The notes beneath the pieces were generated by a model. That model did not search any database. It was not told the DNA's origin and saw only the letters and a program-made list of their open reading frames with translations. From Rhodococcoides fascians A25f (lineage in GTDB: Bacteria > Actinomycetota > Actinomycetes > Mycobacteriales > Mycobacteriaceae), in NCBI RefSeq assembly GCF_000760935.2, contig NZ_CP049744.1, positions 1,966,001 to 2,030,000 on the forward strand: 64,000 nucleotides of DNA. The letters run 5' to 3'. Positions 1 through 64,000 of this stretch are shown in pieces. The translations under genes were made by a program, and so were the position numbers. The first letter of the stretch is position 1. The number at the start of each line of letters is the position of its first letter.

Positions 1-371
1 AGGATGATCCCTCGCACATGTTGCCCGGCAAGAAGGGCCAGCTGATCACGCTCGCGCTGGGCGTCGAACCCGGTGCTGCCGACGATGACCGCGAGACCGT
101 GTTCGAGCGCACGATCCTCCACGGCACTGACCAGGGATGCGAAGAAGACGTCGTCGATGGAGTCGACGATGATGCCGATCGTGTTGCCGGACCCCGATTT
201 CAGTGACCGAGCAGCAGAATTGGGAACGTAGTTGAGCGTCTGCACCGCGGCTTCGACGCGCTCACGCAACTCCGGCAAGACCGTGTCCACGCCGTTGACG
301 ACGCGTGAGACGGTCTTGAAGCTGACGCCTGCCAATGCGGCGACGTCTTTGATGCTTGCGCGCTCGGTCAC
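1..371 (-). CDS. LacI-family transcriptional regulator, 5' part only
   Basis: The frame starts at GTG 371 and runs off the left edge, so about 123 residues of a normally ~330-residue protein are present. Residues 5-27 form the LacI helix-turn-helix and hinge start (ASIKDVAALAGVSFKTVSRV), followed by the hinge (NYVPNSAARSL) and the first strands of the periplasmic-binding-protein-like domain (NTIGIIVDSIDDVFF). Family members are repressors released by a sugar or sugar derivative. The gene is divergent from the P-loop kinase at 446. A perfect 14-bp palindrome lies between them, so this protein probably controls both itself and the kinase. The effector-binding C-terminal part is outside the window, so its ligand cannot be guessed. 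The start is supported by the position of the HTH and the lack of any nearer start codon upstream. Confidence 0.92.
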   Translation of the reverse strand, partial: MTERASIKDVAALAGVSFKTVSRVVNGVDTVLPELRERVEAAVQTLNYVPNSAARSLKSGSGNTIGIIVDSIDDVFFASLVSAVEDRALEHGLAVIVGSTGFDAQRERDQLALLAGQHVRGII

Positions 372-416
372 GTGAACTCTCGATCGGAGGAGTGTGCTCG
401 CGGTATCAACAGTGCG

Positions 417-430
417 AGACAACGTTGTCT
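417..430. promoter_or_regulatory. Probable LacI operator, perfect 14-bp palindrome
   Basis: The site reads AGACAACGTTGTCT, which is its own reverse complement and has the central CG step typical of LacI-family operators. It lies in the 74-bp gap between the divergent partial lacI gene (start 371) and the kinase gene (start 446). It ends three bases before the kinase -10 element, so a bound repressor would block RNA polymerase. Assigning it to the partial LacI protein is inference from position. Confidence 0.75.
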
Positions 431-432
431 TG

Positions 433-438
433 TATGAT
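433..438 (+). promoter_or_regulatory. -10 element of the kinase gene, leaderless transcript likely
   Basis: TATGAT is a near-consensus -10 hexamer. Exactly seven bases separate it from ATG 446, which would make the A of the start codon the transcription start. No Shine-Dalgarno sequence precedes that ATG, which fits a leaderless mRNA. No good -35 hexamer is visible 16-18 bp upstream. Confidence 0.5.
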
Positions 439-445
439 TCCCTCT

Positions 446-1027
446 ATGACTCATGTCTGTCAAGACGTCTCCGTGATCGATCGCGAACGGCTGCCGGTTC
501 TGGTGGTTGCCGGTGCTGCGGGAAGTGGCAAGACGACTCTCGGTCGAGAGCTTGCCAGACGGTTCGGTACCGCTCTGCTCGACTTGGACACGCTCACCAA
601 TCCGCTTCTCGACGAACTGGATTCGTTGCTGGACGGCCCACACTGGAACAGTGCGGGCCCACACTCGGAACGCATCCGAGTCGGCCGATACGCCGTACTG
701 CTCGCTGCTGCGCGGGACCTCGTGGAGATCGGTCAGCGCCCCGTTCTGGTCGCACCGTTCACCCGCGAATTGACTGCCGGCACGGAGTGGGAACGACTGG
801 TCGCGCACCTGGCCCCCGCTGCATCGTTGGTCGTGCACGTCGACGGGTCGCCGGAGCTGTTGGCGCGCAGGCGTGCTGCGCGTGGGGCGGAGCGTGATGC
901 CCATCGGCCGGTGGATGCTCCGGCGGCCAAGCCGCTCGTTCCCCATCTGCGGGTCGACGCCGAACTGTCGACCCCACAGCAGGTCGATCTGGTTGCGCAC
1001 GCTCTAGAGGATCAGTCGCAGCGGTGA
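446..1027 (+). CDS. P-loop small-molecule kinase (shikimate/gluconate-kinase-like)
   Basis: This 193-residue protein begins with a Walker A loop (VVAGAAGSGKTTLGRELA, about residues 19-36) followed by a DLDTL acidic segment. That is the layout of the gluconokinase/shikimate-kinase type of P-loop kinase, though it is slightly longer than a typical ~170-residue gluconokinase. The C-terminal half has an arginine-rich lid-like segment (ELLARRRAARGAERD). The substrate is unknown, but placement opposite a lacI gene and beside a sugar locus makes a sugar or sugar acid likely. ATG 446 is preferred to ATG 434 because a -10 hexamer lies seven bases ahead of it and ATG 434 falls inside that hexamer. The 3' end overlaps the convergent lacI gene by 16 bp. 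Confidence 0.7.
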   Translation: MTHVCQDVSVIDRERLPVLVVAGAAGSGKTTLGRELARRFGTALLDLDTLTNPLLDELDSLLDGPHWNSAGPHSERIRVGRYAVLLAAARDLVEIGQRPVLVAPFTRELTAGTEWERLVAHLAPAASLVVHVDGSPELLARRRAARGAERDAHRPVDAPAAKPLVPHLRVDAELSTPQQVDLVAHALEDQSQR

Positions 1028-2019
1028 TCGGTTCCGGGCGTGCAGGATCGACGCTCGATCAGCTCGACGCCGAGGATGTTGCGGCGCTTGTAGCGCTTGC
1101 TCGGATTCTCGATCCGTCCCAGTAGTCGCTCGATGGCCAACCGGCCGAGGCGAGCGGGATTCTGATCGATCACCGTCACCGGTGGCATCACTGCATCGGC
1201 AAGGGGGAAGTCGCCGAATCCGACGAACGCCAGATGTAGCAGATTCATCTGCTGCAGAACAGGCACGCATGCCATCGCCACTCGCGCGTTGGACAGAAAC
1301 AATGCGGTAGGCGGACTTTCGAGTGCAGTCAGGTCGGTCAGTGCCACCCGGGCATCCTCGCGGTCCAACACACCCAGAGCGACGAGAGTGTCGTCGAAGT
1401 CGATTCCGCGCGCCTGCAACGACTCCCGATACCCCTCGAGCCGGTTTCGGCTGGTCGGGATGCCGGCACTGTCGCCGATGACTGCGATGCGGGTGTGTCC
1501 CAGATCGAGCAGGTGGTCGGTGGCCAACACCGCCCCGCCGTGATCGTCGTCGACGAAGCTGTCTGCTTTGAGTCCGTCGGGAGCCCGATCGACGAACACC
1601 GTGGGGGTCTTGTCGATCCAACGCTCCAGATAGGAGTGGTGTGCACCGGTCGGCGCGATGATCAAGCCGCTCAGCTGTCTACGCAGCAGCGACTCCACCA
1701 GAGCCTGCTCCTGATCGCCGTCGTGACCGAGGCTGGTGACCAGAACGGCCATGTCGTCCTGTCGCGCTCGTTCCTCCACCGCGCGTGCAATGGAGGAGAA
1801 GAAAGGATCGTCGATATCAGGGACGGCGACTCCGATGGCTGCCGCCTGACCGTTGCGGAACGACGTGGCCATCGTATTGGGCACGTAGTTCAGCGAATTC
1901 AAGGCCTCGGTGACGCGGGCACGGGTATCGGGGTCGACGTGAGGGTCGTTGTTGTACACCCGTGAGACGGTCTTGGCGCTGACCTTGGCCAGCGCGGCGA
2001 CGTCTTGCATGGTGGTCAT
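1012..2019 (-). CDS. LacI-family transcriptional regulator
   Basis: A complete 335-residue LacI/GalR regulator. It has an N-terminal helix-turn-helix (TMQDVAALAKVSAKTVSRVY, residues 3-22), the hinge (NYVPNTMATSF) and a full periplasmic-binding-protein-like effector domain (GVAVPDIDDPFFSSI; VVFVDRAPDGLKADS). It lies 31 nt downstream of the SDR gene on the same strand and is probably co-transcribed with it. Three related palindromes (2807-2822, 2843-2858, 2990-3007) in the divergent region between the SDR gene and the ABC importer are the obvious target sites, giving autoregulation plus control of the importer. Shine-Dalgarno complementarity is weak. ATG 2010 is an alternative start that would lose three residues. 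The effector is unknown. Confidence 0.93.
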   Translation of the reverse strand: MTTMQDVAALAKVSAKTVSRVYNNDPHVDPDTRARVTEALNSLNYVPNTMATSFRNGQAAAIGVAVPDIDDPFFSSIARAVEERARQDDMAVLVTSLGHDGDQEQALVESLLRRQLSGLIIAPTGAHHSYLERWIDKTPTVFVDRAPDGLKADSFVDDDHGGAVLATDHLLDLGHTRIAVIGDSAGIPTSRNRLEGYRESLQARGIDFDDTLVALGVLDREDARVALTDLTALESPPTALFLSNARVAMACVPVLQQMNLLHLAFVGFGDFPLADAVMPPVTVIDQNPARLGRLAIERLLGRIENPSKRYKRRNILGVELIERRSCTPGTDHRCD

Positions 2020-2050
2020 GATCTACGCCCGTCTGTTCGTCATCGTCTCG

Positions 2051-2776
2051 TCAGCGACTGGTGTAGCCGCCATCGACTGGCAACGACACTCCGGTCACCA
2101 TGGAAGCATCATCGCTCAGCAGGAAGGCAATCGGCGCGGCAATCTCGTCTTCGGTGGCCCACCTTCCCAGCGGCATCTGAGCCAGGAACGGCTCCTCGAT
2201 CTCGGGGCGACCCCAGTAGAACGCAGACATCTCTGTCATCACGACCGTCGGGTTGACGCCGTTGACTCGAATTCCGTGTCGGCCGAGCTCGAGTGCGGAG
2301 ACGCGAGTGATGTTGTCCAGGGCCGCTTTCGAGGAGCCGTACGAGATATGGCCGGTGAGGGCGACCAGGCTGGCTTGACTCGAGACGTTGACGATGGCAC
2401 CGGCACCCGCGGCGATCATGGCCGGGACGGTGTATTTGATGACCAACAGTGCGCCGCGCGCATTGATGGCGATGACCTTGTCGAAGATCGAGATGTCGGT
2501 GTCCTGAGGTGTGGCGATCTCGCCGCCGAATCCTGCGCAGTTCACCACGCCGTACAGCTCTAGGCCTTCGACAGCCTCGCGGACGCTGTCCTCGGAGGTG
2601 AGATCGAAAGCCAGAGGCGTTGCGCCGGTCTCGTCGGCCAGCTTGTCCAGGGCATCCACCGATTGGCCGGCCGCGACGACCTCGGCACCGTCGGCCACCA
2701 ACCGCCGCACGGTCGCCGAGCCGATGCCTCCGCTGGCACCTGTCACCAAGATCTTGCGGCCGTCGAACTTCGCCAT
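2051..2776 (-). CDS. SDR oxidoreductase, L-xylulose reductase/carbonyl-reductase-like
   Basis: A 241-residue classical short-chain dehydrogenase. It has the TGASGGIG cofactor loop (12-19), NCAGFGG (79-85), the catalytic serine in VNVSSQAS and the YGSSK active site (Tyr146, Lys150). The downstream NPTVVMTEM segment resembles dicarbonyl/L-xylulose reductases, which interconvert ketoses and polyols with NADP(H). The C-terminal SLPVDGGYTSR is standard for the family. ATG 2776 is chosen over GTG 2791 because an AAGG Shine-Dalgarno lies at the right distance before it. The gene is divergent from the sugar ABC importer and probably heads an operon with the downstream lacI gene. Together with the mannitol-dehydrogenase-like enzyme it suggests polyol or rare-sugar use. 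The exact substrate is not determined. Confidence 0.85.
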   Translation of the reverse strand: MAKFDGRKILVTGASGGIGSATVRRLVADGAEVVAAGQSVDALDKLADETGATPLAFDLTSEDSVREAVEGLELYGVVNCAGFGGEIATPQDTDISIFDKVIAINARGALLVIKYTVPAMIAAGAGAIVNVSSQASLVALTGHISYGSSKAALDNITRVSALELGRHGIRVNGVNPTVVMTEMSAFYWGRPEIEEPFLAQMPLGRWATEDEIAAPIAFLLSDDASMVTGVSLPVDGGYTSR

Positions 2777-2806
2777 GGGGTCTACCTTCACTGTCTCCGA
2801 ATGGTC

Positions 2807-2822
2807 ATGTCATCGATGTCAT
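2807..2822. promoter_or_regulatory. Operator-like site 1 (near SDR-lacI start)
   Basis: ATGTCATCGATGTCAT is a near-palindrome with the same half-site (ATGTCA) and spacing as the perfect site at 2990-3007. It lies 30 bp upstream of the SDR start codon, in the expected promoter zone of the SDR-lacI operon. Confidence 0.6.
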
Positions 2823-2842
2823 CGACTCTATGGAGTCCGTAT

Positions 2843-2858
2843 ATGTCACCGGTGTCAT
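2843..2858. promoter_or_regulatory. Operator-like site 2
   Basis: ATGTCACCGGTGTCAT differs from the perfect palindrome at 2991-3006 by one base. Its centre is 36 bp from site 1 and 148 bp from site 3, so one LacI dimer or tetramer could bridge the sites by looping. Assignment to the LacI protein encoded at 1012-2019 is inference. Confidence 0.65.
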
Positions 2859-2989
2859 GGACGGTACCCCAGCCCGGTTGCATCAGCGTCGAAAATCGCG
2901 ATATTGCGTATCAACCCAGTTCAGGGACGGTACCTGCCGGTCCGATATCGGCCTCCCGCAGGCACGAAACGGAAGGTGTGGCGCGTGTC

Positions 2990-3007
2990 CATGTCACCGG
3001 TGACATG
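2990..3007. promoter_or_regulatory. Operator site 3, perfect 18-bp palindrome (importer side)
   Basis: CATGTCACCGGTGACATG equals its reverse complement and has a central CG, as LacI-family operators do. It is the only perfect copy of the three and lies on the importer side of the divergent region, about 175 bp upstream of the ABC ATPase start. Confidence 0.75.
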
Positions 3008-3181
3008 AATTTTCGCGAAACGCGTGACAATGCGAGTTGTGTGGGTCACACTCGTTAACACAGCGAGCCCCGAAGGGAGCTCGACCTGCTTCGCAGACCA
3101 CGTCCTCGGACCGTACTGCGGGCGCCGGTGGGGGTGTCCATCCCGCACTCGAAGCTTTCTCGATTCGACCTAGGAGTATCC

Positions 3182-3961
3182 ATGGCCAGCGTTGCACCTG
3201 TTGCGACACCGATCCTCGAAGCGAGGGGATTGTCGAGGAGTTTCGGAAACGTGCGCGCCCTCGACGATGCCGACTTCGACATCTACCCGGGTGAGGTCGT
3301 CGCCCTCATCGGGGACAACGGCGCAGGCAAGTCGACGATGGTCAAGGCGCTCTCGGGCAGCCTGGCCGTCGACACCGGCGAGATCCTGTTCGACGGCACC
3401 GCGGTCGATCTCGACAGTCCCACCGTTGCAGCAGAACTCGGCATCGAGACGGTGTTCCAGGATCTTGCTCTCGCGCCGCACCTCAACGCGCAGCAGAACA
3501 TGTTTCTCGGACGCGAACTGCCGGCGAAAGGGCTGCTCGGCCATCTCGGTTTTCTCGACGTCTCCACGATGCGCAAGCAGTCGCAGGACGCGTTGAACGA
3601 ACTCGGAGCCACCGTGCGTAGCCTGACCGTCCCGGTCGGAGCGATGTCGGGTGGGCAGCAACAAGCCATTGCCATCGCGCGAGCCGTCGCCTGGGCCAAG
3701 GGCGTCGTCTTTCTCGACGAGCCGACCGCAGCGCTCGGAGTGGTACAGACCCGCAACGTGCTCGACACCATTCGCCGCGTGGCGGACAGGGGAGTGGCCG
3801 TGGTGTTCATCAGCCACTCCATGCCGCACGTGATGGAAGTTGCCGACCGGGTTCAGGTGCTGCGTATGGGCAAGCGCGTGGCCACCCTCGACGCCAAGAA
3901 CACGACCATGGAAGAACTCGTCGGCGCGATGACCGGCGCAACCACCGGAGCGACACGATGA
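3182..3961 (+). CDS. Sugar ABC transporter ATP-binding protein
   Basis: A 259-residue single nucleotide-binding domain. It has Walker A (GDNGAGKST, 44-52), a Q-loop (VFQDLAL), a signature shortened to MSGGQQQ (about 155-161), Walker B (GVVFLDEPTAAL, 174-185) and the H-loop (VVFISHSM). It resembles the FrcA type of the ribose/xylose/fructose importer group, which uses one domain per polypeptide rather than the fused RbsA form. ATG 3182 is chosen because CTAGGAG lies just before it. The TGA overlaps the ATG of the permease gene (ATGA), so translation is coupled. It powers import of the sugar or polyol captured by the lipoprotein encoded at 5111. Confidence 0.93.
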   Translation: MASVAPVATPILEARGLSRSFGNVRALDDADFDIYPGEVVALIGDNGAGKSTMVKALSGSLAVDTGEILFDGTAVDLDSPTVAAELGIETVFQDLALAPHLNAQQNMFLGRELPAKGLLGHLGFLDVSTMRKQSQDALNELGATVRSLTVPVGAMSGGQQQAIAIARAVAWAKGVVFLDEPTAALGVVQTRNVLDTIRRVADRGVAVVFISHSMPHVMEVADRVQVLRMGKRVATLDAKNTTMEELVGAMTGATTGATR

Positions 3962-5055
3962 CGAACCAAACCATCAGCCCCTCCCTCGAGCCGATGCCGC
4001 CCGGAGACACACCGTCTCGACACTCCTTCGATCTCGTCGTAGCGCTCCGTAAGTTGGCCCGAGTTCAGGTGTTCCAGATCGTGCTCGTATTGGCTGCGAT
4101 CTGCATCGTGTTCTCGATCATGGCTCCCGGCAGCTTCCCCGAGTGGGGCAACATCCGCCAGATCATCCAGAACGTATCCATCCTGGCCGTTCTCGGCATC
4201 GGCATGACGTTCGTCATCGTCACCAGCGGCATCGATCTCTCGGTCGGCTCCGTTCTCGTCTTTTCCGGGGTCGTCTCGGCCAAGACCATGGCCGCGATCG
4301 GCGGCGACGGATGGGGAGTCGCCGCCGTCGGAATCGTGGTGGCACTGGGGTGTGGCCTCTGCTGGGGATTGCTCAACGGCTTCCTGATCGGTAAGGCCAA
4401 CGTGCCTCCGCTGATCGTGACTCTCGGGACCCTGGGCGGCGCTCTCGGGCTCTCACAGGTCATCACCGGAGGTGTCGACATCCGCGACGTACCACCGGTT
4501 CTGGTCGATACCATCGGCTACGGCAACTTTCCGGCCACCACCATCCCGTTGATCTCGAGCATCGCTCTGGTGTTGGTCGTCATCTTCGGAATCGTGCTGC
4601 ATCGCACCAAATTCGGCCTCTACACGTTTGCCGTCGGCTCCAAAGAGCAGTCTGCTCGACGTGTCGGCATCAAGGTGGACATGCACCTGGTCAAGGTCTA
4701 CGCACTCTCCGGTACTCTCGCCGGGCTCGCGGGCATTCTGTCTCTGTCCCAGTACGGCACCACCGCCATCGCCGGTCAGTCGCAGACCAACCTCAATGTC
4801 ATTGCGGCAGTGGTCATCGGTGGAACGAGCCTCTTCGGTGGCATCGGAACCATGTTCGGCACCGTCGTCGGACTGTTCATCCCTGCCGTGCTGCAGAACG
4901 GTTTCGTCATCGTCGGAGTCCAGCCGTTCTGGCAGCAGGTCGCCGTCGGTGCTGTCCTCATCGCAGCGGTCTACTTCGACCAGCGTCGACGCGACGCAGC
5001 TAGCCGAGGTCAATCGCCCAGCTCCCTCAAGAAACTCTGGTCCCGAAGTCCCTAG
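3958..5055 (+). CDS. Sugar ABC transporter permease (RbsC/FrcB-like)
   Basis: A 365-residue integral membrane protein with about 8-10 hydrophobic segments. It has the family hallmarks GIGMTFVIVTSGIDLSVGS near residues 80-98 and GGTSLFGGIGTMFGTVVGLF near 280-300. It forms the translocation channel of a ribose-type sugar importer, probably as a homodimer, since there is only one permease gene. The N-terminal ~35 residues are hydrophilic. It overlaps the ATPase gene by four bases. The binding-protein gene follows after 55 nt. Confidence 0.94.
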   Translation: MTNQTISPSLEPMPPGDTPSRHSFDLVVALRKLARVQVFQIVLVLAAICIVFSIMAPGSFPEWGNIRQIIQNVSILAVLGIGMTFVIVTSGIDLSVGSVLVFSGVVSAKTMAAIGGDGWGVAAVGIVVALGCGLCWGLLNGFLIGKANVPPLIVTLGTLGGALGLSQVITGGVDIRDVPPVLVDTIGYGNFPATTIPLISSIALVLVVIFGIVLHRTKFGLYTFAVGSKEQSARRVGIKVDMHLVKVYALSGTLAGLAGILSLSQYGTTAIAGQSQTNLNVIAAVVIGGTSLFGGIGTMFGTVVGLFIPAVLQNGFVIVGVQPFWQQVAVGAVLIAAVYFDQRRRDAASRGQSPSSLKKLWSRSP

Positions 5056-5110
5056 CTCCGGCCAGCTTCGAAAATCCCTCTATCGCAAACCCTTTACAAG
5101 AAAGTCGACC

Positions 5111-6082
5111 ATGATCACATCACGCACCGCCGTCGTTGCACTGAGTGTCGCTTCGGTCTCCGCCATGTTCCTGGCGGGTTGTTCGTCCGACTCCGGAAGT
5201 GGTGGCGGCAGCGGCAACATCGCCTTCATCCAGGGCGTCAGTGGCGACGAGTTCTACATCAGCATGCAGTGCGGAATCGAAGCTGCGGCCAAGGATGCGG
5301 GCGTCACCGTCGACACCCAGGGCCCGGTGAAGTTCGATCCCACCCTGCAGAAGCCGATCGTGGATTCGGTTGTCGCATCGCGGCCGTCGGCGATCCTGAT
5401 CGCACCCACCGACGTCGCCGCCATGCAGGCGCCCCTCGCGGCAGCCGCCAAAGCGGGCATCAAGGTCGTCCTCGTCGACACCACTCTGGAAGACCCGTCC
5501 ATCGCGGTCTCCTCCATCTCGTCCGACAACAAGGGCGGTGGAGCAGAAGCGTTCAATGCGATCGAGCGTCTCAACCCCTCCGGCGGCAAGGTGCTCGTCA
5601 TCTCCACCGATCCCGGCATTTCCACCGCAGACGCCCGAGTGGAAGGTTTCGAGGAAGCCGTTGGGGCCAACCCTGCCTTCGACTACCTCGGCGTGCAGTA
5701 CAGCCACAACGATCCGGCCGAAGCTGCCCGCTTGGTCTCGGCTGCCCTGGCCAAGGACCCCGACATCACCGGCATCTTCGCCGCGAACACGTTTGCAGCC
5801 GAGGGCACCGCGACCGGAGTTCGGCAGGCGGGCAAGCAGGATCAGGTCAAGATCATCGGCTTCGACGCAGGCCCCGCACAGGTGAAGCAGCTTCGTGAGG
5901 GAACAGTCCAGGCTCTGATCGCGCAGCAGCCCGACACCATCGGAACGGACGGCGTGGCGCAGGCCATGGCCGCCATCAACGACCAGCCGGTGACCGCCGA
6001 GATCTCGACCGGCTTCCACGTCATCACCGCCGACAACATCGACGGCGAGGGCGCTCAGTACGTCTACAAGTCGTCCTGCTGA
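5111..6082 (+). CDS. Sugar ABC transporter substrate-binding lipoprotein
   Basis: A 323-residue type-I periplasmic-binding-protein fold. The signal peptide ends in a lipobox (FLAGC, Cys24), so the mature protein is anchored to the outer face of the membrane. Characteristic stretches are IAFIQGVSGDEFY near the start of the mature protein, IDAIL-like substrate loops (SAILIAPTDVAAM) and KIIGFDAGPAQVKQL near the C-terminus, as in RbsB-like proteins. It delivers the substrate to the permease and ATPase encoded immediately upstream. A large hairpin follows the stop codon, which often accompanies unequal expression of binding proteins. The substrate cannot be read from sequence alone; a pentose, hexose or polyol is likely. 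Confidence 0.93.
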   Translation: MITSRTAVVALSVASVSAMFLAGCSSDSGSGGGSGNIAFIQGVSGDEFYISMQCGIEAAAKDAGVTVDTQGPVKFDPTLQKPIVDSVVASRPSAILIAPTDVAAMQAPLAAAAKAGIKVVLVDTTLEDPSIAVSSISSDNKGGGAEAFNAIERLNPSGGKVLVISTDPGISTADARVEGFEEAVGANPAFDYLGVQYSHNDPAEAARLVSAALAKDPDITGIFAANTFAAEGTATGVRQAGKQDQVKIIGFDAGPAQVKQLREGTVQALIAQQPDTIGTDGVAQAMAAINDQPVTAEISTGFHVITADNIDGEGAQYVYKSSC

Positions 6083-6107
6083 TCCCTGACGTGTAACCCC
6101 TTGAACT

Positions 6108-6152
6108 GCGGTGGTGCTCCTGGTGGCAGAACATGCCCGGGAGCGCCACCGC
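6108..6152 (+). terminator. Strong intercistronic hairpin after the binding-protein gene
   Basis: GCGGTGG (6108-6114) pairs with CCACCGC (6146-6152), and the inner GCTCC pairs with GGAGC, giving a stem of about 15 bp broken by one mismatch. No U-run follows. It is therefore more likely a partial terminator or an mRNA 3'-end stabiliser that raises binding-protein expression over the downstream dehydrogenase than a full stop. Confidence 0.65.
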
Positions 6153-6184
6153 TCACCACGTTCATCCGACCGCGAGGACCTGTC

Positions 6185-7663
6185 ATGATCGAGCTTCGTC
6201 GCACCACATCGAATGATCTGCCTGCGGGCGTAGCGAAGCCCGAGTACGACGCGGACGAACTGCACTGCGGCGTGGTGCATTTCGGGGTCGGTGCGTTTCA
6301 CCGCGCGCACCAGGCCGTCTATTTCGATCGCTTGCTCTCCGCCGGTCATCTCGACTGGGCGCTGTGCGGAGTGGGAGTCCTGCCGGGAGACAAGCGAATC
6401 GGGGAGGTCCTCGACGCTCAGGATCATCTCTACACGGTCGTGACCGTGGACCCCGATGGCCGACGCGATGCGCAGGTTGTCGGTTCGGTCGCAGATTTTG
6501 TTTTCGCACCCGAGGATCCGCAGGGGGTGCTCGACGTGCTCAGCTCACCCGCCACGATGATCGTGTCGCTGACCATCACCGAGGCCGGCTACGGCGTGAA
6601 CGATGTGACCGGGGTGTTCGAGCCGACCGATCCCGCGGTGCTCGCCGACCTCGAGGACCTCTCCACGCCGTCGAGTGTCTTCGGTTTCCTCACCGTTGCT
6701 CTCGCCACCCGTCGCTTCCATGGAATCCCGCCGTTCACCGTGATGTCCTGCGACAACATCGTCCACAACGGAACGGTCACTCGCACCGCGCTGACGTCCT
6801 TCGCGCGCCACCACGACAGCGATCTGGCCGACTGGATCGACGCCACAGCCGCGTTCCCTAATTCGATGGTCGACCGCATCACCCCGGCCACGACGCCCAC
6901 CGTCGTCGACGACCTGCGACGTGACTTCGGCATCGACGACCGCTGGCCGGTCCAGTCGGAATCGTTCTCCCAGTGGGTACTCGAAGACTCCTTCTCGTTC
7001 GGGCGACCACCCTTCGCCGACGTCGGCGTGCAACTCGTGACCGACGTCGCCCCCTACGAGCACATGAAACTGCGTCTGCTCAACGGTTCTCATCAGGCCA
7101 TGAGCTACCTCGGTATCCTCGCCGGTTATACCCATGTGCACGAGGTCATGGCCAGTCCTGACCTGCGCGAATTCGTCGCGTCGTACATGCGTGCCGAGGC
7201 GGCCCCGACGCTGGCACCGGTACCGGGAATCGACCTGGATGAGTACATCGAGCAACTGCTGCAACGATTTTCGAGTCTGGCGGTTCGTGACACTCTCGAA
7301 CGTCAGATCGTCGACGCATCTGTCCGAATCCCGAAATTCGTTCTGCCGGTGATCCGAGACCGCCTTGCCGAGGACCGATCCGTCGATCATGCCGCTCTGG
7401 TCCTCGCCGCATGGTGCGGAGTCCACGAGCGCGGGGACGTTCCGATGGTCGATGCCGATTCCGAACGACTGCAACGATTGTCGTGGGAAGACCACGACAA
7501 CCCCGGAGCGTTTCTGACCAACCGGGCGGTGTTCGGGGATCTTGCGGGCAGCCCGAGACTACGAGGTGCGTACCAGCGAGCCAAGCGTTCGCTGCAGGAC
7601 AGCGGTGCGCGTGGTGCTGTGCGCCGGGTGCTGGAGCAGTCGTCGGCTGGTCAGACCTTGTAG
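6185..7663 (+). CDS. Mannitol dehydrogenase-family polyol/hexuronate oxidoreductase
   Basis: A 492-residue protein of the long-chain mannitol 2-dehydrogenase/fructuronate reductase family (usual length 480-500). The N-terminal Rossmann part starts VVHFGVGAFHRAHQAVY (31-47). The catalytic KLRLLNGSH segment gives the family pattern Lys295-x4-Asn300-x2-His303. It oxidises a polyol at C2 to a ketose, or the reverse, with NAD(H). The position downstream of a sugar importer and the L-xylulose-reductase-like gene fits catabolism of a polyol such as mannitol, arabitol or sorbitol. Which one cannot be decided here. ATG 6185 is preferred over upstream in-frame starts, which fall inside the hairpin. Its end overlaps the convergent thioesterase gene by 13 bp. 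Confidence 0.9.
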   Translation: MIELRRTTSNDLPAGVAKPEYDADELHCGVVHFGVGAFHRAHQAVYFDRLLSAGHLDWALCGVGVLPGDKRIGEVLDAQDHLYTVVTVDPDGRRDAQVVGSVADFVFAPEDPQGVLDVLSSPATMIVSLTITEAGYGVNDVTGVFEPTDPAVLADLEDLSTPSSVFGFLTVALATRRFHGIPPFTVMSCDNIVHNGTVTRTALTSFARHHDSDLADWIDATAAFPNSMVDRITPATTPTVVDDLRRDFGIDDRWPVQSESFSQWVLEDSFSFGRPPFADVGVQLVTDVAPYEHMKLRLLNGSHQAMSYLGILAGYTHVHEVMASPDLREFVASYMRAEAAPTLAPVPGIDLDEYIEQLLQRFSSLAVRDTLERQIVDASVRIPKFVLPVIRDRLAEDRSVDHAALVLAAWCGVHERGDVPMVDADSERLQRLSWEDHDNPGAFLTNRAVFGDLAGSPRLRGAYQRAKRSLQDSGARGAVRRVLEQSSAGQTL

Positions 7664-8442
7664 TAGACCACCTGGTGGCTCGTGGCCAACAGACTCCCGC
7701 CCTCGGTCCACAATTCCGCAGTTTGGTCGAAGTAGCCCTGGTGGAAGCGGCGCGCTCGTGCGGTGCCGAGGATGTATCCGTCGGCGTGCTGCTCGAGATC
7801 CTTGGGCGTCGCGAAGTAGTGGGTCGTCAGGGAAATGGTGCCCGCCGGAACGTACGTGCCCAGGCGCTGGAAGATCCGCGGATAGAACACATCGCTGAGC
7901 GAGGTCAGGGCTGCGAAGTCCAGGGGCCGCGGCGGGGTATCGCGGATCCACAGGGTTTCCGTCGAGTCTGCGGATTCCTGATCGCTCAGTGCGCCTGTCA
8001 CGAACCGCATCTCGTAGTTCTGAGCCCACGCGATGGCATCGGGAAACCCGCCCTGCTTCGTGTCGTTGGGGGAGGGAACGATCGGGGCCGTTGCCTCGAT
8101 GTTGTCCCAGGTGTCACGTCGCGCACCGAACACCGCTGTTGCGGTCGTGGCCACCGCACCGTTCTGCGTCAGTTCGAGATACCAGTGCTGGTTGCTGCGG
8201 TTGGTCCGCACCGGGCGGGCGGAGATCTCGAAATCACCCTCGGCAACCGGTCCGGCGAAATTCACAGTCAGTGAGACCGGCGTTCCCAGGCGTTCCGGGT
8301 GTTGTTCGATGGCCCGGATGAACGTCGCCGCGGTGACGCCACCGAACGGGCCGACCATGTTGTTGTACGGCGGCGACGTCTTTCCGTTGTAGGTGCCGTC
8401 GCCGACCACGTCGAGCGCGACTGCCTCTTCGAACGGATGCAT
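7651..8442 (-). CDS. Acyl-CoA thioesterase-like double-hotdog protein
   Basis: A 263-residue protein with the two-hotdog layout of TesB/thioesterase-II-like proteins. It has an N-terminal segment PPYNNMVGPFGGVTAATF followed by LTVNFAGPV, and a C-terminal repeat ending FDQTAELWTEGGSLLATSHQ, where the Asp/Gln region resembles the TesB active-site area. It is predicted to hydrolyse an acyl-CoA thioester. ATG 8442 has a clear AGGAG six bases upstream. The gene lies 55 nt downstream of the MFS gene on the same strand, so it may be the last gene of the PRISE-MFS-thioesterase group. The substrate is unknown. Confidence 0.8.
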   Translation of the reverse strand: MHPFEEAVALDVVGDGTYNGKTSPPYNNMVGPFGGVTAATFIRAIEQHPERLGTPVSLTVNFAGPVAEGDFEISARPVRTNRSNQHWYLELTQNGAVATTATAVFGARRDTWDNIEATAPIVPSPNDTKQGGFPDAIAWAQNYEMRFVTGALSDQESADSTETLWIRDTPPRPLDFAALTSLSDVFYPRIFQRLGTYVPAGTISLTTHYFATPKDLEQHADGYILGTARARRFHQGYFDQTAELWTEGGSLLATSHQVVYYKV

Positions 8443-8497
8443 GGTTCTCCTACTGCCTCGGACGGTGTGTGCCATCCGATCGTAGTGTCGCCGGCAT

Positions 8498-9787
8498 TCA
8501 GTCCAGGTCCTGGCCGCGCTTTTCCGGCATCCACACCATCGTCAGGAACGAGATCACAGCGGCTGCCGCGAGATAGTAGAAGAACCAGTCGGCGTGGCCT
8601 GCGTCGGACAATGCGTTGACCAGTAGGGGAGCGGTGCCGCCGAACAGCGCAACGGTGAGGTTGTACCAAGCTCCGATACCGACACCTCGAAGCTCTGCCG
8701 GGAAGGCCTCGGCCAGAACGGCAGGGATGATGGCCGAGCACATCGCGAACAGCAGCAGGCCGACGCAGAAGACGATCAGCAGTTTGACGAACGACGGCCC
8801 GATCAGCTTGGAGAGTGGGATGATCAGAATCGCGAACAGCGCAGCGTAGGTGAGCAATTGCGGCTTGCGGCCGATGCGGTCAGCGAGAGCGCCCATGGGG
8901 TACTGCAACGCGACGAACATCGCTGTCGCGATCGACAAGGCCACGAACACGTCGTTGGCGTCCGCTCCGCGTTGCTTGACGGCGTACGGCGTCATCGCGG
9001 AGAAGAACGTGTAGTAGGCGAGGGTTGCGAGGAGAACGAATCCCACGACCTGCAGAACAGCACGAGGATGGTGTTTCATGGTCATCCACAACGGGTTCTG
9101 CACAGCCTTCGCCTTCACGGCGTTGCGCTCCTGATTGTCGGCCTCGGCCATGCCGCGTCGCATCCAGAGCCCCACTACTCCCAGCAGTCCGCCGATGAGG
9201 AACGGTACGCGCCAGCCCCACGAGTTCAGTTGGGCGTCGTCGAGTGCGAAGGTGAGGTACGCGCCGAGCAGCGAGGCGAGGAGAATGGCTGTGCCGGTGG
9301 AGATGTAGTAGAAGGACGAGTAGCGGCCCCGTCTGTCGTTCGGGGCGATCTCGGCGAGGTAGGCCGACGCATTGGAGACCTCACCGCCCATCGACATGCC
9401 CTGCACGATCCGGGCCAGCAACAGCAGAATCGGAGCAAGCCAGCTTGCGACAGCGAATGTGGGGAGCACGGCGATCGCGAACGATCCACCCGACATCATC
9501 GCGATCGTCAGGATCATCGCTTGGCGTCGCCCCTTCAGATCGGAGAAGCGTCCGATCAACAATCCGCCGAGAGGCCGGAAAAAGAATGCCACCGAGTACG
9601 TGGCCAAGGTGCTCAATAGCGCGAGAGCAGGGTTGTCGCCGGAGAAGATCTGAGTGGCGAAGTAGATCGAGAACGTCGCGTAGACAGTCCAGTCGTACCA
9701 CTCCACCGCGTTGCCGATACTGACTGCCAGCAGTTGCTTCTTGGGCATCACGTGCCGAGTGGACGTCGATTCGGACTTCACTGACAT
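8498..9787 (-). CDS. MFS transporter, metabolite:H+ symporter type
   Basis: A 429-residue protein with 12 predicted membrane segments. The signature GNAVEWYDWTVYATF near the N-terminus and the loop GRFSDLKGRRQAM are typical of the metabolite:H+ symporter branch of the major facilitator superfamily (ShiA/ProP/KgtP-like). RIVQGMSMGGEVSNASAYL marks segment 4-5. These carriers take up organic acids, osmolytes or aromatic acids. ATG 9787 is preceded by GAGGAGATCGCC, a good ribosome site. The gene lies between the PRISE-like reductase and the thioesterase on the same strand, so its substrate may be related to theirs, but nothing here identifies it. Confidence 0.9.
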   Translation of the reverse strand: MSVKSESTSTRHVMPKKQLLAVSIGNAVEWYDWTVYATFSIYFATQIFSGDNPALALLSTLATYSVAFFFRPLGGLLIGRFSDLKGRRQAMILTIAMMSGGSFAIAVLPTFAVASWLAPILLLLARIVQGMSMGGEVSNASAYLAEIAPNDRRGRYSSFYYISTGTAILLASLLGAYLTFALDDAQLNSWGWRVPFLIGGLLGVVGLWMRRGMAEADNQERNAVKAKAVQNPLWMTMKHHPRAVLQVVGFVLLATLAYYTFFSAMTPYAVKQRGADANDVFVALSIATAMFVALQYPMGALADRIGRKPQLLTYAALFAILIIPLSKLIGPSFVKLLIVFCVGLLLFAMCSAIIPAVLAEAFPAELRGVGIGAWYNLTVALFGGTAPLLVNALSDAGHADWFFYYLAAAAVISFLTMVWMPEKRGQDLD

Positions 9788-9868
9788 GGCGATCTCCTCA
9801 TCCCGTACCGACACTGGCAGCCTATGCGGCCGGTGCCATCTGGGTGCGGAATCTGGACCCGCGTGTGG

Positions 9869-10915
9869 TCACGGGATGATGCGCTGACCCCTCAGATCGG
9901 CGAAAATTCCGGCGAACATCGCGTCGGTGTCGACGAAACGATGAAAGCCCATCCGGCGCGCCTTGGAACCGTCGGAGATGACGTCGTAGTCCCAGGAGAA
10001 CACGAAATCGCCGAATCCCCAGGAAGATACATCGCGGTAGGGAGTGGGCTTCAGATCGTGCTCGGCAACGATCGAATTCCACAGCGACTCTTTGTCGGCC
10101 ATCACGTCGGCCAACGACATCGGCAGTGGAGTGGCGGTATCCAGACCGAAGAGGTCCGCGATGCGAGGCCACATATCGTTCCAGCGGAAGAGGTCTCCGT
10201 TGGTGATGTTGAACGCCTGGTTCGCGCAGTCGGGAGTGGTCGCGGCCCATACCGTCGCTTCGGCGAGCAGCGACGCATCGGTCATTTCCAACAGCGATCC
10301 GAACGCACCGGGTTTGCCCGGGAATCGCATCGGTACGCCGAGTTTCTTGCACATGGTTGCGTAGACAGCGATGACGGTGGCCAGATTCATCGGATTCCCC
10401 AGCGCCACACCGCACACCACGGATGGCCGAATAGCCGACCAGGTCCACCTCTTGCCGACCTGACGGGTTTCGAGGAACTGCTGTTGGTCGACGTTGAACT
10501 CGGGCGGCATGTGCGGTGGATCGGATTCGCGGGCAGGCGTTTTGAACGGGCCCAGATGCGCGCCGTACACCTTGTATCCCTGCATCAGGCTGACGTGTTC
10601 GAGGTTCGGAGAACTGTCCTCGATCGCCGTGACCACGTTGACGAGCATCTCCAGATTGGGAGGCACGAGCTCGGCCCACGTGGGGCGCTCCTGATACGCG
10701 GCGTAGAAGATGTGCGTGACGTCTGTCAGGTGCGAGAGCTGGCGTCGAGTCTCCTCACCATCGAGTAGATCCACGGCAATGTGCTGGACGCGTCCGCTGT
10801 CGATACCTCCGCGGCGTGATAGGCCGATGATGTCCCATTCTCCGCTTCGCTGCAGGTGGGCGACGAGATTTCCGCCGATCACTCCGTTGGCCCCCACGAC
10901 TACTGCTCGCTGCAT
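9869..10915 (-). CDS. PRISE-like SDR reductase (progesterone 5-beta-reductase/iridoid-synthase family)
   Basis: A 348-residue atypical short-chain dehydrogenase with the N-terminal loop GANGVIGGNL (8-17). The block SLMQGYKVYGAHLGPFKTP, followed by ESDPPHMPPEFNVDQQQFLE and WSAIRPSVVCGVALGNPMNL, matches the arrangement of PRISE enzymes, which reduce activated C=C bonds of enones with NADPH. The Lys-x-Tyr pair in QGYKVYG corresponds to the catalytic region of that family. The start ATG has AGGAG upstream. The gene is divergent from an ArsR-type repressor, with two operator copies between them, so expression is probably induced by a small molecule. Function as an enone or xenobiotic reductase is inferred from family. 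Confidence 0.82.
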   Translation of the reverse strand: MQRAVVVGANGVIGGNLVAHLQRSGEWDIIGLSRRGGIDSGRVQHIAVDLLDGEETRRQLSHLTDVTHIFYAAYQERPTWAELVPPNLEMLVNVVTAIEDSSPNLEHVSLMQGYKVYGAHLGPFKTPARESDPPHMPPEFNVDQQQFLETRQVGKRWTWSAIRPSVVCGVALGNPMNLATVIAVYATMCKKLGVPMRFPGKPGAFGSLLEMTDASLLAEATVWAATTPDCANQAFNITNGDLFRWNDMWPRIADLFGLDTATPLPMSLADVMADKESLWNSIVAEHDLKPTPYRDVSSWGFGDFVFSWDYDVISDGSKARRMGFHRFVDTDAMFAGIFADLRGQRIIP

Positions 10916-10932
10916 GAGCTACTCCTATCCGG

Positions 10933-10944
10933 ATATCGCGATAT
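10933..10944. promoter_or_regulatory. ArsR-type operator copy 1 (perfect palindrome)
   Basis: ATATCGCGATAT is a perfect 12-bp palindrome of the AT-ends/CG-centre kind bound by ArsR-family repressors. It lies 17 bp upstream of the reductase start codon, between the divergent reductase gene and the arsR-type gene. Confidence 0.75.
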
Positions 10945-10977
10945 TACGATGTCCGTGCAAGTAGACCACAGATCGGG

Positions 10978-10989
10978 ATATTGCGATAT
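10978..10989. promoter_or_regulatory. ArsR-type operator copy 2
   Basis: ATATTGCGATAT matches copy 1 at 11 of 12 positions. The two centres are 45 bp apart, a little over four helical turns. It lies just upstream of the arsR-type gene start (11007), consistent with autoregulation. Confidence 0.72.
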
Positions 10990-11006
10990 TGGAGTACGCT
11001 TCGAGG

Positions 11007-11324
11007 GTGGCTGATGAACTGGACCCCGCGGAGCTTGCGGCAGTGTTCGGTGCCCTCAGTAACCCGGCGCGATTGGCGATCATGCAATGGCTCAAGGACC
11101 CGAGCGATTTTCCGCCGCAGCTCGAACCGGCCGAACAGGTAGGGGTGTGCCTCAAACACATTCAATCCAGAGCGGGTGTCTCACAATCGACGGCCTCGCA
11201 ATACATGGCGGTACTGCAACGCGCCCACCTGGTGACGAGCACCAAAATCGGGCCCTGGGTGCATTACAAACGCAACGCCGAATACCTCGACCGACTGGCC
11301 GAAACGATCAAGACCGATCTGTGA
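11007..11324 (+). CDS. ArsR-family transcriptional regulator
   Basis: A 105-residue winged-helix repressor. It opens with LAAVFGALSNPARLAIMQWL (helices 1-2), continues with the recognition region SRAGVSQSTASQYMAVLQRAHLV (about 58-80), and ends with the wing (STKIGPWVHYKRN). A single cysteine in VGVCLKHI is not enough to call metal binding. The divergent position and the paired ATATYGCGATAT sites indicate that it represses the PRISE-like reductase and itself. GTG 11007 is the preferred start; a TTG at 10989 lies inside operator copy 2. The 3' end overlaps the convergent small membrane protein gene by 17 bp. Confidence 0.88.
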   Translation: MADELDPAELAAVFGALSNPARLAIMQWLKDPSDFPPQLEPAEQVGVCLKHIQSRAGVSQSTASQYMAVLQRAHLVTSTKIGPWVHYKRNAEYLDRLAETIKTDL

Positions 11325-11709
11325 AGTCTGTGGGCTGTAGGTTCGGCCGGGGCTTTCGTCGGCGGCTCGACACCAGGTTGATCAATCCGGACAGCGCGAG
11401 GCTGCCGCCTGGATACAGGAGTAGCCCGGGAGAAAAGATGACGGGTTCCGATGCGTCCTTCACCATGTAGGCGGCACCGATGCCGGTGAGAACAACTCCC
11501 GCAACGGTGGCAAGCGCGATGGTTCGCCGACTCTGACGGGCCAGCCATTTCGAGATCAATGCTGCGAATCCGGCGAATACGCAGAGGAAGATGGATGCGA
11601 TGAGCAATGCGTCCCACTTCACCACGGTAGCTGCTACGAACATGACTCCTCCGACGAAGAAGAGAGCCAGTTCCGGGACGGGTTGTCGCTGAGGAGGATC
11701 GACAGTCAC
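11308..11709 (-). CDS. Small membrane protein of unknown function
   Basis: A 133-residue protein with four hydrophobic segments: LALFFVGGVMFVAATVV; LIASIFLCVFAGFAALI; IALATVAGVVLTGIGAAYMV; and LLLYPGGSLALSGLINLV. The C-terminal tail is basic. I do not recognise the family. The GTG start overlaps the stop of the upstream methylase gene (GTGA), so the two are translationally coupled and in one operon. It could be a membrane partner of that methylase gene or simply read through with it. Confidence 0.65.
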   Translation of the reverse strand: MTVDPPQRQPVPELALFFVGGVMFVAATVVKWDALLIASIFLCVFAGFAALISKWLARQSRRTIALATVAGVVLTGIGAAYMVKDASEPVIFSPGLLLYPGGSLALSGLINLVSSRRRKPRPNLQPTDFTDRS

Positions 11710-13208
11710 AGTGTTCGTCCCATCGCATGATCCACCGCACGGGTGAGCGATGCTGTCTCGAACAGTAGACCGTGCGTAGCCGCGGTCGCGGCGGAACGCT
11801 CACGAAGGGCATCGGGGTCTGTCGCCCGGGCGATGGCCGAGAGGTCGATGCGTTGGAGGAGCTTCTTCGTCACCGGCCGTTTGCTGTCCCAGAATGCCAG
11901 AGCCGCAATGAGATCAGTCGCTTCCGGTCCGGTCAACAGCGCGTGGGCGACTGCACACGTTGCGGGATCCTCGAAAGGAAGCAAGTACGTGGCATCGTCG
12001 AACACCGCTGGTTTGCCGTCGTAGGGGCCGACCATCCTGAACTGCGGAATCTTGTGGAACCCGGAGATCGCAATCTTGTACGGAGCGAACGTGTACGGGC
12101 CGACACCGAAGATGCAGAAGCGAGCCCTCTTGCGGTAGATCGACGACTTCCGCCCGTCGAGCGCAGCGGCGTTGTCGGTCAGGTACTTCCACAGCTTCGG
12201 TGCAGTCGGCGCAAGTAGCTCGGTGTCGTCACCGGTATGCGACTGCGGCACGATCATCCAGCGCGACACCACGTCCAGCTTGTCGCGGTAGACATCGGTG
12301 CACTTGAACAGTGGGAACAGGTAGTCGGGTTCGATGTCCACGCTGCCTCCCAGTTTGTTTCGCGGACCGCCGTTTTCGATCAACTCCATGACGCCGGCGG
12401 CGTCATGCTTGATGCCCTGCCGCCAGGTGAGAGGGCTGGCACCGTCGAATTGCTTGCTGCGCTGGTACGCATCGACGTTCGCGACGAGTTGACCGTCGAC
12501 GACCCCGATTCTGTTGGTTGGTTGTGACGCGTCGACGCTCGGGTATGTCTGCGCGGTGTAGTCGGTCTTGCCCGGCCCGAGTTCCACGGTGAACCAGCAG
12601 GCATCGACCCCCGCGTCGAACCATTTTTTCGCATCGATGATTCGTAGACTCGAACCGGTCACCGGCCGCTGCTGCTGCGCACAGTGCAACAGGACGTTTC
12701 GAGCTACCTGGGTCTTGCAGATCATCGCGATGGTCACCGGTCTATCACTGAACTCGGTGAGGAGTTTGATCCAGATGTATTCTGCGATATCGAAATTCGA
12801 ACTGCCGGTGATCGCGTCGATTCCGCGGGCGTTCTTGGTGTTCGCGCGGGTAGGACGATTGGCGGAATCGAGCACCGATAGTTGCGAGTTGGTCACCCAC
12901 GGTGGGTTTCCGATGACGAGAGTCGGGCCTGGCTCCGAGGTCCAGTCGACATCAGACGCCAGGTCGAAGTCGAAGATCGACGCAGTGACAACTCTGCCGA
13001 ATTGTGATGCATACGAGGCATACTCGGGCTGCACCTCGATCCCGACGCGCTCTGCTTCGGGGTGACTCCGGGCCATCACCGACAGGAAGTTCCCGACACC
13101 GCAGGTGGGTTCGAGAACACGGGTCCATTTGCGACAGGGCAGAGTGTTGACCAACGCGCGCGCCAACTCGATCGGGGTCTGGAAGTCCCCGAACTCGTTG
13201 TTGGGCAT
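11706..13208 (-). CDS. N6-adenine DNA methyltransferase, no visible restriction partner
   Basis: A 500-residue class I SAM-dependent methylase. The N-terminus has FGDFQTPIELARAL (6-19), common in Eco57I/TaqI-like adenine methylases. Motif I is LEPTCGVGNF (32-41), binding S-adenosylmethionine, and motif IV is NPPW (101-104), the adenine-N6 catalytic motif. The C-terminal ~250 residues would hold target recognition (SGFHKIPQFRMVGPYDGKPA; TYLLPFEDPA). No restriction nuclease or specificity subunit lies beside it, so it is either an orphan modifier or a fused enzyme whose nuclease part I cannot see. ATG 13208 has GGAGG upstream. Its stop overlaps the start of the small membrane protein gene. Confidence 0.82.
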   Translation of the reverse strand: MPNNEFGDFQTPIELARALVNTLPCRKWTRVLEPTCGVGNFLSVMARSHPEAERVGIEVQPEYASYASQFGRVVTASIFDFDLASDVDWTSEPGPTLVIGNPPWVTNSQLSVLDSANRPTRANTKNARGIDAITGSSNFDIAEYIWIKLLTEFSDRPVTIAMICKTQVARNVLLHCAQQQRPVTGSSLRIIDAKKWFDAGVDACWFTVELGPGKTDYTAQTYPSVDASQPTNRIGVVDGQLVANVDAYQRSKQFDGASPLTWRQGIKHDAAGVMELIENGGPRNKLGGSVDIEPDYLFPLFKCTDVYRDKLDVVSRWMIVPQSHTGDDTELLAPTAPKLWKYLTDNAAALDGRKSSIYRKRARFCIFGVGPYTFAPYKIAISGFHKIPQFRMVGPYDGKPAVFDDATYLLPFEDPATCAVAHALLTGPEATDLIAALAFWDSKRPVTKKLLQRIDLSAIARATDPDALRERSAATAATHGLLFETASLTRAVDHAMGRTL

Positions 13209-13323
13209 CGGTGCCTCCGGCTGCGGTGCGGTTGGGTGCCTTCTGTGGCACAGGAGCATAGCCTGCGGAGCGACCCACAGACTCAGCACCACACCACTGC
13301 CGGAGGCATTAAAGTGAAGAGGG

Positions 13324-13827
13324 ATGAAGCTTTCGCGCGTTGCCTTACTGCTGTCCAGTCTCGTCTTCATCGGTAGCCTCGTGTGGGTCGCCCTCACCGC
13401 GGGCGACGAGATACCCGCACACGTCGACGGATCCGGTCAGGTGGACCGAATGGACTCGAAGCTGTCCTTCCTCCTCACGATGGGTGGTACCGGGTTCGTC
13501 ATGATCGGGTTGTTCGTCAGTGTCGGCTGGTGGCTGCCGAAGCTTCCGGCTCAGATGGTGAATCTGCCGAGTCGGCGACTGCACGAGTACTGGACTTCCG
13601 CCGAGAATCGACCCGAACTGAATCGCAAGATGTCCGAGGACCTCGATTGGATCGGGGTCGTCACCACACTGCTGTTCGCCTGGATCTGCGTCGTTGCTGG
13701 CACGACCACAGGTGCGTCGGTGAGCGCGTGGGTGTTCGTGGTGCCGACTGTGCTTTATGTGGTGGTGATTCTGGGATATGCGGCCTTCCTGTTCATGGGC
13801 AGTCGATACCGTATTCCGAAGGACTGA
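13324..13827 (+). CDS. DUF1648-domain membrane protein
   Basis: A 167-residue protein with about four membrane segments. The first ~60 residues have the DUF1648 pattern: a first helix, then GDEIPAHVDGSGQVDRMDSK, in which the His-x-Asp-x-x-Gly motif sits on the outer loop. A conserved-looking C-terminal pair of segments follows (VVTTLLFAWICVVAG; VFVVPTVLYVVVILGYAAF). Proteins with this domain are poorly characterised; some accompany export or immunity functions in Gram-positives. The next gene starts 17 nt downstream on the same strand and is probably co-transcribed. Confidence 0.75.
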   Translation: MKLSRVALLLSSLVFIGSLVWVALTAGDEIPAHVDGSGQVDRMDSKLSFLLTMGGTGFVMIGLFVSVGWWLPKLPAQMVNLPSRRLHEYWTSAENRPELNRKMSEDLDWIGVVTTLLFAWICVVAGTTTGASVSAWVFVVPTVLYVVVILGYAAFLFMGSRYRIPKD

Positions 13828-13844
13828 CTGAGTGGGGAGTGGAC

Positions 13845-14624
13845 ATGGGATGGAACCCGTTCGATCGGCGGTCGAAGGATCAGCGCGCGATCGACGGCGT
13901 TTTGGTCGATCTCGGGAAGCCGGCGTGGCGCGGTGCGCATGGCCACTTCGTCCGAGATGCACTCACCTCCTGGCGTCTTGCTGCCACCTCGACTCTGCAT
14001 GATCCCCCGACTGCGACCAGGCTCGACAGAGTGCGCAAGGTCGTAGATCGGGAGCCGGCAAGTCGAGGACAGGCCGACATCGCCGAACTCGAGAGCCTCC
14101 GTAAGACGGTCACCGGCAGTGTCGTCTACGTCGTCGCCGCTCTGGCCACTGCTATCGAAGGCCTGGCGGCGTGGACGGCGGATGACGTAGCGCATCGGAT
14201 AGTGCGCATCGACCTGTCTGCGGAAGTGGCCTCGGTAGCGCGCAGTGCAGGGCTGCTCCAGGCTGCCTTCGATCGTCTCGGTGGCCCACCGTCGGGTCAT
14301 CTCGCCAAAGATGCCGAGGTGCAAGCGATGTACGCCCGACGCACCGAAGCACTCGCCGATCGCCAGCGCACCCTGATACTGCGATTGACTGCCCTGCGCT
14401 CGTATCTGGACGGACTGATGGATATCGAGAAGGAACTCGAGAAGATGCGGTGGATAGAGCATCACGGGTCTCCGGACTTCGCCGAACTCGAGGAGCGCGA
14501 GAGCGATGAGCTGGCGTCCTTGAATCTCAGTGCAGCGCGTGACCTGTTCGACGAGGCGACCGATCGCATCGGAGTGCAATTGCGCGAGGCGGCAGAAAAG
14601 CTCGGGGATTCCGGGCAGCGCTGA
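13845..14624 (+). CDS. Helical protein of unknown function
   Basis: A 259-residue soluble protein with no signal peptide, predicted almost entirely alpha-helical, with charged heptad-like stretches (AEVQAMYARRTEALADRQRTL; DGLMDIEKELEKMRW). It contains a short apolar segment (SVVYVVAALATAIEGLAAW) that may be buried or membrane-touching. I do not recognise a family. GGGGAG lies before ATG 13845. It follows the DUF1648 gene closely and ends 58 nt before the Fic gene, whose promoter repeat lies in between. Confidence 0.65.
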   Translation: MGWNPFDRRSKDQRAIDGVLVDLGKPAWRGAHGHFVRDALTSWRLAATSTLHDPPTATRLDRVRKVVDREPASRGQADIAELESLRKTVTGSVVYVVAALATAIEGLAAWTADDVAHRIVRIDLSAEVASVARSAGLLQAAFDRLGGPPSGHLAKDAEVQAMYARRTEALADRQRTLILRLTALRSYLDGLMDIEKELEKMRWIEHHGSPDFAELEERESDELASLNLSAARDLFDEATDRIGVQLREAAEKLGDSGQR

Positions 14625-14639
14625 CGTTGGTATCGACTA

Positions 14640-14675
14640 CCATACCAAACTTTAGATCAGTAAGGTTTGGTATGG
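14640..14675. promoter_or_regulatory. Inverted-repeat operator in the fic promoter
   Basis: CCATACCAAAC (14640-14650) and GTTTGGTATGG (14665-14675) are perfect 11-bp inverted arms around a 14-bp spacer. A further TTGGTAT half-site lies at about 14627-14633. The right arm contains TATGGT (14671-14676), seven bases before ATG 14683, so it overlaps a likely -10 element of a leaderless transcript. A repressor binding here would silence fic. The Fic protein's own C-terminal winged helix is a candidate binder. Confidence 0.7.
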
Positions 14676-14682
14676 TTCATCG

Positions 14683-15894
14683 ATGACGGATGTTCAGGAC
14701 GCGAGCCGATGGCCTGCGGTCGAATTCGAGCGTCGACCATGGCAGGTGTCCGATACCTACACCTCGCGCGCCCAGCGTCGGCTGCATCAGGGTGACTATC
14801 GCGCGTGCGTGCCGGCGCGTATCGCGGATGCGGATTTGGCGTTGCCCGCGCAGCTGCTTGCGGAATCGGAGGACGCTCTCCGTGAAATCGTCCGCTTCGA
14901 CCAGTACGCCTCGGTGCAACTCGGTCCATCGGTCGAGCTTGCACCGATGAGTTCGATTCTGCTGCGAACGGAAAGCTCAGCGTCCTCGCAGATCGAGAAC
15001 CTGACCGTGGGAGCCAGGGCGCTCGCACTCGCCGAATTGGGTTCGCCCACAACACGGAATGCATCGATCGTGTCGGGAAACGTCCGCGCGATGGAAGCTG
15101 CTCTCGACGTGGGTGCGTCCATCGACGCATCGAGTGTTCTGGCCATCCACCATGCGCTGATGGAGCCGAGTGGCGACCCTCAGCCCGGCCGATGGCGCAC
15201 ACGACAGGTGTGGATCGGCGGATCGGACATCGGCCCGCACCGCGCGGCATTCGTACCGCCGCATCACGATCGGTTGCCGGATGCGCTGGACGATCTCTTC
15301 GAGTTCGCGGCTCGCTCGGACCTCCCGGTCATCCCTCACGTAGCAGTCACACACGCGCAATTCGAGACGCTCCACCCGTTCACGGACGGAAACGGTCGCA
15401 CTGGCCGCGCGATCATCCACGGAATGCTCCGGAGGGCCGAGGTGACCGAGCGAGTGACGGTTCCGCTGTCGGCCGGACTGCTGACCGATACCGCCAGCTA
15501 TTTCAAGTGCCTCGACGCCTATCGGAGGGGAGATGCGGAGGCAATCGTTCGTAGTCTCACCGCGGCGACCTTTCACGCCGTCACCGGCGGGCGACGGTTG
15601 GTCGACGATCTGGCCGCCGCTCGGGCCGAATACATCGAGCGCATCGTGGCTCGCAGCGACTCGGTCATCTGGAAGCTCGTCGACGCGCTGGTGGCGCAGC
15701 CGGTTGTCGACAATGCCTATGTACGAACCACATTCGGAGTCAGTGAGATCGCGGCTCAGCGAGCAATCGACAAGCTGGCCGAGACGGACATACTTCACCA
15801 GATATCGAAGGGGCGACGAAACAGGGTCTGGCAGGCGGGTGAGATTCTCGCTGCGCTGGACCGCTTCGCCGACGGAATCCGGCGGGTTCGGTGA
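14683..15894 (+). CDS. Fic-family AMP-transferase with C-terminal winged helix
   Basis: A 403-residue Fic protein, which transfers AMP (or another nucleotide part) from a nucleotide to a target hydroxyl group. The complete catalytic motif HPFTDGNGRTGR lies at 231-242. The N-terminal part carries an inhibitory helix of the S-x3-E-(G/N) type (SSQIEN, Ser101/Glu105/Asn106), so this is an auto-inhibited class II enzyme. An N-terminal Fic-N-like helical domain precedes it. Residues ~345-390 (FGVSEIAAQRAIDKL; HQISKGRRNRVWQAGEIL) form a winged helix. No ribosome site precedes ATG 14683, while a -10-like TATGGT lies at leaderless distance. The target protein is unknown. Confidence 0.9.
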   Translation: MTDVQDASRWPAVEFERRPWQVSDTYTSRAQRRLHQGDYRACVPARIADADLALPAQLLAESEDALREIVRFDQYASVQLGPSVELAPMSSILLRTESSASSQIENLTVGARALALAELGSPTTRNASIVSGNVRAMEAALDVGASIDASSVLAIHHALMEPSGDPQPGRWRTRQVWIGGSDIGPHRAAFVPPHHDRLPDALDDLFEFAARSDLPVIPHVAVTHAQFETLHPFTDGNGRTGRAIIHGMLRRAEVTERVTVPLSAGLLTDTASYFKCLDAYRRGDAEAIVRSLTAATFHAVTGGRRLVDDLAAARAEYIERIVARSDSVIWKLVDALVAQPVVDNAYVRTTFGVSEIAAQRAIDKLAETDILHQISKGRRNRVWQAGEILAALDRFADGIRRVR

Positions 15895-15912
15895 CCCGCC
15901 CTCGGTCGATGC

Positions 15913-17160
15913 TCAGTGCGCACCGAGGCCGTCGAGGAGAAGCTCTCCGACGAACGTTGCGTTGTCCTGCGGGCTGTTCTGTCGTCGTGTGAAGCATCGC
16001 ATCAGCAGGGTATTGGTGATGCCTGCTGCGAGATCGATTGGGCTCGAGCTCTTTCGGAATATCCCGCTGTCCTGACCCCGCGCGATGACCGGTGCGATGA
16101 TCGCCGGCAGGTTGAGCTTCTCCTTGATCGAGATCAATCCCTCCGGCTCGCCGTACGTGTCGTGTGCGACGGCGACGAGAAGAGCGTCCATGAATTCGAG
16201 TTCGTCGGCGGCGAGCTGCGCGCACCGCAGCATGTGATGTCGGAGAATCGCGAGCTCGTCCAGGCCCAGTAGCTCGTCGTCGGCTACCGACTCGCGAAGA
16301 CGATCGACTCGATTCTGCAGTGCTGCAACGATAACGGACGGCTTGGTTGGAAACAGCGTCTTGCAGGCCGCCCTCGGCACTCCTGCGATGTCGGCGACGT
16401 CGTCCATACGCGTCATGAAGTAGCCGCGCTTTCCGAACTCGGCGCGCGCCGCGGTGACGATCGCAGCACGCGGATCGCGAGGGAGTGGGCGGTCCTCGAC
16501 CTGTACACCGACGTCCCCCACGACGTCATCGAGGTGCTGATGATGACCCGACGTGTCGACGACGGCCCCGAGGAAGGCAAGTACCGCGTCGGACACCACA
16601 TCGGCCGATACGGATTTGTCGCCCACCTGACTGCGGATACGAAAGCCGTCGATGATGGCGTTGACCGTCACAGCGAACGATCGGGCCGTGAAGGGACGGC
16701 GAAATGCCCCACCGTCGGGATCGAACAGTGCCTCGAATGCGTCCAGCACGGCTTCGTCGCGGACGCGGTAAGCGCTGGCGAGTGTCGGAGAAGAAGGCCC
16801 GCTGAAAACGTGGTCGAGAAGTGACTCGGTGACTCTGTTCCGGTCGACGAGTGCTGGAAAGTAAAGCGCAACGAGCGCCGACACCGTCCCGCGAATCGAT
16901 GCACCGCTGGCCGTCGCCTGCGTGCGAACAGTCTCGTGAACGTCGGTGGGCAGCGGCGTATGGGACAGATGCTCGACCACCTTGTCGAGAAAGTCGGCCT
17001 TGGTGCTGAACTTCCGGAAGAATGTCGCCGTCGACGAGTCGGAGGAGTGGACGACGTCCTCGACACGCACACCGCGTTCGAGAATCCTTCGAGGATCCGC
17101 GACCAACAATGTGACAGCTGCCTCGACAAAATGGGTGGCAGTCGCGTCGAGCTCGTTCAT
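15913..17160 (-). CDS. Tandem two-domain TetR-type regulator
   Basis: A 415-residue protein, about twice the usual TetR length. Two TetR units are fused. The first has a divergent helix-turn-helix near residues 10-60 (VEDVVHSSDSSTATFFRKFSTK). The second has a more standard one at 231-282 (AIVTAARAEFGKRGYFMTRM; DDVADIAGVPRAACKTLF). Each is followed by a helical ligand or dimer domain. A single chain could thus form the two DNA-binding heads that normally need a dimer. ATG 17160 has no clear Shine-Dalgarno. The gene is divergent from the small LuxR-type gene at 17333. An 8-bp inverted pair, ACCGAGGT/ACCTCGGT (17174 and 17233), lies in that gap but is weak evidence. Confidence 0.8.
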   Translation of the reverse strand: MNELDATATHFVEAAVTLLVADPRRILERGVRVEDVVHSSDSSTATFFRKFSTKADFLDKVVEHLSHTPLPTDVHETVRTQATASGASIRGTVSALVALYFPALVDRNRVTESLLDHVFSGPSSPTLASAYRVRDEAVLDAFEALFDPDGGAFRRPFTARSFAVTVNAIIDGFRIRSQVGDKSVSADVVSDAVLAFLGAVVDTSGHHQHLDDVVGDVGVQVEDRPLPRDPRAAIVTAARAEFGKRGYFMTRMDDVADIAGVPRAACKTLFPTKPSVIVAALQNRVDRLRESVADDELLGLDELAILRHHMLRCAQLAADELEFMDALLVAVAHDTYGEPEGLISIKEKLNLPAIIAPVIARGQDSGIFRKSSSPIDLAAGITNTLLMRCFTRRQNSPQDNATFVGELLLDGLGAH

Positions 17161-17332
17161 GGGGACGGACTTTACCGAGGTGAGACTGACCGCGACGGTG
17201 CCGGTGACAGTATTCACTCTCGGTTGAGAGCTACCTCGGTCATTCGACGGAGTGACGCCACGGATCGAGTGCGGTGTCATTGGCCGTATCGCACCGCCGG
17301 GACAGCGGTGGTGCCCGAAATCAAGGATCTCC

Positions 17333-17593
17333 ATGACAGTTCTCGACATCCGCATCGGCGATGCCCCCGATCCACGGCTCAGTGCTCGTGAAATCGAAGT
17401 ACTCACCGCATGGCTCATCTCGGACTCGAAAGCGGAGGCATCGCGCTCGCTCTATTTGGCGATGGGGACCGTGAACACCCACTTGTCCCGGATCCGAGCC
17501 AAGTATTCCGCGGTGGGGCGCAGGGCACCCACCAAAGCGACGTTGCTTGCCCGTGCTCTGCAGGACGGTTTCATCGACATCGAAGACCTGTGA
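17333..17593 (+). CDS. Stand-alone LuxR-type helix-turn-helix protein
   Basis: An 86-residue protein consisting of little more than a LuxR/NarL-type DNA-binding domain (LSAREIEVLTAWLISDSKAEA, then MGTVNTHLSRIRAKYSAVGRRA). It has no receiver or ligand domain. AAGGA precedes ATG 17333. In other actinobacteria such lone HTH proteins occur as small regulators of unknown signal. It is divergent from the tandem TetR gene and convergent with the DedA gene, which ends 4 bp away, so no target is obvious. Confidence 0.8.
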   Translation: MTVLDIRIGDAPDPRLSAREIEVLTAWLISDSKAEASRSLYLAMGTVNTHLSRIRAKYSAVGRRAPTKATLLARALQDGFIDIEDL

Positions 17594-17597
17594 GGGT

Positions 17598-18251
17598 CTA
17601 CCGAACCTCGACGCGCCTGGACTTCATTTTCTTGACCACGAACCAGGCGATCAGCGCGACAACGATGCCGATGACGATGTACTGGAACACCGAGGCGTAA
17701 TTCTCCACGTAGTGCCAGTTCTCGCCGAGGAAGTAACCGGCGAGCACGAAGATCGAGTTCCAGATCAGGCTGCCCAGAGTCGTGTACAGCGTGAACTGCA
17801 GGATCGGCATCCGTGAGACTCCTGCCGGAATGGAAATGCCCGAGCGGACCACCGGGATCATGCGGCCGAAGAACACCGCCGACCGACCGTGACGGGTGAA
17901 CCAGTCCTCCGCTTTGGTCAGATCCTCGGTTCCGACGAACGGCATCTTCTCGACGATGGCGTACATCCGGTCGCGACCGAGCTTGATCCCGAGCCAGTAC
18001 AGAACCAAGGCACCGACAACCGAGCCCGCCGTAGTCCAGAACAACGCACCGAACAGAGTCATCCCGCCCTGCGATGCGGTGAACCCGGCAAGGGGCAGGA
18101 TGATCTCGCTGGGTAGCGGCGGGAAGAAGTTCTCGGCGGCCACCGCGATTCCGGCGCCGGGGCCACCGATGGCCTCCATCAAGCTGACCGCCCAACCGGC
18201 GATTCCGCCGAGTTCGGTGCTGGTCGCGGCAAGGGTGGAGAGCTCACTCAT
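17598..18251 (-). CDS. DedA-family membrane protein
   Basis: A 217-residue SNARE-associated/DedA protein (VTT domain) with about five membrane segments. Family marks are ENFFPPLPSEIILPLAGF near the N-terminus, GRFIPVVRS-like FFGRMIPVVRSGISIPAG in the centre, and the hydrophobic C-terminus followed by a basic tail (VKKMKSRRVEVR). DedA proteins act in membrane homeostasis and lipid-carrier recycling, including undecaprenyl phosphate in some bacteria. ATG 18251 lies 12 nt downstream of another possible start region and has no clear ribosome site. The gene is divergent from the NHL-type lipoprotein gene. Confidence 0.9.
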   Translation of the reverse strand: MSELSTLAATSTELGGIAGWAVSLMEAIGGPGAGIAVAAENFFPPLPSEIILPLAGFTASQGGMTLFGALFWTTAGSVVGALVLYWLGIKLGRDRMYAIVEKMPFVGTEDLTKAEDWFTRHGRSAVFFGRMIPVVRSGISIPAGVSRMPILQFTLYTTLGSLIWNSIFVLAGYFLGENWHYVENYASVFQYIVIGIVVALIAWFVVKKMKSRRVEVR

Positions 18252-18338
18252 GACAACGACTGTACGAAATGTATCGACCGGAAATCTGCTCACCAGGACA
18301 AATGCCCGGAAATTGAGACATATGGAACACTCGAACGT

Positions 18339-19370
18339 GTGAACCGAGTCGCTCGAGTAGTCCCTGTTGTCGCCGTCGCCACACTAGTGCTGAGTGCCTG
18401 CGGGTCCTCGGATACGGCGGAACCCGCACCGAGCACCACGACCGATTCGACCTCGTCGGCGGCGTCGGCGTCGCAAAGTTCGAGCACCGCGACGATCTAC
18501 AACCTGCCGGGCACAGGAGTGTTCCCCGAAGGCATCACCGCCGCGGACGACACGTTCTACGTGACGTCTACCTCCGACGGCGCGGTGTTCCGCGGAACCG
18601 TCGGATCCCCGGATGTCTCTGTGTTCTTGCCCGGCGGCGCGGACGGACGCACCGGCGCTGCCGGCATCGATGTGACCGATGAGGACGACCTGAACGATCG
18701 CGCCAACTACTTGGTGATCGCCGGTGGAGCGACAGGCAAGGTGTGGGTGTACGACGCCAACTCCGGTGATCTGGTGGCCACGTTCACCAACGGTCTCGGC
18801 ACCGATGCGACATTCCTCAACGATGTTGCGATTGCCGACAACGGGGATGTCTTCGTGACGGACTCACGCAGCCCCGCGTTGTATCGCATTCCCGTTGGGC
18901 AGATGATTGCCGGCGTGCAAGACGGTCCGCTGGAGACATTCGTGAGTTTCGACGGCAGCCCGTTCGTCTACGGCGAGGGCTTCAACGCCAACGGCATCGT
19001 CGAGAACGACAATGAATCAGCGTTGATCGTCGTGCAGTCGAGAACAGGCAACCTGTACCGAATCGACAAGACCTCAAAGGAGATCACGCAGGTCGATCTC
19101 GGCGGAGCAACGCTGATGAACGGCGACGGGATGGAGATGGACGACAACACGCTGTACGTCGTCCGTAATCGCGACGGTCTGATCGCGAAGGTCGACCTCG
19201 ATGACGACGGCAGAACCGGCGCGGTAACCGGCGAAATCACCGACGCATCGTTCGCCTACCCCACAACCGTTGCCGCAGTGGATGATCGGCTGCTCGTGGT
19301 GAACAGTCAGTTCGACAAGCGTGGGGGAGAACCCGTAGAGCCGTTCACCGTCAGCTCCGTTCCGGAGTAG
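18339..19370 (+). CDS. Secreted lipoprotein with NHL/SMP-30-like beta-propeller
   Basis: A 343-residue lipoprotein with the lipobox LSAC (Cys21), followed by a Ser/Thr-rich linker (about 25-50) and a propeller-like domain. Repeats of about 45-50 residues contain FPEGITAADDTFYVTSTSDGA, FLNDVAIADNGDVFVTDSRS and MNGDGMEMDDNTLYVVRNRDG, as in SMP-30/gluconolactonase-like and NHL proteins. Acidic residues sit at expected metal-site loops. It probably acts outside the membrane. The enzyme activity, if any, is unknown. The start is GTG 18339. One copy of an intergenic palindromic repeat follows the stop codon. Confidence 0.8.
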   Translation: MNRVARVVPVVAVATLVLSACGSSDTAEPAPSTTTDSTSSAASASQSSSTATIYNLPGTGVFPEGITAADDTFYVTSTSDGAVFRGTVGSPDVSVFLPGGADGRTGAAGIDVTDEDDLNDRANYLVIAGGATGKVWVYDANSGDLVATFTNGLGTDATFLNDVAIADNGDVFVTDSRSPALYRIPVGQMIAGVQDGPLETFVSFDGSPFVYGEGFNANGIVENDNESALIVVQSRTGNLYRIDKTSKEITQVDLGGATLMNGDGMEMDDNTLYVVRNRDGLIAKVDLDDDGRTGAVTGEITDASFAYPTTVAAVDDRLLVVNSQFDKRGGEPVEPFTVSSVPE

Positions 19371-19378
19371 GGCGGCGT

Positions 19379-19433
19379 CGCCGCACGTGCACGGAAAGTC
19401 GTAAAAGACACCGAGGTTCCGCGCACGACGATC
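19379..19433. repeat. Intergenic palindromic repeat, copy A
   Basis: This 55-bp unit is about 80% identical (44/55) and equal in length to the unit at 21215-21269. It contains an internal inverted repeat with arms GTGCACGGAAAGTCG (19387-19401) and CGAGGTTCCGCGCAC (19412-19426), so it can form a hairpin. It starts 9 bp after a stop codon and lies wholly between genes, as REP-like elements do. Confidence 0.65.
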
Positions 19434-19484
19434 GATCGGCCGGATTCGCTGTACACGCGGTGTAACTGTGCGACGGTGGGCCAC

Positions 19485-20042
19485 ATGAAACCCGGCGCAC
19501 GCATGGCTCCCGAAAAGATCGGCTCGATCATCGGAGCCGTTTTCGGACTGGTCTTCGTCTTCGTCAATTCGGATACGTTTCCGACGACGCTGACCGTTGG
19601 GGTGCGCGTCGTCGCAGTGGTGGCGTTGGTCGTTGTGCTTCTCGCGGTGTGGCGAGTCCAGCCGGCCCCCGCTCCTGAGGACGGTGCCCGCGGCGGCTTC
19701 GGCCGCGGGTACTGGGTTGTGGTCGCCGTCGAGGTGGTTGCAATCTTCGGCGGTCTCGCGATCATCAACGGTCCACTCGATGCACCGCAGGCTGCGGTTG
19801 CGTGGATTTCGACGGTGGTCGGCGTGCACTTCGTCGCCCTCGCTCTGGTGTGGAAGCTACGTTTCTTCACCGGCCTCGGCGTGGCGTTGACCGCGCTCGG
19901 CGTACTCGCCCTGATTCTCGCCGCTGCGGGTGCAGCCGACAGCTCTATCGACGCGATCGGTGCAATTTTGCCCGGCTTCCTGCTGCTCGGCTTCGCCCTG
20001 TGGGGGAGCAGTCGAGCGTTGGTCGGCAGCACTCACCGGTAG
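19485..20042 (+). CDS. Membrane protein of unknown function
   Basis: A 185-residue protein with about six hydrophobic segments: IGSIIGAVFGLVFVFV; VVAVVALVVVLLAVW; YWVVVAVEVVAIFGG; a segment near AVAWISTVVGVHFVALAL; GLGVALTALGVLALILAAAG; and ILPGFLLLGFALWG. I do not recognise a family. A GTG at 19476 would add three residues; ATG 19485 is preferred because GGTGGG lies just before it. It stands between two lipoprotein genes on the same strand. Confidence 0.65.
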   Translation: MKPGARMAPEKIGSIIGAVFGLVFVFVNSDTFPTTLTVGVRVVAVVALVVVLLAVWRVQPAPAPEDGARGGFGRGYWVVVAVEVVAIFGGLAIINGPLDAPQAAVAWISTVVGVHFVALALVWKLRFFTGLGVALTALGVLALILAAAGAADSSIDAIGAILPGFLLLGFALWGSSRALVGSTHR

Positions 20043-20125
20043 CGGATACGACTCGATTGGATCTCGACTCGGTGAAGGATCGTGATCTGAAGTAACGGTC
20101 GGTTCGTGACGCTCGACACCCGGGT

Positions 20126-21202
20126 ATGAAACTACGAGTGTGTGCGGGGCTGGCCTTGGTGGCGTTGATCGTGAGTGGGTGTTCGAGCCCGGACTCTGAC
20201 ACTCCAGGGGCTGAACTTCCTGGGTCCGGCACAACAGCAACATCCACCTCGTCCGCCGCCCCGACGACGTCACCGGGATCGTCGACAACTCCCGGCACGC
20301 CGGTCGGGGGAGGGTCGTCCACCTGTCTCGAAGACTCCGTAGTTCAGGACGCGATCAGCGGCCTCACTCCGTTCATGGCCAGTGCTTGGCAACTAGACGA
20401 GCAAGGCGACCCCTGCGCAACGCTGGCCTGGGCCACCGCGCGCATCGCGGATGCAACCAGCAGCAGCCCGGAAACCGTGCTGTTCTTTCATGACAACACC
20501 TACCTCGGAACCGCGACGGCCGAGCAGTACGCGTTCACGACCGTGGTCGATCAGCTCCCCGACACCGTCGCGGTGTCGTACAAGTGGATCAACCCTGGTG
20601 ACGCGAACGCGAATCCGACCGGCGGACCCGCGCTCGTGCGATACCGGTGGAACGGGTTGTCGGTCGACATGCTCGACCAGTTGCCGCCGGAAGTGCTGAA
20701 CCCGCCGCGCGCGAACCCGGCTCCAAGTCCTGCGCCAGGGCCTGCACCCGTTCCTGCGCCAGGGCCAGCACCCGGTCCTGCACCTGGTGGCACCGTGGAT
20801 CCGGCGACAGGATCGGTGTGCGTGGAGAACTCGGCGCGAGATGCGGCTCTTGCATCGCTCCCACCCTTCGAGGGCAGAGGTTGGGTCGACAGCACGAGCT
20901 CATACCCGTGCTTACCTCTGGTCACCTTTCTGACGCGACCCGAAAGCCGCAACATGTATGACGACCCGTCGTATTTGCTCTTCTTTCACGACGGCCAGTA
21001 TTTGGGCAAGGCCGATGACGTTCCGTATCCGAATATGAGTGTCGCGGACTCCGGCTACGACTTCGTCACCATCGCGTACCGCTGGCGAGTCCCAGGTGAC
21101 GACGCCATCTCCCCGGGTGGTGGGCCGGCCTTGGTGCGCTACCAGTTGAACGGATCCTCCGTCGAGACAATCGGAGCGATTCCGGTCGAGGTGACGGGGT
21201 GA
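20126..21202 (+). CDS. LppP/LprE-like lipoprotein with duplicated domain
   Basis: A 358-residue lipoprotein (lipobox IVSGC, Cys19) with a Ser/Thr/Pro linker and two copies of one domain. Each copy has the order C-x-n-D-A, a PCxxL segment, ETVLFFHD or SYLLFFHD, then YLG, and ends GGPALVRY. The first copy spans about 65-192 and the second about 232-356. They are joined by a Pro-Ala-rich spacer of PAP-type repeats (about 195-222). The pattern matches the LppP/LprE lipoproteins of mycobacteria and relatives, exported and cell-envelope bound but of unknown role. The tandem duplication is notable because the usual protein has a single copy. Confidence 0.8.
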   Translation: MKLRVCAGLALVALIVSGCSSPDSDTPGAELPGSGTTATSTSSAAPTTSPGSSTTPGTPVGGGSSTCLEDSVVQDAISGLTPFMASAWQLDEQGDPCATLAWATARIADATSSSPETVLFFHDNTYLGTATAEQYAFTTVVDQLPDTVAVSYKWINPGDANANPTGGPALVRYRWNGLSVDMLDQLPPEVLNPPRANPAPSPAPGPAPVPAPGPAPGPAPGGTVDPATGSVCVENSARDAALASLPPFEGRGWVDSTSSYPCLPLVTFLTRPESRNMYDDPSYLLFFHDGQYLGKADDVPYPNMSVADSGYDFVTIAYRWRVPGDDAISPGGGPALVRYQLNGSSVETIGAIPVEVTG

Positions 21203-21214
21203 GTTGAGCGGCTC

Positions 21215-21269
21215 CGCCGCATGTGCACGAAAACTCGTCGCAGAGGCCGAGTTTCCGCGCACCACAATC
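21215..21269. repeat. Intergenic palindromic repeat, copy B
   Basis: Second copy of the 55-bp unit at 19379-19433. Its arms GTGCACGAAAACTCG (21223-21237) and CGAGTTTCCGCGCAC (21248-21262) pair at 13 of 15 positions. It fills the gap between two convergent genes and touches the last codon of the SRPBCC gene, so it may also serve as a bidirectional transcription stop. Confidence 0.7.
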
Positions 21270-21753
21270 AGTCGGCGACAATGGCGTCGATCTGGCCCAG
21301 TGCCAGGGCCATACCTTCGTCCATGCCCATCTCGACGAGTTGTTCGAGTTGCTCGAGGGAGTCGAAACGGGAGCGAATGGTCATCCGTGTCCGACCGTCG
21401 AGATCGTCGAGAGTGGCAGTGGCGTGGGTGACGGGCATCGTCGACGACGGATTGCCCGAGTCATCGGCGAATCCGTCGTCGAACGAGAGCGTCGTCGGCG
21501 CGGAGATATTGGTGAAAAGCCACCAGCCGGCGGCCTTCTCGCCGTCCGGCCCGGTCATGTAGTACGACGCCCTGCCGCCCGGAACGAAGTCGTGGCTATC
21601 GAATGTCGCGGGCCACGTCGGTGGTCCCCACCATTTCTCGAGCTGGCGTGGGTCCTCCCAAATCTGCCAGACCCGTTCGACTTTCGCGTCGAACTCGGCG
21701 ACCACGGTCATGGTCAAGTTCTCCGCATCCTTGTGTGAGCTGATGAACGGCAT
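21268..21753 (-). CDS. SRPBCC/AHSA1-domain protein
   Basis: A 161-residue protein of the START-like SRPBCC superfamily (activator of Hsp90 ATPase homologue 1-like). It has FDAKVERVWQIWEDPRQLEKWWGPPTWPATF near the N-terminus and a central GPDGEKAAGWWLFTNI. These proteins form a deep hydrophobic ligand cavity. The gene lies three bases after an arsR-type gene. ArsR-AHSA1 pairs are very common in actinobacteria and usually act together in a small stress or ligand response. The ligand is unknown. Confidence 0.88.
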   Translation of the reverse strand: MPFISSHKDAENLTMTVVAEFDAKVERVWQIWEDPRQLEKWWGPPTWPATFDSHDFVPGGRASYYMTGPDGEKAAGWWLFTNISAPTTLSFDDGFADDSGNPSSTMPVTHATATLDDLDGRTRMTIRSRFDSLEQLEQLVEMGMDEGMALALGQIDAIVAD

Positions 21754-21756
21754 GAT

Positions 21757-22098
21757 TCAGCCTTTCTCGTCCGTGGACAGAAGGTCGTCGATTCGGTCGA
21801 CCCGGTGTCGCCAGATCTCCTCGTAGGTATCGAGCAGTTCACGAGCTTTCGCGATTGTGTCCAACCGAACTCGCACTATCTGCTCCCTGCCACGCTTGTG
21901 TTTGGTGATCACCGCAGCGCGTTCGAGAACCGCGACGTGTTTTTGTACTGCGGCAAAACTCATGGCGTAGTGAGATGCCAAGTCCGACACCGACTGTTCG
22001 CCCACGGTGACCTTCGCGACGATGTCACGACGTGTCGTGTCTGCGAACGCCTGGAAGAGGCGATCGACCTCCGCATCACTCAACTGATCTACAACCAT
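21757..22098 (-). CDS. ArsR-family regulator paired with the SRPBCC protein
   Basis: A 113-residue winged-helix protein. It contains LFQAFADTTRRDIVAKV, then VSDLASHYAMSFAAVQKHVAVLERAAVITKHKRGREQIVRV, typical of the ArsR subgroup that lies next to AHSA1 genes. No metal-binding cysteine motif is present. It is the first gene of a two-gene operon with the SRPBCC gene. An inverted repeat straddles its start codon, which indicates autorepression, and the transcript is probably leaderless or nearly so. Confidence 0.88.
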   Translation of the reverse strand: MVVDQLSDAEVDRLFQAFADTTRRDIVAKVTVGEQSVSDLASHYAMSFAAVQKHVAVLERAAVITKHKRGREQIVRVRLDTIAKARELLDTYEEIWRHRVDRIDDLLSTDEKG

Positions 22099-22107
22099 GT
22101 GGTTGTA
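22090..22107. promoter_or_regulatory. Operator of the ArsR-SRPBCC operon
   Basis: TACAACCA and TGGTTGTA are perfect 8-bp arms around a 2-bp centre. The start codon of the arsR-type gene lies inside the site, so binding would block transcription initiation directly. Confidence 0.75.
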
Positions 22108-22206
22108 CGTTATTCGTGCCTCGGTCCTTCGTCAAGGGGGCACATCGATTTGTCGGGCAACATGGAGTGTGGACGGCGACCCTCGTCGGCCGAGAGGAGT
22201 GCCAAG

Positions 22207-22896
22207 GTGCGGATTCGACCGGCCATGATCGGCGCGCTGTCGATCGTGTTGGGGGCGCTGGTGGTGCTGGTTCTCGATCTCCACACCGCGTGGCAGACGC
22301 CATCGCATCTGCGTCGCACGATCAGTGAATACGGACTCGGCGCGCAGCAGTGGGTGTTCTCGATCGGGGTCGTCCTGCTCGCCTTCGGCTCGGCGCTCAC
22401 TCTCGCGTCCGCGCTTCGGCATCGACTCACTCGGCCCGCGTCGGCCGCATCGATCTGCCTGACGCTGTGGACAGTAGGGCTCGTGGCCGTCGTCGCTGTG
22501 CCGAAACAGGATTGGTCGAACAACGCCTCACTGAGCCTCGGCGGGTCGATCCACCGGCTCGGTGCCGCTGTGGCGTTCGTGAGTATCCCGATCGCAGTCT
22601 TCGCGTTCTCTCGGCCCTGGATTCGCGACGGCGTATGGGCAGCCCGCGCCCGAATCACACAGGGACTGAGCATGCTGTCGGTCGTGACGCTGCTGCCCAT
22701 CGTGTACGCACTCGCGGTCGGTGCCACAGGCTCGCGACCCTGGTATCGCGTGGTCACCCTCGGATACGTGGAGCGAGTGCTCGTCGTCGCCGAAGTGATC
22801 GCGTTGATCTCGCTCGCCTTGTGGGTGTGGGCAGCTGAACGTAGGAGTCTTGCTTCTGCCGAGTCACAGGAGATCAGAGCCTCGCAGCCCGTCTAG
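22207..22896 (+). CDS. DUF998 family membrane protein
   Basis: A 229-residue protein with about six membrane segments. The N-terminal order (first helix, LRRTISEYGLGAQQWVFSIGVVLLAFGSALTL, then a helix) is that of the DUF998 family, which has no established function. GTG 22207 is preferred over ATG 22162 because GAGGAG lies eight to ten bases before it. The gene is divergent from the ArsR-SRPBCC operon, with the operator between them, so it may share that regulation. That is inference only. Confidence 0.75.
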   Translation: MRIRPAMIGALSIVLGALVVLVLDLHTAWQTPSHLRRTISEYGLGAQQWVFSIGVVLLAFGSALTLASALRHRLTRPASAASICLTLWTVGLVAVVAVPKQDWSNNASLSLGGSIHRLGAAVAFVSIPIAVFAFSRPWIRDGVWAARARITQGLSMLSVVTLLPIVYALAVGATGSRPWYRVVTLGYVERVLVVAEVIALISLALWVWAAERRSLASAESQEIRASQPV

Positions 22897-22960
22897 GGAA
22901 CCGATCCGGCCGGCGTCGCGTCCAACCATCGAGTGACATCGGTGGCGAGAGGGCGAACGT

Positions 22961-23533
22961 ATGCGGTCAACGGGTAGGCATCTGCTTGCGGCAGCCTGCG
23001 CTTCGGCGCTGTTGCTGACGGGCTGCGCCGCCTCGACGCAGGGGAGCCCTGTCGCGAGTGGAAACTCGTCGACGGAATCGACGACCGTGGCGTCGGGACC
23101 GAGAGAGCCATTCGATCCGTGCACTATCCCCAAATCTGCGGTGACGGCAAGTGGGCTGGACGTGAGCACGGAGAGGCCGGACTTCGCGGGCATCACGACG
23201 TACCCCGGTTGGAAGAACTGTGCGTGGGATGGGCCGACCGAAACTCCGTGGTACTTCCTCATTGTCCAGTCATCGATCAACTCGCTCGATCAATTCTTGC
23301 GCAGTCCGCAGAATGTAAATCAGGTTCCAGTCCACATAGGCCCCCGCGCTGCAGTCCAGTACAACCTCTCCGAGGACGGTGATCCGCCAGAGGGGTGCAG
23401 GATTGCGCTCGATGCAGGCGGCAACCTCTTGATCTTCATCCTTCACAAAATTGGGTCGAAAGACCTGTTGGGTGACCCCTGCGCCGAAGTCAACAAGCAT
23501 GCCGAGGACCTTCAGTCCTACTTGCCGAAGTGA
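22961..23533 (+). CDS. DUF3558 lipoprotein
   Basis: A 190-residue lipoprotein with lipobox LLTGC (Cys22) and the DUF3558 pattern: EPFDPCTIP near residue 48, KNCAWDG, and a C-terminal DPCAEVNKHAEDL with paired cysteines. The family is largely confined to actinobacteria and includes LprB/LprC-like lipoproteins of mycobacteria; its function is unknown. The next gene starts 13 nt after its stop and is probably in the same operon. The protein should face the outside of the membrane. Confidence 0.85.
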   Translation: MRSTGRHLLAAACASALLLTGCAASTQGSPVASGNSSTESTTVASGPREPFDPCTIPKSAVTASGLDVSTERPDFAGITTYPGWKNCAWDGPTETPWYFLIVQSSINSLDQFLRSPQNVNQVPVHIGPRAAVQYNLSEDGDPPEGCRIALDAGGNLLIFILHKIGSKDLLGDPCAEVNKHAEDLQSYLPK

Positions 23534-23546
23534 AAGGCACGCCCCA

Positions 23547-23942
23547 GTGACCGACAAGACGCTAGGTCTGGCCGACAACCTTGCCTATTGGCGGTCGTTG
23601 CGCGATCAGGCCGATGCCGGCGAACTCCACATCGAGGCAGATGTTGCGGTGGCCTGCGACAAGGCGTGTTCTGACTACCTTGAAAAACTGGACAAAATGT
23701 TCGAGATGACCGTCGGCCTGTCGTCGCCCGAATCGTTCGGCGACCTGCCGTCAGCCCAGATGCTCGGTGCCAAATTCCATCGTCTTGCAGTCGGCGAAGA
23801 AGGCTCCGCTCGCTTCGCGATCAAGCAGCAGATCGAGATCATCAAGACGATGCGCGAGTTTTTTCAACACTATTTTGCGAGTGTCGAGGCCGCAGACAGT
23901 GCCACCGCGGCAACAGTCGAAGCGCTGTCGCCACCGCGATAG
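23547..23942 (+). CDS. Small helical protein co-transcribed with the DUF3558 lipoprotein
   Basis: A 131-residue, cytosolic-looking helical protein starting at GTG 23547, with AAAGG upstream. It has no signal peptide or membrane segment. Its size and all-helix look (AVACDKACSDYLEKLDKMFEM; ARFAIKQQIEIIKTMREFFQHYF) recall the small helical proteins that follow DUF3558 genes in nocardioforms and are sometimes ESX-secreted. I see no WxG motif and no clear secretion tag, so no function is assigned. Confidence 0.65.
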   Translation: MTDKTLGLADNLAYWRSLRDQADAGELHIEADVAVACDKACSDYLEKLDKMFEMTVGLSSPESFGDLPSAQMLGAKFHRLAVGEEGSARFAIKQQIEIIKTMREFFQHYFASVEAADSATAATVEALSPPR

Positions 23943-23945
23943 ACG

Positions 23946-23982
23946 AAAAATCCCGACGACCCAGTTGCTCGGTCGTCGGGAT
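23946..23982 (-). terminator. Rho-independent terminator of the dicarboxylate symporter gene
   Basis: ATCCCGACGACC (23950-23961) and GGTCGTCGGGAT (23971-23982) form a perfect 12-bp stem with a 9-nt loop. On the minus strand the stem is followed by a run of five U (23946-23950). It lies 20 bp past the symporter stop codon and probably also stops readthrough from the convergent plus-strand genes. Confidence 0.88.
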
Positions 23983-24002
23983 CGATCGTTCGAAACGTAC
24001 TG

Positions 24003-25376
24003 CTAGCGGGCCAGTTCCACTTCTGCTTCCTCGTCGACGAAAGGATCGCCGTTTCGCGGAGCGTTGTAACGCTCGAGGTCGAGGATTCCTTCGCGCTTGG
24101 CCACGATGGTCGGTACCAGCGCCTGGCCGGTCACGTTGACCGCGGTGCGGCCCATGTCGACGATCGGCTCCACCGCGAGCAGCAAACCGACACCGGCGAG
24201 AGGCAACCCGAGTGTCGACAGCGTGAGGGTGAGCATCACCGTCGCGCCTGTCGTTCCTGCTGTTGCAGCAGAACCGATCACGGATACCACGATGATCAGC
24301 AGGTAGTCGGTGATGGTGAGGTCGATGCCGTAGAACTGAGCCACGAACAGTGCTGCGATTGCGGGATAGATTGCCGCGCAACCATCCATCTTCGTCGTCG
24401 CCCCGAGTGGCACCGCGAACGATGCGTACTCACGCGGCACGCCGAGGTTGCGTTCGGTCACACGCTCGGTGAGCGGGAGAGTTCCGATCGACGAGCGCGA
24501 CACGAAGCCCAGCTGCGTGGCCGGCCACACTCCCGAATAGAAGTTCCGGACCGAAAGGCCATGGGCGCGAACGATCAACGGGTACACGACGAAGAACACC
24601 ACAGCCAGTCCGATGTAGATCGACACGGTGAACACGCCCAGCGAACCGATCGCGTCCCAGCCATAGGTTGCGACAGCGTTGCCGATGAGGGCGGCGGTGC
24701 CGATCGGTGCCAGGCGAATGATCCACCACAGCACCTTCTGCACGATCGCCAGCAACGAGGCGTTGAACGCGAGGAATGGCTCGGCCTTCTTGCCGACCTT
24801 GAGTGCCGCGATGCCGATAGCAGCGGCGATCACCAGCAACTGCAAGATGTTGAAGCTCAACGATGTGGTTGCGGTACCGCTCTCGGGGACAGTGGTCTTG
24901 GCACCGAGTGCCAGGAAGTTGCTCGGCACCAAACCGGTGAGGAACGACCACCACGACCCGACACTCGACGGATCTCCCGCCGAGTCGGCTCCCGCGCTGG
25001 TTCGCGATCCGGGCTGGGCGACCAGTCCGATGACGATCCCGATGATGACGGCGATGAACGCCGTGATGGCGAACCACCACAGCGTCTGAATGGCGAGGCG
25101 GGCGGCGTTCGTGACTTCACGGAGGTTGGCGATGGAGCTGACGATTGCCGTGAAGACCAGCGGAATGACCGCGACGGTGAGTAGCTTGACGTAGCTCGAA
25201 CCGATGGTCGAGAGGGTGCCGACCAACCAGTTCTCGTTGCCGTCGGCCGCGTCGGGCATGGATCGGGCGATCAGCCCGAATACGACACCGAGTACGAGAC
25301 CGGCAACGATTTGTGGACCGAACGCGGTTGCCCAGGTAGGGACACGGCGCGTACGGGTAGCGCTGGGCGCAGACAT
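24003..25376 (-). CDS. Dicarboxylate/amino acid:cation symporter (DAACS family)
   Basis: A 457-residue membrane protein of the GltP/DctA family. It shows the serine-rich reentrant loop SRSSIGTLPLTERV, the second loop GATTKMDGCAAIYPAIAALFVAQ, and the substrate-binding helix DMGRTAVNVTGQALV (usual form DxxRTxxNVxGD). It imports C4-dicarboxylates, glutamate or aspartate with protons or sodium. The ligand-selecting Arg is retained, which favours acidic substrates. ATG 25376 has AAAGG upstream. A perfect hairpin with a U-run follows the stop codon. The gene stands alone. Confidence 0.93.
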   Translation of the reverse strand: MSAPSATRTRRVPTWATAFGPQIVAGLVLGVVFGLIARSMPDAADGNENWLVGTLSTIGSSYVKLLTVAVIPLVFTAIVSSIANLREVTNAARLAIQTLWWFAITAFIAVIIGIVIGLVAQPGSRTSAGADSAGDPSSVGSWWSFLTGLVPSNFLALGAKTTVPESGTATTSLSFNILQLLVIAAAIGIAALKVGKKAEPFLAFNASLLAIVQKVLWWIIRLAPIGTAALIGNAVATYGWDAIGSLGVFTVSIYIGLAVVFFVVYPLIVRAHGLSVRNFYSGVWPATQLGFVSRSSIGTLPLTERVTERNLGVPREYASFAVPLGATTKMDGCAAIYPAIAALFVAQFYGIDLTITDYLLIIVVSVIGSAATAGTTGATVMLTLTLSTLGLPLAGVGLLLAVEPIVDMGRTAVNVTGQALVPTIVAKREGILDLERYNAPRNGDPFVDEEAEVELAR

Positions 25377-25692
25377 GGTTATGCCTTTCGAAAACGAAGA
25401 AGTGTCGACAGAGGTGTGCGACAGAATGCTCATCGGGCCGACGTGCCCGACGGCGAGGTTGAGGTCTAGAGGACCGTCAACAGGTAGCGCTGGCTTGCAG
25501 ACGCAAGTCGACGTAGCGTCGAGAGGTCAGCAGCGGATTCACTGGTAAGACGGTACTCGTCGGACATCCGGGGCAGCGGGGCAGGGTTCTTCTGAGGGTT
25601 CACTGTGGAATCGATGCGGGTGCGCTGCGGTGTCGATAATGCGCCGTTTTCATCGGCTACGTTGGGTTCTCTGCCGCCGACGAAACGAGATC
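25377..25692. promoter_or_regulatory. 316-bp divergent intergenic region
   Basis: The gap separates the symporter gene (minus) and the SanA-like gene (plus) and must hold both promoters. I see no perfect palindrome longer than about 8 bp, no credible short gene with a ribosome site and no terminator. A cctctagacct-type dyad near 25460-25470 is too short to interpret. Confidence 0.4.
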
Positions 25693-26370
25693 ATGAGTAC
25701 GAAAGCAAAACCCCGAGGACTGGTTAGGCGACTCCTACAGGCGGTGTCTGCCCTCGTTGCAGCACTGGTGGCAGTCGTTCTGGCATCGGCCGGTTGGGTT
25801 GCGTATGCGACGGCGGGCAAGGTCTACGACGTCGACGATGCACCGGATGCGCCCGTGGCGATCGTTCTCGGCGCGCAGGTGCGCGACGGTAAGCCGATGC
25901 GATTTCTCGCCGGCCGCCTCGACGTCGCAATCGCGCTGATGCAAGCCGGAAAGATCAAAGCGATCCTGGTCTCCGGCGATGCAGACGGCAACTCGGGCAA
26001 CGAAATTCAGGCCATGACCGACTACCTGATCGAGCACGGCATCGACCCCGCCGTGATCATCGGCGACGATCACGGGATCGACACCTACGACACGTGCGCT
26101 CGTGCGAAAGAGACGTTCGGCGTCGAACGTGGACTCATCATCAGTCAGCCCCTTCACGTCTCGCGTGCCGTGGCGCTCTGCGAGGACATGGATCTGGAGG
26201 TCGACGGTGTGACTGCTGATTGCATCGACTGCAATACACTCGCGGTGGTTCGCAACTATGCGCGAGAGCTGTTGGCGCGCCCCAAAGCAGTTCTCGATCT
26301 GTGGTCCGGACGCGATCCCGTCGTCGTGTCCCCGCCCGTCGATTCGCTCGCTACCATCACCGGTAAATGA
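25693..26370 (+). CDS. SanA/YdcF-like DUF218 envelope protein
   Basis: A 225-residue protein with an N-terminal basic patch and one membrane anchor (VSALVAALVAVVLASAGWV), followed by a DUF218 domain. The domain has AIVLGAQVRDGKPM, the nucleotide-fold strand AILVSGDADGNSGNEIQAM, HGIDPAVIIGDDHGIDTYDTCARAKE and IISQPLHVSRAVALCE. This matches SanA, a vancomycin-sensitivity and envelope-barrier protein of enterobacteria, whose biochemical role is unsettled. It is anchored in the membrane with the domain outside. The gene overlaps the phosphotransferase gene by ATGA, so the two are co-translated. Confidence 0.85.
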   Translation: MSTKAKPRGLVRRLLQAVSALVAALVAVVLASAGWVAYATAGKVYDVDDAPDAPVAIVLGAQVRDGKPMRFLAGRLDVAIALMQAGKIKAILVSGDADGNSGNEIQAMTDYLIEHGIDPAVIIGDDHGIDTYDTCARAKETFGVERGLIISQPLHVSRAVALCEDMDLEVDGVTADCIDCNTLAVVRNYARELLARPKAVLDLWSGRDPVVVSPPVDSLATITGK

Positions 26371-27068
26371 GCGTGCCCGACGGCGATATCGCCGTCCCTG
26401 CCGTGGTGCGAGAGTTGGCGGGACCTGACGACATCGAACCTGTGTGGTCGAATGAACTGGGCGGGTTGACTTTTCGTATCGGTGAGGCACGCTACGTCAA
26501 ATGGACACCGGTCGAGAGCTCGGTCGACCTGGAAGACGAGCGGCGTCGTCTGGACTGGGTGAGTCGGTACAGCCCGGTTCCGAAGGTGATCGACACCGGT
26601 TCGGACGCGACAGGTTCCTGGATGGTGACAGAGGCCCTGCCGTGGGAGAACGCCGTCGCCGATCGCTGGATGGAAGACCCGGCCACCGCGGTCCGCGCGG
26701 CGGCAACCGGACTTCGTGCCTTTCACGATGCAGTCCCCGTCGCGCAGTGCCCGTTCGATTGGTCGGTGGTCACTCGTATCGGTGACCGCGAGTTGCCGGC
26801 GGAATCACCAGCGGTCGATCGACTCGTGGTGTGCCACGGCGACGCCTGCATGCCGAACACCCTGATCGCCGACGACGGATCGTGGGCAGCACACGTCGAC
26901 ATGGGCAGCATGGGTGTCGCCGATCGTTGGGCAGACCTGGCACCGGCAATCTGGAGCACCGAGTACAACTACGGCCGGAGCTACTGCAAGGCATTCTTGG
27001 ACGCGTACGGCATCGAACTCGACCGTGAACGCCTCGACTACTACCTGTGGTTGTGGGAGTCCACGTGA
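26367..27068 (+). CDS. Aminoglycoside-3'-phosphotransferase-like kinase
   Basis: A 233-residue protein-kinase-fold phosphotransferase (APH family). Visible motifs are YVKW (nucleotide-binding lysine region), the catalytic VCHGDACMPNTL (about residues 153-164) with its Asp and Asn, and the metal-binding DMGSMGVADRWADLAPA. It resembles APH(3') enzymes in the spacing of these motifs. Chromosomal relatives in soil actinobacteria phosphorylate varied hydroxyl compounds, so aminoglycoside resistance should not be assumed. It overlaps the SanA-like gene by four bases. Confidence 0.82.
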   Translation: MSVPDGDIAVPAVVRELAGPDDIEPVWSNELGGLTFRIGEARYVKWTPVESSVDLEDERRRLDWVSRYSPVPKVIDTGSDATGSWMVTEALPWENAVADRWMEDPATAVRAAATGLRAFHDAVPVAQCPFDWSVVTRIGDRELPAESPAVDRLVVCHGDACMPNTLIADDGSWAAHVDMGSMGVADRWADLAPAIWSTEYNYGRSYCKAFLDAYGIELDRERLDYYLWLWEST

Positions 27069-27157
27069 GCAGCGAATCGGACGATGCTGCGCGCGGCTAG
27101 AGTGGGCGAGCCCGGTTCGACGACTCAGCGGACCCGTGTTTCAGGAGAAGTGAACGC

Positions 27158-28753
27158 TTGAGCTGGATCCGCTTGAACGACGTTGCCAAGGGATACGACC
27201 AGAAGGTGATGCTGCGCGAGGTGTTCTTTCGTCTCGCCGACGGTGATCGCATCGGGCTGATCGGCCGCAACGGAACGGGCAAGACAACCCTGCTGCAGCT
27301 TCTTCTCGGGCGTGAGACACCCGATTCCGGAACCGTCGACGTCACCGAGGGCGCACGAATCGGGTACTTCTCGCAGTTCTCCGAACTGGACGGCGATCGC
27401 AGCATTCAAGCGGAGCTCGAATCGCTGTTCGGCGCTGTCCACGCGATCGAGACCGAATTGGCCGAGGTCGAGGCCGCATTGGGCGGTGACCTGGACGAGA
27501 AGCAGATGTACAAGCTCGTCGACCGCCAAGCCGAACTGCTCGACGCCATGGAGAACAGCGGTGGTTGGACCTACCACCAGCAGATCGACACGGTGCTGTC
27601 GATGCTCGGATTCAACGCCGAACGACGTGAGCTTCCTGTCGATCGACTGTCCGGTGGTTGGCGCAACCGCGCAGCGTTGGCCAAGATCCTCATCGAGGCC
27701 CCGGACGTCCTGCTCCTCGACGAGCCGACGAACTTCCTCGATGTTGCCGGAATCGCGTGGCTCGAACGTTGGCTACGAGATTTCCGCGGCGCGCTTCTCG
27801 TTGTCTCGCACGACCGCGCATTCCTCGAGCAGGTCGTCACCAGCATCGTCGAAATCGAGAACCATCACTTGCAGACGTACGACGGTAGCTACTCGGAATA
27901 CGTTCAGCAGAAGCAGTTTCGACTCAAGAACCTCGAACGTGAGTTCAGCAACGAACAGCAGCTGCTTGCCTACGAGCAAGAAGCGATCAGTGATCGCAAG
28001 GAAGCAGTGAAGAACCCCAGCGGGGTGCTCAAACGTCGACTGGCGAACATCAAGAAGAGCAAGAGTCCACGGCCGGTCGACACGGTGGTCACCGCCATCT
28101 ACGGCGGTCTGCATGTGCACGACAACCTGGCGGAGATCAACGGGATCGCCAAAAGCTATGGGGAGCAACGACTCTTCGAGAACATCTCCTTCACTGTTCA
28201 CCGCGGTGACCGCATCGCCATCACCGGACCCAATGGATGTGGAAAGACCACTCTCGTCGACATTCTCGTCGGTGCCGAGCAGCCGGACAGCGGCAAGATC
28301 AAATGGAAGACCAAAGCGCCGTCGTTCATCTACTACAACCAGGTGCTGGCCGATCTCGATCTCGACGACACGGTGTCGCATTCGGTGAACGCGATGCCGG
28401 GCAGTCTCGCTCTGACGGCGACGAAGAAGGAAGTCCACCGCTTTCTCACGTTGTTGCAATTCTCCGAGATGGATCTCAAGTCGAAGATCGGCGTGCTGTC
28501 CGGAGGGCAGAAGGCACGAGTTGCATTGGCGCAGTGCCTGTTGTTCGGCGCAGGCGTCATCGTGCTCGACGAGCCCACCAACCACCTCGACCTGCAGAGC
28601 ACCCAGGTGCTCGAACGCGCACTGATGGCGTTTCCCGGCGCGGTGATCCTGGTGAGCCACGACAGGTTCTTCGTCGAGAAGGTGGCATTTCGGCAGTTGT
28701 CGTTCGACGGCAAGGGCGGCGTCACCGAAATCGCCGGTGTGCAGATGGCGTGA
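27158..28753 (+). CDS. ABC-F ATPase
   Basis: A 531-residue protein with two ABC nucleotide-binding domains and no membrane segments. The first has IGRNGTGKTTLL and LSGGWRNRAALA with LLLDEPTNFLD; the second has GPNGCGKTTL and LSGGQKARVALA with VLDEPTNHLD. They are joined by a charged linker (about 235-320) that would reach into the ribosome. This is the ABC-F class, acting on translation or antibiotic protection rather than transport. It starts at TTG 27158, with AGGAGAAG just before. A close match to a named resistance factor cannot be claimed from sequence alone. Confidence 0.9.
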   Translation: MSWIRLNDVAKGYDQKVMLREVFFRLADGDRIGLIGRNGTGKTTLLQLLLGRETPDSGTVDVTEGARIGYFSQFSELDGDRSIQAELESLFGAVHAIETELAEVEAALGGDLDEKQMYKLVDRQAELLDAMENSGGWTYHQQIDTVLSMLGFNAERRELPVDRLSGGWRNRAALAKILIEAPDVLLLDEPTNFLDVAGIAWLERWLRDFRGALLVVSHDRAFLEQVVTSIVEIENHHLQTYDGSYSEYVQQKQFRLKNLEREFSNEQQLLAYEQEAISDRKEAVKNPSGVLKRRLANIKKSKSPRPVDTVVTAIYGGLHVHDNLAEINGIAKSYGEQRLFENISFTVHRGDRIAITGPNGCGKTTLVDILVGAEQPDSGKIKWKTKAPSFIYYNQVLADLDLDDTVSHSVNAMPGSLALTATKKEVHRFLTLLQFSEMDLKSKIGVLSGGQKARVALAQCLLFGAGVIVLDEPTNHLDLQSTQVLERALMAFPGAVILVSHDRFFVEKVAFRQLSFDGKGGVTEIAGVQMA

Positions 28754-28763
28754 CCAGAGTGGG

Positions 28764-30380
28764 CTACCCGTTGATCTTCGACGCGGACGTGCCCCACTCG
28801 GCGTCGCGCAGCTCCTTCTTCCTGATCTTGCCGGTCGATGTCTTCGGCAGCTCGACGATGAATTCGACGTTGCGCGGGGCCTTGTACGACGCGATGGCCG
28901 ACTTCACGTGCGCCACGAGCTCGGCTTCCGAGGCGTCCGCGCCGGGCACCAGCACCACGAATGCCTTCGGCCGCTCTCCCCACTTCTCGTCGGGCACCCC
29001 GATGACCGCAACATCGGCGACGGCAGGATGGCTCGCCAGCGCCTGCTCCACCTCGATGGTCGAGATGTTCTCGCCGCCGGAAATGACGACGTCCTTGGCG
29101 CGATCGAGTAGCTGAACGTAGCCGTCGGGATGCATCACCCCGAGGTCACCGGAATGGAACCAGCCGCCCGCGAAAGCCTGTGTCGTTCCGGCGGTGTCGT
29201 TGTAATACCCCTTCATGACGTTGTTGCCGCGCATGACGATCTCGCCCATTTCGCCGCCGTCGGGTTCGACGTCGATCAACACTCCACCGGGACCGGGCTT
29301 GTCGCGTACCACGCGAAGACGGTCTGCAGTGAGCATGCCGACTCCCTGTCTGGCCAAACGACGAGCCTGTTCGTCGGCGTCCAGTTCGAGCCACTCCTGC
29401 TTTGCCTCGCACACCGAATAGGGACCGTAGGTTTCGGTGAGGCCGTAGACGTGTACGAGCGTTGCTCCCAATGCTCGAATCTTGGCGATGATCGTCGGGC
29501 TCGGAGGAGCTCCCGCTGTGACGATGGTCAGCGGTCGATCGAGTGAATGTGCCTCTGCAGCAGTGGCGAGAGTGGTCAACACGGTCGGCGCACCGGCAAG
29601 GTGATCGACGCCGTTGTCGATGGCCGACCAGATGGCGTCGCCGCGCACTCCGCGAAGGCATACGTGTGTGCCGGACGCGGCCGTGACCGCCCACGTGGTG
29701 CACCACCCGTTGCAGTGGAACATCGGCAGCGTCCACAGATAGCGGGTGTCGACACCGAATCCCTGGTGGTGCAGTTCGCCCAGGGAATTGAGGTAAGCAC
29801 CGCGGTGGGTGTACATCACGCCCTTGGGTCGACCGGTGGTGCCCGAGGTGTAGTTGATCGTGATGGTCGACGTCTCGTCGTCGACCTCCCACTCCATCGG
29901 TTCGTCCGTGCCCCGTTCGAGGAATGCGTCGTATCGAGTGGTGTGCGGCAGCTTCTCGTACGTGCCGTCCACCGAGGGAGTCTCGACGATCTCGGTGACC
30001 GAATCTGCGATGGGATCTGTTCCGAGGCCGGCCAGCAACGCCGAATCACCCACCAACAGAACCGAACCGGAGTGATCGCAGATGTAGCGAACTTCGTCCG
30101 GTGAGAGCCTGGTGTTGATCGCGACCAGAACGGCACCGGCCAGCGGCACCGCGTAGTGTGCGAACAGTAGCTCCGCCGAGTTCGACGCAATGTAGGCCAC
30201 CCGATCGCCGTGGCCGACCCCCGACGCGCGCAGTGCATGCGCGAGCCGGGTGACGGCGGCGGCGAATTGTTCGTAGGTGAAGGACCGCGGACCATCCTCC
30301 ACGGCGGTCTTGTGGGGATGAACCTCCGCAGCGCGTTCGAGGAAGCGAAGTGGCGTCAGCGGAGTATCCAGACCGGTCAT
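28764..30380 (-). CDS. Acyl-CoA synthetase (AMP-forming)
   Basis: A 538-residue ANL-superfamily ligase. The AMP-binding P-loop is NYTSGTTGRPKGVMYTHRG (about residues 172-190). It also has YGLTETYGP, the hinge region YVQLLDRAKDVVISGGENIS and the C-terminal catalytic lysine segment (LPKTSTGKIRKKELR). It activates a carboxylic acid to its CoA thioester. The size and motifs resemble medium/long-chain or 3-methylmercaptopropionyl-CoA-type ligases, but the substrate is not known. ATG 30380 has no clear Shine-Dalgarno. The next gene upstream on the same strand ends 20 nt earlier. Confidence 0.9.
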   Translation of the reverse strand: MTGLDTPLTPLRFLERAAEVHPHKTAVEDGPRSFTYEQFAAAVTRLAHALRASGVGHGDRVAYIASNSAELLFAHYAVPLAGAVLVAINTRLSPDEVRYICDHSGSVLLVGDSALLAGLGTDPIADSVTEIVETPSVDGTYEKLPHTTRYDAFLERGTDEPMEWEVDDETSTITINYTSGTTGRPKGVMYTHRGAYLNSLGELHHQGFGVDTRYLWTLPMFHCNGWCTTWAVTAASGTHVCLRGVRGDAIWSAIDNGVDHLAGAPTVLTTLATAAEAHSLDRPLTIVTAGAPPSPTIIAKIRALGATLVHVYGLTETYGPYSVCEAKQEWLELDADEQARRLARQGVGMLTADRLRVVRDKPGPGGVLIDVEPDGGEMGEIVMRGNNVMKGYYNDTAGTTQAFAGGWFHSGDLGVMHPDGYVQLLDRAKDVVISGGENISTIEVEQALASHPAVADVAVIGVPDEKWGERPKAFVVLVPGADASEAELVAHVKSAIASYKAPRNVEFIVELPKTSTGKIRKKELRDAEWGTSASKING

Positions 30381-30400
30381 GTCAGCCAATGTAGCCCGCA

Positions 30401-31702
30401 CTACGAGGCCAGATCGGATTTGTCGATACGTTCGCGCCCACCGGTCAGGTCGGCGCGTTCGGCGGCGGCCCGGCCGGCAAGCCACCCCTGAGTATTGTCG
30501 CTGCCGAACTTGATCGTTTTCGTCGACGGGTACCGGGCAGCGTAGACACGGTCCACGGCATCGGATCGCTCCGCCATGATCGGCACCAGAGCCGATCCGT
30601 GTTGTTGGGTCGCCGCTGCAGTCGCTCGCGTGCGTGCGTCTTGCAATCGTTCGCCGACTCGGTGGGCGTAGGCGATCAAGAATGCGTGACGGAAGCTGCG
30701 AGTCCGCGAGGTCGCCGATTGGCCGGCCTCGTCGAGTGCGCGTGCCGATTGGACCAGTAACGAGGTGTACAGCAGCTCGCACAGATCGAGATCGACGGGC
30801 AGACCGATCACGGTGGCCAGCAGATACTTCTTCTTCCATACTGTTCTGGCACCGTTGGCTTTGCACACACTGTGCAGCAGAAGCAGTTTGGCCTTCGAGT
30901 ACGGGTTGCTCACCATGATGCGACGACTGATGACATCGTCGATCGAGGTGCGAGAGTTCCCTGCATCGAGAAGTGCGCTGTCGATCGCATATCGCGTCAT
31001 CAGGTCTTGGGCCTTGGCCGAAAATGCCTCGGCTTCCGCGGGGAATTGCGTCGACTCGGCCTTCGCCAGTAGCCCTCGTATCCTGCCGAGCATCTTCGAG
31101 TCCACGGCCTGCCGCGGACCGGCAGGTGTGGTGCGTGTTGTCCATCGAGTGGGAGGGGGTAGGAGTGTCTCGAGGGGCAACAACCATGTTGCGCAGCCGA
31201 GTACGAGTAAAAGGGTGTACCACGACTGCGCCGACGACCGCCGGTTGTACGAACGCCATCGACGAAGACGGTCCGCAGAGGTGCCACCTGCAGATTCGAC
31301 GTTCAGCTCGGACAACTGATCCCGCCAGGATTCCGGAGCAACGCTGTCGGCGGAACTTCGCGCTGCGTGAGCACCGATGGCCTCGACAATGACCACGGTG
31401 CCGTCGCCTCCAGCGCTCTGACGGGTGACGTGTACCAGTTCGGCGGGCTGCCAACCGTTCTCGAAGGCAACGTCGAGTGCGTCGTCGAGTATATTCGCCG
31501 CGCGATCGTGCACCGAATACGTTCGGCTGATGTCTTCCGCAGCCGACAGGCGTTCCGCGATCAGTTGGGTCATGTCCTTCGCGGAGGCCCCCAACTGGGC
31601 GAAACCGATTCCGCTGTCGAGCAATTCGTTCGGGTCAGCACTGTCCCGAGCAGTGGTTGCGCGCGAGTACTTGAAAAAACTGTCCAGATCGATACGACTC
31701 AT
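30401..31702 (-). CDS. DUF2786-domain protein
   Basis: A 433-residue protein. A DUF2786 segment (MLGRIRGLLAKAESTQFPAEAEAF, then SAKAQDLMTRYAID) lies in the middle, followed by a helical region and a basic C-terminus. A tryptophan-rich apolar stretch (WYTLLLVLGCATWLLPLETLL) just before the domain is unusual for a soluble protein. ATG 31702 has GGAGGGG upstream. DUF2786 proteins have no established function. The acyl-CoA synthetase gene follows 20 nt later on the same strand, but no functional link is evident. Confidence 0.75.
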   Translation of the reverse strand: MSRIDLDSFFKYSRATTARDSADPNELLDSGIGFAQLGASAKDMTQLIAERLSAAEDISRTYSVHDRAANILDDALDVAFENGWQPAELVHVTRQSAGGDGTVVIVEAIGAHAARSSADSVAPESWRDQLSELNVESAGGTSADRLRRWRSYNRRSSAQSWYTLLLVLGCATWLLPLETLLPPPTRWTTRTTPAGPRQAVDSKMLGRIRGLLAKAESTQFPAEAEAFSAKAQDLMTRYAIDSALLDAGNSRTSIDDVISRRIMVSNPYSKAKLLLLHSVCKANGARTVWKKKYLLATVIGLPVDLDLCELLYTSLLVQSARALDEAGQSATSRTRSFRHAFLIAYAHRVGERLQDARTRATAAATQQHGSALVPIMAERSDAVDRVYAARYPSTKTIKFGSDNTQGWLAGRAAAERADLTGGRERIDKSDLAS

Positions 31703-31792
31703 CGTCGTCCCCTCCACGTCCCCCGGTGTGGTTCCTGAACTTTTCGGTGAATCGCAGAGTAGGGGAGGGGTCCGACAAGTTATTCGAACATG

Positions 31793-32602
31793 TCAGCGAG
31801 GTGCGAGCATCTGCAGCAGTTCTTCGACCGACGGCAGGCCGGGAATCGCGGGAAGGTTCGGAACAGGAGCGGGGGCGGGCGGTGCCGTCAACTCGACGCC
31901 GCCGAGCGCTGCCAGCACGTCGTCGGTCTGGGTGCGGCGCGGGCCGTACGTGTTCGACGCTACGACGAACTCGTCACCGATCGACGCCGACGCCACCACG
32001 CTCGAGCCGTCGTCGGCCCATCCCCACTTGCTACCGGTCACGCCGGGCAAGGTTTTCGTGCCCCAGTCCTGGACGGTTCCGTCCGCTGCCACCGGGGCGG
32101 CGGAATTCATCCAGGCCAGGACGGGGCTGGCGGGATCGGTGCGCTTCTTCGCCGCCAGGAATCGCACGGTGTCGGCAGTGCTGGTGTACGAACTTCCCCA
32201 GAAACCGCCTCGCGAGGTGGAGGTGAGCCCGAACTCCGCCGCAGTCGCATCGATGGCCTGGGGATATTTGTTGTCGAGGACGGAGGCGGCACCGTCGTCG
32301 CTGACCTGGACCATTCGAGCGGCCAGGTCGCGATCACGCGCAGAACCGTCTCCGAAGCGAACGACGTAGTCGGCCATGTAGAGCTTGACCGTCGACAGTC
32401 CGGGACGTGCGGAATTATCCTCCGCGCTGCCCACATATGTGCCCGTCGGCACGTGTTCGTACGAGATCGAGGTGCGGGATGGCACATCGGCCAAGTCAGC
32501 CGGTGTTGGCAAGGCCTGCGCAGGTGCAGCGCAGGTCAGCGCCAACGCGATGCCGACAATTGGGACAGCAGTCCTGGTGAAGATGCGTCGCAGGGCCGGC
32601 AT
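31793..32602 (-). CDS. Secreted serine-hydrolase-like protein (beta-lactamase/PBP fold)
   Basis: A 269-residue protein with a Sec signal peptide (VGIALALTCAAPAQA, cleavage near residue 30). The mature part has an SxxK motif (LSTVKLYM), a later SDD in place of the usual SxN, and SKWGWADDGSS near where K-T-G would lie. This suggests the serine beta-lactamase/penicillin-binding fold, as in small secreted actinobacterial relatives, but the second and third motifs are non-standard and activity is uncertain. The C-terminus is Pro-rich. GAGGAG precedes ATG 32602. Confidence 0.65.
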   Translation of the reverse strand: MPALRRIFTRTAVPIVGIALALTCAAPAQALPTPADLADVPSRTSISYEHVPTGTYVGSAEDNSARPGLSTVKLYMADYVVRFGDGSARDRDLAARMVQVSDDGAASVLDNKYPQAIDATAAEFGLTSTSRGGFWGSSYTSTADTVRFLAAKKRTDPASPVLAWMNSAAPVAADGTVQDWGTKTLPGVTGSKWGWADDGSSVVASASIGDEFVVASNTYGPRRTQTDDVLAALGGVELTAPPAPAPVPNLPAIPGLPSVEELLQMLAPR

Positions 32603-32813
32603 CTCGTGCTCCTCGAGGTGTTGGCCCGCCGTGAATCGGTGACCGATGACTGTGGCTACCCCGATAGTAGACGCTTCAACCTCACGCCGCTTTCCCCAGT
32701 TCTGCGGCCTTCGTCACCTGCATGAATGCGGCTTTCTTGCAGTTGGAGTGACTGGCGGGCGCATTGATCCAGTCAGCGGGCGTGATACCGCCGGACACAA
32801 GAGGGGCGGGCAG

Positions 32814-34412
32814 TCAGGACCGGCGCAGTGTCGACAGCATCTCTCTCGAGCGTCGCAGTGGCCCCCGACTCGACTCGGCGGGCCAGGTGCTGGGCAACTC
32901 GATCGGGTCGGTCAGGCGACCGGCATTGAAGTCGTCGACCAGATGTCCGACGGTTTCCTGGGCGCAGGACTTGTTGGTGCCGATGAATCCCGAGGGGCCG
33001 CGCTTGATCCAACCGGTGACATAGCTGCCGACCGAAGTCTGCCCACCGGACTCCTGCAATACACGGCCGCCGGTGTTGGGAATGATGCCGCGGCGATCGT
33101 CGAAGGGAACCCCGGGCAGCGCAACTCCGCGGTAGCCGATGGATGTGAGGACGAGTCCGGCATCGAGGGTGTCGACTTCACCGGTAGGAGTGCTGCGCAC
33201 CACGTCGTCACCGTCGGCGGTCAGACCCATCCGCTCGAACTCGATGCCCGTCACTCGATCGGTGCCCAGGATGCGGGTGGGGGAGAGCAGGTATCGCAGT
33301 GTGATGCGCTTACGGTCGTCGCTGTGCTCAGGGGATTCGTCGACGTGGCGAAGAAGTTGTAGCTTCTGCGCCACAGCGTGGGGTAGGTCATCGGTAGCGG
33401 CGAGGCGGACCGTTACCGGGTCGAGCGCGAGTTCGCTGCGGTCGATGGCCAGATCGATATCGGGAACGGTGAGCAATCCGGCGAACTCGGGAACGGTGAA
33501 TGCGGACTGGGCGACGCCGCGGCGGCCGACGACAACCACCTCACGAATAGAGCTGTGGCGCAGGGCGTCCAGGGCGTGGGGTGCGATGTCGGTCTGGGCG
33601 AGCGCGTTCGGATCCATGGTCAGGATGCGGGCGACGTCCAGTGCCACGTTGCCGTTTCCGATGATGACGGCGCGCTCGTGCGAGAGATCGAACGTGCGGT
33701 GTGCGTGATCGGGGTGGCCGTTGTACCAGGCGACGAAGTCGGTTGCCGAACTGCGGCCCGGCAATTCGGCACCGGGAATGCGCAGTTCCCGGTCCGAGGA
33801 CGCCCCGACGGCGTAGATCACTGCGTGGTGGGTGTCCATCAACTCGTCGTGGGTGATGTCCTTGCCGACCTCGACACCGAGGTGGAAGGTGAACCCCTCC
33901 TGCGCAGAGATGGTTTCGAACAAGCGCGATACCTGACGCGTCTTCTGATGGTCGGGTGCGACGCCGAGGCGAGCGAGGCCGTGTGGTTGCGGGAGTCTGT
34001 CGTAGACATCGACTTTCACACCCGGTTGCGTGAGCAGCTCGTCCGCCGCGTACATCGCCGACGGTCCGGATCCGACGATCGCGACTCGAAGGGGTTGACG
34101 ATCACGCGAGACCGATGCCGCAGGCGTGACCGGTGCCAAGATCGGCCGAGGCGGGCGTTCCTGCTTGTAGAAGTCCGCGTTGATCGTCAGGAACGGCAGT
34201 TGAGCCTCGGTCAGTTTTGCTTGCGGCACAATGGCATCGACCGGGCAGGCCGAGACACATGCGCCGCAGTCCACACACGATTGCGGATCGATGTGCAGCA
34301 TCTCCGCCGTCAGGAAGTCAGGCTCGTCGGGGGTGGGATGAATGCAGTTGACGGGGCACGCGTAGACGCATGACGCGTCGCTACAACATGATTGGGTGAC
34401 GACGTGGGGCAT
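32814..34412 (-). CDS. fprB: FprB-type ferredoxin/ferredoxin-NADP reductase fusion
   Basis: A 532-residue fusion. The N-terminal ferredoxin domain has cysteines at 9/10, 15, 19, 23 and a CxxCxxCxxxCP motif at 46-57, fitting a 7Fe or 8Fe ferredoxin. It is followed by an adrenodoxin-reductase-like FAD/NADP module (VAIVGSGPSAMYAADELL, 109-126; AVIIGNGNVALDVARIL; VVVVGRRGVAQSAFT; GWIKRGPSGFIGTNK). It passes electrons from NADPH to iron proteins. The gene lies 37 nt downstream of the AurF-like oxygenase gene on the same strand, so it is probably the dedicated electron donor for that diiron enzyme. AGGA precedes ATG 34412. Confidence 0.93.
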   Translation of the reverse strand: MPHVVTQSCCSDASCVYACPVNCIHPTPDEPDFLTAEMLHIDPQSCVDCGACVSACPVDAIVPQAKLTEAQLPFLTINADFYKQERPPRPILAPVTPAASVSRDRQPLRVAIVGSGPSAMYAADELLTQPGVKVDVYDRLPQPHGLARLGVAPDHQKTRQVSRLFETISAQEGFTFHLGVEVGKDITHDELMDTHHAVIYAVGASSDRELRIPGAELPGRSSATDFVAWYNGHPDHAHRTFDLSHERAVIIGNGNVALDVARILTMDPNALAQTDIAPHALDALRHSSIREVVVVGRRGVAQSAFTVPEFAGLLTVPDIDLAIDRSELALDPVTVRLAATDDLPHAVAQKLQLLRHVDESPEHSDDRKRITLRYLLSPTRILGTDRVTGIEFERMGLTADGDDVVRSTPTGEVDTLDAGLVLTSIGYRGVALPGVPFDDRRGIIPNTGGRVLQESGGQTSVGSYVTGWIKRGPSGFIGTNKSCAQETVGHLVDDFNAGRLTDPIELPSTWPAESSRGPLRRSREMLSTLRRS

Positions 34413-34449
34413 GAGGGGTTCCTGACGGCAGTGGCAAGAGGCGAGAGGG

Positions 34450-35469
34450 CTATGCGGCGAACTGGCTCGAGCTGCGATCGGGCTCGCTACGGAAACGTGA
34501 GGCCTTGCCGTCGATTCCGCACATCTTCCACATCAGGCGAGCCGCACGATTCATCATGCCGGTATCGGTGGCCAGCATGCGGACGTCGCCGAAGTAGTCC
34601 TGCAGCGCGTGCTGCGATTCCGGGGTACCCCAGAACAGGTCCTTCTTCACCTGCTTCGGGATGTCGAATTTCGTCCAGAACTTCTTCGGCGGAATGACGA
34701 TGACGTCGCACAGGATGCGCATCGTGATCGGGAAGGCCAGTGAAAGCAAGAACCGTCCGACCTTGGACATCTTGGGGACTCGGCGACGTAGCAGTTGGTG
34801 CGCGAACGAGATGTGTCGCGCTTCCTCGGCAACGTGAATGGCCATGACGCTCTGCATGATCGGGTGAATGTCGTCACCGGACCGCAGGACCGATTTCTGA
34901 ATGTGGTCGATGGGCTCTTCGCCTGCGAGAACGCCGACGAAGAACAGTTCTGGCAGCAGCGTGGCGAACAGTGGAACGAACGGAGACAGCATTTTCATGG
35001 GCCGGCTCATGCCGGGCGCATCGGAACCGACGCGATTGACCATCTCCTGGAACATCAGGGTGTGGTTGCACTCTTCGATCGATTCGTGGGTGCAGTAGCG
35101 CGCCTCGGCGGAGCCGTTGGGCAGTGAAAAGACGTACTGCATCATGCCGCGGATCAGGATGTTCTCGAATTGGAGACCGACCTTTGCGACATTGGCCTGA
35201 CGCCACATGCCGATCTCGATCTGCCTGTCGAGTGGAAGCGCCTGATACCAGGCGTGGCCGCCGATCGGATCGGTTTTGGCAGGCAGGACCCAACGAGGAT
35301 CGTTCGCGGGTACTGCGAACTTCTCGGACTCCCAGTCGATGTCCACGTAGGGGTCGAAGTGCTTGTGCACCGAGCCCTCGGACAGCAATGTGAGCGTCTC
35401 GATGTACTGCTGCTCGTCCGCAGTGTCGGCGTCGACCGAAACGGACGTATTGCTTGTCGTCAGTGTCAT
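34450..35469 (-). CDS. AurF-like diiron oxygenase
   Basis: A 339-residue helical ferritin-like protein. It has two carboxylate-histidine motifs of the AurF/p-aminobenzoate N-oxygenase family, THESIEECNHTLMFQEM (about 127-143) and AIHVAEEARHISFAHQLL (about 208-225). Members bind two irons and hydroxylate amines or other substrates with oxygen. The substrate is unknown. GGAGAAGCC precedes ATG 35469, and the gene is followed by fprB. The promoter carries a GGGTTA-atg-TAACCC inverted repeat with a further GTTAAC element, the kind of site read by a TetR-type regulator. Confidence 0.85.
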   Translation of the reverse strand: MTLTTSNTSVSVDADTADEQQYIETLTLLSEGSVHKHFDPYVDIDWESEKFAVPANDPRWVLPAKTDPIGGHAWYQALPLDRQIEIGMWRQANVAKVGLQFENILIRGMMQYVFSLPNGSAEARYCTHESIEECNHTLMFQEMVNRVGSDAPGMSRPMKMLSPFVPLFATLLPELFFVGVLAGEEPIDHIQKSVLRSGDDIHPIMQSVMAIHVAEEARHISFAHQLLRRRVPKMSKVGRFLLSLAFPITMRILCDVIVIPPKKFWTKFDIPKQVKKDLFWGTPESQHALQDYFGDVRMLATDTGMMNRAARLMWKMCGIDGKASRFRSEPDRSSSQFAA

Positions 35470-35496
35470 GGCTTCTCCAAACGAAGTGCGAACATA

Positions 35497-35511
35497 GGGT
35501 TAATGTAACCC
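35497..35511. promoter_or_regulatory. Inverted repeat upstream of the AurF-like gene
   Basis: GGGTTA and TAACCC are perfect 6-bp arms around ATG, 28 bp upstream of the oxygenase start codon. GTTAAC follows 4 bases later and partly repeats the half-site. This looks like an operator; no regulator gene lies adjacent. Confidence 0.6.
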
Positions 35512-35561
35512 GAGTTAACACAAAAGGGAAGCGTGTTGGGGAGACTCTGATCGGCGGTCGT

Positions 35562-36866
35562 CTACTGGTCCTCCGAACGCTCTTCGGACACCTCGGCTAC
35601 TTCGTCGGTCTCGAACAGTTGCAGCTGGATCGCGGAAGGATCGACCACGGGCGTGACCTGGTCGGGAGTGCTGCGCAGCACCTCACGGAGGGCAGAGACG
35701 GCACGGCCCCAGTTGGCCGATTCCCGATCTGCCTCGTCGACGTCGCAGTGCTCGTCGCCCAGATCCGCGGCAACCGCCATCCCACGCCACGACGCTTCTT
35801 GTTCAGCGCTGATCCGCAGATACGACACGACGACATCGCGATCGGACGAGCAGCACTCGAGAACCGCATGCGGGTCGAGCGGTTCCTCTTCGGACGCGGC
35901 GAGCAGATCGACCAATTCGAGCAAACCGTCAGGAAAGTCGTCCGCGTCGACCGTGGGCGGCGTCGGCTCCCCGAGCACGCCTCCGAAATCCTCGGCGAAC
36001 TTGTCGTCGACCTGCTCCCACACGTGACTGAGCATGCGCACCGCCCACAACAGGTGATCGGCGACGAAGGGTGACCCGCTGACTCGTACCTGAGCGACGA
36101 TGCAGTCCTGAACCAGGTGCAGCATCACATCCGGCAGTTGCAGGTTCAGGTCGACCAACAATTCCGCCGCGCGAGTGCGGCCGGACACGGCATGGACAAG
36201 CGTCGAATTGATCTCGACCACCGGTTCGGTGGGTTTGACCGATACGTAGGCGGTGCCGCCGACGAACCGCAGCGGAATGTCGCCGTCGGGGTCATGATCC
36301 GGCGGGAAGCCGAACCACGGCTCGAGAGCGCGATCGACGAGCTGCTGCAGATGCTCTTTCCCCTTGGGTTGAACGCACAGCGGCACCACGTAGACGTCGG
36401 GCTCTGTGACAGCGATGTCGAAGCTCGGTACGTCGTAGCGCCCGGTGGCGCGTGAGCTCAGGAACGACGGGTGTGGCAGGCCCCAGATGTCACGGAACAC
36501 CGCGACGGTCTTCTTCGCCAGATCGTCCGACCACGAGCGATTGCGGTCCACGTGCGGTGCCGCCGGCTCGTCGTTGTGTGAAATGCGGAACCCCAACGCA
36601 CTCAACGCGTCTCGCTGATCGGCGGTGATGGCTCGGCTGCTGTGCAGGTGTTCGTTCGCCGGTATCTCGCAGCGGACCATATCGAGATCCCAGGCATAGA
36701 ACTGCACGCAGGCGGCGGTGTCGGGGACGCCGTCGGTGGTGTCGTATCGCGATTCGATCACCAACGCATCGCCGTCGCGCATGGCGCTGACGTAGTCGCC
36801 GAGCGTCCGCTGGAATTGCATCCAAGCGGCATCGACGTCGAAGTCGAACTCGAGTGAATCGCTCAT
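35562..36866 (-). CDS. YbjN/TY-Chap-like predicted peptide-binding chaperone
   Basis: A 434-residue acidic protein with no signal or membrane segment. Near residue 130 it has DIWGLPHPSFLSS; the protein encoded at 48051-48872 has EIWNVPHPSFLSV, so both carry the same domain. I place this domain with the YbjN/T3SS-chaperone-like TY-Chap group described bioinformatically in actinobacteria. The middle (VVEINSTLVHAVSGRTRAAELLVDLNLQLPDVMLHLVQD) fits the YbjN-like part. Biochemical activity is unknown. AAGGAG precedes ATG 36866. The start overlaps the stop of a 32-codon ORF, which in turn overlaps the next gene upstream, so three reading frames are coupled. Confidence 0.7.
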   Translation of the reverse strand: MSDSLEFDFDVDAAWMQFQRTLGDYVSAMRDGDALVIESRYDTTDGVPDTAACVQFYAWDLDMVRCEIPANEHLHSSRAITADQRDALSALGFRISHNDEPAAPHVDRNRSWSDDLAKKTVAVFRDIWGLPHPSFLSSRATGRYDVPSFDIAVTEPDVYVVPLCVQPKGKEHLQQLVDRALEPWFGFPPDHDPDGDIPLRFVGGTAYVSVKPTEPVVEINSTLVHAVSGRTRAAELLVDLNLQLPDVMLHLVQDCIVAQVRVSGSPFVADHLLWAVRMLSHVWEQVDDKFAEDFGGVLGEPTPPTVDADDFPDGLLELVDLLAASEEEPLDPHAVLECCSSDRDVVVSYLRISAEQEASWRGMAVAADLGDEHCDVDEADRESANWGRAVSALREVLRSTPDQVTPVVDPSAIQLQLFETDEVAEVSEERSEDQ

Positions 36867-36961
36867 GTCGGCTCCTTACCCAGATCGCGCTGACGTAACG
36901 CGGACTCGATCACGCTAGCGGCGACCACCGACACGATCTCGGCGCTCGCGGGGGCGATCAC
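36863..36961 (-). CDS. 32-codon ORF overlapping both neighbours
   Basis: The frame starts at GTG 36961, where GTGA overlaps the stop of the acidic protein gene. It ends in TGA 36863, where ATGA overlaps the start of the TY-Chap-like gene. It encodes 32 residues, VIAPASAEIVSVVAASVIES followed by a short basic-acidic tail ending in KEPT. The first half is apolar and could be an amphipathic or membrane-seeking helix. Double stop-start overlap is what real small genes in actinobacterial operons show. However, it could also just relay ribosomes between the two large genes. Confidence 0.5.
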   Translation of the reverse strand: MIAPASAEIVSVVAASVIESALRQRDLGKEPT

Positions 36962-38127
36962 GACGATGCCGAATCCTCGGGCGATCGTGGCAGCGGGTCA
37001 TCGAGAGAATCGTCGTCGAGCGCACCGAAGGGCTGTGCCTCGGCCACGCCGTCCAACACCGCCGGACGTAGAGCGTGCGGAACGGCCAGTACTTCCTCGA
37101 TCCTGACGAGAATGCCCTGTTCGATCAGCGATCGAACACGGTGATCGATCAACTGGGCCGTACGCAGATCCTCGCCTTCCAGATCGGCGTAGTCCTCGCC
37201 CTCGTTGTTGACGGGTAGCTCTTCGGTCATGGCGGCGAGCAACGTCTGCACCGCAAAGGTATTGGCCAGTGACCGCGACACGTCGGGGTCGTCGGCATCT
37301 CCCGACAGCTGCACCCGGACATGCTCGGCAACCAGTTCGTGGACGGTCTCCGCGCCGCGGCCGGCCAGTGAATGCGCATTGTCGCCCGGCCTCGCAGTGT
37401 CACCGTCGATGCGAATCAATTCGGTCGCGATGGCCGTCGACCAGTAATCGACCGTGGCGACGCCCACGCCCACTTCGGTGGGATCGAAAGGAGCCGCACC
37501 GACTGCGCGCTGCAGATGAACATCGTCGGACACTGCCAGCCCATCGGCGACCCGAGCGACTATGTCGTCCAATGCCGGCAACAGTGGCAGCGCCGAGATG
37601 GCCGCCAGTTCCTGTGCGAGAGAGACGTCGGGAAGGTCGATGTCGTCGGCGTCGAGCATGTCGGGCTCGTCGCCTTCGAGGAAGTCCGAGAGATCTTCCA
37701 TGCAGTGCGCGTAGTCCTCGGGCGTGCCGTCCCAGAGATCGGTTTCGTCGAGGAAGGTCAGGTACTGCAGAGACGTGAGCACAAGATTGACCGCGGTGTC
37801 CTCGGCCGTGTCGGACTCCTCCTGGAGGATGCGTTCCGCTGCGTCCACCAGCAGGTGCGCATCGGCCGGCAGCCAGGCGCTGGGGGAGAAGCCGTGACGG
37901 GCTCCGGAAAGCTGGGTCAGCGTCGACGAGACGAGCCGTGAGATCGCCTCCGACTGTTCCGACATCTCGCTCTCGTCCAGCCACTCCACGAACCCGTCGA
38001 TCAGATCGGCGATCCGTTCGCTGTCGACACCGGACGGCGCCGGTCGGGACTGCTGATGACGCCGTTGCCGGGCCTTGGTCTTTTCTGCACGTTTCTGTCC
38101 GCGGTTGGCAGGCCGCTTCGATCCCAT
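36958..38127 (-). CDS. Acidic protein of unknown function, basic N-terminal tail
   Basis: A 389-residue protein. The first ~30 residues are strongly basic (KRPANRGQKRAEKTKARQRR), like a nucleic-acid or ribosome contact tail. The rest is acidic and helical (LDETDLWDGTPEDYAHCMEDL; MLDADDIDLPDVSLAQEL). I do not recognise a family. It is the first gene of a coupled group with the 32-codon ORF and the TY-Chap-like gene, so the three probably work together. No signal peptide is present. Confidence 0.65.
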   Translation of the reverse strand: MGSKRPANRGQKRAEKTKARQRRHQQSRPAPSGVDSERIADLIDGFVEWLDESEMSEQSEAISRLVSSTLTQLSGARHGFSPSAWLPADAHLLVDAAERILQEESDTAEDTAVNLVLTSLQYLTFLDETDLWDGTPEDYAHCMEDLSDFLEGDEPDMLDADDIDLPDVSLAQELAAISALPLLPALDDIVARVADGLAVSDDVHLQRAVGAAPFDPTEVGVGVATVDYWSTAIATELIRIDGDTARPGDNAHSLAGRGAETVHELVAEHVRVQLSGDADDPDVSRSLANTFAVQTLLAAMTEELPVNNEGEDYADLEGEDLRTAQLIDHRVRSLIEQGILVRIEEVLAVPHALRPAVLDGVAEAQPFGALDDDSLDDPLPRSPEDSASS

Positions 38128-38213
38128 GAGTGGCAGCTTATCTGCTGGGATGTCCGGTTTCGTCGGTCCATGCCCTCAGTCGAGCAGGAAGGGCCCTATC
38201 ACCCCACCGAAGC

Positions 38214-38900
38214 TCAACTTTCGCAGGCAACGCCGTCGCTGTTGCCGTCGAGCTTCGGTCGGTAGCCGGGCTCACCGATTCGGATATTGCTGGCTCCCGC
38301 GGCTCTTGCAGCCTTGCAATTCTCGTAGTACACGCTCTCGGGTACTACGGCCAACGGTGCGGGAGCGGTGTAGACGGGCTCCGGTGTGTAGACCGGCTCA
38401 GGGGTGTACACGGGCTCAGGATCGGGCAGTGGGATGTACTCCGATGTCGTCGGAACCACGACGATGGCGTCTACTGCTTCGGTCGTCGGGGCGACGGTGG
38501 TCGTCGTGGTCGGCGTCGGTGTGGTTGTCGACGGCGGCGCGGACGTCGTCGTGACGGTCGGCAAGGCGGGCACGGCCGCGACCGGGGCGACGGCAGGGGT
38601 CTCGGGTTCGGTGGTGGTGGTCAGTCCCATGAAGATCAGGGCAGGGAGGACGGCGATGGCCGGTACCGCCCACCCTCGGCGACCTCGACTGGGCGACAGG
38701 TACAGATATGCGACACCCGCCCCGGCCATCAGTGCGCCCACGAGCAGTGCACCGAACTCGAACGATACGAGTGCGCCGATCGAGAAGATCGCGCCGAAAA
38801 CGATTGCAACCCAGGCGAACACCTTCCCGAACAGGGGGCGGCGTGGAGTCTCGGGCTCGGGTGTGGGGCGCTGGAAGGGTGGCGGGTAGGCGCTGGTCAT
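38214..38900 (-). CDS. Membrane-anchored excalibur calcium-binding protein
   Basis: A 228-residue protein. Two membrane segments near residues 28-65 and a third near 75-95 precede a long Pro/Thr-rich extracellular stalk (TTTSAPPSTTTPTPTTTTT; then tandem VYTPEP units). A C-terminal excalibur domain follows (YYENCKAARAAGASNI, ending DGNSDGVACES). The DxDxDGxxCE loop is a calcium-binding EF-hand-like motif with a paired cysteine. The protein should sit in the membrane with the calcium domain outside. ATG 38900 starts directly before the proline-rich N-terminus. Confidence 0.85.
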   Translation of the reverse strand: MTSAYPPPFQRPTPEPETPRRPLFGKVFAWVAIVFGAIFSIGALVSFEFGALLVGALMAGAGVAYLYLSPSRGRRGWAVPAIAVLPALIFMGLTTTTEPETPAVAPVAAVPALPTVTTTSAPPSTTTPTPTTTTTVAPTTEAVDAIVVVPTTSEYIPLPDPEPVYTPEPVYTPEPVYTAPAPLAVVPESVYYENCKAARAAGASNIRIGEPGYRPKLDGNSDGVACES

Positions 38901-39069
38901 GGGGTTCGTCCTCGGGTCGCGAATGGTGTCGATACCGCGGAAACGATGTGCCGCGAGACCGGAAGCAACCACTCGATTCCGTCCGAACCGGTCGGTCGCA
39001 TTTCCGCTCACCATGTCGCATTCACGGTGTTTGTCGTTACACCCGACTGCACAACGACAACCGCATCGA

Positions 39070-39420
39070 TCAATAGCGCTCGCGAAAGCCGCCGATCGCG
39101 GTGATGGAATTGCCGTCGGGATCGACAACGGTGCTCAGTCGAACGCCTTTGTTCGCGTCGACGATGTCGCCGAACTCGACCCCTCGTGAGCGCGCCGAAG
39201 CGACGAACGCTTCGAGATCGTCGACCGCGACGTTGAACTGCGACGCGCCTGCTCGCTCGGGGTCGACCGTCACCTGCACCCATGCAGCGGGGGCGGCCTG
39301 CCACTCCACCAAACTCGGCATCGGGTTGTTGTCTGCAGGCCGATCGAACAGCCGGCGATACCAGGCGTCGGCCGGATCTATGTCGCGTACCGCGATCACT
39401 GCAAAGACATGCTCGAACAT
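39070..39420 (-). CDS. VOC/glyoxalase-family protein
   Basis: A 116-residue single-module vicinal-oxygen-chelate protein (FAVIAVRDIDPADAWYRRLF; FNVAVDDLEAFVASARSRGVEFG; LSTVVDPDGNSITAIGGF). Family members bind a metal as dimers and act as glyoxalases, dioxygenases or antibiotic-binding proteins. The Glu expected late in the second repeat is replaced by Ser-Ile in DPDGNSI, so catalytic activity is doubtful. AAGGAG precedes ATG 39420. It is divergent from recC. Confidence 0.85.
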   Translation of the reverse strand: MFEHVFAVIAVRDIDPADAWYRRLFDRPADNNPMPSLVEWQAAPAAWVQVTVDPERAGASQFNVAVDDLEAFVASARSRGVEFGDIVDANKGVRLSTVVDPDGNSITAIGGFRERY

Positions 39421-39571
39421 GTCGTTCTCCTTCGTGTCGGCAAAGAGGTCACGGATACTGACCGGGATCGGCGGCCGGACTCATCGCGCAGAACCTGTCG
39501 CCAGGCTCGAGTAGGGTCGTCACGAGTCCGGAATCGGGCTCTCGGCTACGAACAGGCAGGGGATCGCAACG

Positions 39572-42500
39572 GTGTTGACGCTCCACCGCGCCGAGCGCGC
39601 AGGAACCCTTGCCGACGCGCTCGCCGATGTCCTGTCCGTGCCGTTGGACGACTGCTTCACCCCCGAGATCGTGTCGGTTCCGGCCAAGGGCGTCGAGCGG
39701 TGGCTCACTCAACGACTCTCGAGCACCTTGGGCAGTCCGGACGGTGACGGCATCGCCGCGAACATCGATTTTCCGAGCCCGGCAAGGCTGGTCTCACGCG
39801 CGGTCGGCGCGGTCGACGATATCGACCCGGACGACGATCCGTGGGCAATGGGCCGAGTGCTCTGGACTGCTCTGAGCGTCATCGACGAGTGCCGCACCGA
39901 ACCGTGGGCGGCGGTGCTGTTCGAGCATCTGGGGGCGGGGTCCGAGGACCACCGTGTAGGGCGTCGCTGGTCGACGGCATCTCATGTGGCAGAGCTGTTC
40001 CGTGCGTACGGTTCTCAACGACCTCAGATGATTCGTGATTGGTTCGCCGGACGATTCACCGACGGCCTCGGCGGCGATCTCGACGACGACCTGCAGTGGC
40101 AACCGCGAGTGTGGAAACTGGTGCGGGAGCGGATCGGCAGTCCCAGCCCCGCCGAGCGGCTGCCCGAGACGTGCGCTCGGCTACGGGATGCACCCGACTC
40201 GGTGGAGCTACCGAGTCGGTTGTCGGTCTTCGGTCCAACCCGATTGACGACCGATCAGCTCGACATACTGGGTGCGCTGTCGGAGCACCGCGAGGTACAC
40301 ATCTGGGTTCCGCATCCCAGCCCGTCCATGTGGACCGCCCTGGAGAACATTCCTGCGGTGACGCGGCGACGAGACGACGCAACGGCCCTTGCCGTCGAGC
40401 ATCCGCTGTTGGCCAGTCTGTCTCGCGACGTCCGGGAACTGCAGGCCACCACCGGATCGGTCGCGGCGCAAGCCGTCCATCACGAGGGTCCCGAGATCGC
40501 GAACACCCTGCTCGGTCGAATCCAATCGGACATCGCTGCCGACGTCTCACCCACTGCCGCAGTGGAATCCGACGACCACGTGACGACGACGGATGGCACG
40601 GTGCAGATTCACGCATGTCACGGACCCGCCCGGCAGGTCGAAGTTCTGCGTGAGTCGCTGCTGCATCTTTTCGCCGGCGACCCCACGCTCGAACCGCGGG
40701 ACGTGCTGGTGATGTGCCCGGACGTCGAGACCTACGCGCCGCTGATTCGCGCCAACTTCGGGCAGGCTGCGCTGGTGCATCCAGGACACCGCCTGCGTGT
40801 GCGACTCGCCGATCGGGGTTTGCGCCGCACCAACCCCGTGCTCGACGTCATCGCGACCGTTCTGGACTTCGCCGAAGGCCGGGTGACGGCGAGCGAGCTG
40901 CTCGACTTCGCTGCCAGCGGTCCGGTCCGAGAGAAGTTCTCGCTCACCGACGACGATCTCGAGCGACTCCGCGAATGGGTGACGACCTCCGGTGCGCGGT
41001 GGGGCTTGACCGTGAGACAACGAGAAGCGTTCGGTCTGAACGGTTTTCGGCAGAACACGTTCAAATCGGCCCTCGACCGGATCCTCCTGGGCGTGGCGGC
41101 CGACGAGACCCACAACGAGTATCTCGACCTTGCGCTGCCTCTCGACGACGTCGACAGCAACGACATCGCCCTCGCCGGCCGTTTCGCCGAGCTGGTCGAT
41201 CGGCTCGCCTCGGTACTGCGAGCTCTTGCCGGTCCGGCGTCGGTGACCGAGTGGATGCGGCAACTGGGCCGCGCACTCGATCTGCTCGCCGACGTGCCTA
41301 CTGCCGACGAATGGCAACTGGCACAAGCACATCGCGAGATCGCCGACGCCACCGAACACGGCGGGTCGGTGGAGCTGCGACTGGCGGACGTGCGCGCCAT
41401 GCTGGCCAGGAGACTGGCCGGACGACCCACGAGAGCGAACTTCCGCACCGGCGAACTGACCGTGTGCACCATGGTTCCGATGCGATCGGTACCGCACCGA
41501 GTGGTGGTGCTCCTCGGGCTCGACGACGAGGTGTTCCCGCGAGTGGGAAGCATCGACGGAGATGACATCCTCGCCCGCGACCCGGCGCTCGGCGAACGAG
41601 ACATTCGCAGTGAGGATCGGCAACTGCTGCTCGACGCGGTGATGTCGGCCGAGGACAAGCTCCTGCTGTTCTACACCGGTGCAGACCCCGTCGACGGTTC
41701 GGTCAAGCCGCCGGCGATTCCGCTGCGCGAGCTCATGGACGTGCTCGAGGTGACCGCGGGTCGAAGCGTCGAACATCGGCATCCGCTGCAGCCGTTCGAT
41801 CCTCACAACTTCGAGGCCGAACGTCCGTTCAGTTTCGACACCGTCGCGTTGGCCGGAGCGGTCTCGCAGCAACGTGCGCCCCAGCCCGTGCCTCCGTTCC
41901 TGCCCGCAGCGCTCCCGCCTGCCGATCGAGGCGATGTGGAACTCGCCGATGTGATCGCCTTCGTCGAGAACCCGGTGCAGGCGTTTCTCCGCCAGCGGCT
42001 CGGATTTCGTGTTCCCGAGCTCGAGGACGACCTGGCAGACAGTCTCGACATCGAGTTGGACCCGTTGTCCCGGTGGAACATCGGCGATCGGATGCTTGCC
42101 GCGGTGCTCGCGGGCGGAGACATCGGAGAATTCGCCGACGCCGAATGGCGCCGCGGAACCCTTCCGCCGTTTCATCAGGGCCGACGCGAGATGTCCGACA
42201 TCCGACAGATCGTCGGAATCATCGCCGACGCGGCCGCGCCGTTCCACGAAGGCCCCGCCGACACCACGGATGTTTCGGTCGATCTCGGCGACGGACGACG
42301 CCTGACCGGAACCGTCACCGGAATTCATGGCGGTGTTCTGGCCCGTTCGTCTTATTCTCGCCTCGCCGCAAAGCATCGGCTGGCCGCGTGGGTGCGGTTG
42401 CTGGCGGTGGCCGCATCCGAGCCGGGGGAGTGGAGCGCCGTCACCATCGGGCGGGCGAGCGGTATGCGGCCTCCTCGTCGATCGCGACTGACGGCACCGC

Positions 42501-42853
42501 GCGATCCCATTGCCACCCTGCGCGAACTGGTGGATCTGCGCGATCGCGGATTGGCGTCGCCGCTGCCGATATCGACCGGCACTGCATCGGCGTACGCGGA
42601 GAAGCGGTTCGGCGGTGGATCCATCGAGGACGGTTACGACTCCGCCAGCTGGGCGTGGCGAGGAGACTTCGGCGACGGAAACGATCGCTCGTTGCGGTAC
42701 GTGCACGGTCCGACCCTGTCGTTCCAGACACTGCTGGCCGCGACCCCGCTCGCCGATGAAACCGACCCGTCCAACGAGACGAGCCGCTTCGGCGTCCTCG
42801 CCCGCACACTGTGGGACCCGTTGCTGACCGCCGAGAACATGGGGAACGCATGA
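39572..42853 (+). CDS. recC: Exodeoxyribonuclease V gamma subunit RecC
   Basis: A 1093-residue RecC, close to the family length of ~1100. The N-terminus (EIVSVPAKGVERWLTQRLS; GIAANIDFPSP) and the centre (HACHGPARQVEVLRESLLHL; VMCPDVETYAPLIRANFG) are helicase-like without a Walker A motif, as expected for this catalytically dead subunit that scans for Chi. The C-terminal part has the inactive nuclease-like fold. It is the first gene of the recC-recB-recD operon, and its TGA overlaps recB ATG. GTG 39572 has AGGGGA upstream. Confidence 0.95.
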   Translation: MLTLHRAERAGTLADALADVLSVPLDDCFTPEIVSVPAKGVERWLTQRLSSTLGSPDGDGIAANIDFPSPARLVSRAVGAVDDIDPDDDPWAMGRVLWTALSVIDECRTEPWAAVLFEHLGAGSEDHRVGRRWSTASHVAELFRAYGSQRPQMIRDWFAGRFTDGLGGDLDDDLQWQPRVWKLVRERIGSPSPAERLPETCARLRDAPDSVELPSRLSVFGPTRLTTDQLDILGALSEHREVHIWVPHPSPSMWTALENIPAVTRRRDDATALAVEHPLLASLSRDVRELQATTGSVAAQAVHHEGPEIANTLLGRIQSDIAADVSPTAAVESDDHVTTTDGTVQIHACHGPARQVEVLRESLLHLFAGDPTLEPRDVLVMCPDVETYAPLIRANFGQAALVHPGHRLRVRLADRGLRRTNPVLDVIATVLDFAEGRVTASELLDFAASGPVREKFSLTDDDLERLREWVTTSGARWGLTVRQREAFGLNGFRQNTFKSALDRILLGVAADETHNEYLDLALPLDDVDSNDIALAGRFAELVDRLASVLRALAGPASVTEWMRQLGRALDLLADVPTADEWQLAQAHREIADATEHGGSVELRLADVRAMLARRLAGRPTRANFRTGELTVCTMVPMRSVPHRVVVLLGLDDEVFPRVGSIDGDDILARDPALGERDIRSEDRQLLLDAVMSAEDKLLLFYTGADPVDGSVKPPAIPLRELMDVLEVTAGRSVEHRHPLQPFDPHNFEAERPFSFDTVALAGAVSQQRAPQPVPPFLPAALPPADRGDVELADVIAFVENPVQAFLRQRLGFRVPELEDDLADSLDIELDPLSRWNIGDRMLAAVLAGGDIGEFADAEWRRGTLPPFHQGRREMSDIRQIVGIIADAAAPFHEGPADTTDVSVDLGDGRRLTGTVTGIHGGVLARSSYSRLAAKHRLAAWVRLLAVAASEPGEWSAVTIGRASGMRPPRRSRLTAPRDPIATLRELVDLRDRGLASPLPISTGTASAYAEKRFGGGSIEDGYDSASWAWRGDFGDGNDRSLRYVHGPTLSFQTLLAATPLADETDPSNETSRFGVLARTLWDPLLTAENMGNA

Positions 42854-45800
42854 CCACCCTGCACGGATTCGACCTCCTCGGACCGATGCCTACCGGAACC
42901 ACCGTGCTCGAAGCCAGCGCCGGTACCGGCAAGACCTACGCGATCGTCGGACTGGCCGCGCGCTACGTCGCCGAGGGCATTGCCGAAATTTCCGACCTGC
43001 TTCTGGTGACGTTCAGCCGGGCCGCAACCCAGGAACTCCGCGATCGCACTCGCAGCAGATTCGCCTCGATCGCGCAGCACCTTGCAGACCCGGAAGCTGC
43101 TCGTGCAGAACGAGATCCATTGGTGTCGTTCCTGGCATCGGCCGAGGACGCCGAGGTGGAACGCCGTCGCAGAAGACTGCGAAAGGCACTGTCGGACTTC
43201 GATGCCGGGACCATCGTCACCACCCACAGCTTCTGTCAGCGCATGCTCGACGGGCTCGGAATCGCGGGGGAGCGCGAACCGGAATCGACATTCGTCGAAT
43301 CCGTGTCCGATCTACTCGAGCAGGTCGTGGACGACCTGTACCTGCAGATGTTCAGTGGCGACGACGAAGCGCCTGCATTCAGCAGGCGGGATGCGCACCA
43401 GTTGGCCTTGGCGGCCGTGGGCGACCAGCAGTCGATTCTGTACCCCGACACAGAAAATCTCGACGGGGACGACGGTAACCGCGAGCCGGCGCTCCGCGTG
43501 CAGTTCGCCCGAGAAGCGCGGCGGGAACTGGAAGGTCGCAAACGGCTGCTCGGGGTGCGTGACTACAACGATCTACTCGGACTCCTGCATTCGGTGTTGT
43601 CCGATCCCGTGCACGGTGAGGCCGCCTGTGCGCGAGTGCGAGACCGGTTCCGAGTGGTGCTGATCGACGAGTTCCAGGACACGGACCCGATGCAGCGGGA
43701 CATTCTGCGACGGGCGTTTCACGGATCGACGACCCTGATTCTCGTCGGCGATCCGAAGCAGGCGATCTACGCATTCCGCGGGGCAGAGGTGCTCAGTTAC
43801 CTCGATGCGGTCGAATCGGCAGACCACCTGTACGAGCTCACTGCCAACTGGCGCAGCGATTCCGGGCTACTCGATGCGCTGCACCATCTGTACGGCGGCG
43901 CAGCCCTCGGACACGACGACATCGTCGTTCACCGTGTCGAAGCCCGAAACCCACCGTCGCGGATGACCGGACACACCCCGCTGCGGCTGCGCTATCTTCC
44001 GAGAACCGGTGCAGGTCCCCTGCGACAAGGGTTTCCGGCAGTCGATCGACTCCGTTCCAAGGTCGCGGCCGACGTCGCGGCTGACATCGTCGAGCTGCTG
44101 TCCAGCCGTGCCACGATCGACCGACCGGACGGACCCCGGGCGATCGAACCGCGAGACGTCGCCGTGCTGACGCGAACTACCAAGCAGGTGGCGCTGATTC
44201 GAGACGCGCTGGACGCAGTCGGCGTCCCGTCGGTCGTGTCGAGCAGCACCAGCGTGTTCGGCACCGAGAGTGCCCGCCACTGGTTGTGGCTGCTGCAGGC
44301 GATCGAGCAACCGCATCGCACCGACCGCGTTCGACTTGCCGCCCTTACCCCTTTGCTCGGCTGGACTGCCGCTCAGCTCGACTCCGGAGCCGAGGATGCT
44401 CTGGCCCAGGTCAGCAGCCGACTGCGTGAATATTCGATACTCTTCGACGAGGCAGGGTTCGCTGCAGTATTCGAGCGAGTGTCGGCCCAGTCCGGACTCG
44501 ACGCCCGTTTGCTCGCAGTCGACGCGGGCGAACGGACCATGACCGATCTGCGGCATATTGCCCAATTGCTCAATCGCGCAGCAGTATCCGAGTCGTTCGG
44601 CATCACCGCACTCACTCGCTGGCTGACCGACCGCATCAAGGAACCGGCAGCCGGTGGATCCAGCGACCGCAGCCGACGACTCGACAGCGATTCCGCCGCA
44701 GTGCAAATCATGACGACACACGGCAGTAAGGGGCTCGAATTCCCCGTCGTCTACCTGCCGTATGCCTGGGACACGTTGTTCTTCAGCAAGCCGTCGACGC
44801 TGCTGCTGCACGAGAACGGCGACCGGATTCGAGACGTCGGTGGACCGTCGGGAGTGGGCTACGCGGCCAGAAAGATGATCAACGACCAGGAGGAAGCAGG
44901 CGAGGAACTGCGGTTGCTCTACGTCGGCCTGACCCGAGCGGAGAGCCAGATAGTGCTGTGGTGGGCACCGGGCCGCAATACCGCAACGTCGTCGCTGCAT
45001 CGCATGCTGTTCGGCCGCATCCCCGGGATTCCCCAACCGGAGCCGTCGTACAAGGTCCTCGACGATGCAACCACCGCGAACCGGCTTCAATCCTGGGTCG
45101 GGTCCGCTGCCGACATCATCTCCATCGAACCGGTGGGACCGGGTGCACCGTCCACGCGGCATTGGGTCAGACCCGGGGAACCGTTGCTCGACATTGCCGC
45201 CGCGCGGTTCGACCGAACTCTGGACCTGTTGTGGCGTCGAACGTCGTACTCCGCGTTGACAGCTCATGCCCACGACGCGGCGCACGTTCAGCCGGAGGTG
45301 GGGGTGACAAGCGAGGCCGAGCATCCCGAGAAGACCGACGAGCCGGCCGAACCTCAGTCGAACAGTGACTACACAGAAGATTCCAGGTTGGAGGGAATCG
45401 AGTCGCCGATGAACGGCATGCCCGCCGGCGCCGCATTCGGAACGCTCGTGCACGAGGCGCTCGAACACATCGACACCTCCGCTCCCGACTTGCTCGCCGA
45501 GCTCGAACTTCGCTGCAGTGCAGCGGTCGCCTCGCGCATGGCCGAGGTCGATCCAGTGGCGTTGGCCGCAGCCCTTCTGCCGGTGATGCACACGCCGTTG
45601 GGCTTCGGGACGCTTGCCGACATCGCGCCTTCCGACCACTTGGCAGAGCTGGACTTCGAGCTTCCGTTGGCCGGAGGTGACGATCCCGTGACGGCGACAG
45701 TTACCCTGAAATCCGTTGCGCGGCTGATGCGTCGGCACCTCGATGTCGGCGACCCGCTAGCGTCCTACCCCGATCTGCTCGACGGTATCGAAGAAACACC

Positions 45801-46185
45801 CCTGCGCGGCTTTCTCACCGGAAGTATCGACTCGGTTCTACGAGTGCCCGGACCGCGCTACGTGGTGGTGGACTACAAGACCAACCGGCTCGCCCGAGGT
45901 GATCTGACGACAGGCAACTTCACCCGAGAGAAGATGGCTGGAGAGATGATGCGCTCGCACTATCCGCTGCAGGCAATTCTGTATGCCGTTGCGCTGCATC
46001 GATATCTGCGGTGGCGTCAACCGGGATACGACCCGCAGGAACACCTCGGCGGAGTTCGGTACCTGTTCGTGCGGGGCATGGTGGGACCGCAGACCCCTGC
46101 CGGGTGTGGGGTGTTCGACTGGAATCCGCCCGCAGCGCTGGTGGTCGAGCTCTCGGATCTGCTTGCCGGAAAGGCGAATCGATGA
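42850..46185 (+). CDS. recB: Exodeoxyribonuclease V beta subunit RecB
   Basis: A 1111-residue UvrD-type helicase with a C-terminal nuclease domain. It has Walker A EASAGTGKTYAIVG (about 20-33), motif II VLIDEFQDTDPMQRD, STTLILVGDPKQAIYAFRGA, motif V TTHGSKGLEFPVVYLP, and the nuclease motif RYVVVDYKTNRLA near residue 1005, with its Asp and Lys. It is the main 3'-5' helicase and nuclease of RecBCD, which resects double-strand breaks and loads RecA. ATGA overlaps couple it to recC before and recD after. Confidence 0.96.
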   Translation: MTTLHGFDLLGPMPTGTTVLEASAGTGKTYAIVGLAARYVAEGIAEISDLLLVTFSRAATQELRDRTRSRFASIAQHLADPEAARAERDPLVSFLASAEDAEVERRRRRLRKALSDFDAGTIVTTHSFCQRMLDGLGIAGEREPESTFVESVSDLLEQVVDDLYLQMFSGDDEAPAFSRRDAHQLALAAVGDQQSILYPDTENLDGDDGNREPALRVQFAREARRELEGRKRLLGVRDYNDLLGLLHSVLSDPVHGEAACARVRDRFRVVLIDEFQDTDPMQRDILRRAFHGSTTLILVGDPKQAIYAFRGAEVLSYLDAVESADHLYELTANWRSDSGLLDALHHLYGGAALGHDDIVVHRVEARNPPSRMTGHTPLRLRYLPRTGAGPLRQGFPAVDRLRSKVAADVAADIVELLSSRATIDRPDGPRAIEPRDVAVLTRTTKQVALIRDALDAVGVPSVVSSSTSVFGTESARHWLWLLQAIEQPHRTDRVRLAALTPLLGWTAAQLDSGAEDALAQVSSRLREYSILFDEAGFAAVFERVSAQSGLDARLLAVDAGERTMTDLRHIAQLLNRAAVSESFGITALTRWLTDRIKEPAAGGSSDRSRRLDSDSAAVQIMTTHGSKGLEFPVVYLPYAWDTLFFSKPSTLLLHENGDRIRDVGGPSGVGYAARKMINDQEEAGEELRLLYVGLTRAESQIVLWWAPGRNTATSSLHRMLFGRIPGIPQPEPSYKVLDDATTANRLQSWVGSAADIISIEPVGPGAPSTRHWVRPGEPLLDIAAARFDRTLDLLWRRTSYSALTAHAHDAAHVQPEVGVTSEAEHPEKTDEPAEPQSNSDYTEDSRLEGIESPMNGMPAGAAFGTLVHEALEHIDTSAPDLLAELELRCSAAVASRMAEVDPVALAAALLPVMHTPLGFGTLADIAPSDHLAELDFELPLAGGDDPVTATVTLKSVARLMRRHLDVGDPLASYPDLLDGIEETPLRGFLTGSIDSVLRVPGPRYVVVDYKTNRLARGDLTTGNFTREKMAGEMMRSHYPLQAILYAVALHRYLRWRQPGYDPQEHLGGVRYLFVRGMVGPQTPAGCGVFDWNPPAALVVELSDLLAGKANR

Positions 46186-48044
46186 CGAGCGTGACCACCG
46201 CACTGCGCGGGAGCGGCCTTCTGCGTACGTTCAACGATGCAGGTGTACTCACCGCCGCCGATGTGCACGTGGCATTACGTCTGGGCGCGCTTGCCGGGGA
46301 GTCGTCGGAGCATGTGCTCTTGGCCGCTGCGCTGACGGTGCGTGCCGTGCGATCGGGATCGGTGTGCCTCGATCTGCGACGACTGCAAGATGTGACGGTC
46401 GACGAGGAATCCGACGTCGATCCAGGAGCGCTTCCGTGGCCCGACCTCGTCGAGGTCCTCGGCGCACTGTCGGCCAGTCCCCTCGTCGTCGGCAGTGCAA
46501 ACGGACCGTTGACGCCGCTGAAACTCGTTCACACCGATGAGGGTGAACTCCTGTATTTGGATCGATATCACCTGCAGGAGAGCACAGTTCGTGATGTTCT
46601 CGAGCAGCGATCTCAGTCTCACCCGCGGTCCGATGCCGCCGAGATCAGCCGTGCTCTGACCGAGCTGTTCGTCGACGAATCGGGTGCGCCCACCGTTGCT
46701 CCCGATCGTCAGCGGATAGCGGCAGCCCTCGCGGCGACCCAATGGACCACGGTCATCGCAGGCGGGCCGGGAACCGGTAAGACCCACACGGTGGCTCGGA
46801 TTCTGGCGTTGCTCGTCCGGGAACACGGAAGCGATCTGCGCATCGGGTTGGCGGCACCCACCGGCAAGGCCGCAGCCCGATTGCAGGAGTCGGTGTCCGA
46901 ACAAGCGGGGCTCCTCGGACTGCCGGTAGATCTGAAGGCGATGACCTTGCACCGGCTTCTGGGCTGGAAGCCCGGCAGCAAGACGAGGTTTCGCCACGAC
47001 GGGGAGAACCGCCTGCCCTACGACGTCATCGTCGTGGACGAAACCTCGATGGTGTCACTGACGATGATGTGCCGGCTGCTCGAAGCCGTCCGCCCCGAAT
47101 CACGCTTGATCCTGGTCGGTGACCCGGACCAGTTGACGTCCGTCGACGCAGGCGCGGTGCTGGCGGACCTCGTGGCCCGGCCGGTCACGGGCATCGAGAA
47201 CCCGGTGCTGGCGCAGCTCGTCGACGACGATTTCGCCGCCGCCGAGGATCCGGCAGAGGCAGCCCTGAGCCCGTTCGAGCGAGACCGATTGCGCGGCGGC
47301 GTCGTGCGGCTCAGTCGAGGCAGACGGTTCGGCGGGGCAATCGCCCAGTTGGCTGTGGCCGTGCGCGACGGCCGGGGCGACGACGTGATGGCGCTGCTCG
47401 AGTCCGGCGCAAAAGAAATTTCCTTCCATGGCCCCGACGACGTGGATGCGCTGCGTTCCGACGTGATTCAGACCGCAGCCGACGTCACCGCCGCCGCAGC
47501 AGCCGGAGATGCCTCCGCTGCGCTTCTGGGTCTGGAGAAGCATCGCCTGCTGTGCGCGCACCGCGAGGGCCGATGGGGTGTCGCGCGATGGGATCGCCAG
47601 GCGATGGAGTGGGTGGGAGAGCACAGCGGAACGATTCTCGATCCGTCACTGTGGTACCCCGGTCAGCCACTGTTGGTGACGGCAAACGATCACGAAGCGC
47701 GGATATACAACGGCGACACCGGCGTTGTGGTGTTGGGAGACAACGGAAACCCGATGGCAGCGTTTGCCCGCGGGCACGGCCATGTGCTGATCCACCCGAA
47801 CGTGCTCTCGTCGGTTCACACGGTGTACGCGATGACGATCCACCGCAGTCAGGGCAGTCAGTACGACACCGTCTCGGTTCTTCTCCCCGCCGAGGCATCG
47901 ACGCTGCTGACCCGAGAGTTGCTCTACACCGCAATCACTCGCGCACGATCGCACGTGCGGGTTATCGGCACCGAGGATGCCATTCGCGCGGGCGTCGAGC
48001 GTCAGGTGTTACGGGCGAGCGGTCTGCGACGAACGATCCTGTAG
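46182..48044 (+). CDS. recD: Exodeoxyribonuclease V alpha subunit RecD
   Basis: A 620-residue SF1B 5'-3' helicase. It has Walker A AGGPGTGKTHTVARIL (about 193-208), LAAPTGKAAARLQESV, motif II VVDETSMVSLTMM, VGDPDQLTSVDAGAVLAD and the C-terminal motif YAMTIHRSQGSQYDTVSVLLP. It completes a RecBCD enzyme with the two genes upstream. ATG 46182 overlaps the recB stop. The short N-terminal domain that contacts RecB precedes the helicase core. Confidence 0.95.
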   Translation: MTSVTTALRGSGLLRTFNDAGVLTAADVHVALRLGALAGESSEHVLLAAALTVRAVRSGSVCLDLRRLQDVTVDEESDVDPGALPWPDLVEVLGALSASPLVVGSANGPLTPLKLVHTDEGELLYLDRYHLQESTVRDVLEQRSQSHPRSDAAEISRALTELFVDESGAPTVAPDRQRIAAALAATQWTTVIAGGPGTGKTHTVARILALLVREHGSDLRIGLAAPTGKAAARLQESVSEQAGLLGLPVDLKAMTLHRLLGWKPGSKTRFRHDGENRLPYDVIVVDETSMVSLTMMCRLLEAVRPESRLILVGDPDQLTSVDAGAVLADLVARPVTGIENPVLAQLVDDDFAAAEDPAEAALSPFERDRLRGGVVRLSRGRRFGGAIAQLAVAVRDGRGDDVMALLESGAKEISFHGPDDVDALRSDVIQTAADVTAAAAAGDASAALLGLEKHRLLCAHREGRWGVARWDRQAMEWVGEHSGTILDPSLWYPGQPLLVTANDHEARIYNGDTGVVVLGDNGNPMAAFARGHGHVLIHPNVLSSVHTVYAMTIHRSQGSQYDTVSVLLPAEASTLLTRELLYTAITRARSHVRVIGTEDAIRAGVERQVLRASGLRRTIL

Positions 48045-48050
48045 CTCCGG

Positions 48051-48872
48051 TCAGCGGCACGCGTGCCGGGCCTCGTTCATCGCGGCGTCGATGCTTCGTG
48101 CGACCGAAAGCCAGGTGCGAGCCAGGCTGGACCACACAGCCACCGAGTCGTCTCGACCCGCGCCGGCCGCCCCCCGGGCCTGCGTGGCAGCCGAGCGATG
48201 GAGGGCCACGGCACGAGCCTTCAGATCGTCGAGGTCACTGTCGACGCAGACGGATCGAACGGCGTGTGGGTCGACTCGACGACCTGTCAACTGACACAGC
48301 GCCTGCAGCGAGCCCAGCTCGGCAGGAATCTCGGAGGGCGTCTCGGAAGAGTCGGCCGACGTGGCGGTCTCGGCCGCAGAGGCGACGAGCCCCCGCTGCA
48401 GGTCCCTCGGCCCAGATGACACGCCATCGGCTGCGACGCCCCACACACTGAGGAACGAGGGGTGCGGAACGTTCCAGATCTCGCGGAACGCAAGCGTGAT
48501 CATCTCGGCAACGAGCGCGGCATCGGCTCGTGAGTCGGTTCGCGTGAGATCAATGACCGATCCGTCGGCGATCGGCTTGCCGCGGTTCAGCCATCCGAAC
48601 TCGACCAACTGCACGTCCATGGCCGACGTCTCCGGGGCGTCCGGGTAGAGCAGCGAAGGAATCGCCGCAACGGTGACCAGGACTCCGGTGTCCGTCGCCG
48701 CCACATCGATGTACGGCCGCAAACCACGTTCGCCGGGGCTGGCCTGAGCGGCCGTGACCGTGACGTAGTCACGTCTGGGCAGGGACCGAAGGCATGCGTG
48801 CAGATTCTCGGTGAACGTGGCCCACGCGAGCGCGGTAGTGGAGTCGAAATGGCCGTTCTGCAGTGCGTTCAC
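48051..48872 (-). CDS. TY-Chap-like protein, paralogue of the gene at 35562
   Basis: A 273-residue acidic protein. It shares the PHPSFLSV segment and its context (LAFREIWNVPHPSFLSVWG, about residues 130-148) with the larger protein at 35562-36866, but lacks the extra C-terminal YbjN-like half. The N-terminal region (SLPRRDYVTVTAAQAS; YIDVAATDTGVLVTVAAIPS) is the matching beta-rich part. GTG 48872 has AAGAGGG upstream. It is convergent with recD, 6 bp apart. Function unknown. Confidence 0.65.
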   Translation of the reverse strand: MNALQNGHFDSTTALAWATFTENLHACLRSLPRRDYVTVTAAQASPGERGLRPYIDVAATDTGVLVTVAAIPSLLYPDAPETSAMDVQLVEFGWLNRGKPIADGSVIDLTRTDSRADAALVAEMITLAFREIWNVPHPSFLSVWGVAADGVSSGPRDLQRGLVASAAETATSADSSETPSEIPAELGSLQALCQLTGRRVDPHAVRSVCVDSDLDDLKARAVALHRSAATQARGAAGAGRDDSVAVWSSLARTWLSVARSIDAAMNEARHACR

Positions 48873-48952
48873 GGTGCAAACCCTCTTCTCGGACGAGAAC
48901 TGATGCCGGTGGGTTCAGACGGTAGCGAGGGGGTCCGACAAGAACGCGGGTG

Positions 48953-50158
48953 TCAGTAGACGTCCCGCAGGTAGCGCTTGGTCTGCTTGAGTTCGTTGAC
49001 GTAGTCCTCGGCGGCGTCGGGGGAGCGGCCGCCGTGCTCGGCGACGATCTCGTGCAGTGCTTCGTCGACGCCCTTCGACATACGGGCCGCGTCGCCGCAC
49101 ACGTAGAGATGCGCACCTGCCTCCAGCCAGCTGTACAGCTGCTTGCCTGCTTCGATCATCCGGTGCTGCACGTAGATCTTCTCGTGCTGATCGCGGGAGA
49201 ACGCCACATCCAGTCGATTCAGCAGACCGTCGCGCTCGAACCCGACGAGCTCGTCCTCGTAGAGGAAATCACTCGACCGATGCTGATCCCCGAAGAACAG
49301 CCAGTTGTCTCCCGCGGCACCTCGCGCGCGCCGCTCGTGCAGAAATGCTCGAAACGGTGCCACTCCGGTTCCGGGCCCGATCATGATGATCGGGGTGTCG
49401 TCGTCGGGCAGGCGGAACGACTTGTTGGCCGACAGGAACACACCTGCCTCGTTCCCGTCGCCGACTCGATCGGCGAGGTACGTCGAACAGACGCCGCCGC
49501 GGTCGCGCTCGGCCGACCGGTATCGGACGGTGGACACCGTCAGATGCACGGTGCCTTCGTGGGCGATCGGTGACGACGAGATCGAGTAGACACGATGCTG
49601 CAGTGGACGCAGCAAGCCGAGGAATTCGGCGGGATCGAAGGCAGGCGACCGGTCGAGATCGAGAACGTCCACGACGTCACGTCCCCACGTCCAGGCGTCG
49701 AACGATGCTCGGTCGCCGTTCTGCAGGACGTGATCGAGTTCTGCGTCGCCGGCGTGTTCGGCCACGGCCTCGATCAGGTCCATGGACGGGATACCGATTT
49801 CGTATTCCGTCGTCAGCGCCTGTGCGAGCGTGATCTCACCGGACTTGGTGTGCACGGCGGTGTCGGCGGGCACTCCGAGCCGGTCGACGACGGCCGCGAC
49901 GAGTGCTGCGTCGTTGACGGGTTTGACGGCGAAACCATCCCCGGCCTGGTAGGCGATACCGCTGTCGCCCAGCGCGATCGCGAAGTGCCGAACTTCCTTG
50001 GCCGACGCGGGACCGGACAGGCGTCGATTACTCAGAATCTGTGCGCGATAGGGATTCTTCCGATTCCACGGTGATCGCTTGGGCGCGGCCTTGGTGGTGC
50101 CGAGATCGCCGGTTGCAGCGTCGATGTCCTGTACCTGCCTTGCAATTGCCGTCGTCAC
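48953..50158 (-). CDS. Sulfite-reductase-type flavoprotein reductase (CysJ-like, no FMN domain)
   Basis: A 401-residue protein resembling the FAD/NADPH half of CysJ/cytochrome P450 reductase. It has the FAD motif RVYSISSSP, the GGVCSTYLADRV segment, MIGPGTGVAPFRAFLHERRA, and the C-terminal YVCGDAARMSKGVDEALHEI and YLRDVY, where the final Tyr would stack on FAD. The flavodoxin-like FMN domain of full-length CysJ is absent, so it must donate to a separate carrier or reductase. No sulfite reductase gene lies next to it. GTG 50158 has no strong Shine-Dalgarno. A CGTCAC-n5-GTGACG inverted repeat overlaps this start. Confidence 0.85.
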   Translation of the reverse strand: MTTAIARQVQDIDAATGDLGTTKAAPKRSPWNRKNPYRAQILSNRRLSGPASAKEVRHFAIALGDSGIAYQAGDGFAVKPVNDAALVAAVVDRLGVPADTAVHTKSGEITLAQALTTEYEIGIPSMDLIEAVAEHAGDAELDHVLQNGDRASFDAWTWGRDVVDVLDLDRSPAFDPAEFLGLLRPLQHRVYSISSSPIAHEGTVHLTVSTVRYRSAERDRGGVCSTYLADRVGDGNEAGVFLSANKSFRLPDDDTPIIMIGPGTGVAPFRAFLHERRARGAAGDNWLFFGDQHRSSDFLYEDELVGFERDGLLNRLDVAFSRDQHEKIYVQHRMIEAGKQLYSWLEAGAHLYVCGDAARMSKGVDEALHEIVAEHGGRSPDAAEDYVNELKQTKRYLRDVY

Positions 50159-50195
50159 GGTCTGTGACGGGTGGAGGGTCGAACCTTCTGAAACC

Positions 50196-51656
50196 CTAGT
50201 GGGGACCGCTCGAACTGCGGTGCAGGACCTCGATTCCGTCGGCCGAGTAGGCGACCTCGTACCCGTCGGACAGCGCCCGATCGATTGCCTGACGGTCACC
50301 GGCCTCGTCGGTCGGCCAGCCGGCAGGCCTCGCCCGATTGACGACGATCCAGTCCGGGACGGTCGAATCTGTGGCGCGTTGGGGAAAGACCGAGACGTCG
50401 TGATCGGCGACGAGTTGGGCCACGAGGTTGTTCGACGCTGCAACCTGGTCATCGGCGGGAATCCACTCCGAAATCTCCCGGGCGGTCGCGGCCTGCGGAT
50501 CGATCGTCCATTCCTGTGCGTGCACCATGCGCGCCATCGGTAGGAACGGCAACGCCACGACTGCGAAGACGGCTACGAACGCGAGGATGAAGTGACGACC
50601 GCGTTCGGTGAGCTGACCGTGTCGGTGACTGCGTGCGAACGCGTCGAGCAGAGCGATGAACACGATCACCATCAGGATTGCGTTGTAGTGGTAGATCGGC
50701 TTCCAGAAGTTGGTGTTGTCGCTGAGAAAGCGCCATGCGACCGTCGGGACGGCGATCAGCAGGAGCGGCGAGCGCAGGGCGAAGAATCCGGTGACCGCGA
50801 GCAGCAGAAAGGCTGTGGCCGCCCGAGAATCGCCGGCAACCAGGCCGTGTGCGGTGTCCGCGATGCCTTCACCCAGCGGGGGCAGCTTCGAGCCCTGGTC
50901 GTACGAGTTGTCGGAGCTGAGCATCGGGATGATCACCTTGACGGCGAGAATCACCCAGGTCAGGCCCCATACGGCTGTCAGTATCCCGAGGATTCGGGTT
51001 CGTCCGCCGGCCCACAGCGCCACCAGTGCGCCGATCACGACGACCGTCAGACCCATGTCCTCTTTGACGAAGACCAGCGGCAGAGCCCAGGCCAGAGCGG
51101 GCAGCCAACGCTGACGAACGAGGGCGACCATCGACATCGCCAGCAGCGGCATCGCGAACGCCACTTCGTGGAAGTCGAAATTCAGCGCCGCCTGAACGCC
51201 CCAGGACAGTCCGAACGCCGCCGCGATCACGGCACCGGTGGCCGCCCCGAACTTCTGTGTCGCCAGCCTGCTGATGGGGATCACGGCCAACGCGAACAAC
51301 ACGGCTTGGGCGATCAGCAACGTCTCGGCGTGTGGGAACACCCGATAGACGGGTCCCAGCAGCGCGGTGATGGGCGAGAAGTGATCACCGAGCGTGTTGT
51401 AGCCGGTACCCAGAAGATCGGAGGTCGGTGCACGAAACTGCGAGTACGACGCGACCTGTTGGACGAATATCCCCAGGTCGAATCCGGACGTGCGGAGTTG
51501 CCGATGGCCGAGCACGGACATCGTCGCGTACAGCGGTGCCAGGACGACGTACGCGAGAGCCGGCACGATCGTCTCTGCAGTGCGGATCCTCGTACGCCAG
51601 TCGAGGGGTGCGGTGTCGATGTCGGTGACAACCGTGGATTTCTCGATAGTGGTCAC
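50196..51656 (-). CDS. DUF2079 polytopic membrane protein
   Basis: A 486-residue membrane protein with about ten hydrophobic segments. It has the DUF2079 hallmark LRTSGFDLGIFVQQVASYSQF near the N-terminus, GDHFSPI in the following loop, and FDFHEVAFAMPLLAMSM. The family is related to GT-C-fold glycosyltransferase-like membrane proteins, but activity is not established. The C-terminal ~100 residues form an outer soluble domain (VAASNNLVAQLVADHDVSVFP). GTG 51656 is used. The flavoprotein gene begins 38 nt downstream on the same strand. Confidence 0.85.
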   Translation of the reverse strand: MTTIEKSTVVTDIDTAPLDWRTRIRTAETIVPALAYVVLAPLYATMSVLGHRQLRTSGFDLGIFVQQVASYSQFRAPTSDLLGTGYNTLGDHFSPITALLGPVYRVFPHAETLLIAQAVLFALAVIPISRLATQKFGAATGAVIAAAFGLSWGVQAALNFDFHEVAFAMPLLAMSMVALVRQRWLPALAWALPLVFVKEDMGLTVVVIGALVALWAGGRTRILGILTAVWGLTWVILAVKVIIPMLSSDNSYDQGSKLPPLGEGIADTAHGLVAGDSRAATAFLLLAVTGFFALRSPLLLIAVPTVAWRFLSDNTNFWKPIYHYNAILMVIVFIALLDAFARSHRHGQLTERGRHFILAFVAVFAVVALPFLPMARMVHAQEWTIDPQAATAREISEWIPADDQVAASNNLVAQLVADHDVSVFPQRATDSTVPDWIVVNRARPAGWPTDEAGDRQAIDRALSDGYEVAYSADGIEVLHRSSSGPH

Positions 51657-51706
51657 GAGGACCGATGTCTACAGCACGGACGTGAGATGTTCCTGAGAAC
51701 CGCAGG

Positions 51707-52687
51707 TCAGCGCTTACGCTTCTTCGCTGGTTTGCGACGCGGCGGCTGTGAGGTGAGGTGGTAGTAGAGAGCGTCCTCGGAATCCTCGACGACCACATCG
51801 ATGTAGTCGCCCACCTCCAGATAATCGTCGACGGCAATTCTGTCGGTCGAGCCGATGACGGCTTTCACCGAACGGGCGGGTACCAGCCCTCGGCGTCCGT
51901 CCGGACCGACTGCGAGGGCGTACCGGGGACCGGTGCGGGTGACCCGGGCACGAATGAAATCCGGATCCTTCGGGATGGGGTCGGCCGCGAGGACGTTGCC
52001 GTCCTTCGATGCGGCGGTCAGTGAATCGAGCTGTGCCGCGAGATCGTCGGCCATTGCATCCACCTGGTCGAGCAGGTGGGCCATGTGCGCGGCGTAGTCG
52101 GTGTGCTTCTTGGTGGGCTTGAGAGCCTCGCCCGGCTTGTACATGTCTTCGTGAGTCAGCTCGCCCCACGCGTCCTGCAGGCGTGTCTTGACCTGTACTT
52201 CTACTTTCACATCGAGGTCGCCCTGATGCGTGGCAACTCGAACGACCAGCACAGCGTGGTAGGCGCGGTAGCCACTGGGCTTGGGAAAGGCGACGTAATC
52301 GGTGGGTGGTTGCGCAAACCGCACCGAGCATTCCGGGTCGTTGCACGCACGCTCGAGCGCTGCGACGAACGTCAGTTGATCGCGCGGGGTCTTGCACAAC
52401 ACCTTGACGCCGACCAGATCGGGAAGGGCTTCGGCAACGGCGTCCGCGTCGGTCGGTTCCGTGATCCGGCCCTCGGAGAGATAGCGGCGCAATTTGTCGG
52501 CGGATCGTCCCGGGTCCTTGATGCGCGCCGTCTGTGCGTTCAGTCGATCTCGATCGACGTCTTCGAGTATCTCGTCGGCGATGGTTTCGAGGAAGTTCTG
52601 CGCGGTGACGAGAGCGGCTTCCCACGCCCGGCGGCGCTGCAGGTACAGCTCCTCGACCAAGTCGTCGATGCTTGTTGCCGATGTCAC
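51707..52687 (-). CDS. RelA/SpoT-domain synthetase-like protein with C-terminal extension
   Basis: A 326-residue protein with a RelA/SpoT synthetase domain (about 60-210) and no HD hydrolase domain. Visible motifs are ARIKDPGRSADKLRRYL, PDLVGVKVLC (usually DxxGIRI, so Arg is replaced by Lys), FPKPSGYRAYHAVL and the Glu of EVQVKTRLQDAW. It may make (p)ppGpp or related nucleotides. The C-terminal ~90 residues (RYALAVGPDGRRGLVPARSV; YLEVGDYIDVVVED) look like a small beta-barrel, possibly S1-like. GTG 52687 has TAACCT exactly seven bases upstream and no Shine-Dalgarno, so the mRNA is probably leaderless. It is divergent from the SigG-like gene. Confidence 0.75.
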   Translation of the reverse strand: MTSATSIDDLVEELYLQRRRAWEAALVTAQNFLETIADEILEDVDRDRLNAQTARIKDPGRSADKLRRYLSEGRITEPTDADAVAEALPDLVGVKVLCKTPRDQLTFVAALERACNDPECSVRFAQPPTDYVAFPKPSGYRAYHAVLVVRVATHQGDLDVKVEVQVKTRLQDAWGELTHEDMYKPGEALKPTKKHTDYAAHMAHLLDQVDAMADDLAAQLDSLTAASKDGNVLAADPIPKDPDFIRARVTRTGPRYALAVGPDGRRGLVPARSVKAVIGSTDRIAVDDYLEVGDYIDVVVEDSEDALYYHLTSQPPRRKPAKKRKR

Positions 52688-52765
52688 GATGCCGAGGTTA
52701 ACCCAGATATGTGGGCAAACCTTTACGTGGCGCGCATTCGAGCTGTGAGGCGTCTGCCTCCGGTC

Positions 52766-52771
52766 TAGGCT
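52766..52771 (+). promoter_or_regulatory. -10 element of the SigG-like gene (leaderless)
   Basis: TAGGCT lies seven bases before ATG 52779, the spacing expected when transcription starts at the start codon. No ribosome site precedes the gene. No clear -35 is seen. Confidence 0.5.
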
Positions 52772-52778
52772 GTGCCGC

Positions 52779-53753
52779 ATGACCGTGGCTTCCGTGCAGC
52801 AGGACGACTTCCTCGCGCAGTTCGATCCGTTCCGTCGAGAGCTGCTCGCGCACTGCTACCGCATGACCGGATCGATTCACGACGCCGAGGATCTGTTGCA
52901 GGAAACGTACATTCGCGCGTGGCGTGGGTACGAGAAATACGAGGGGCGCTCGTCGCTGCGCACCTGGCTGTATCGAATCGCCACCAATACCTGTCTCACT
53001 GCTCTCGACGGTCGGTCGAAGCGTCCGCTCCCGACCGGCTTGGGGGCACCGAGTTCCGGCCCTACCGACGAACTAGTACAGAACAACGAGGTTCCATGGC
53101 TCGAACCGATCGCCGATTCGGATCTGGCCGACTCGAGTGATCCCGCCTCCATCGTGGTGGCGCGTGAATCGGTGCGCCTCGCCTTGGTGGCGTCCCTGCA
53201 ACATCTGTCTCCCCGGCAGCGGGCGGTCTTGTTGATGCGCGAGGTGTTGCAGTGGAAGGCGTCGGAAGTCGCCGAGGTTCTCGCCACGACGACGACCGCG
53301 GTCAACAGCTTGCTGCAGCGAGCCAGGGAGCGCCTCGACGAGATTGCGCCCGAACTCGACGATGTCGAGCCCATCGGATCCGACGAGCTGCAGGAACTGC
53401 TGACGCAGTATGTGGAGTGTTTCGAGAACTACGACATCGACCGCTTGGTGACTCTGTTCACCTCGGATGCGGTGTGGGAGATGCCGCCGTTCGTCGGGTG
53501 GTACCAGGGTGCCGAGACGATCGGATCACTCATCCGAAACAATTGCCCGGCCAACGGCGCGGGCGACATGCGGATGAGGCCTACCCGTGCCAACGGCCAA
53601 CCCGCGTACGGGCTGTACATGCTGGGTGAGGACGGTGTGCACCGGCCGTTCCAGCTGCACGTTCTCGATGTCGACGCCAGAGGGGTCGGGCACGTGGCCT
53701 GCTTCTTCGATCTGACTCTGTTCGATCGATTCGGCCTGCCCGACCGCCTCTGA
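52779..53753 (+). CDS. sigG: ECF sigma factor, SigG-like with SnoaL domain
   Basis: A 324-residue ECF-group sigma factor. Region 2 is LLAHCYRMTGSIHDAEDLLQET plus TWLYRIATNTCLTALD. Region 4 is HLSPRQRAVLLMREVLQWKASEVAEVL with VNSLLQRARERL. From residue ~200 a SnoaL-like domain follows (ELQELLTQYVECFENYDIDRL; MPPFVGWYQGAETIG), the layout of mycobacterial SigG and the ECF41-like groups, where the extra domain replaces a separate anti-sigma factor. ATG 52779 appears leaderless. A glyoxalase-fold gene is convergent 11 bp downstream. In M. tuberculosis, glyoxalase-type genes are reported among SigG-dependent genes, so the pairing may be meaningful. Confidence 0.88.
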   Translation: MTVASVQQDDFLAQFDPFRRELLAHCYRMTGSIHDAEDLLQETYIRAWRGYEKYEGRSSLRTWLYRIATNTCLTALDGRSKRPLPTGLGAPSSGPTDELVQNNEVPWLEPIADSDLADSSDPASIVVARESVRLALVASLQHLSPRQRAVLLMREVLQWKASEVAEVLATTTTAVNSLLQRARERLDEIAPELDDVEPIGSDELQELLTQYVECFENYDIDRLVTLFTSDAVWEMPPFVGWYQGAETIGSLIRNNCPANGAGDMRMRPTRANGQPAYGLYMLGEDGVHRPFQLHVLDVDARGVGHVACFFDLTLFDRFGLPDRL

Positions 53754-53764
53754 ACGACTGCCGC

Positions 53765-54172
53765 TCAGCTCTGGGGAACCGCCGACGGGTCCATCCACAT
53801 CACTTCCCAGACGTGGTTGTCGAGATCACGGAACGCTCGGCCGTACATGAATCCGTGATCCTGGGGCTCCATCCACTTGGACCCGCCCGCAGCGATCGCT
53901 GCGTCGGTGAGCGAATCCACTTCGTCTCGGCTGTCGGCGGAGATGCACATCAGGACCTCGCGAGCCGAGCTCGTGTCGCAGATCGAATCGGAGATGAAGT
54001 CCTCGAAACGCGATGTGGCCAGAAACATCACCGTCGCTTGGTCGCTGACGATCATGGAGGCGGTGTTCTCGTCGCTGAAGACGTCGTTGAAAGCGAACCC
54101 GAGTCCCTCGAAGAATGAACGGGTGGCGACGACGTCGCGAACGGGCATGTTGGCGAACAGCATACGGGACAT
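53765..54172 (-). CDS. VOC/glyoxalase-family protein beside the sigma factor
   Basis: A 135-residue VOC protein of the PhnB/bleomycin-resistance-like type (FANMPVRDVVATRSFFEGLGF; SMIVSDQATVMFLA; EVDSLTDAAIAAGGSKWMEP; YGRAFRDLDNHVWEVMWMD). DxDxHxWE near the C-terminus retains the metal-binding Glu. It is convergent with the SigG-like gene. Its start lies just before the small chorismate-mutase-like gene region. The substrate is unknown; a reactive-carbonyl or drug-binding role is possible. Confidence 0.86.
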   Translation of the reverse strand: MSRMLFANMPVRDVVATRSFFEGLGFAFNDVFSDENTASMIVSDQATVMFLATSRFEDFISDSICDTSSAREVLMCISADSRDEVDSLTDAAIAAGGSKWMEPQDHGFMYGRAFRDLDNHVWEVMWMDPSAVPQS

Positions 54173-54281
54173 GGGTACACCTTCTCTGCGGGAACAGCTG
54201 CGTGCGACCGTCGAACAACGGTCTTGCTTCTACTGACAGCAGTCGGTGCCAAAAGTCACCGGCGCACACCTGCAGACACGA

Positions 54282-54316
54282 CGCGACCCCGCCGAGCGAT
54301 GCTCGACGGGGTCGCG
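54282..54316 (-). terminator. Terminator-like hairpin after the chorismate-mutase-like gene
   Basis: CGCGACCCCGCCGAGC (54282-54297) and GCTCGACGGGGTCGCG (54301-54316) pair over 16 positions with one mismatch and a 3-nt loop. It lies 33 bp beyond the stop codon of the minus-strand gene at 54349. There is no U-run, as is usual for actinobacterial terminators. Confidence 0.7.
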
Positions 54317-54348
54317 GACAGCGAAGCTGAAAGGGGGAGTGTGAAGAA

Positions 54349-54618
54349 CTACCGCGTCATCTGTGCAAGACGGGACAGCATCCGTGAGAACACGTGGCCG
54401 TCGTTGCCGAGATCGAGGTAAGCATCGGCAACGGAATCCGACGTTGTGGTGTCGGAAGTCGCCGCAGCGAGGGTGCGCGCCATGCGCGTGCGACGCTCGA
54501 TGGCGTCGAGGATGGTGGCGTCGAGCGTTGACACTTCGTCGAAGAGCTGGTCGACGTCGGTTGTCGCAATGTCGGCGGTGTCGGTGCCAATTGCCAGCGA
54601 ATCGATCTGAACAGTCAC
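54349..54618 (-). CDS. Chorismate-mutase-like small protein
   Basis: An 89-residue protein. The central helix DVDQLFDEVSTLDATILDAIERRTRMARTLAAA matches helix 1 of AroQ-type chorismate mutases in pattern. The rest (VADAYLDLGNDGHVFSRMLSRLAQM) fits the other two helices poorly, and a full set of AroQ active-site residues is not evident. It may be a degenerate mutase or a protein that only shares the fold. GTG 54618 has AAAGGAG, one of the best ribosome sites in the window. Confidence 0.6.
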   Translation of the reverse strand: MTVQIDSLAIGTDTADIATTDVDQLFDEVSTLDATILDAIERRTRMARTLAAATSDTTTSDSVADAYLDLGNDGHVFSRMLSRLAQMTR

Positions 54619-54666
54619 ATCGTCTCCTTTTGTTCGCGTCCTGAGGTGTGAGTCGTTCTGCCGAAC

Positions 54667-54692
54667 GGAACCGTTACAGCCCGACTCGAGTT
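54667..54692 (+). promoter_or_regulatory. Candidate SigH/SigE-type ECF promoter
   Basis: GGAACC (54667-54672) is followed after 17 bp by GTT (54690-54692), the spacing of the GGAAY-n17-GTT promoters used by stress ECF sigma factors in actinobacteria. It would read toward the ferredoxin-reductase-like gene, leaving a leader of about 190 nt. The match is short, so chance is possible. Confidence 0.35.
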
Positions 54693-54887
54693 AAAACGAT
54701 GTTTCGTCGCCCAGTCCAAGATGCCCACTCGACCGGCCTGGGCCAACCTCTCGAGGGTGTGATGCTCGATACAGTCCAGTCGGTTCCCCCGACCTGCAGG
54801 TCTTCCTACGGGTCCGTCAGCGGGATTGTGACTGCGCCGATTCGGGTAACCCGGTCGTCGAATCACGTCGACATCGAGGAGCGAACG

Positions 54888-56069
54888 ATGCAGTACGACT
54901 ACCTGATCATCGGCGGCGGAATGGTTGCCGACAGTGCGGCTCGCGGGATCCGCGAGCGCGACACCACCGGGTCCATCGGCATTCTCGGGGCCGATTCCGA
55001 CGAGCCGTACACCCGGCCCGCGCTGTCGAAGAAGCTGTGGACCGACTCGGACTTCGGTCGGGATCAGGTTCCGCTCGACACTGCCTCCGACACCGACGCG
55101 CAGGTGCACACCGGAACGCGGGTGGCCTCGATCGACCGGTCGAATTCCTCGGTGACGACGGACCAGGGAGAACGCTACGAATACGGGACTCTGCTCGTGG
55201 CAACGGGAGCCGAACCGACGCGAATCGAGCTCGCGCCCAGTCCGCGGGTGGTGTACTTCCGCACCTTCGCCGACTACCGGGCGCTGCGTGAATTGACGAA
55301 GACCGCCGATCACATCGCCGTGGTCGGTGGCGGATACATCGGCACCGAGATCGCTTCTGCCCTTTCTCTCCAGGGCGTGAAGGTCACTCTCGTGACATCC
55401 GACGCCGTAGTCGGCGCGCACATGTTCCCGCCGAGCCTGGCTGCCGTTTTCGACAAGGGATTCGCCGATCACGGAGTCACCGTGCGCCGAGGAACGAAAG
55501 TGACCTCCGGTGCCGAGGCGTCGGCCCGCGTCCAACTGCAACTCGACGACGGTTCCGCACTCGAAGCGGACGGCGTCGTGTTCGGTCTCGGTGTGCGGCC
55601 CAGCACCGAACTGGCCGACGCTGCCGGACTGTCGGTGGACGACGGCATCGTGGTCGACGAATTCTTGAGGACCGAGGACGACCACGTCTACGCGGCCGGT
55701 GATGTGGCGAACTATCCCGACGCCATTCTCGGCCGTCGACGCGTCGAGCACGTGGACAACGCCACGGAGATGGGCAAGGCCGCCGGACGCAACATGGCCG
55801 GCGCGGCCGAGCCGTACTCCTACACCCCGTACTTCTACTCCGATGTCTACGACGACGGGTACCAGGCCATCGGCACGCTGTCCACGTCGTTGAGCACCGT
55901 CGAGGATTGGAAGTCGGTCGGCAAGGAGGGCGTTGTGTACTACCTCGACGACGAGGCCGTCGTTCGCGGTGTGCTGATGTGGAACGTCTGGGAAGGTCTC
56001 GATGTGGCGCGCACGCTTCTCGCCGAGAAGAAGCCGCAGACCGAGCAATCGCTCCGCGGGCTGATCTGA
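54888..56069 (+). CDS. Ferredoxin reductase-like FAD/NAD(P) oxidoreductase
   Basis: A 393-residue two-Rossmann protein: FAD motif YLIIGGGMVADSAA (5-18) and NAD(P) motif IAVVGGGYIGTEIASAL (about 144-160). It also has YTRPALSKKLW near residue 45 and DHVYAAGDVANYP near 265. It resembles the reductase components of aromatic dioxygenases and AIF-like disulfide or quinone reductases. No redox-active Cys pair is present, so it is not a thioredoxin-type enzyme. CGAGGAG precedes ATG 54888. Its electron acceptor is unknown; no ferredoxin gene adjoins it. Confidence 0.88.
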   Translation: MQYDYLIIGGGMVADSAARGIRERDTTGSIGILGADSDEPYTRPALSKKLWTDSDFGRDQVPLDTASDTDAQVHTGTRVASIDRSNSSVTTDQGERYEYGTLLVATGAEPTRIELAPSPRVVYFRTFADYRALRELTKTADHIAVVGGGYIGTEIASALSLQGVKVTLVTSDAVVGAHMFPPSLAAVFDKGFADHGVTVRRGTKVTSGAEASARVQLQLDDGSALEADGVVFGLGVRPSTELADAAGLSVDDGIVVDEFLRTEDDHVYAAGDVANYPDAILGRRRVEHVDNATEMGKAAGRNMAGAAEPYSYTPYFYSDVYDDGYQAIGTLSTSLSTVEDWKSVGKEGVVYYLDDEAVVRGVLMWNVWEGLDVARTLLAEKKPQTEQSLRGLI

Positions 56070-56130
56070 ATTTCTGGAACACTCGAAAGCGAGCGGACCA
56101 GCGACGGTTGGGCGTGACCTAGGAGAGACG

Positions 56131-57240
56131 ATGTCCGAGTTCGATGGCAGTGGGTCGGCCGAGCAGCGCGCCCGATTCGACGACGAAGTTCACAGCCGAT
56201 GTGCCGACTGCCGGTTGCCCGGACATTCCGAGCCGCTGTCCGACGCGGCCGCCATCGCTGTCGCGGCCGGGCAGGTGGACGAACCTACGCGTGTAGTACT
56301 TATCAATCGATGGCACGCGGGACGCGCTCTGCCGTCGATCGGGGGGTTCGGCACGTTGCGATATCTGGTCGATGAGCGCGATCGATGGCTCGCCAAGGAC
56401 ACGACGAGCAAGCCAGGGACGGCGCTGGTGTACCGAGTGCGGGTTGCCGAACTGACCAAGCGCATCAACCATCAGCGCACCACGGTGGTGATGTCTAATC
56501 GGCACTACGCCACCGGGGTGCGTGCGGCACGGAAGGAGCGTCGAGAAGGTCTGCATCTCGATCTCGATCAACGGGATTCGGTCTTCGACGCACTGATGAG
56601 GACGCCTGCACCACGCCGGTTCGGTCCGGTTGCGGAGCGCGGCCTGTCGTTGGTGGACGCGGCCACGGATCGCGTGAGCATGCTTGCGCGCCGAACTCCT
56701 GTGGGTGACCGGGTCGAGTGGGCTACCGGTGTGGTCGACCAGTTCGTCGATCGCAAGGACGATCGCTTCGTCGATCGGTACGACACCCTGTTGTTTCTTG
56801 CAGGCACGTCGTTCGATCGGGTTCGTCGTTCGCCCGCATGGCAGTCGACCTACTTCGAGATCCAGCGCAATCAACTCGACCTCTTCGTCGAGCTCACCGA
56901 GATCTCGGTCGACGCCTCCTCCCTGCGCACGGTAGCGACCGAGTTGAACCGGATCGGTGAGACGATGGTCGACGAGGAGACCGCCGCTCAGGTCGAATCA
57001 CGGCGTGGCGCACTGGAAGTGGTGTGGACGCAGTTGACCGGTCGGGTAGCCGCGTTGGTCCGCCTGGCAAATCTGGTCGAGTCGTCCGAAAGCGAGGCTC
57101 GAACGTCCGACGCGATGACCCGTGCCCATAGTCTGGACGATCGGATCGACGATCTGGTGGGCCGATCGGGTAGCCGGGAAATGTCTGCCGAGAACACACA
57201 TTTCGTCGGTGATCAGGTGCGGACGCAGTGGCGCGATTGA
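56131..57240 (+). CDS. Protein of unknown function with N-terminal Cys/His cluster
   Basis: A 369-residue, soluble, charged protein. Residues ~21-32 contain HSRCADCRLPGH, a possible zinc or metal site (Cys-x2-Cys with flanking His). The remainder is helical and Arg/Asp-rich (RRFGPVAERGLSLVDAATDRV; YFEIQRNQLDLFVELTEISV). I do not recognise a family. AGGAGAG precedes ATG 56131. A short direct repeat and a hairpin begin at its stop codon. Confidence 0.7.
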   Translation: MSEFDGSGSAEQRARFDDEVHSRCADCRLPGHSEPLSDAAAIAVAAGQVDEPTRVVLINRWHAGRALPSIGGFGTLRYLVDERDRWLAKDTTSKPGTALVYRVRVAELTKRINHQRTTVVMSNRHYATGVRAARKERREGLHLDLDQRDSVFDALMRTPAPRRFGPVAERGLSLVDAATDRVSMLARRTPVGDRVEWATGVVDQFVDRKDDRFVDRYDTLLFLAGTSFDRVRRSPAWQSTYFEIQRNQLDLFVELTEISVDASSLRTVATELNRIGETMVDEETAAQVESRRGALEVVWTQLTGRVAALVRLANLVESSESEARTSDAMTRAHSLDDRIDDLVGRSGSREMSAENTHFVGDQVRTQWRD

Positions 57241-57278
57241 GTGCCGCCGGAGGCTCAGTGGCGCGATTGGGTGCCGCC
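57226..57278. repeat. Two-copy 23-bp direct repeat at the end of the unknown gene
   Basis: Two units at 57226-57248 and 57256-57278 (consensus start CAGTGGCGCGATTG) agree at 22 of 23 positions, with a period of 30 bp. The first unit contains the stop codon of the upstream gene; the second forms the left arm of the hairpin at 57259-57298. The duplication therefore creates a near-identical spare copy of the gene's last codons. Confidence 0.75.
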
Positions 57279-57298
57279 CAGGGCACACAACCGCGCCA
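57259..57298. terminator. Bidirectional hairpin between convergent genes
   Basis: TGGCGCGATTGGGTGCC (57259-57275) and GGCACACAACCGCGCCA (57282-57298) pair at 15 of 17 positions around a 6-nt loop. It lies 18 bp past the plus-strand stop codon (57240) and 7 bp past the minus-strand gntP stop codon (57305), so it can end both transcripts. Confidence 0.75.
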
Positions 57299-57304
57299 AT
57301 GGCT

Positions 57305-58744
57305 CTAGGCGATGATCGCGAAGAGGATTCCCGCGACGGCGAAGCTGACCACGGACAGGATCGTCTCGAGGACCGTCCACGTCTGCAGTGTCTGCTTGAC
57401 GGTGAGATTGAAGAATTTCGAGATGATCCAGAAACCGCCGTCGTTGACGTGGCTGGCGATGATCGAGCCCGCCGCGATGGACATGGCGATCAGCGCAACG
57501 GCCGGAGCGGAGTAATCCTGGGCTGCCACCAGTGGTCCGACGATGCCGCCGGTGGTCACGATGGCCACGGTTGCCGACCCCTGCGCGACCCTGAGCGCAC
57601 AGCTGATGATGTACGCCAACACGATGATGGGAAGACCTGCGGCCGCCATGGTGTCGGCCAGGGCCGTGCCGATACCCGTGGCGGAGATGACCTTTCCGAA
57701 GAACGCGCCTGCGCCGACCACCAAGAGCAGCATGCCCACCGGACGGAGCGACTCTCCGGTCAGCTTGCTGAGTTCCTGGACCGTGGACCCGCGTCGAATG
57801 CCCAGCACGTAGAACGCGATCAGGACTGCGATGAGCAGCGCGACGGCCGGGGTGCCGAAGAACGTCAGTACTTCGAGTAGGTTGCCCGGATCGAGCAGGA
57901 TGCTGCCGAACGTGGCACCGAGGATCAAGACCAGAGGAACGGCGATAATCGCACCGATGGTTCCCACCGACGGCGGCGTCGTGATCACCGGACGCTTCGT
58001 TGCTACCGTGCCGGCGCCACCGCCATCTGCGGTCGTGTCGTCTCCGTCGTTGATGAAGTCCTCGGGAACGTCGACGATTATTCGCTTGCCGATCCAATTA
58101 CCCCACACCAGGCCCGCGGCGATGAAACCGGGAATGCCGCAGATGAACCCGAACAGGATGAGCCATCCCAAGTTCACTTCGAGCAAGCCGCCGAGGGCAA
58201 CCGGCCCGGGATGCGGCGGTAGGAATGCGTGCGTCATGGACAGACCTGCCAGCATCGGCAGCGCGTAGAGGACCAGCGACTTTCCGCCCTGGCGTGCCGC
58301 CACGTAGACCAGCGGAGCCAGCACGAAAATGCCGATGTCGAAGAACACCGGAATGCCGAAGATCAAGCCCAACAGGCCCATTGCTATGGGTGCACCGCGT
58401 TCTCCGAACACCCCCAGGAGCTTTGCGGTCAATGCCTGTGCCCCACCCGACTTTTCGAGGATCGCGCCGAGCACGGTACCCAGTCCGATGATGACCGCGA
58501 TGTGTCCGAGGATTCCACCGAAGCCGGTTTCGAGCAATGACTCGTTGCTCTTGATCGCGGTGCCGACTATCTCGTTGACGGGCAGACCAGCAGCGAGGGC
58601 CAGCCCGAGACCGACGATGAGGAGAGCGATGAACGGTTCGAGCTTGACCTTGATGATGACTACCAGTAGCACGGCAATTGCGATGCCGCACAGTACGAGT
58701 AGACCTGGTGTGGAGGTTCTGAGCCAGTCGACCACAGAATTCAT
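57305..58744 (-). CDS. gntP: GntP-family gluconate-type permease
   Basis: A 479-residue membrane protein with 12-14 hydrophobic segments and the GntP family patterns KLEPFIALLIVGLGLALAAG, GIPVFFDIGIFVLAPLVY, SMTHAFLPPHPGPVA, and HVNDGGFWIISKFFNLT near the C-terminus. The family takes up gluconate and related hydroxy- or keto-acids with protons. ATG 58744 overlaps the stop of the KDPG aldolase gene (ATGA), so the permease is the last gene of a coupled operon with the aldolase, deacetylase and deaminase. In that context the likely substrate is an amino- or N-acetyl-sugar acid rather than plain gluconate. Confidence 0.92.
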   Translation of the reverse strand: MNSVVDWLRTSTPGLLVLCGIAIAVLLVVIIKVKLEPFIALLIVGLGLALAAGLPVNEIVGTAIKSNESLLETGFGGILGHIAVIIGLGTVLGAILEKSGGAQALTAKLLGVFGERGAPIAMGLLGLIFGIPVFFDIGIFVLAPLVYVAARQGGKSLVLYALPMLAGLSMTHAFLPPHPGPVALGGLLEVNLGWLILFGFICGIPGFIAAGLVWGNWIGKRIIVDVPEDFINDGDDTTADGGGAGTVATKRPVITTPPSVGTIGAIIAVPLVLILGATFGSILLDPGNLLEVLTFFGTPAVALLIAVLIAFYVLGIRRGSTVQELSKLTGESLRPVGMLLLVVGAGAFFGKVISATGIGTALADTMAAAGLPIIVLAYIISCALRVAQGSATVAIVTTGGIVGPLVAAQDYSAPAVALIAMSIAAGSIIASHVNDGGFWIISKFFNLTVKQTLQTWTVLETILSVVSFAVAGILFAIIA

Positions 58745-59379
58745 GACGAGCCTTCCTTGATGTCTGCGCTGATAGCTGCCACGAACGCTTGGGCTCGAGC
58801 AGTGATGTCGTCCCACTGGGCATCGGCGACCGATGCCGGTGGAACCACATCGGTGCCTGCGGTCACGGCCACGGCACCGGCCGCGAGGAACTGGGCGGCA
58901 TTGCCTGCGTTCACGCCGCCGGACGGAACGAGTTGGACGTCCGGAAATGGACCGAGCAGATCCTTGAAATACGCCGGCCCGACAGTCCGTGCTGGAAAGA
59001 CTTTGACCATGTCCGCCCCGAGATCGAGGGCGGTCATCACCTCGGATGGAGTGAGAGCGCCCATCATCAGCGGGATCCCTGCGTCCGTGACTACCGCGGC
59101 GACCTCGGGTCGTAGCCCGGGCGTGACGACGAACCGCGCGCCGGCGTCGACCGCAGTCCGCGCTTGATCGGCGGTCAGTACGGTACCGGCCCCCACGACG
59201 GCGCCAGCATCGGACGCGGCTCGGATCAATTCGAGAACTCCCGGTGTGGTGAAGGTCAGCTCGAGTGCGCGAATTCCCCCGCGCGCGAGCGCATCTGCCA
59301 GCGCCGCGGGATCGGAGATGCGCGGGGCACGGACCACCGACAGTGCGCGGTCCTCGAGAATTGCCGACAATGCGTTCAT
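58741..59379 (-). CDS. eda: 2-keto-3-deoxy-6-phosphogluconate aldolase
   Basis: A 212-residue class I aldolase of the KDPG/KHG family. It has the catalytic Glu in ALELTFTTP (Glu40), GAVVGAGTVLT (59-69), the Schiff-base lysine in DMVKVFPA (Lys126) and a C-terminal GGVNAGNAAQFL phosphate loop. It splits KDPG to pyruvate and glyceraldehyde-3-phosphate. It is coupled by ATGA overlaps to the deacetylase gene upstream and the permease gene downstream. The kinase that supplies KDPG is encoded on the opposite strand at 62413. Confidence 0.94.
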   Translation of the reverse strand: MNALSAILEDRALSVVRAPRISDPAALADALARGGIRALELTFTTPGVLELIRAASDAGAVVGAGTVLTADQARTAVDAGARFVVTPGLRPEVAAVVTDAGIPLMMGALTPSEVMTALDLGADMVKVFPARTVGPAYFKDLLGPFPDVQLVPSGGVNAGNAAQFLAAGAVAVTAGTDVVPPASVADAQWDDITARAQAFVAAISADIKEGSS

Positions 59380-60989
59380 GACGTCTGCTTTCGGGTCGCG
59401 TCCATGCGCAGGGCGTGGCCTGCCAGTGAGTGGGTGGAGCTTCGATCGTCGATGGCGAAAGCGCCGTTCACCATGACGTGGCTGATTCCCTCGGCTTGTT
59501 GTTTCGGGTTCTCGAAGGTGGCGGTATCTCGCACGGTCGCCGGGTCGAACAGGACGAGATCGGCTGCATGGCCTTCGGCAATCGTGCCGCGTCCGCGCAG
59601 CCGTAGCCGAGCAGCCGGGCGTCCGGTCAAGTGATTGATGCAGTCCTCCAGCGAAAGAAGTTGCTCGTCGCGTACGTAGTGTCCGAGGTAGCGAGGGAAG
59701 GTGCCCCAGGCCCGAGGGTGCGGTTTCTCGCCCACCAGAATCGCGTCGCTGCCACCCATGTGGTGCGGATGCGCCATGATCTCGCGCACGTTCTCCTCGT
59801 GCCCGACGTGCTGCAGAATGGTGGTGGCCAGCGCATCGCGGCGAAGGAAGTCGAAGAACACGTTCACCGGGGAGCGTCCTTCGTCGGACGCGATGTCGGA
59901 CATCGTGCGGCCGACGTATCGATCGAGTTCGGGATTGGCCACACCACTGAGTTGGATGGTGTCCCACTCGACCGTGACTCCATGGCAACCGTCGGACCCG
60001 TTCACGTCGACATCCCGCTCGATGCGCCGTCGCATGTCCGGATCGTCGAGCCGTTCCAGGGCTCGGTCCGGGCCACCGGACATTGCCCAGCTCGGCAGTA
60101 GCGCAGACAGTGTGGTGGCTCCAGGCAGGTACGGGTATGTGTCGAGGGTGACGTCGCATCCGTCGGCGATTGCGGAGTCGACGCGATCGAGGAACTCACG
60201 TGCTCTTCCACGATTGACTCCGAAGTTCATCGTGGCGTGCGTCAGATGCAGCGCGCACCCCGTATCCCGGGAGAGATCGAGCATTTCCTGGTAAGCGTCG
60301 AGGGCTCCGGCACCGTACGACCGGGTATGTGGCGCATAGAACCCACCGAACTCGGCGACGACCTCGCACAGTGCGCGTAATTCGCTTGTGTCCGCATACA
60401 TTCCGGGCGTGTAGGTCAAACCGCTCGACATCCCGACAGCGCCCTCCTGCAGGCCCTGCGCCAACAATTCCTGCATGTGGGCGATCTCGGACGGCGTCGC
60501 CGGTCGCTGGTCCGCACCCACCGCGAGGTAGCGCAAGGTGCCTTGAGGGACGAGATACGCAGCGTTCGGGGTGATGCCCTGGTCCAGTCGCGCGAGGTAC
60601 TCCGAGACCGACCGCCACGAGAAGTCGAGGTCGACGGGATTGCCGTTCCATCCGGCGATCTGACGTCGCACCACGTCGAGTGTGGCGTCGTCGATCGGGG
60701 CGTAGGCGATGCCGTCCTGCCCGATGACCTCGGTTGTGACGCCCTGACTGATCTTCGGGAAATGATCGGGGTCGGTCAGCAGTCGAAGGTCGGAATGGGC
60801 GTGCATATCGATGAACCCGGGGGAGAGGACCTGACCGGGCGAGGCGTCGACGATTCTGTCGGCCCCGGGCACAGCTCCGGGCTCGACGATCGACGTGATG
60901 ACACCGTCGCGCACGAGGACGTCGCGCCGCAATCGTGGCGATCCGGTGCCGTCGATGACGTCGGCACCTCGAAAGAGAGTACTGGGCAT
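59376..60989 (-). CDS. D-aminoacylase/N-acyl-D-glucosaminate-deacetylase-like amidohydrolase
   Basis: A 537-residue metal-dependent amidohydrolase. It has HxH in FIDMHAHSDLRLL (about residues 60-72), GQDGIAYAP, the LHLTHATM motif with a metal His, and the late Asp region PHHMGGSDAILVGEKPHPRAWGTF. It belongs to the N-acyl-D-amino-acid deacylase family, which removes acetyl groups from N-acyl-D-amino acids. In this operon, upstream of a D-amino-acid-type deaminase and with KDG kinase and KDPG aldolase, the most consistent substrate is N-acetyl-D-glucosaminate. That substrate is inference; the enzyme class is clear. The start and stop overlap or closely adjoin both neighbours. Confidence 0.85.
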   Translation of the reverse strand: MPSTLFRGADVIDGTGSPRLRRDVLVRDGVITSIVEPGAVPGADRIVDASPGQVLSPGFIDMHAHSDLRLLTDPDHFPKISQGVTTEVIGQDGIAYAPIDDATLDVVRRQIAGWNGNPVDLDFSWRSVSEYLARLDQGITPNAAYLVPQGTLRYLAVGADQRPATPSEIAHMQELLAQGLQEGAVGMSSGLTYTPGMYADTSELRALCEVVAEFGGFYAPHTRSYGAGALDAYQEMLDLSRDTGCALHLTHATMNFGVNRGRAREFLDRVDSAIADGCDVTLDTYPYLPGATTLSALLPSWAMSGGPDRALERLDDPDMRRRIERDVDVNGSDGCHGVTVEWDTIQLSGVANPELDRYVGRTMSDIASDEGRSPVNVFFDFLRRDALATTILQHVGHEENVREIMAHPHHMGGSDAILVGEKPHPRAWGTFPRYLGHYVRDEQLLSLEDCINHLTGRPAARLRLRGRGTIAEGHAADLVLFDPATVRDTATFENPKQQAEGISHVMVNGAFAIDDRSSTHSLAGHALRMDATRKQTS

Positions 60990-61003
60990 AGGATTTCGGC
61001 TCT

Positions 61004-62287
61004 CTAGAAGAATGTGTGAACGAAATCGACCACTCGTGGATCGTCGCTGTCCGCGTCGTCGATCACGGGAACGAGACGCCATTTGTCGAATGCGGTGCAG
61101 GGATGTGACAGACCCAGTCGAACCACCGACCCCACCGGCAGTGCCGCCGCGTCTTCTGCCGGTAGTCGTAGGAACGCATGTTGGTCGTTCAGAGCGGTCA
61201 CCTCGGCTCCTGGGTCGAGCAGTTCGTTCCCTCTGATGTGTTGCGGTACGGGCATTCCCTCGTCGAAGGGGAAGTCCCTTTTACCGGCGTCGAGCAATGC
61301 GAGACCTGGCTCGGGGCGGGAGACGGCGCGCGCCCATCCGTGCATCGCCGACGTCAGTGGCGCGTCGGTGCGGGCGGGAGTGAGCGGAGAAATCTGCGAG
61401 TAGAAGCCGTCGTCGTGCACCACGTAGGCACCCGAGCGAAGCACCACGTCGGTGCGTACGCCATCTTCCGTGGTGAGCGAATGCAGTCGCTCGACAACGA
61501 GATCTTGATAGGCACTGCCGCCCGCGGTCACCACCGCGTGCTCGCCGTACAGCCCCTCGGCGTCGAGTGCGCGATGGAGATCTGCGACCTGGTCGAGATA
61601 CGTTCGGACTGCCTCGAGGCCGTTCTCGGAGCGGTCGTGGCTCAGTACTCCCTCGTAACCGCCGACGCCGGCCAAGGTCAGGCGTGACGACGCCGCGATC
61701 GCACGGGCAACGGACGCTGCTTCCTCGATCGTGCGTGCGCCGGTTCGGCCGTGTGGGCCACCGAGTTCGACGATCACCGGAATGGGGCGCTGCCCCTGTG
61801 TCGCCAGAATGCGGTCCATCTCGTGCACCGTCGCGACACTGTCTGCCCAGCAGTAGAACTCGAACGTGGGATGTGCATCCAGTTCGGCGGCAACCCACGT
61901 CAACGCGACGGGGTCGATCTCGGCGTTGGCGAGGACGATGCGTCCGACCCCGAATGCGCGTGCCACCTGAACTTGCCACCCGGTCGCGAGGGTGATCGCC
62001 CAGCTTCCGGCATCGAGCTGCTGTTTCCACAGTTGAGGGGCCATCGACGTCTTGCCGTGGGGCGCGAGCAGCACTCCCGCGCGTGCCGTCCAGTCGGCCA
62101 TGACCGAGACGTTCGACGCCATACGCGCACGATCGAGGGTGAGCACCGGGGTCGTGAATTCGGAAAGCCGGGGAGCCGTGGCGAGAAAACTTTCGACGGT
62201 AAGGCCCCACGACCGCGGGGGAAGCGATTTGTGCTCGGGCCCGAGGGTTCGTCGACTCAGTTCCTCGACGGCATCCGTGTCGATCAC
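61004..62287 (-). CDS. PLP-dependent D-serine-dehydratase-like deaminase
   Basis: A 427-residue alanine-racemase-fold enzyme of the DSD1/D-threonine-aldolase type. It has the PLP lysine in LLAPHGKTSMAPQL (Lys79) and the C-terminal zinc pair His395/Cys397 in LSHPCTAFDKW. YEGVLSHDRS and VVTAGGSAYQDLV are other family marks. It removes ammonia from D-beta-hydroxy amino acids, yielding 2-keto products. D-glucosaminate has exactly that arrangement and would give 2-keto-3-deoxygluconate, the substrate of the kinase encoded at 62413. Substrate identity is inference from the operon. It is the first gene of the four-gene operon. Confidence 0.87.
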   Translation of the reverse strand: MIDTDAVEELSRRTLGPEHKSLPPRSWGLTVESFLATAPRLSEFTTPVLTLDRARMASNVSVMADWTARAGVLLAPHGKTSMAPQLWKQQLDAGSWAITLATGWQVQVARAFGVGRIVLANAEIDPVALTWVAAELDAHPTFEFYCWADSVATVHEMDRILATQGQRPIPVIVELGGPHGRTGARTIEEAASVARAIAASSRLTLAGVGGYEGVLSHDRSENGLEAVRTYLDQVADLHRALDAEGLYGEHAVVTAGGSAYQDLVVERLHSLTTEDGVRTDVVLRSGAYVVHDDGFYSQISPLTPARTDAPLTSAMHGWARAVSRPEPGLALLDAGKRDFPFDEGMPVPQHIRGNELLDPGAEVTALNDQHAFLRLPAEDAAALPVGSVVRLGLSHPCTAFDKWRLVPVIDDADSDDPRVVDFVHTFF

Positions 62288-62319
62288 GTTCGGTCCTCCT
62301 GTTGAAAGATTTCGTTGCG

Positions 62320-62348
62320 TTGCGCATTGTGCAATGTTGGTTGCGCAA
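62320..62348. promoter_or_regulatory. IclR-type operator cluster in the divergent promoter
   Basis: The region contains CATTGTGCAATG (62325-62336, 5-bp arms), a TTGCGCA...TGCAA dyad from 62320, and a perfect TTGCGCAA palindrome at 62341-62348. It lies between the deaminase operon and the kinase-iclR operon, both of which would be controlled by the IclR protein encoded at 63432. The overlapping half-sites fit a tetrameric IclR binding two adjacent dyads. Confidence 0.7.
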
Positions 62349-62412
62349 TATGTTTATGCTTTGTAGTCTGCAACGACATGCAGCGTTCCCGCAAGACTTC
62401 GAGGAGATCGAC

Positions 62413-63435
62413 GTGAAAACACCCCGAGTGGTGTGTGTAGGTGAAGGCCTCGTCGTTCTCGTTGCCGAAGCGGGTCCGCTGGAGAGCTCGGAAACGTTTC
62501 ATCGCACGTCCGGCGGTGCCGAAGCGAACGTCGCCAGGGTGTTCGGGCAGTTGGGCGTCGACGCTGCGTGGGTCTCTCGGGTGGGCAACGACGGCTTCGG
62601 CCGGTACCTGGTCCGGCAATTGGCGGAAGCGGGCGTCGATACCTCGGGTGTGGCGATCGACGACGAGCGCCCCACCGGTATGTACATCAAAGAGCGCGGC
62701 TCGGGTTCCGGTGACCGATACGACCTCGCGTCCGGAGACAGCGCGATGACCTATTTTCGGGCCGGGTCGGCCGCGAGCGCGCTGTCGCCCAGCGACATCG
62801 GCGAGGAGGCTTCGGCGCTGGTGTCCCGAGCCGACCTGATTCATTTCACGGGAATCACAGTGGCCATCTCGGACAGTGCGGCCGAACTGACCAGAGCACT
62901 GATGGACCGATCCACCACCGTGAGCTTCGACTTGAACTATCGGCCGGCGCTGTGGAAGTCGCGATCGGGCACCGCCGCGGACGTACTCGGCGAGCATGTC
63001 CGCGGAAGCGATGTGGTCTCGATGGGATCCGACGAAGCTGCGCTGGTGTTCGGGACGTCGGATCCGGCCGAGTTGCGTCGGATGTTCCCGCAACCGCAGC
63101 ACTTGGTGATCAAGAACGACGCGCACACAGTGACGGCGTTCGAGGGCGCAGCTCGAGTCGATGTACCGGCTTTGAAACTCGATGTCGTCGAAAAGATCGG
63201 TGCGGGAGATGCTTTCGCGGGTGGCTACTTGACGGCATTGCTGCTCGGAAGGAGTGCTGTCGAGCGTGTTCGGTTCGGTCACCTGTGTGCGGCGGGTGCG
63301 CTCACCGGGCACGGCGATATCGCGTCTGTACTGCCTCTCGACGTATTGATCCGACTGGCCGAACTCGACGATGCCGAATGGGCGACACTGGACTACGCGG
63401 CCACTGCCGCCCGTTGTTCGGAGGTGTCGCAGTGA
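62413..63435 (+). CDS. kdgK: 2-keto-3-deoxygluconate kinase (PfkB family)
   Basis: A 340-residue ribokinase-fold kinase. Substrate loop GGAEANVARVFGQLG (34-48), the YIKERG segment near residue 91, and the catalytic anion hole VEKIGAGDAFAGGYL with Asp266 (GAGD 263-266). Phosphorylation of 2-keto-3-deoxygluconate is inferred from the adjacent KDPG aldolase and matches the KdgK size. GTG 62413 has GAGGAG upstream. Its stop overlaps the IclR gene start (GTGA), so the kinase and regulator are co-translated. Confidence 0.88.
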   Translation: MKTPRVVCVGEGLVVLVAEAGPLESSETFHRTSGGAEANVARVFGQLGVDAAWVSRVGNDGFGRYLVRQLAEAGVDTSGVAIDDERPTGMYIKERGSGSGDRYDLASGDSAMTYFRAGSAASALSPSDIGEEASALVSRADLIHFTGITVAISDSAAELTRALMDRSTTVSFDLNYRPALWKSRSGTAADVLGEHVRGSDVVSMGSDEAALVFGTSDPAELRRMFPQPQHLVIKNDAHTVTAFEGAARVDVPALKLDVVEKIGAGDAFAGGYLTALLLGRSAVERVRFGHLCAAGALTGHGDIASVLPLDVLIRLAELDDAEWATLDYAATAARCSEVSQ

Positions 63436-64000
63436 GTCAAAGCCTCTCGCGGGCGCTGACGATCCTCGGCTTGCTCGGTGACGGATCGAAATCGCTGGAC
63501 GAGCTGGCGACGGTTCTCGACGTGCACAAGACCACCGTGCTGCGGCTGCTTCGCACCATGGAGAGCGACCGATTCGTTCAGCACGATGCCGATCACCGGT
63601 ATCAACTCGGATCGAGACTCTTCGAGTTGGCCAACCACGCACTGGAACAGCGCGACATACGGAGCGTCGCCCGGCCACACCTGGCGGAACTCAACACGAT
63701 CACCGGTCAGACCATCCACTTGGCGACGTACGAAGCGGGTGAGGTGATCTACATCGACAAATTCGACGCCAAACAGAGCGTGCGGATGTATTCGCGGGTC
63801 GGCAAGCCTGCGCCGTTGCACTGCACAGCCGTCGGGAAGATCTTGATCGCTGCACGCCCACGGGCGGAGCGTGAGCAGATTGCGCAGCGCATCACCTACA
63901 CGCCGTTCACCGAACGAACCATCGCAACGGCGGAGCAATATCTGCGTGAGCTGGACCTCGTCCTGTCGCAAGGATTTGCCGAGGACCGCGAGGAGCACGA
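63432..64000 (+). CDS. IclR-family regulator, 3' part beyond the window
   Basis: The first ~189 residues of an IclR protein (usual length ~250). The winged helix is SRALTILGLLGDGSKSLDELATVLDVHKTTVLRLLRTMESDRFVQHD (about 5-50). The effector domain follows (LGSRLFELANHALEQRDIRSVARPHLAEL; GEVIYIDKFDAKQSVRMYS; LHCTAVGKILIA). It overlaps the kinase stop and probably regulates the kinase and the divergent deaminase operon through the TTGCGCAA cluster. The end of the effector domain is outside the window, so the inducer cannot be guessed. Confidence 0.92.
   Translation, partial: MSQSLSRALTILGLLGDGSKSLDELATVLDVHKTTVLRLLRTMESDRFVQHDADHRYQLGSRLFELANHALEQRDIRSVARPHLAELNTITGQTIHLATYEAGEVIYIDKFDAKQSVRMYSRVGKPAPLHCTAVGKILIAARPRAEREQIAQRITYTPFTERTIATAEQYLRELDLVLSQGFAEDREEH

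Follow-up and report, generated by a model that had tools for sequence, protein, structure and literature searches.

A conserved actinobacterial gene cluster probably serving the catabolism of N-acetylglucosaminate

Gene content and layout of the locus

At the right-hand end of the window, by which we mean the whole 64,000-nucleotide stretch of the Rhodococcoides fascians A25f genome that was analysed, we found six genes in two divergent operons with a conserved operator between them:

57305..58744, minus strand, GntP-family permease of the gluconate:H+ symporter type (PF02447, 404 bits; TIGR00791, 374 bits against a cut-off of 292.75)
58741..59379, minus strand, KDPG/KHG aldolase of the eda type (PF01081, 166 bits; TIGR01182, 193 bits against a cut-off of 156)
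59376..60989, minus strand, D-aminoacylase-like N-deacylase of the Asp-type branch, putative N-acetylhexosaminate deacetylase (PF07969, Amidohydro_3, 139 bits)
61004..62287, minus strand, fold-type III PLP deaminase with an HxC zinc motif, putative glucosaminate deaminase (GTG start; PF14031, D-ser_dehydrat, 74 bits)
62320..62345, no strand, operator TTGC-N7-GCAA-N6-TTGC in the divergent promoter region, recognised by sequence conservation
62413..63435, plus strand, PfkB-family sugar-acid kinase, KDG kinase-like (GTG start with GAGGAG ahead; PF00294, 157 bits)
63432..64000, plus strand, N-terminal part of an IclR-family regulator that runs past the window end (GTG start; PF01614, IclR_C, 117 bits; PF09339, 38 bits)

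An earlier sequence-only reading had named these six genes, and all are present with sound domain matches. The ATGA overlaps and short gaps that it described among four of them, and the divergent pair of kinase and regulator, are seen in the coordinates: ATGA overlaps join the permease to the aldolase and the aldolase to the deacylase (starts as read from the sequence), 14 bases separate the deacylase from the deaminase, and the kinase and IclR genes overlap by GTGA. Two features were absent from that reading, namely the conserved operator at 62320-62345 and a RidA gene that occurs in related loci; if this genome has RidA at that place, the gene would lie beside the window.

The permease and the aldolase exceed the cut-offs of their family models (374 against 293 bits for TIGR00791, 193 against 156 bits for TIGR01182). 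The kinase lies above the Pfam cut-off for the PfkB family (PF00294) and scored 116 bits against the KDG kinase 1v19; its best NCBIfam model was KDG_KDGal_kin with 169 bits, below the cut-off of 400, and KdgK gave 88 bits (cut-off 400). For the regulator the closest NCBIfam model was KdgR, with 148 bits, below the cut-off of 275.

Conservation of the cluster across Actinomycetota

Among 80 named loci that carry the deacylase, the partner genes were the deaminase in 80, RidA in 78 (mostly after the IclR gene), the IclR regulator in 76, the kinase in 70, GntP in 61 and the aldolase in 46, so that the kinase is absent from the cluster in 10 of the 80 loci and the aldolase in 34. The gene order is matched in Tsukamurella, where RidA is annotated, in Arthrobacter and in the 80 named loci. 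Around 20 other D-aminoacylases used as control loci we found no aldolase, no GntP permease and a single kinase. The arrangement is not due to chance, since it recurs across Actinomycetota and is not found round these 20 other D-aminoacylases.

Searches for a missing kinase or aldolase, and for further copies of the operator, were made in genomes hand-picked from the 80 loci. For nine kinase-less loci (L091 was left out), a kinase elsewhere in the genome was strong in six cases, weak in two and lacking in one. A lactonase lies within reach in 8 of the 80 loci and a GH20 gene in 6; in three Amycolatopsis loci and one Saccharopolyspora locus, lactonase, binding protein and GH20 follow GntP. The GH20 tied to the operator or operon in some other actinobacteria has no evident leader.

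A shared operator links the cluster to other genes of sugar metabolism

The operator was present in 69 of 70 kinase/deaminase intergenic regions (the window and 69 loci with a divergent gap of 20-600 bases), compared with a mean of 0.005 in shuffled sequences, and in the window's own genome the strict pattern occurs as a single copy, at 62320-62345. Fourteen genomes were searched out of the 34 aldolase-less loci: in all eight of Streptomyces type a KDPG aldolase gene away from the cluster has the operator 32-72 bases ahead of it and in the same orientation, and in none of the six non-Streptomyces genomes was it found at an unlinked aldolase. Furthermore, a strict scan of 41 chosen genomes (L036 left out) gave nine sites outside the clusters, five ahead of lactonases, two ahead of a sugar-binding protein, one ahead of an aldolase and one unclear, against one match for the reversed pattern. 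In two Nocardia, the operator lies at a sugar transporter operon that also holds a GH20 hexosaminidase. Because the operator or the cluster itself ties KDPG aldolase, lactonase, sugar transporter and GH20 to this gene set, we infer that its substrate is an N-acetylhexosaminic acid, most likely N-acetylglucosaminate.

Deacylase and deaminase form branches of their own

By sequence, the nearest solved relatives of deacylase and deaminase are a D-aminoacylase and a D-serine deaminase. The deacylase (AF2 model with a pLDDT of 87.8) reached 267 bits against the D-aminoacylase AfDam but a lower score, 215 bits, against OngB, and is 33-35% identical to the OngB proteins of loci L005 and L006. Its Cys metal ligand of the subtype V amidohydrolase site (Cys97 of OngB) is replaced by Asp (Asp92), as in 80 of 80 relatives, and the alignment of window and relatives retains both metal-site His and the catalytic Asp. 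The hallmarks of OngB as a GlcNAc1A deacetylase are Ser292, Gln298 and a carboxylate held by Lys254, Tyr285 and Arg379 (PMC12017989). Of this trio, Tyr and Arg are retained in 80 of 80 relatives and Lys is replaced (Thr in 78, Val in 2); the Ser292 position is Thr in the window and in all 80, Glu226, which meets the C4 hydroxyl in OngB, is Tyr in all 80, and around Gln298 the deacylase has a large insertion, where the stretch does not align. The protein differs from the PpOngB GlcNAc1A deacetylase (9kb1/9kb3; PMC12017989) at Cys97, Lys254, Glu226 and Ser292, and the insertion falls in the region of Gln298. With the D-aminoacylases AfDam and BbDam (1m7j, 3gip) it shares the fold, most catalytic residues and the Thr at the Ser292 position, but the Cys ligand and the carboxylate Lys are replaced, and the hydrophobic pocket residues F191 and M254 of AfDam have become T or S (80/80) and N (80/80).

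The deaminase matched 3gwq with 231 bits. It carries the PLP Lys at K79 and an HxC motif at H395 and C397, the zinc motif of zinc-dependent D-serine dehydratase-like deaminases; among 80 relatives the Lys is kept in 80, the His in 77 (one D, two gaps) and the Cys in 78 (two gaps). Family, PLP Lys and zinc motif are common to this protein, the D-serine deaminase 3gwq and OngC, but the actinobacterial deaminases form a separate clade (95/92) in a 33-row tree in which 3gwq and OngC group together (100/99) and the window deaminase falls outside the OngC clade. Likewise, a 32-row deacylase tree places the OngB rows next to AfDam in a clade of their own (100/100) and 21 actinobacterial rows in a separate 100/100 clade, with the window deacylase outside the OngB clade; this tree carries a long-branch warning, Natrinema being grouped with Cetobacterium. 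L071 was left out of both trees.

The Streptomyces cluster deacylase is presumably Sco4986 of Streptomyces coelicolor, which has PEPCK close by on the genome map; a neighbour family of seven related loci resembles PEPCK as judged by eye. Sco4986 is reportedly active on N-acetyl-D-Phe and N-acetyl-D-Trp.

A putative pathway for N-acetylglucosaminate and its alternatives

We hypothesise that the cluster encodes an inducible route for breaking down an N-acetyl-2-amino-2-deoxy-aldonic acid. Its probable substrate is N-acetyl-D-glucosaminate (GlcNAc1A), the unit found at the C1-oxidised end of chitin oligomers. GntP would import the sugar acid, the deacylase would remove the acetyl group and the PLP deaminase would eliminate ammonia to give 2-keto-3-deoxygluconate, with RidA, as in related loci, clearing the enamine or imine. 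The kinase would then form KDPG, which the aldolase would cleave to pyruvate and glyceraldehyde-3-phosphate, and the IclR protein may act via the conserved operator that separates the divergent operons. Elsewhere among actinobacteria, in some members, a lactonase could open the aldonolactone, and a sugar ABC transporter with an intracellular GH20 could take up and split oxidised oligomers. The chain proposed from the sequence alone, from import through N-deacylation, beta-elimination and phosphorylation to aldol cleavage of a 2-amino-2-deoxy sugar acid, gains support from the conserved gene content and the shared operator, and further backing from the linked lactonase, sugar ABC transporter and GH20 of some relatives; the exact acid is an assignment drawn from these links. 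The polar residues in the deacylase pocket and the co-occurrence with AA10 also speak for this reading. Several findings weigh against it: the replaced OngB residues of the deacylase and its better score against AfDam, the place of the deaminase outside the OngC clade, the kinase scores under the NCBIfam KDG kinase cut-offs, the lack of AA10, GH18 and GH20 matches in the window's own genome, the partly ancestral nature of the AA10 association, the loci without kinase or aldolase, the six non-Streptomyces genomes with no operator at an unlinked aldolase, and the small number of loci with lactonase or GH20.

The reported activity of Sco4986 and the nearest solved relatives would fit an N-acyl-D-amino acid route, in which D-amino acids are released by the deacylase, D-serine or D-threonine is converted to a keto acid by the deaminase, and kinase and aldolase serve another keto acid. 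Moreover, in 5 of the 20 control loci the D-aminoacylase has a deaminase beside it but neither kinase nor aldolase, and OngC accepts D-serine and D-threonine too (PMC9537276). On the other hand, the kinase is present in 70 of 80 loci and often found elsewhere when missing, the operator connects the set with sugar transporters, lactonases and aldolases encoded away from it, and the deacylase pocket is polar. Since the kinase, the operator-joined genes and the polar pocket would serve no simple D-amino acid, this route seems very unlikely, and an operon for simple N-acyl-D-amino acids was set aside, with the kinase, aldolase, lactonase and GH20 links against it.

The same chemistry on a different sugar acid is unlikely as well, if somewhat less so. 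Candidates are N-acetyl-galactosaminate or -mannosaminate, an amino sugar acid with a different acyl group, and the 2-aminogluconate of rhizobial lipid A; kinase and aldolase would then act on KDG, KDGal or related compounds. The C4 epimer is tolerated by GH20 enzymes, GntP permeases and KDG/KDGal kinases, an ong-type cluster of Klebsiella includes genes whose annotations read KDGal kinase and KDPGal aldolase, and the change of the carboxylate Lys and of the Glu at the C4 hydroxyl could mean a different substrate shape. Against this stand the statistical tie to AA10 oxidases and the aldolase itself, whose best model is KDPG/KHG (TIGR01182), the KDPGal model NF006600 giving 109 bits, below its cut-off of 207.

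Relation to the ong pathway of Gram-negative bacteria

The module proposed for N-acetylglucosaminate resembles the ong cluster for oxidative chitin utilisation in Pseudoalteromonas prydzensis (PMC9537276) in its D-aminoacylase-fold deacetylase, fold-type III PLP deaminase, RidA and KDG kinase. A KDPG aldolase is shared with the ong clusters of Vibrio, Klebsiella and Serratia, and the GH20 gene linked to the set in some actinobacteria has its counterpart in OngA of the ong cluster (PMC9537276). By contrast, the regulator is IclR instead of RpiR, transport relies on GntP or a sugar ABC system instead of an SSS transporter and a TonB receptor, some actinobacterial sets add a lactonase, and deacylase and deaminase lie, in our trees, on branches separate from their ong counterparts within their own families. 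The published ong screen found the cluster in Gammaproteobacteria and one Achromobacter (PMC9537276), with a cluster defined by at least four co-occurring homologues of more than 30% identity to strain ACAM 620; measured against a Vibrio ong cluster rather than that reference, identity was 34% for the deacylase, 34% for the deaminase, 35% for the aldolase and 24% for the kinase.

The sequence-only reading had likened the route to oxidative chitin breakdown in Gram-negatives. The likeness holds for the proposed conversions; it fails for the enzymes, which fall outside the OngB and OngC clades, with Cys97, Lys254 and Ser292 of OngB replaced, and for any attack on chitin by the host. Orthology with the ong cluster is rejected by the trees and the active-site residues: the actinobacterial unit, as its sequences suggest, works like the proteobacterial ong pathway, yet it is not orthologous to it.

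A probable connection with oxidised chitin

Actinobacteria are major degraders of chitin in soil, and AA10 oxidases are common among them, so it matters what becomes of the oxidised chain ends in these bacteria. The main texts of the ong pathway papers (PMC9537276, PMC12017989) contain neither the word Streptomyces nor the word Actinobacteria. We lean towards the view that a pathway for the oxidised end product of chitin was assembled separately in Actinobacteria and is widespread among soil genera; it would comprise an Asp-type family of N-acetylglucosaminate deacetylases, the second of its kind, together with a lactonase dedicated to the route and an operator for IclR. One pathway would then have been built twice from sister branches of two enzyme families, AA10-bearing streptomycetes would have a downstream route, and AA10-less rhodococci would be scavengers of the oxidised amino sugar; cluster and operator provide genes open to direct testing.

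Searches of the window's own genome gave no AA10, GH18 or GH20 match. Oxidative chitin breakdown by the host itself was set aside on the outcome for these three families, and the link to chitin oxidation would lie in a scavenged product. The host may be a scavenger of oxidised sugar made by others that keeps the monomer part of the pathway. AA10 is likewise absent from both other genomes of the host genus in the sample. Across 296 sampled genomes, 85 carry AA10, which co-occurs with the cluster-type deacylase (AA10 in 39 of the 51 genomes with the cluster and in 46 of the remaining 245). This association is partly one of shared ancestry; after removal of the AA10-bearing family f20, which covered only the AA10-bearing genomes of that family, AA10 was found in 13 of 25 cluster genomes against 45 of 244 others.

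A conserved gene cluster for a probable amino-sugar-acid route

At the right end of the window we found the gene set claimed by the sequence-only reading, arranged in two divergent operons:

61004-62287, minus strand, PLP deaminase, first in transcription order
59376-60989, minus strand, deacylase, second in transcription order
58741-59379, minus strand, KDPG aldolase, third in transcription order
57305-58744, minus strand, GntP permease, fourth in transcription order
62413-63435, plus strand, kinase, divergent operon
63432 to beyond the window end, plus strand, IclR regulator, after the kinase

The nearest proteins carry the name Rhodococcus (up to 94% for the deacylase and 98% for the deaminase), and the host is therefore treated as Rhodococcus-like. 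The kinase is of the PfkB family, with 1v19 as the nearest solved sugar-acid kinase, and its next best paralogue in the host genome (5.89 Mb, 4 contigs) reaches only 52 bits, while a second KDPG aldolase copy, 39% identical to that of the cluster, lies elsewhere. A 369-residue reading frame (56131-57240), flanked by GntP and a ferredoxin reductase-like gene, has no Pfam or NCBIfam match.

A scan with one genome per species gave at least 80 related loci, at which gene presence was judged by tblastn (E 1e-5). The deaminase adjoins the deacylase at 80/80 listed loci, with one intervening gene in two of them (L059, L065), and is accompanied by RidA at 78, IclR at 76, the kinase at 70, GntP at 61 (three less than 45% identical) and the aldolase at 46. 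Control loci around other D-aminoacylases of the same class (n=20, from lower-scoring matches, two of them short) held the deaminase in 5, IclR in 5, RidA in 2, the kinase in 1, and neither aldolase nor GntP in any. A Tsukamurella replicon keeps the same gene order, with RidA behind IclR, and an Arthrobacter replicon also has all six genes. Among nine genomes searched for a kinase missing from the locus, six encode one of at least 176 bits elsewhere, two a weaker one and one none. In Mycobacterium aquaticum this kinase sits in a second cluster with IclR, the predicted operator described below, deaminase and deacylase; the same species (L126, L024) also has a reduced pair of deaminase and deacylase, close to a binding protein of the amino-acid type. 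Actinobacterial names stand on 79 of the listed loci; the other, L072 (Sporosarcina beigongshangi, by name Bacillota), holds an Arthrobacter-like cluster copy with the operator, by transfer, misnaming or contamination.

A predicted operator and its targets

Of 70 kinase/deaminase gaps (the window and 69 loci), 69 contain the motif TTGC-N7-GCAA-N6-TTGC, L027 being the sole miss, against a mean count of 0.005 in 200 dinucleotide shuffles. A stricter pattern occurs once in the host genome (62320-62345), and in two sets of hand-chosen genomes it matched 22/24 and 17/17, with one and no matches for the reversed control. The strict sites number 48, nine of them outside the clusters: five precede lactonases, in Nocardia altamirensis, N. 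panacis and three Lentzea (two of one species; three of five searched Lentzea were positive), two, again in N. altamirensis and N. panacis, precede a sugar-binding protein, and one precedes a KDPG aldolase (S. anandii). The ninth (Plantibacter flavus, L123), a second strict site in that genome and without a clear target, is beside a DUF5605 gene and a short frame resembling deacylase residues 284-391.

In 14 of the 34 genomes with an aldolase-less locus, a looser pattern gave 41 sites, and its reversed control 6. In all eight Streptomyces-type genomes an unlinked aldolase has a site on its own strand, 32-72 bases upstream of where its reading frame is estimated to start; the other six searched have none in such a position. 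The operator thus provides a link, independent of gene neighbourhood, between KDPG aldolase and the deacylase and deaminase.

Linked genes point to an N-acetylhexosaminic acid

The operator-led operons of N. altamirensis and N. panacis encode a GH20 beta-N-acetylhexosaminidase, ABC permeases (one matched in the former, two in the latter) and what looks by eye like a sugar-binding lipoprotein. Moreover, in three Amycolatopsis loci (L070, L073, L083) the cluster continues past GntP on one strand with a lactonase, a sugar-binding protein and GH20. Within reach of the 80 listed loci we found a lactonase in 8, GH20 in 6, a binding protein in 5 and any of the three in 10; the 20 control loci gave one lactonase, no GH20 and no binding protein. 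Arthrobacter psychrochitiniphilus appears to have, beyond the cluster's GH20 and transporter, another hexosaminidase-like gene (by eye; L234:16975-18722).

A lactonase fits the aldonolactone arising from C1 oxidation. In Pseudoalteromonas, GlcNAc-GlcNAc1A is split by the GH20 enzyme OngA (PMC9537276), and since the N. altamirensis GH20 starts without an evident signal peptide (by eye), oxidised oligomers may undergo intracellular cleavage. All evidence combined, the simplest shared substrate would be an N-acetylhexosaminic acid, with N-acetyl-D-glucosaminate (GlcNAc1A) the likeliest. The proposed amino-sugar-acid chemistry is well supported and extended by the conserved gene content, the operator and the lactonase and GH20 links.

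Association with chitin oxidases

A cluster-type deacylase (at least 550 bits; next matches 445) is encoded in 51 of 296 genomes of the class and AA10 chitin oxidases in 85; the two co-occur in 39 (odds ratio 14, Fisher p 4e-15). Without the AA10-bearing genomes of one family (f20), the counts for both, deacylase only, AA10 only and neither are 13, 12, 45 and 199 (odds ratio 4.8, p 4e-4); kinship among genomes means that these p-values overstate the significance. The three sampled genomes of the host's genus all have the cluster and lack AA10. Oxidation of chitin by the host itself is not supported, as its genome gave no AA10, GH18 or GH20 match, and we read the host as a probable consumer of acid made elsewhere.

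Comparison with the ong pathway

The ong pathway for GlcNAc1A is reported in Gammaproteobacteria and one Achromobacter, from a screen for at least four genes at >30% identity (PMC9537276). Aeromonas has been examined for the route without its being confirmed (PMC11653859), and a glucosaminate route via other enzymes is proposed for haloarchaea (PMC12343721). We found no actinobacterial version in the literature searched. Between the kinase of the window and that of the Vibrio ong cluster identity is 24%, a possible reason for the actinobacterial form having been overlooked. The cluster would work like the ong pathway, although its deacylase and deaminase, the two key enzymes, are not of ong descent.

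Window-type deacylases form their own clade (100/100), the nearest outside rows being Natrinema and Cetobacterium proteins on long branches, and the D-aminoacylase AfDam groups with OngB in a separate clade (100/99). Residue roles in PpOngB are those given in PMC12017989. In all 80 relatives H68, H70, Y194, H222, H252, Y285, D368 and R379 are kept and C97 is Asp, E226 Tyr, A256 Asn, S290 Gly and S292 Thr; K254 is replaced by Thr (78) or Val (2), and A193 by Thr (76) or Ser (4). The Natrinema and Cetobacterium proteins share the Asp at C97 but not the loss of Lys254. These changes suggest a pocket that is polar as in OngB but built from other residues, with a different grip on the carboxylate. 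An AF2 model (pLDDT 87.8) matches AfDam, BbDam (also a D-aminoacylase) and OngB equally.

The deaminase belongs to the family of OngC and the D-serine deaminase 3gwq, split at 100/100 from an outgroup made up of BhcC and an Azospirillum homologue. Its PLP lysine and zinc motif are retained, but in the tree OngC and 3gwq form a group that excludes it.

A deacylase from a Klebsiella cluster of ong type (L094:4328-5767) lies at zero tree distance from 9g5m (PDB 9g5m/9gv8), deposited as an N-acyl-D-amino-acid deacylase, and stands beside annotated KDGal kinase and KDPGal aldolase genes. Possible readings are that the 9g5m-type enzyme in reality deacetylates sugar acids, or that OngB-type enzymes are broader than reported.
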